DNA from: Bimastos eiseni
Lineage: Eukaryota > Annelida > Clitellata > Crassiclitellata > Lumbricidae
DNA length: 64,000 bases
Direction of reading: 5' to 3'
Assembly: GCA_959347315.1 (NCBI GenBank)
Contig: OY365806.1
Span: 31,746,818-31,810,817 of the forward strand
Below the pieces are notes generated by a model. It did not search any database and was not told the DNA's origin. It worked only from the letters and a program-made list of their open reading frames with translations. Numbering within the stretch: the stretch's first letter is position 1; every line of letters begins with the position of its first letter. A program made the translations under genes and the position numbers. Positions 1-64,000 of this stretch are shown here, one piece after another.

Positions 1-461
1 GAATGTGAAGCAGAGAAAGACATTATTATTTAAACTGCTAATCGGTTAGAATTAGAATTATTAGCTAATGAAATATGCTGATCAACCAGAACTAAAATTA
101 ACAAAAATCTTGTGGCTAATAGATTAGAAATTATACGTTTGCCTAATCGATAAAAATTATTGATCAGTTAGTAATAGTTGCTAATTTCATATACATGGCG
201 TAGGCAACTTTGCATGTAGATTGTGATATTTAGTGTACGTTGCTTTTGTAATGGACAACATGATTGTTATATATAAAAATGTTTGATGAACAGTGGATTG
301 TGAAATAAGAAATATGGATTGAGGATGTGGATTGTTGACTGCTGAATTTGAAATTCTGATTGCATTTCGTGGATGACGGACTGTGTTTGTGATTTTTGTA
401 CTGTGGTATATATGGATTATGGCATGTAAACTATGAACTGTAGATTATATACTGTTATCAG

Positions 462-8182
<7,721 letters not shown>

Positions 8183-8388
8183 GGAAGGAAAGAACTTCGA
8201 AGGGAAGGAAGGATGAAGGACACATGGGAAGAATGAAGGAAGAGATTTATTAAGATTATGACTTAATTTATTAATCGCCACTATCTAATGACAAAGTATC
8301 AACTGATGGCACTTGACATATGTGCATGAGGAACTTGTGCAAGGCCCATGCGCGGTCATCGCCTCAGAGGAGGCTAGAACCCCGGAAC

Positions 8389-8550
8389 CGACACATCACA
8401 TTGCACGGTGAGCACACATCACATTGCACGGTGAGCACACATCACATTGCACGGTGAGCACACATCACATTGCACGGTGAGCACACATCACATTGCACGG
8501 CGAACACACATCACTTGCATGGTGACCGTTGGTGAGCACACATCACATTG
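8389..8550 (+). repeat. 23-bp tandem repeat downstream of coronin
   Basis: Six or so copies of CACATCACATTGCACGGTGA plus GCA, decaying at the right end. About 200 bp past the coronin stop, so probably 3' UTR or flank. Confidence 0.95.
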
Positions 8551-9539
8551 CATGGTAAACGCTCAAATCCAATCGGCCAACAAGGGATGAGCGACGGCAG
8601 GGAAAACAAAGGGGGATCTGAGGTGGGACCCGTAGGAGAACATTTCAAGAACGAATCATGAAAGGAAAGAATGGATTAAAAGTAACCTTTAAAAGTAACC
8701 CGAAATCAGATATGTCGGCCACCATTTGTACATGCGGAATATTAATCATTACACAAATTTATTCTCAAAATCGCCCAACACTTATGCACGGACTACTGCT
8801 AAGCATTCATAAACAGTAAAAATGATTAACAGATTTATGGAATGATTTTGTGTGTTTGAACATCAATGAAGTGAACGTTTCTGGATATACATTTCTGTAA
8901 AGGCTCTATATGACAATAACAGTATTATAGCCTACAGGACGCGTCTGATTGCTTGTTTCTATAATAGTGTGCTATAACACGCCCATTATCTCAATTAAAT
9001 CTGTTGTACCAAACTACAAATAATCTTCAATCCGCTGTGGCCATTTTAAACGACGATCTGAAATTGGTTCCCAGCCACTTTGTAATGTAATGTAACGAAG
9101 TGCACCTTGCACGCTAGAGAAATCCATTTGCAGATTTGGTGATGAGCTATATCAGTTGGCTTTCTTAGCCTTTCTATCCATGACTGTGGACATGCTACCT
9201 ATCCTTAGCAACCTATTCAAAAAAATATCTACAGCTGAAGAGGGCGGGAAAATGGTGACACTGTGGCGGACAGGCCACAAGGCTTGAATGAATGATTTAT
9301 TTAAATAATCGGCTCGCCATAGTGTTATTTTACGTCTATTTTTTTTACAGTGTTGCGCATAGGAAGGAAGACCGATCGGCGGTTTTTAATTGAATGCATA
9401 GCTTGCAGACGCATGAATTGGCTTGAGTATAGCCTGACATGCGGTGCATCGCTATATATGTGAAGCAGTGGTTCGTACTGCTTCATACGTAGAGTGGTTC
9501 TCGTACCGCTCCAGGGATCGTTGAGTGTTGCCATATAAA
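8551..9539 (+). other. Intergenic, no gene seen
   Basis: AT-rich unique-looking sequence. I find no splice-bounded exon or recognisable element. Confidence 0.5.
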
Positions 9540-12130
9540 TACGACCTCTAGTGACAGCCGCTCTCGCGGTCAGGCTGGTGCTGCTTTTCGCTGATCTGGT
9601 GGGGTGGGCCCCTCTGCCGTCGATCGCAAGACGGACCGTGCCCTGATCGTAAGAGTCAACAGGCTGACAGAGAAAGTCCGATCGTGAGAAATAAATGAAT
9701 AAATGACAGTTCTGTTCGGAAATACGGGGAAGATGGTGACCCCGTTGGTGGCCGTGAGTGATACAGACTGAGTGAGTCCCAGAAGGGACCGACGCATATA
9801 TCGAGAGAGGCCTCGGCGGCCGACAGAGAGATAGACTGGGAAAAATCCCCGACCGTGCAGACCGTGGGAGTTCTGGTGGCCGAGAAATATTCTGGTTGGC
9901 TACCTAGATCGGTCATAGTTACTCCTCGCGAATACCAGCAGGTTGTCGGATACGTGACCCCGTCGGTGGTCGGGAGAAATAGAGATCGGGTAAAGCCCCG
10001 AGCAACCGAACGCTACATCGAGACAGATTATGGCGACTGTTGAGACAATTTTACGGGAAGAATTCCCCAGTGTACACGTTGGTTAAAAGACGGGGAGGGC
10101 GGCCCCGTGAAGCCGTTGGAAACAGACTGAGAGCTACCGGAGAAGCCGTTGACAAATACTGGAAAACATGAATACATTCGATAAATACGGGGAGGGTGAC
10201 CCCATTGTTGCGTTAGATACAGGGAAAGTTCCCTTTGGTGCCGAAAACCTGATCAATTGTGGGCGTCTCCGCATATTCTTTCGATTTACGGTTTTCCGTA
10301 AATATCTATGCTTGGCTACCTAACGGTGGTCATACTTACTCCTCTCGTTTACCAGCAATCTGTTGAATTGCGTGTCTGATCGCAATGTCTTAGGTCGCGG
10401 TTTCCCCGCGTATCTTTACTTGAGTTACTAAACGTAATATCTGTACTTGCGGTGTCCCCGCAGTATGTCTTCTTGATTGTCTTACGGTCTTTCGGTAAAT
10501 ATTCTTACTGGCTACCTATGTTGGTCACAGTTACTCCTCTCGGTTTTTCCAGAAATCTTTTCACTTGTGTGTCTAGTTGCAATATCTTGGCTCGCGGTTT
10601 CCCCGCGAGGCATCTACTAATTTCTTCTTGTAGATCTAACTACATAATCTCTTTTCGAGGACTTCCTCGAAAGATCTGCCAGTGGTTCGTTCCAGTGTAT
10701 AAAAGACAGAGTACAATTGCTTCAGAGAAAGTGATTATAATAATACAGGTCTGTGTGAAACATAGAGGTAACGTGGTGACACTTACCTCAGTTGCCTGTG
10801 AGAGAATCGAGTCTGAGAAACGAGAGTTGGTGCATTACCGTTGGTCAGATCTCTAGGTGACGAATACAAATATGTTCCTACGATGGGATGAATAAATGCA
10901 GTCAATGAGAGTTACAGACATGTGAGAGTCTGGGTGATCGGATATTAAAGTATATGACAGATGCAAGCCGGCCGAGAAATATACTTGTTGGCTACCTAGT
11001 TCGGTCATAGATACTCCTCCCGTTTTCCCCAGGTTGTCGGAGACATGAAAAGTCGGGTGGCCGCAAGAGATACAAGCCGAGTAGATTCCCGCAGTAGCAG
11101 CCGTACAAACCGAGAGAGCTGCCGGTGGAGAGTTGGCATATACGGGGAAAGTTCCCCATTGAATTCGTTCGATAGAAATATCGGGGAAATTCCCGAAGGA
11201 CCCGCTGGAATTACACGTGGAGGATGAACACGTTAGAAGAGCACGTGACAAACAAGAGGAAACACTGGTGCCGATTGATACCTTCAGGTTACTAGTCAAG
11301 TAACTCTTCTTGATGGCTTTATAGTCGTTCGATAGATATTCTTGTTTGTTACCTATGTTGGTCATAGTTACTCCTCCCGGTTTTCCGGGTGTCAGAATAT
11401 ATTACGGTGTTGGCGGACAACTGCCAACGCAGATAACGGTCAATCGTGTGCATGATAACTTATGCGTGTGAGGCCGGTATGCCACACACGGAAATGGGCC
11501 AAGAGGCCGACGTAAAAGTCTGGGCAGTCGGAAACCCAGGGTAAAGATAGTAAGCAGACCAAGAATTGATCGATGCGTAAACATTACTGTTGGCTACCTA
11601 CGTTGATCATAGATACTCCTCCCGTTTTCCCGAAGAGTATCTATTTGCGTGTCTGATCGAAGTGATCGATACGAGTACGTTTGGGTAATCGGGTACCCAG
11701 GTGAATACATGGTTGTTTGTCGTCACACACAGTTCTGAGAGCTGACTAAAGTGCGAGGTCGGGACCCCTCGTGCGTAGGTCGGATCGAAGATCTGTGTGC
11801 AGATAGCGAAGGTTATAGACAGAAGACCTTCACTATCAGAGTCCGTGAATACCATGGCAGTGTCATTTTTATCGAAGCAGAATATATCAGTGTTGGTGGG
11901 TAACTGCTAACACAGAGGACGGGAACTTAGTCAGTCAAATGTGCATGACAAAATATACGTGTGCGGCCGTTTATACCATACACGGAAATAGATCGAGAGA
12001 TACGTGTTGAGCAGAAGACGTGATAGCTAAGTGTCTAGCATGATATGACGAAGAGCTGTGAGACTGGTGTGTCTAGGACGACAGAGGTTAGAGAGTTGGG
12101 GACAGTAATGTCTAAGAGTATAAGACGTTG
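9540..12130 (+). repeat. Dense array of short perfect hairpins with diverged repeat modules
   Basis: Higher GC and CpG than the flanks, no convincing coding frame. Short perfect stems recur roughly every 40-80 bp: TTTACGG-tttt-CCGTAAA (10285), CTCGCGG-tttcc-CCGCGAG (10592), TTTCGAGG-actt-CCTCGAAA (10654), GGGGAA-ag-TTCCCC (11144), CCCGG-tttt-CCGGG (11374), GTCCC-agaa-GGGAC (9777). A diverged motif near TTGGCTACCTA, then TTGGTCATAGTTACTCCTC, occurs about six times (near 9895, 10315, 10510, 10990, 11350, 11595). A second pair of modules starts at 11405 and 11887. Possibly a structured non-coding repeat or the non-coding part of an unknown mobile element. Confidence 0.75.
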
Positions 12131-12707
12131 GATTTAGCTACCGATAATTGTATAGGCCGAAATGGCTTATGGACTTGTTTCAAATATGTCTGAACCTCGT
12201 AACTTAAGAGAACGTTTGGTGTCCCTAAATGGCGATAGTTTCAGAGTCACAAGATGCTGAACGGTACGACATCAGGTAGAGGAAGACGAGGCTAGTAGCT
12301 TGGAAGGTATGCAAGGCGAGGAAGACTCCTGCCGGTATGATTATGAACCCTGTTTTGAGTACGGCCATCCTCAGAACGTTGCCCATCCGGCGACCGCGGA
12401 ATAGGCAGAGTCAGACCTCGTTACTAATTCGAGCCGTGTTACCTTTCTTGGAGAAGAAACCCATCCCTAATCTTGCCTGGTGATAGTGAACATCCTGGTA
12501 GATATAGAGAGTAACCGTTTGGCATTGAGATTTGGTAAGAAAGTGACTCGGGCGACTCCAGGCGCGTCAGCGAGCTGGGGTCGACACCGTCCTTTAGCGC
12601 TAGGCAGGCGCTCGGGCGGCAGAACGCCACAACACAATAATTATGCTTTCTATGCCTATATACTTCTAACCTTTCTAGTTTTCCGTCTAGACTTGTTATA
12701 TATAGCG

Positions 12708-12775
12708 AACGGCAAAGGTTTCGAATGAATAGGTGTAAAAGTGTGCAAATACATAAACGGACAGACACACACAGA
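12708..12775 (+). repeat. Direct repeat, left copy (retroelement 3'-end-like)
   Basis: About 65 bp matching 13715-13785 in the same orientation (GTTTCGARTGAATAG, GTGCAAA, GGACA). The right copy runs into GACA repeats and a TTTATTTATATAGAT tail as in some RTE-type LINE 3' ends (family guess from memory). Confidence 0.7.
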
Positions 12776-12801
12776 GAATCTAGATATACAACTTTCAACT
12801 C

Positions 12802-13438
12802 TAGCCTACTTTGTACGCATCAGTGTCTATACACAATTCAGCTTTTCTTCCTCTTCCTATTCCTTAGTGTTATTCTTACTCACCTTCCTCCCATCTTCTT
12901 CTTCTTCTTCTTCTTCTGATTCCTGGCACCATCTCTTCCCACCACTTCATTACGATTCATTCACCTTTCCTAGATCTAATACCTAGCTCCTCCTCATCTC
13001 TAATTCCTCTTCTCTTGCTCCGTCTTCTCCTATTTCTATTCACTCCCTTTTGTTCTCACTCACCTTTTCCCAACTTTCTTCCTTCTTCCTACTTCACAGT
13101 TCACACCCTATCCTAACCGCTTCCTCCTCCCATCCCCACCCTCCTTTTCACACTCCTCACCCTCTTCTCCACTTCAGCGCGCACTCATTGTCACACTTCT
13201 TCTTTCCCTTACACCATAATCCTTGCCTACTACTTCCTCCTCCTCCTCCTCTTCCTCCTCAACAATCCTGCGTTCCCTTTCCTAACCCTCTTCATCATCC
13301 TAACCCCTCTTCTTCCCCGATATAGCCCGAACTCTTTGCGTTTCCACGAACTTGCCTTTTGTCCCACGAAAGCTCTTTCGAATGAGTAGCTGATAAACGG
13401 AATTGTGTATAGACACTGATGCGTACCACGTAGGCTAG
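12802..13438 (+). mobile_element. Pyrimidine-rich segment bounded by a 39-bp inverted repeat
   Basis: Left arm 12802-12840 and right arm 13400-13438 are nearly perfect inverted copies sharing GTACGCATCAGTGTCTATAC. Between them is about 500 bp almost entirely of C and T. No target duplication was recognised, so a transposon is only one explanation. Confidence 0.7.
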
Positions 13439-13714
13439 CTACACTGTGCAAACGATTGCCAACTCTAGACCTGCTAGTGCTACAGGTATTGTTCCAAGCC
13501 GTCCATTCGTAAAAGAAATAGGTGTGGCAGAGAGAAATCACGTGCACAAGTACAGCATTCGTAGGTCGGGGATCAACGTGTGTCGCTCATGTCGACTGAA
13601 AAGGAAACTTTCCCTGGGAGTCCTAACTCCTGAAACAGGTTTTTGGCCCTGGAGATGAGGAAGATGGCGTGGCGGGATTTATGAACCCCTCGACTTTCAG
13701 GTGTTCCCCGAGCC

Positions 13715-13825
13715 AACGGTGAAGGTTTCGAGTGAATAGCTCCAAAACTGTGCAAACGCATAACCGGACAAGGACACACAGACAGACAGACAGAGAGAGA
13801 GAATTGTCTCTTTATTTATATAGAT
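13715..13825 (+). mobile_element. Right direct-repeat copy with LINE-like 3' tail
   Basis: Repeats 12708-12775, then (GACA)n, (GA)n and a TTTATTTATATAGAT end. A probable 3' terminus of an RTE-like retrotransposon or its derived SINE. Confidence 0.5.
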
Positions 13826-14075
13826 GAAAGGAGTGCTGAGACATTTTGGATAATTAATGGCATAATCAGGTCAATACTAAAATTCAATAAACAGGCAATT
13901 CATTATCAAAGTCGGTTTTGAGCTCTTGTGAGTTCATGGGCCTTAGAAACACAACACAATAATTATTATCATACGCAGTTAACAGAAATTAACACGCAAA
14001 TTGCAATTAGGCCTACTCTTCATACAAGCTCAAATCTATTCTAGATCTGCAGCTAATTATAAAACGGCTAAGCAA

Positions 14076-14109
<34 letters not shown>
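13826..14109 (+). other. AT-rich spacer ending in (TA)n
   Basis: No gene seen. 14078-14112 is a (TA)n run that abuts the LINE fragment. Confidence 0.6.
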
Positions 14110-14112
<3 letters not shown>

Positions 14113-14115
<3 letters not shown>

Positions 14116-14862
14116 ATTATTACCTGCCACAATAGCCTGCACTAGCCTCTATTATTCTTTGGTCCATCCCTATTTGGCATACTGCAATTTAGTTTGGGCG
14201 TCTAACTATCCCTCGAGATTAAATAGGCTCATCTCCCTTCAAAACAGAGCGTTTAGAGTTATCTGCAAATGCTCTGTACCACACACATGTACACCTAATT
14301 TACACTATTCTCAACCTCTTATCTTGAATGTTAATCAAATAACTCTAACGCAAACTAATGCGTTTATATACAAATTTTTAAACAACCAATTACCTGTGGC
14401 TTATGCCAACTACTTAACGCCCGTCCAATCAACCAACCCGTATAACCTTCGAGATTTTAATAACTATAGACCGACCGACGCACGCACAAACACGCGCAAA
14501 TTTTCAATCAGATGTGGTGGAACAATGGCCTGGAATCGTCTTCCACCAGACATACGTACTTTTACTCAAATCAACGCATTCAAACACAAACTTCGCGAAT
14601 AGTTCTTTCTAAATCCAACGTAACGTGTTTTTCTGTTCACTCATACCTGTTAATCGTAGTTAACTAGTTAAGTATTGCGTACTCTTTTTACAAGATGTAT
14701 CAAATAATTGCCATCCTCTTAACAATTTAACTTGAAAGTAAAGGTGCCCCTGCTAGCAGGACCTCGGTCCCTTTAGGGTTCTTCCTTATTGCTGTCTGTC
14801 AATCTACTAGTATTTCAAACTTGCATTTTCTATTCATGATCGTCAGTACTCAATAAAAAATC
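14113..14862 (+). mobile_element. LINE 3' fragment: RT C-terminal domain
   Basis: From about 14119 the frame is open to TAG at 14600. It reads TSLYYSLVHPYLAYCNLVWA, LISLQNRAFRVIC, FLNNQLPVAYANY, ARTNTRKFSIRCGGTMAWNR and LPPDIRTF..FKHKLRE. These are the C-terminal landmarks of a non-LTR retrotransposon RT (HPYL-YCN-VWA, NTRKFSIR-G--WN-LP). It is 5'-truncated at a (TA)n tract, ends with AATAAA near 14851 and runs into (TA)n from 14876. The last about 150 codons are intact, so insertion may be fairly recent. Confidence 0.9.
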
Positions 14863-14873
14863 TTGGTTATGGT

Positions 14874-14921
<48 letters not shown>

Positions 14922-15302
14922 TATACATATCCAATGGATATATATATATATATATATATATATTCAGTGGACAAACATGGGCCATAGGATAAATCCAAAC
15001 AGAGAACAAATCTATTTTACTGTTGTGTTTTTGCTTAGATTGTACTCCGCAGCGCAGTTAGCTAATGGTAATAATAAAGGATTTTTATCTTACCTACGCA
15101 CATGCTTACACTTGAATGCGCTTGTTGTGTAAACAAGATAATTATGCAGACCGCCAGCGGCCTTGTTGCATAGGATATCGACGTATAATGTATAGGCGCT
15201 TCAAAACGTGTCGTGACGCTTTATGAGGACTTTCCGGTCCATTGGATTGGTGGTCCTTGATGTTTTTAGGTTACGGAAATGTTACAATTTCGACAATACG
15301 CA

Positions 15303-15366
15303 ATGAATCTCCAAACTGTTGTGATATTTTTCATAGTTGGCACATTCCTAAATCCGACAGTAGAAG
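15303..15366 (+). CDS. Membrane-protein exon 1: signal peptide
   Basis: ATG followed by a classic hydrophobic leader ending in TVEG. Donor AAG|gtctgt, phase 1, matching exon 2. The start is chosen because this leader precedes the ectodomain exactly in phase. Confidence 0.75.
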
Positions 15367-18300
15367 GTCTGTACTGATTTATTGCGGTTTCGGCGATTTT
15401 TACTGGCCAGAAGTAGGAAAATAAGTAATTTCGTTTCTGCGCATGATTGATACCTGGGGTCTTTTTACGCATTTCAAAACTTAGGCCTACTAATGTCACG
15501 ATTATCATAATCGCATTAATCTGACAATAAAATTCTCGCGTCCATTGGATCTATTGTGTGGTGCCGAACTTTTAAGTTTCCTCGCTTCAGATTGTCAACT
15601 CGCTCCAGTAACAGGTCAAGATCCAATGTGTCATCCACCATAGTGTTGGTAAAATGCGAACCGGCGAAGTGCGAACCGGTAAAACGCGAACCAAAATGCG
15701 AACCATAGGCGCGAACGGATCAGATTAAGGCATCGTGAGGGTCGGTTAGGGTCAGGGTTGGCATCGTGAGGGTCGGTTAGGATTAGGGGTAGTGTGGTTA
15801 ATAGATGGGGTTCAGGGTCATAGTTAGTATCGTTTACAGATAATTGTCGAAAACTTTTGGCCGCATGAATAAAAATATAAATGGCAACCATAGGCGCGAA
15901 CCGGTCACGTGACTTTTGGCAGCCAATCGAAAACAAGTTCGCATTTTACCAGTTCGCGGTTTGCATTTTACCCACACCCCATCCACCACCAGTTAGGTGA
16001 CTACATTTATTTTATGCCATTCCACAAGTGATGCTTCAGAAGTTTATAGGTTACGATTAGATATAATATTATTAGCTTCTATTGCAGAATGTAGGGTAAT
16101 CTTAGGTTTTAGCATAATTAATTCTTCTATTTCGTATTCTAAGGTTTTAGCGTAATTAATTCTAAACGATAATAATGGACAGTTTCCCATTGAACACAAT
16201 TTCATAAATCCAGTTTCCATTTAGGCATGATTATTTTCATAAATTCAGCTATTTCATCTATCCAGCTTCCATTTGAACGGCAATTTAGTTTCGTTTTAAA
16301 AACTTTCTCAAGCATTCTAGCAGGAAATAATTAATTATGCTAAAATCTGAGAGGATTAACATGGCAATAATTAATTACGTTAAAACCTAAGATTACCGAA
16401 TGTAGAGCTATAGTTAGCCACACTCTTAAGTTTATGCTGTGCCGCAGTTGTAGATTTTGTGTGGCGCTGCATATTTATTTTGTTGTAAATTTATAATTAT
16501 TGGAACATTAATTTAGCCAATTCTACATATATAATTAAAAATTCATTTCAGGATGTTTCATTGTCCTGGAAGGGTCATTCCTAGGGTGTGGGACATTTTT
16601 GTCAATCCTGGTACTATCCCAGTCAATCCGGGACATGTGTTCACCCTGCAGCCAGTCCTCCTGCCAGCCTAGCTATCTATTCTCTTCTTTCCATTCACTA
16701 CTTGAATGTGGATGCTCTCACCACTAATTTATTTAGACTATTCTCATATGTTAGCTTTGCATCTTGTTCAAAGTGACCTCTGTGAATTTGAATGAGGAGT
16801 AGAGCCGTAATTCCACCCTCATGGAACTTTCAAAAATTTCCCAGATTAGTTGTTCTAGGTTTACGATTAGGTTTAACAAAAATGTTGTCTAATGTTGCAA
16901 ATAGTTCCAGGTTTGACTGTATTAGTTACCTGCTGGAGTTGTAAGTAAAGTTCAGATATATAAATGCATATACAGTTCAGGTTAATTATCCAAATCTAAC
17001 TCACTTGGTTCTTAGATGTGAGGTGACATGTCATTCTAAGTTAATAGTTCACTGTCCAGTTATTTAGTGCCTTTTCAGTTTGTGTAATTCCATGTATTTC
17101 TGGTCACTTTTAACTATTGTCTGCAGCATGTTTGATTGCAGATTTGATCTGTCTGAATGAACTGTATGTATTTAATTTGGAGAAGTTGTTCGCTCACCAA
17201 ATGGTGTTTATTGTGCCTGAAGGTTAAGATTTACTGACCGTGTGTGCATGATGCATAGGTGAATTAAGCAACAATTAAGTTGAATTGGGCTTTAACTTGT
17301 TTGTTTAGGGATCAATGATCCAGCGTCATATGCTACGGATTGTCAAGCATGGAAAAACGTGACAGATCGTGTGTCACACCGTGAACATCTAAATGTTTCG
17401 TGCGCTGTCAATCCACCCTGCACTGGCTTTGAATGCAATGGAAAAATAGAAACACCTGTATGCATGCGTTTAACGTAGACCTTTTGTTTTAATTTGAATC
17501 TCATGATGTGAAGAACTATCAAATACAACCGTAAATGGAATTTTCTGTATGTGATGGATAAAATAAGGTTTACTTTAAAAGTGTAAATCTCATGTGAGAC
17601 ATAATTATTATTAACTAAACGGTCTATGAAACATCTGATAAATGTTAGGGTAATCATAGCTAAATATTTTATATAAAAGTGTTTTTTTTTTTAAATGGTC
17701 GGCTGCATTTTCTTATGAAAGAACCTAAAACAATGTATACATAAAAATAGTTAATGAAGTTTTCTGTGGTGAAACTTGTAGTTTTCATAATTTCATCATT
17801 GGATTTTTGTTGGAAAGCTGATATATTTTTATATTTTGTAGGACAAAAGTAATAAAATGTTTCGTTTTGGGATGTCATTCCTTCCATGTACGGATCCGTT
17901 GAAGTTTGAAGTGGTTGCTGATGTTCCTGGTTATCCGTTTAATTTTACACTGGAAGTTGGCAAAAGACAGTCCATGAATCGGACCATAGCTGTGCCAGGT
18001 GAAAATCTGTTGAAATCTGCCATTCATTCATTCGTTTCTTTGTAGGTGGTTAAATGGTGTTTTCATTAATATGGATCAGAATAAGAATTTATTTTTATTT
18101 CTAATTACTAACATCATGCAGGTGTCTAATGCCTCCGATGTAAGTTTCTAGTGAATTACAAATGAAGCAACATGATATACAGCAGAGGCAAATGTCCGAA
18201 GTGCTTTCCAACTGAGCCGTAGCTATATGTTCATGTGTATTTGTCAAATTAGTTAATTTTTTAGCCTGGGTTCTGAACTCTTTGGTGCTTCAGCAGGCTC

Positions 18301-21300
18301 GTGTGATTTGGAACAGAATGAGTTACATTAAGCCAGGGTACTTTGTACCAACAATGCATTTACCAGAAATATGTCAAAGAGATGAGGACATGACATGTAA
18401 TTCTGCTTATGTCACAATTGTACGTTTATAATTATATAAAATTTCTACCATTTATATTATTGGTCAGAAAGACAGTAGAATCAAAAGCGATGCCAAGGTT
18501 ATAAGCAGCATCTGTCAACTCAACAAACAAGTTGCCCAGTTTAAAAATTTAGGCCTTCCTAATTTCTTAAGTTGCTGTGGAGTACCCAGTAGTTGAAATT
18601 AAGTGTTTGATGGATTACAGAGTTTATTGATTGCCATCCAAGCGGCCAACGTCTGTGTGGATGAGTATCGAGACTGACTGACTATTCAGTTGAAATGTAG
18701 ATTTGGGGATCGCCAGCATAGAAATTATGTCTTTGTGAACAATTACTGAGCCGTGTTTATAGTTGCTTTTCGGAATCAATTGAAGTGCTGCTGTGTTACA
18801 TATTTTTCTAATGTTTTGTTGAAGGAGGAATGAGTACGTTTTCAGCGGAAACCAACCTAAACATCCTCCTCGTTTCCACCATTTCCAGTGACAGTGTACA
18901 ACTCATCACGATTGAAGTATGACCCACTAACCTTTGTTCTTATGAACCCTGTTCGTGATCATATGTAAACCTAAACACCATAATCATTACTTAAACTTAA
19001 TGTTATTGTAGACATTGTTTACATTGCATAAACATTGTAGTCATTATGTAAACAGTGTAATAATTACTGAAGAGGCTATTATCATGGTGTAAGCATTTTA
19101 ATTGCATAGATGTTGTGATCATTGCATAAAATTAATATCATCATGACATAAATGACTGACTCAATGGTTGTTTGAATTGTCTCATCAATACATGTATGTA
19201 ATATACTCTATGCCATTGTAGGTGTATGTGATGTGCTAGAAATGATTATTCTATTTTGTTATACTGTTATTTAGGCATTACTGCACATTTTTTAGTAGCA
19301 CCTCTTGAGAAAAATTCACAGAGTTGTTTCCAAACAGACAGTACAAGATCACATGACCTCTTAAATTTATGAATTTTTATTCTTTTGTTTTATTTTTTCT
19401 TTCAGACAAATGTCACATTTAAAATTACTCAACTACCCAAGGTCGAAAATTTTGTCCTGATTCCAAGGGTAACTGTTCCCTTCCCATATTGTTCTGGCCC
19501 ACCAAATGTATTCAGCCAACCACTGACATCCTCACAGGCACCAGACTTCTCGTGGACAGGTATGCTACCTTAGACAGGTAAAACAATCTGTTTAGTGTAG
19601 TAGCAATAGCACTTGAGAATTGTATGGATGGCACTTATTCCCTGCGCTTCAGACCATGACCAAGCAATGAGCAAGGCGCAAAGTCTTGGACGCAGGACTT
19701 GTGCATCTCAGGACTTTCCAGTTACTTCCCAGCTTACATTGGTGTCAAATTACATGATTACATACTTACATAATTACATACTTGGTAATAGAGGCGCCTG
19801 TGCACAAACTGCTGCCCAGAGATATTACACAGAGTTGTAACTACAACCACATGATCACTGATCGACCAAATAGCATGTTGCAATAAATCACAATGTTGCG
19901 CTGTTCTGGTATTGTCTAGTCTGTATGTTGTTGACATCTACTGGAGTGTACTTTTACTACAGCACCTGTTAAGTACCTCACAAGAGACCTGTTTAAACTA
20001 AATATGCATTAATAAATAAGAACAAGCAGTTAATCACTAAGCAAACAGTGCTTAGATAATTAGATGAGTCACCCATGTGAGCTCTTGCAGACATGTTGGC
20101 CCACAGTTTGGTGAGCCAACCCTTTTAATAATTTGCATGCCTTTGATGAATTGATAATACTAGTATAACTAATGATAAAATAGTTATAATAGTAAATCGA
20201 TGCACAATCACGCTCTATCAATCAATCAATGAAACTTGTTATAGCATCTTTTCAATAAATCTACCCAGAGGCCCTCCCAGTCCAACCTTGTCTTAGTAGA
20301 CAGATTTCAGAGTTGACGTGCTGGGCACAGAAGAGCTCCTGGTCAAGAATGACCCCAAGGTCATACACAGATATAGCAAAAGCAAAGAAAGGAAAGGCAG
20401 CAGAGAGTGCACCTTAGTCAATCTTTGTCAGTTGTTGCCAGGTCCCAAGCCAGATGGATTCGGTTTTGACAGGGTTGAATCGGAGCCGATTGCTCGAAAT
20501 CCAGGACTTTTGTGAGTCAATGGCTATTTGCACAATTTGAACAAGGGCAGTCGCATGAGAGGCAGGACCATGTCTATAGTCCTGTGTGTCATCAGCATAA
20601 GTCTGATTTAGGACCCCACGGGTGGGATGTTGTTTGGTGATGTTCAGTTATAAAAAAATAATATTTATAATTTTAAGTGCTTTTTATGGATTTGCCTCTA
20701 TTGCTCTTTATCCAGGTGCGAAGTGCACACCCCTTACTATGGATGGGGGTTGTGCAGATGAGAAGCAAATGTGCACTGATTCCGGACAATGTGCTTGCCT
20801 TACTGGACTATTTTGGCATGCAGACAGCAAACAATGCAGCGACAACATTCCTTCAGAGTCGCATAAACCAGGTTTGCAGACAATTCTCAGAAAATAACTC
20901 TGATGCCTATGTATCAGTGTGTGATGTATGCACGTGTATATTTATGCATTCATCTGGGTATTTGTTAGAAGATGCATATAATTCCTTTTAGGAATCTGGT
21001 GAGGGCCACTGACATACCCTAAGATCTACTTATTTACTCATTTACCTGGTCCACACTTAGTCTGCTGCTGTGCCTTAAATGTTGGCCATACTGCCATCGT
21101 GATTGAATAACTTGTCTTATTGTTCTTAATTTTTACGTTGACAGATGTCTGGATCATTGTTGCGGCAACAATATCTTCAGTCGTCGTAGTCGCTGGAATT
21201 ATCATAATGGCCGTCCATAAATACCGGCGCTACCGGGAACACTATGGTCAGCACTCGCTCCTGGTTAACAGAGAAAACGACACAGAGCTTGATGATCCAG

Positions 21301-21323
21301 ATCCACCAATGCTTCCAGCTTGA
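15303..21323 (+). CDS. Novel single-pass membrane protein, EB/EGF-like module, 7 exons
   Basis: Exons 15303-15366, 17309-17457, 17842-17998, 18846-18916, 19406-19559, 20716-20871 and 21145-21323 total 930 nt, 309 residues plus stop. All six junctions agree in phase, which is strong evidence for the model. Order: signal peptide (MNLQTVVIFFIVGTFL); ectodomain with paired cysteines and five N-glycosylation sequons (KNVTD, LNVSC, FNFTL, MNRT, TNVTF); a six-Cys module (KC, GGC, MC, QCAC, KQC) like an EB or EGF-like domain; a membrane helix (WIIVAATISSVVVVAGIII); then a tail with basic KYRRYR, a dileucine-like HSLLVN and acidic DDPDPP. Probably a type I cell-surface or endosomal receptor (inference). 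I do not recognise the family. Confidence 0.85.
15641..15979. mobile_element. Foldback-type element, inverted repeats of tandem 15-mers, 9-bp target duplication
   Basis: Flanked by CATCCACCA on both sides (15632-15640, 15980-15988). The left end carries four or five tandem versions of GGTAAAATGCGAACC; the right end has inverted copies (GTTCGCATTTTACC, TTTGCATTTTACC). The interior has two direct copies of GGCATCGTGAGGGTCGGTTA. It lies in intron 1 of the membrane-protein gene. Confidence 0.85.
16095..16397. mobile_element. MITE with 8-bp target duplication GAATGTAG
   Basis: Ends GGTAATCTTAGGTTTTA and its inverted copy, extending to about 30 bp (…AATTAATT), and flanked by GAATGTAG at 16087-16094 and 16398-16405. 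No coding sequence. The interior shares a segment (ATGCCTAAATGGAARCTGGA, inverted) with the foldback family near 43.8 kb and 62.2 kb. Confidence 0.9.
17309..17457 (+). CDS. Membrane-protein exon 2: Cys-rich ectodomain
   Basis: Acceptor tttgtttag, donor ACACCT|gtatgc. Contains ATDCQAW, LNVSCAV, PPCTG and FECNG: four cysteines and two sequons. Confidence 0.85.
17842..17998 (+). CDS. Membrane-protein exon 3
   Basis: Acceptor tattttgtag, donor GCCAG|gtgaaa, phase 0 to 1. Beta-rich sequence (LKFEVVADVPGYPFNFTLEVG) suggests an immunoglobulin- or jellyroll-like fold (inference). Confidence 0.85.
18846..18916 (+). CDS. Membrane-protein exon 4 (71 nt)
   Basis: Short exon, acceptor cgttttcag, donor ATTGAA|gtatga. 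Its phase 1 in / phase 0 out is what is needed to join exons 3 and 5; without it the frame breaks. Encodes ETNLNILLVSTISS..VQLITIE. Confidence 0.78.
19406..19559 (+). CDS. Membrane-protein exon 5
   Basis: Acceptor tttctttcag, donor GGACAG|gtatgc, phase 0 to 1. Contains TNVTFKITQLPKVENFVLIP and one cysteine (PYCSG). Confidence 0.85.
20280..20610 (-). mobile_element. LINE reverse-transcriptase relic (minus)
   Basis: Reverse-strand reading gives TYADDTQ, the RT catalytic YADD box, followed by IDSQKSWISSNRLRFNPVKT and ESIWLGTWQQL. These are the next landmarks of L2/CR1-type RTs. Lies antisense in intron 5 of the membrane-protein gene. Confidence 0.85.
20716..20871 (+). CDS. Membrane-protein exon 6: six-Cys EB/EGF-like module
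   Basis: Acceptor tttatccag, phase 1 both ends, so a symmetric exon typical of shuffled extracellular modules. Spacing C-x8-C-x6-C-x6-C-x-C-x13-C. Confidence 0.88.
21145..21323 (+). CDS. Membrane-protein exon 7: TM helix and cytoplasmic tail
   Basis: Acceptor gttgacag, phase 1. About 20 hydrophobic residues, then HKYRRYREHYG, HSLLVN and an acidic proline-rich end, stop TGA at 21321. Confidence 0.88.
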
Positions 21324-22888
21324 AACCAGTTCTGACCAGCTGAAAACTGATTCTGACCAGTTTAAATGGGTTCTGACGTCTTGAGTTTGGATCTGACCAG
21401 TTTTTACTGGCTTTGGCCTGTTTGAGGTGGTTGTAACAGGTTTAAACTGGTTGAAATGTGTTGATCTGCTCACTCATTGGAACCAGTTTTAGCTAGCAGA
21501 AATGGAACTGGCTCAGTCTGGTTGATACAAGTCAGCTGAATTGAACAAGTACAAAAGTTTGAAACCTATTTGAACTGGTTGGTATCTGGTTTTACAGGTT
21601 TAAATTTATTTTGACCCGTTTAAATCAGTTCTAACCTGCATTTACTCGCACAAAAACTGGTTTTATGATTCCATTTGACGAAGTTTTGCTTTTTTCTTGT
21701 GTGTGCTCTTATAACATAATTTTAACGTTGTTTTGCACAGTTTACAGAGACATGGGAAGGATTTCCTTTGTGTTGCTTCTTTTACAATTGTGCGAAATGC
21801 AGATTTGGCGATTAACTGCTTGATAGCCTCAGTGTTGTTGTAAATGATCTTTGATTTTTACACTGTGGGCGATGTCAATCTGCTGTTGTCCATCAACATA
21901 ACATCTTCTACTATATTGTTTTGTGTTAACTAAGTATTTGACGAAGTTCGATTGAAGACCTTGTATGAATGAATGGCTATTTTGTTTTGAATCAATTTTA
22001 TTTGAATAATAATTAATATCAATTGTAATGATTAACTCGTTTGCAATTTTAATATCACAGTGTGGTGAGAACAGTTGGTTAAATATAATTATTAGTGATT
22101 CTAATTATTACTAATTATAATTAATAGTATACTTGATATTCATTATGGTCACATCTCGTTCATTGGTGTGATGGCTCAGTGGGGTTCTGGAAGCTTTCTG
22201 ACTTCTGTATTATAGTTCTGTGTTTTTAATATATCATGTTTTCTGTGGGTACATAAATTTGAATAATTACCAGGTAATTTGCTTGATGTCGATAATGTCG
22301 TTAAATGAATGACAGTATCATAGAACTAATAAAAAAACCTGTCACGTACATTGGTTTGCATCATAATACAGTTAATGTGCTAATAATCACAGTACCTTAC
22401 ATGTTTTTCTTATTACAGTTAGCCATTGAATTTGATTAGTATAAATTGGATTTGATGAGACAATGTAAATAATTTTGTTGTTGTATGATTGGGTTTATGT
22501 GAATTTTTTTATCAAGAACTCATTAGTTACAGTTTGTTGCACATCGAATACTGTTGTCACCAACGATTAAGCAAAAAATGATAAAAAGAGGAGTGTTGTC
22601 ATTATAGGATTATTAAAAAGTTACATTTTTCAATTATTAGTCCAAGGCCTATTCTTAAACGTTATGTAAATGGCTGGTGTTAAAATTTTCATCGTTTGCT
22701 GGACTGTTTTGCTTTTTCAGCCTAAATCCAATGACTCAAACATGTTTTACAATAAGCATGTTAAGGCAAAAATGTTTTCCTTAACACCTTAACGATGTGT
22801 TGATTTAGTTTCCCAGTCGATTTTAGTACAGTCTCATAGTGATTTTATAATTTTGGTGAGTATATAAGGCCAATAATCATCATCTTCA
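21324..22888 (+). other. 3' UTR or flank with degenerate (CTGGTTTNAA) repeats
   Basis: 21325-21660 repeats variants of CTGACCAGTTTnAACTGGTT. AATAAA occurs near 22330 as a possible polyadenylation signal. No gene seen. Confidence 0.5.
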
Positions 22889-22891
22889 TAA

Positions 22892-23374
22892 GGGCCCATC
22901 CATATATTACGTATGCAAAAAAATTGGGTTTTTTGGACCCCTCTGTTGCACCGCGTACATTTCGTGGCCCTCTCCCCATACGTACAAACAGCTCCGCTAC
23001 CCCCCCCTCCATTGTAAAGGTTGAATAGCTAAAGACATCTAAAAGACACTGATTTTACCACAGGTTATTTAGTTTTGTTAAGCATCTAATTTAAATTTGG
23101 TAATTGTTATGAAGAGATAAAATATTAACAAGACTTGCATTTTGAAAATTTTTAGTGCTACATAAAATTAATTAAGCAGGAATATAGTCTGTGATTGGGT
23201 TTACAGTTAACATTACAGTTAACATTTTAATATTCCGTATTGTGGACGTCATAATTGAAGTTATGTTTGCGTACGTACATATCTTCGAGACCCCCTCCTC
23301 CTGCCCCACCGTACGCACCCATACGCGAAATTCGAAACCCCCTCTCGCTGCGTACGTAATATGTGGATGGTCCC
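22892..23374. mobile_element. Harbinger-like MITE, TAA target duplication
   Basis: Left end GGGCCCATCCATATATTACG and right end inverted GGGACCATCCACATATTACG, flanked by TAA at 22889-22891 and 23375-23377. TWA duplications are typical of PIF/Harbinger. 483 bp, non-coding. Confidence 0.8.
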
Positions 23375-23377
23375 TAA

Positions 23378-25320
23378 TCACAGTAATTGGAAATCTAAAT
23401 CATCTGGTCAGAGCAGTAGGCGTATATGTAGGTCTATTCCAAAGACGTTGGAGTCGTAGACTCATAAGATCTTTGTGTATATTATGGAAGCAAATTTAAA
23501 AACCTAGATTTGTAGGTTTTTAAAAACTAGCAAATCTCGAGAATCAAAACGCAGCAAATGCGACTAATCTGGCGGCTGTCTTTTTATTTAGCATCTGAAT
23601 AGCTCTGCAAGACGTTGACATATAATGCTTGCCTTCACAATATGATTTCGACATGATATTTATTTATTTTATTTGGAATGAAGAAAGCATCATGACAAAG
23701 ACTTTGCTTGATTCAATATATAATATATGCCTATTTAATGATCTTAACTAGTCTCATTTTAATGAATAGATCAATTGAACTAGTATAGCGCCCTTTCAAG
23801 ATATTTATTCAGAGGCGCTTCCGGTTGGCTAAAATTGCAATTTTCATCAATGAGTAGTATGGGCAGAAGGTGAAGTTCTTGGGGGTAGCCCATTCCGTGT
23901 GGTTGGATCTACCATGGCAAATATCCTTCACATACCGCTGCCAGTTTGAATGGGTGTTCCGCCATAGGGCCTATAAGGTGTCTGGTCACGAGTCGTGATA
24001 ACCCGAGATTTGTATATCTGAAATATTCAAATAGGCGACACGTACGCTAGACCTACCGATGTATCTAATTGGGCTAAAATGAAGCGAAACGCGTTCTTGT
24101 GCAAGACCTGCTTTTGTTGAAGAGCGCTGCAAATTTTCAGTTATAGGCCTATTGTTTTATAAATAATAATTAATCAAGTTAATATTATTCGATGATGTAA
24201 TCTCGAGTTAATATAGTCAATTAATTAATAGAAAATTTAAGAGACAGTGAACGGCGCTTCATTATGATCTCGTAAATGACATCGTGATATTTAGACTCTT
24301 TTCTTGAAATCCCTGTAATTTAAGACGAGATGTTCACCGGCGACATCTGTTTTGAGCGATAATAAGTTGAACCATACAAAGATGGAGCCACAATGATCGG
24401 TTTTCGAGTTTTAACGGCGTATTTTTGTTTTGGGTATAAGAAAATGAACGGTTTCGGAATAGTGTTACCCTGCCTGCCCTAAATTCTGTATGAGTGAGTA
24501 GACTCAAGTTTCTATGTGGAGTGCGATGAAATATTCACGACGTAGTCTGTGAGTTCCAATCCAGTCATAAGTTTTATTCTGTAGCGCGTTTTATTTCATG
24601 TTTAGCTGCAAACAACCACATATGATGCTTTTCTGAGAATGGTGGTGATATTTAGAAGCAAGAGCATCAAAAGGATTAAATTGTGGTTTTTCATTGTGAA
24701 GATTGAAACGTTTAAATGAGGGCTACTTTGCATAGCATAACAAAGAACGTACCTTGTGTTGACAATAAATTGAACAGTGTGAATTCAAGACGGCAGTGAT
24801 ATGCGGTTTTTATAGCATATTGAACGTACTTTAAGTTGGTTTGTTAATTTGTATTTGTTCCATGTTACCGAGTACCCATGATAAAAGGTAAAGGTTTCTG
24901 GGTATTGTTTTTATTCATTATTAGATGCTGAATCAGTAGCATGGATCTGGGTGTCACCTTGAGAATTCAAAAATGGGTATGATATTATATTTGGGGCCTA
25001 CATGCTGTTGTTACAAAGCTTTGCCCCAATATACCTCACAGCATAATTTGAAGCAGCAGCATTGAAACGTGCCTATTCCCAACATTCTAAGGTGATCCAT
25101 TTATTAAGAATTTACAAAAATCTGTAAAAACTCATTGGCAAAATAATCAACAATGCCATGTTTATTCAAATTATGGTAATGTCATACACAGTTACGAATA
25201 TCTAAGAACTTTTGTAGTGCAATTTCTGATTTCATGTCATACGCTTTTGCAAAGATACAAGACACTGTTTTAGCATATTTTATATATATATATATAAATA
25301 TATTTATATAAAGCTTGAAT
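23378..25320 (+). other. Intergenic, no gene seen
   Basis: AT-rich; no splice-bounded exon recognised. Any promoter or 5' UTR exons of APC may lie here or in 26450-27520, but nothing identifies them. Confidence 0.45.
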
Positions 25321-25324
25321 TAAT

Positions 25325-25560
25325 CTCTCACAATGGGGGGGGGGGTCAGCCACTCAGATCCTTCTTCTCCATTTGACTCTGTTGCGCGTGTCTTCATATT
25401 TCAATTTTAGAGTATTTTGGTCCTTTTGTATCATATCTTCCCATCTCCTCTGTCGTCCACGACTGCGTCATCCGTTGACATCAGCTTTCATAATTCTTTT
25501 AATGCAGCTTTTGTCCTCTCTTCTCATTACATGACCGTACCATCTCATTTATGTATAATT
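25325..25560 (-). mobile_element. LINE C-terminal fragment (minus)
   Basis: The minus strand reads MRWYGHVMRREDKSCIKRIM, KADVNG-stop-RSRGRQRRWEDMIQ and KYEDTRNRVKWRRRI. This is the WYGHVMRR / GR-RRW-D / DR--WRR tail after the RT domain of many non-LTR elements. One internal stop. Confidence 0.85.
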
Positions 25561-25562
25561 TG

Positions 25563-25603
<41 letters not shown>

Positions 25604-25639
25604 TTTTTAATATGTAGTGTTTGACATTAATTATAATTA

Positions 25640-26460
25640 TGAAGAACATGCAGTGCAGGTGGAGAATTGAGTGATTGGTTTGGATCGATGGCTGGTGCAA
25701 GATCATCAACAGCTTTCATTATATATCTGAGGAGAAAAATGGACTCGGTCAATGAGGATAGCAAGAGAGTAGCAGTACTAGGTGTAATGATTAATAACCA
25801 CGCATAATTTGCAGACGATGTTAACCTTCTGGGTGATGATCAGGCCAGTGTCCAAGAATGTGTGAACAGAGTAGATGATTCAGGAGAGGCAGCAGGATTA
25901 ATAATCAATATCATAAGCAAAGCGAAGCGAATTGCAAAGGTGACGGAAGCTGTGGCTTAATTTAAAATGATATGGAGAAGCAAAAACATAATCATAGAAC
26001 TAAAGTGAATATCATCTGATCAAGTGTGTTGAGTGTCTTGATGTATGAAAGTGAAATCTGAATGCTCAGAAGAGGATGGACTATTGTTGTTTGAGATTAA
26101 ATGCTGCTGGCTAATTCTAAGAATACGTTGGGAGCAGAAAACTCTGAAACAAAAAGCTCAGAAAGAGCATAGGCAACAAAAGGAGCATAGTACAATGCAT
26201 CATGGAGGGAAAACAAAGCCTGTATGGTCATATCTGCAGAATGGAAGACCAATGTCTGGTGAAGAATGTGGTATATGGGTCGATGGACGTAGAGATCTGA
26301 GTGACGACCATGCAGAGAACGGCTGGATGACATCAATGAATGGTCTAATGACAAAATTCATGTCCTGAGCAGGCAAGGGCAGAAACAAACGGAATGGACG
26401 CATATCGTCTACAGAATATTGAACACCTACAGGCATTGAGCCCATGGAACGATGGATAAA
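25640..26460 (+). mobile_element. Second LINE relic, RT to C terminus (plus)
   Basis: FADDVNLLGDD at 25808 is the RT catalytic box. Next come VNRVDDSGEAAGLIIN, then in other frames EIKCCWLILRIRWEQK and GRRDLSDDHAENGWMTSMNG. Order and motifs match RT palm, thumb and tail with many frameshifts. A (TA)n separates it from the opposing fragment at 25325. Confidence 0.8.
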
Positions 26461-27520
26461 TGGATGGATACAGTAGGATTGATTAACCCTTTGCCACTGA
26501 CCAAAGAACTGCTGGCATATTAATCTAACATGAAAATTGAATTATTCTGTTGAATAACAGTATGTTTCATTAGGCTGTTGGTACGAGCTCATCTACAGGG
26601 TGCGTGCAGCTACTTAATTTTGTCCACCTAATGAATATATGTAATTTATAAGAGCCTCTGTTATATTAGTTTTAATGTTATTTGAATAATGTCTCTCTGA
26701 TGCAAATTTTGTGGATGCCGAAAATTTTTCTTAAGAGTTACATTGCATTACATTTTGAGCAGTGGCTGTTGAGGCAGTTCTTGCATTCATGAGATTAAAT
26801 AGAGTAATATATAATCAGTATATAGCACACTGGCACTGAATAAAATATTGAGTCAAAACAGTGTGAGGGTTTAGTGCTTTTATTCAACATTTATGTTACA
26901 GATTATTTAGTTGGGTTAGAAGTCATGACCAATTCAGTGCAACTAATATTTAAATAGCTAGGTCACAATCAATATTTTGGATGTGTACACCTGCAACATT
27001 GAGGCATCAAGTAGTGAATGGATATGTGTCACTATTCATTAAGCTGTGCATATGCTGGAACAATCTGTCATCTGAAATAAGCGTAAGCCTAGTGTTGTCG
27101 ACCATTTGCAATTGGAATTCATAGCAAATGAACGGATCATCCTTTTTTTTAACATGTTGGGAATAGGCACATTTGATTGCATAATGGTATGAGGTATTTT
27201 GAGGCAAAGTTTCTTACTGTTTGCACATAAGCCCCAAATATAAACAATTAAACATAAACCAAAAAGTTTTTTTGACACGGTCATTGAAGCCTAGAGAGAC
27301 AGAGTGTATGTTTTCTGCCTACTTTAAATATGCTTACTTACGAGTATATAAGTTAGATACTGGTAATTATATGTTCAATGCTTTGTCAGATACTTAATTG
27401 GGGCTCTACTTACTGTCTGGGTTCATACATGCATGCACATTTTTATTTGCGAATTTCATGTGTTGCCTGTTCATTGACTGTGACTTGTCTTTGCTTGAAA
27501 GGTGTAAACCTACATAGGCA

Positions 27521-64000
<36,480 letters not shown>

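What the first reader, a model, noticed from the sequence alone, without database searches (positions are those of the whole stretch)
9540..12130. Dense array of small perfect hairpins, with substitutions that keep the stems
Seen: dozens of short inverted repeats (5-8 bp stems, 2-10 nt loops, often TTTT/TTTC/GAAA-like) at tight spacing with no coding frame. Two modules can be compared directly. GTGTTGGC-GGACAACT-GCCAACGC at 11411 and GTGTTGGT-GGGTAACT-GCTAACAC at 11890 differ at three stem positions, and every change keeps a pair or wobble (T-G to T-A, G-C to G-T, C-G to T-G). A second stem a few tens of bases later (GTGTGAGGC/GCCACACAC against GTGTGCGGC/CCATACAC) keeps most pairs too. A further diverged motif (TTGGCTACCTA .. 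GTCATAGTTACTCCTC) recurs about six times. Inference: the structure, not the sequence, is maintained or regenerated, as in a structured RNA, a replication or packaging region, or an unknown element.
Basis: partly seen in the sequence, partly recalled or inferred. Interest (0 to 1): 0.75.

Follow-up and report, generated by a model that had tools for sequence, protein, structure and literature searches.

The report
Hairpin-rich noncoding locus with 28S-rRNA-like motifs
A 3-kb noncoding stretch of an animal genome is packed with small hairpins and carries six diverged copies of a short motif that matches, in the antisense direction, one of the most conserved parts of ribosomal RNA; what it does is not known.

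Summary
9540-12130 is the most structured 2.6-kb stretch of the window (mean folding z -0.85/-0.81 on the two strands, rest -0.12) and has about twice the short perfect hairpins of shuffled sequence (31 vs 16.5+/-3.9). The strongest structure lies left of the given start: 9240-9345 and 9395-9515, z about -4.9 on the + strand. The other seven homologous module pairs tested show no consistent pair-keeping beyond chance.

New: the motif that recurs six times is, on the minus strand, a 44-nt relative of eukaryotic 28S rRNA around helices 69-71, the R2 retrotransposon target (82% identity, E 3e-6). Its two arms (10 + 14 nt) match 28S at 136 of 144 positions over six copies and are better kept between copies than their flanks (0.89 vs 0.49-0.63). 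All six are antisense to 28S on the + strand.

Best reading: an internally duplicated, hairpin-rich noncoding locus with constrained 28S-related motifs. Transcription and function are untested.

The parts
9240..9345 (+). long branched hairpin, left of the reported limits; the strongest fold found
   Evidence: MFE -35.8, z -4.96, 0 of 200 shuffles as good; chosen after seeing the profile
9395..9515 (+). three stable hairpins in a row
   Evidence: MFE -51.0, z -4.88, 0 of 200 shuffles as good; chosen after seeing the profile
9540..12130 (+). hairpin-rich direct-repeat region as reported
9896..9925 (+). 28S-antisense motif, copy 1
   Evidence: arms 10/10 and 14/14 equal to the 28S complement
10312..10342 (+). 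28S-antisense motif, copy 2 (7-nt middle, as long as in 28S)
   Evidence: 10/10 and 13/14
10508..10537 (+). 28S-antisense motif, copy 3
   Evidence: 9/10 and 13/14
10988..11017 (+). 28S-antisense motif, copy 4
   Evidence: 10/10 and 13/14
11345..11374 (+). 28S-antisense motif, copy 5
   Evidence: 8/10 and 14/14
11590..11619 (+). 28S-antisense motif, copy 6
   Evidence: 10/10 and 12/14
10286..10410 (+). module repeated at 10482-10607
   Evidence: 80% identity; alifold z -3.5 on +
10482..10607 (+). second copy of the module at 10286-10410
11393..11510 (+). module C, copy 1, with kept stems at 11407-11430 and 11465-11490
   Evidence: 11393-11545 folds at z -3.48
11878..12005 (+). module C, copy 2, with stems at 11890-11913 and 11958-11984
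11600..11845 (+). further structured stretch between the two C modules
   Evidence: MFE -88.5, z -3.45

Best explanation
A noncoding locus of about 2.9 kb grew by repeated internal duplication of modules a few hundred nucleotides long. Its sequence folds into many small local hairpins, best on the + strand at 9240-9515 and in module C. Six places hold a roughly 35-nt motif related to the helix 69-71 region of 28S rRNA, and the two arms of this motif have been kept while the flanks diverged. The mechanism that I think most likely is a + strand transcript, a string of hairpins, that presents these arms as antisense sites able to pair with 28S rRNA or its precursor: a multi-site rRNA-binding (guide- or sponge-like) noncoding RNA. 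Shown: the repeats, the excess structure, the 28S relationship, the orientation, the better preservation of the arms. Inferred: transcription, pairing in the cell, purpose. Not excluded: that the arms are kept for another reason, such as protein binding to the DNA.
For: Six direct copies confined to the locus. 28S match of the six-copy consensus: 44 columns, 82%, E 3e-6 against eight fetched loci; L003 verified as LSU_rRNA_eukarya. Arms equal the 28S complement at 136 of 144 positions. Mean pairwise identity of arms 0.89, left flank 0.49, right 0.63, middle 0.62; in four colinear pairs 85 of 96 core against 253 of 361 flank positions. Duplexes with 28S -41.9 to -52.9 kcal/mol against about -22 for shuffled sites; helix 69-71 is the best target for each of six sites in both loci tried. 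+ strand structure; module C keeps 21 of 21 pairs on +, z -6.1 on + and -3.4 on -.
Against: No transcript evidence. The arms are not more open than the rest of the predicted fold (14-mers 0.44 against 0.43; 10-mers 0.30). Over 9540-12130 the two strands are about equally structured, as DNA palindromes would be. Box C/D or H/ACA features were looked for only by eye and not seen. Seven of eight module pairs show no consistent stem preservation. The energy result restates the sequence match. The constraint rests on paralogs in one locus, with a poorly aligned left flank.
Confidence: 0.32

Rival explanations
1. A decaying repeat that once captured a 44-nt scrap of 28S rDNA and was duplicated locally. 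It has no function now; the hairpins and the better-kept arms are chance and uneven decay.
For: Similarity to 28S reaches beyond the arms (CGGGAAAACGG...), as homology would; seven of eight module pairs break stems as chance would; no known RNA family.
Against: Arms 0.89 against flanks 0.49-0.63 and middle 0.62; excess of structure; kept stems of module C.
Confidence: 0.28
2. The hairpins are made by mutation: template switching at replication turns imperfect palindromes into perfect ones, so stems seem to co-vary without selection.
For: Small perfect stems; about equal structure on both strands in 9540-12130; two two-sided changes in module C are compatible with it.
Against: + strand favoured in module C (21 of 21 against 8 of 9 and 18 of 21 on -) and at 9240-9515; it does not explain the 28S motif.
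Confidence: 0.17
3. The DNA, not an RNA, matters: the motif is the R2 target region with the cleavage-site centre altered, so the locus is a noncoding part of a mobile element, or a landing or decoy site, tied to R2-type retrotransposition.
For: The motif spans the R2 target as printed in PMC12180492 (passage); the changed centre lies at the R2 site.
Against: No R2 protein was recognised in the window (by eye, no profile search for it); no flanking repeats of 12 nt or more between 8900-9700 and 11950-12750; contiguous upstream-then-downstream 28S order does not fit R2 concatemers (inference).
Confidence: 0.15
4. The 28S match is a coincidence and the locus is a plain diverged repeat.
For: I recognised the match by eye after looking at many motifs, so some choice was involved.
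Against: Both arms at the right spacing: 5 matches with up to 3 mismatches, none in 100 shuffles of the window (the pattern was taken from the copies themselves). E 3e-6 against 28S loci.
Confidence: 0.04

Closest known systems
rRNA-derived repeats such as SINE28 (name from recall and from the search listing of PMC6337102; paper not read)
   Same: a piece of 28S inside a noncoding repeat
   Different: no other copy in the 64 kb; internal modules rather than dispersed units; only 44 nt of 28S; dense hairpins
snoRNAs (box C/D, box H/ACA) that guide modification of 28S helices 69-71 (recalled)
   Same: antisense elements of 10-14 nt to this part of 28S
   Different: no box C/D or H/ACA layout seen by eye; no Rfam match; a bipartite motif six times in one locus
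Nucleolar long noncoding RNA LoNA (PMC5928123; start of abstract in the listing)
   Same: a long noncoding RNA thought to act on rRNA production, with a snoRNA-like part
   Different: LoNA acts by holding nucleolin and fibrillarin; no such features were tested here; transcription of this locus is unknown
R2 retrotransposon target in 28S rDNA (PMC12180492, passages)
   Same: the motif is a relative of this target
   Different: outside rDNA, centre changed, six copies, no R2 element recognised

Membership tests
Eukaryotic LSU rRNA (Rfam RF02543) | covariance-model match of the locus | tested here: not met
   no match at the gathering score in the window, nor for 9000-13000 at E<=5 (its single hit is another family at 12818-12865, E 2.3)
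Eukaryotic LSU rRNA (Rfam RF02543) | sequence homology over the helix 67-71 stretch | tested here: met
   44 columns, 82%, E 3e-6 for the six-copy consensus
Structured RNA with conserved fold | changes across copies keep pairs more than chance | tested here: inconclusive
   met for module C, not for the other seven pairs
snoRNA | box C/D or box H/ACA elements placed next to the antisense element | tested here: inconclusive
   not seen by eye in the motif copies; no Rfam match; no dedicated snoRNA search was run
Dispersed repeat or SINE | many copies in the genome | not testable with these tools
   own-genome search did not complete; no copy elsewhere in the 64 kb
Protein-coding gene | an open frame with homologs | tested here: not met
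   one ORF (170 aa, the longest start-to-stop ORF) searched: none of 33 candidates at E<=1

The most novel reading that the evidence does not exclude
A large structured animal noncoding RNA that carries six bipartite antisense sites for helices 69-71 of 28S rRNA and binds rRNA or pre-rRNA by pairing: a multi-site rRNA-binding RNA unlike snoRNAs.
Probability: 0.18. Interest if true: 0.8.

Novelty: new variant of a known kind. Interest (0 to 1): 0.5.

Why it matters
If the arms are kept because they pair with 28S, this would be an animal RNA that meets one of the ribosome's most conserved interfaces through many sites, outside the snoRNA families. If they are kept as DNA, it would show that the R2 target region has a second life outside rDNA. 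If neither, it is a clear example of how an rDNA scrap and small palindromes can look like a structured RNA.

Tried and rejected
Coding: stop-to-stop frames on both strands were listed. The minus frame over the motif is open in some copies but stops or shifts break it in others, and its variable sites are not mainly third positions (read by eye). One ORF was searched and has no homolog. Rejected.

Known RNA family: no match at gathering scores in the window and no relevant match at E<=5 in 9000-13000. tRNA: none.

Transposon ends: between 8900-9700 and 11950-12750 no shared exact word of 12, one inverted word of 11.

A TATA box at 9534 as the left end was considered and dropped, because structure and a repeat copy lie left of it.

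Exposure of the arms as a sign of guiding: not supported.

Other rRNA pieces in the locus: none convincing among the eight fetched loci; the hits outside the motif have E 0.52. One hit elsewhere in the window (41008-41112, E 6e-4) lies in an AT-rich repeat and was not followed.

Relatives elsewhere: no exact pattern match in viral contigs or genome contigs, no blastn match among plasmids or phages. These collections are of viruses and prokaryotes, so this says little. The protein collection does hold animal-like pieces from metagenomes, so relatives may exist there; no metagenome scan was allowed.

Literature: seven keyword searches of open papers; none of the listed titles and abstract starts describes a hairpin array with repeated 28S helix 69-71 antisense motifs. 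Only passages of one paper (PMC12180492) were opened.

Full report
Setting. The window is nuclear DNA of an animal: 61588-61962 encodes part of APC (PDB APC chain 3nmz, E 2e-29; Pfam APC_rep, E 7e-12; 76 relatives at E<=0.001, the best 87% identical over 80% of the query). The finding lies downstream of what I take by eye for the last coding exon of a channel gene (about 8026-8182); no tool confirmed that gene.

Is there an excess of hairpins? Yes, about twofold for perfect stems of five or more pairs (31 against 16.5 +/- 3.9). Folding of 100-nt windows against 40 dinucleotide shuffles (summarised after dropping windows that overlap a hand-typed list of tandem arrays, 1099 of 1272 kept) gives mean z -0.85 (+) and -0.81 (-) in 9540-12130, against -0.12 and -0.12 outside 9240-12130. 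Of 303 sliding 2.6-kb segments the two lowest start at 9401 and 9201 on both strands; the lowest on + that avoids the locus is -0.78 at 55401. 11393-11545 and 11600-11845 reach about -3.5. These four pieces were chosen after seeing the profile, so their z values are not free of choice.

Is structure kept? The locus is built of direct repeats, on one strand and with no copy elsewhere in the window. For eight homologous module pairs I took confident stems of one copy and counted the pairs kept in the other, against random reassignment of the same changes among equal bases (32 tests in all, two strands and two references each). The other seven pairs do not exceed chance in a consistent way (28 tests, lowest P 0.04). 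Column-shuffled RNAalifold agrees: z -6.1 (+) and -3.4 (-) for module C, -3.5 (+) and -1.4 (-) for 10280-10415 / 10476-10612, and between -1.4 and +1.2 for the five other sets.

The recurring motif. Read on the minus strand the six copies give a consensus of the form CGGGAAAACGGGAGGAGTAACTATGACC-n-AGGTAGCCAA. I recognised this as the helix 67-71 region of 28S rRNA. To check it, eight 28S-bearing contigs were fetched with an exact 40-nt word, and L003 was confirmed as LSU_rRNA_eukarya (1779 bits); the other seven were not. The six-copy consensus aligns over 44 columns at 82% with E 3e-6 (L003 and L004; 77-82%, E up to 2e-4, for the other six). The R2 target as printed in PMC12180492 (one passage of its section 21) is the same sequence. 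The arms match the 28S complement at 57 of 60 (10-mer) and 79 of 84 (14-mer) positions. Between copies the arms have 0.89 mean identity; the 26 columns to the left 0.49, the 15 to the right 0.63, the 6 in the middle 0.62. The arms were defined by their match to 28S, not by conservation among copies, but the two are not wholly independent. The middle is not free: on + it reads A-n-n-T-Y-G in the five copies with a 6-nt middle and is 7 nt long in the sixth; it differs from 28S, and by eye the helix 69 stem cannot form.

Which strand? The six motifs are antisense to 28S on +, and module C and 9240-9515 are better structured on +. Over 9540-12130 as a whole the strands are about equal, so the + strand transcript is an inference.

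Could they pair with 28S? Predicted duplexes are -41.9 to -52.9 kcal/mol with L003 and -43.2 to -52.9 with L004, against means of -21 to -24 (sd 3.1-3.9) for 100 shuffles of each site. Each site has its best target at helix 69-71 among 304 (L003) and 794 (L004) windows. The 12 strongest of 12,742 overlapping windows of the 64 kb all lie in these six sites; the next is 29741 at -42.7. This restates the sequence match in energy terms; two of the eight loci were used. Against a guide role: the arms are not more open than the rest of the predicted fold.

What it is. I commit to an internally duplicated, hairpin-rich noncoding locus with constrained, 28S-related motifs, most likely acting as an RNA that pairs with rRNA (0.32). 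A decaying rDNA-derived repeat (0.28), a mutational origin of the hairpins (0.17) and an element tied to the R2 target (0.15) remain open. The better preservation of the arms is the firmest sign of function. It rests on paralogs within one locus, and the left flank aligns poorly, which lowers its identity; in four colinear pairs the contrast is smaller but goes the same way (85 of 96 core positions against 253 of 361 flank positions).

Novelty. No family matched, and seven keyword searches of open papers listed nothing alike. I rate it a new variant of a known kind, rRNA-related noncoding sequence, until relatives and transcripts are seen.

Noticed in passing
9246-9264, 9727-9745, 10767-10785: A short GGGAARATGGTGAC-like sequence recurs in three hairpins whose stems differ; the first copy lies left of the reported limits.
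   Followed up: partly
43647-43726, 43945-44006, 46666-46862, 47979-48181, 50564-50657, 62042-62101: A 16-bp tandem unit (CTTCGGACTATCGAAC and its reverse complement) appears as several separate arrays in both orientations.
   Followed up: no
3081-4142 and 32630-33186: Uninterrupted microsatellites: TCTG x 265 and TG x 278, both 100% matching.
   Followed up: no
7604-7901: A 24-bp tandem array whose unit is itself palindrome-rich (ATCATTCTGATCATCAGTTAATTG), with folding z about -1.5 on both strands.
   Followed up: no
12704-12775 / 13711-13782 and 12801-12847 / 13392-13438: A direct and an inverted repeat pair just right of the locus, perhaps a separate mobile element.
   Followed up: no
14114-14599: An open frame that looks by eye like a piece of a LINE reverse transcriptase; no Pfam match at E<=0.01.
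   Followed up: partly
L001-L008: Eight contigs titled as bacterial assemblies contain a eukaryotic 28S word; L003 is LSU_rRNA_eukarya, so these records probably carry eukaryotic contamination.
   Followed up: partly
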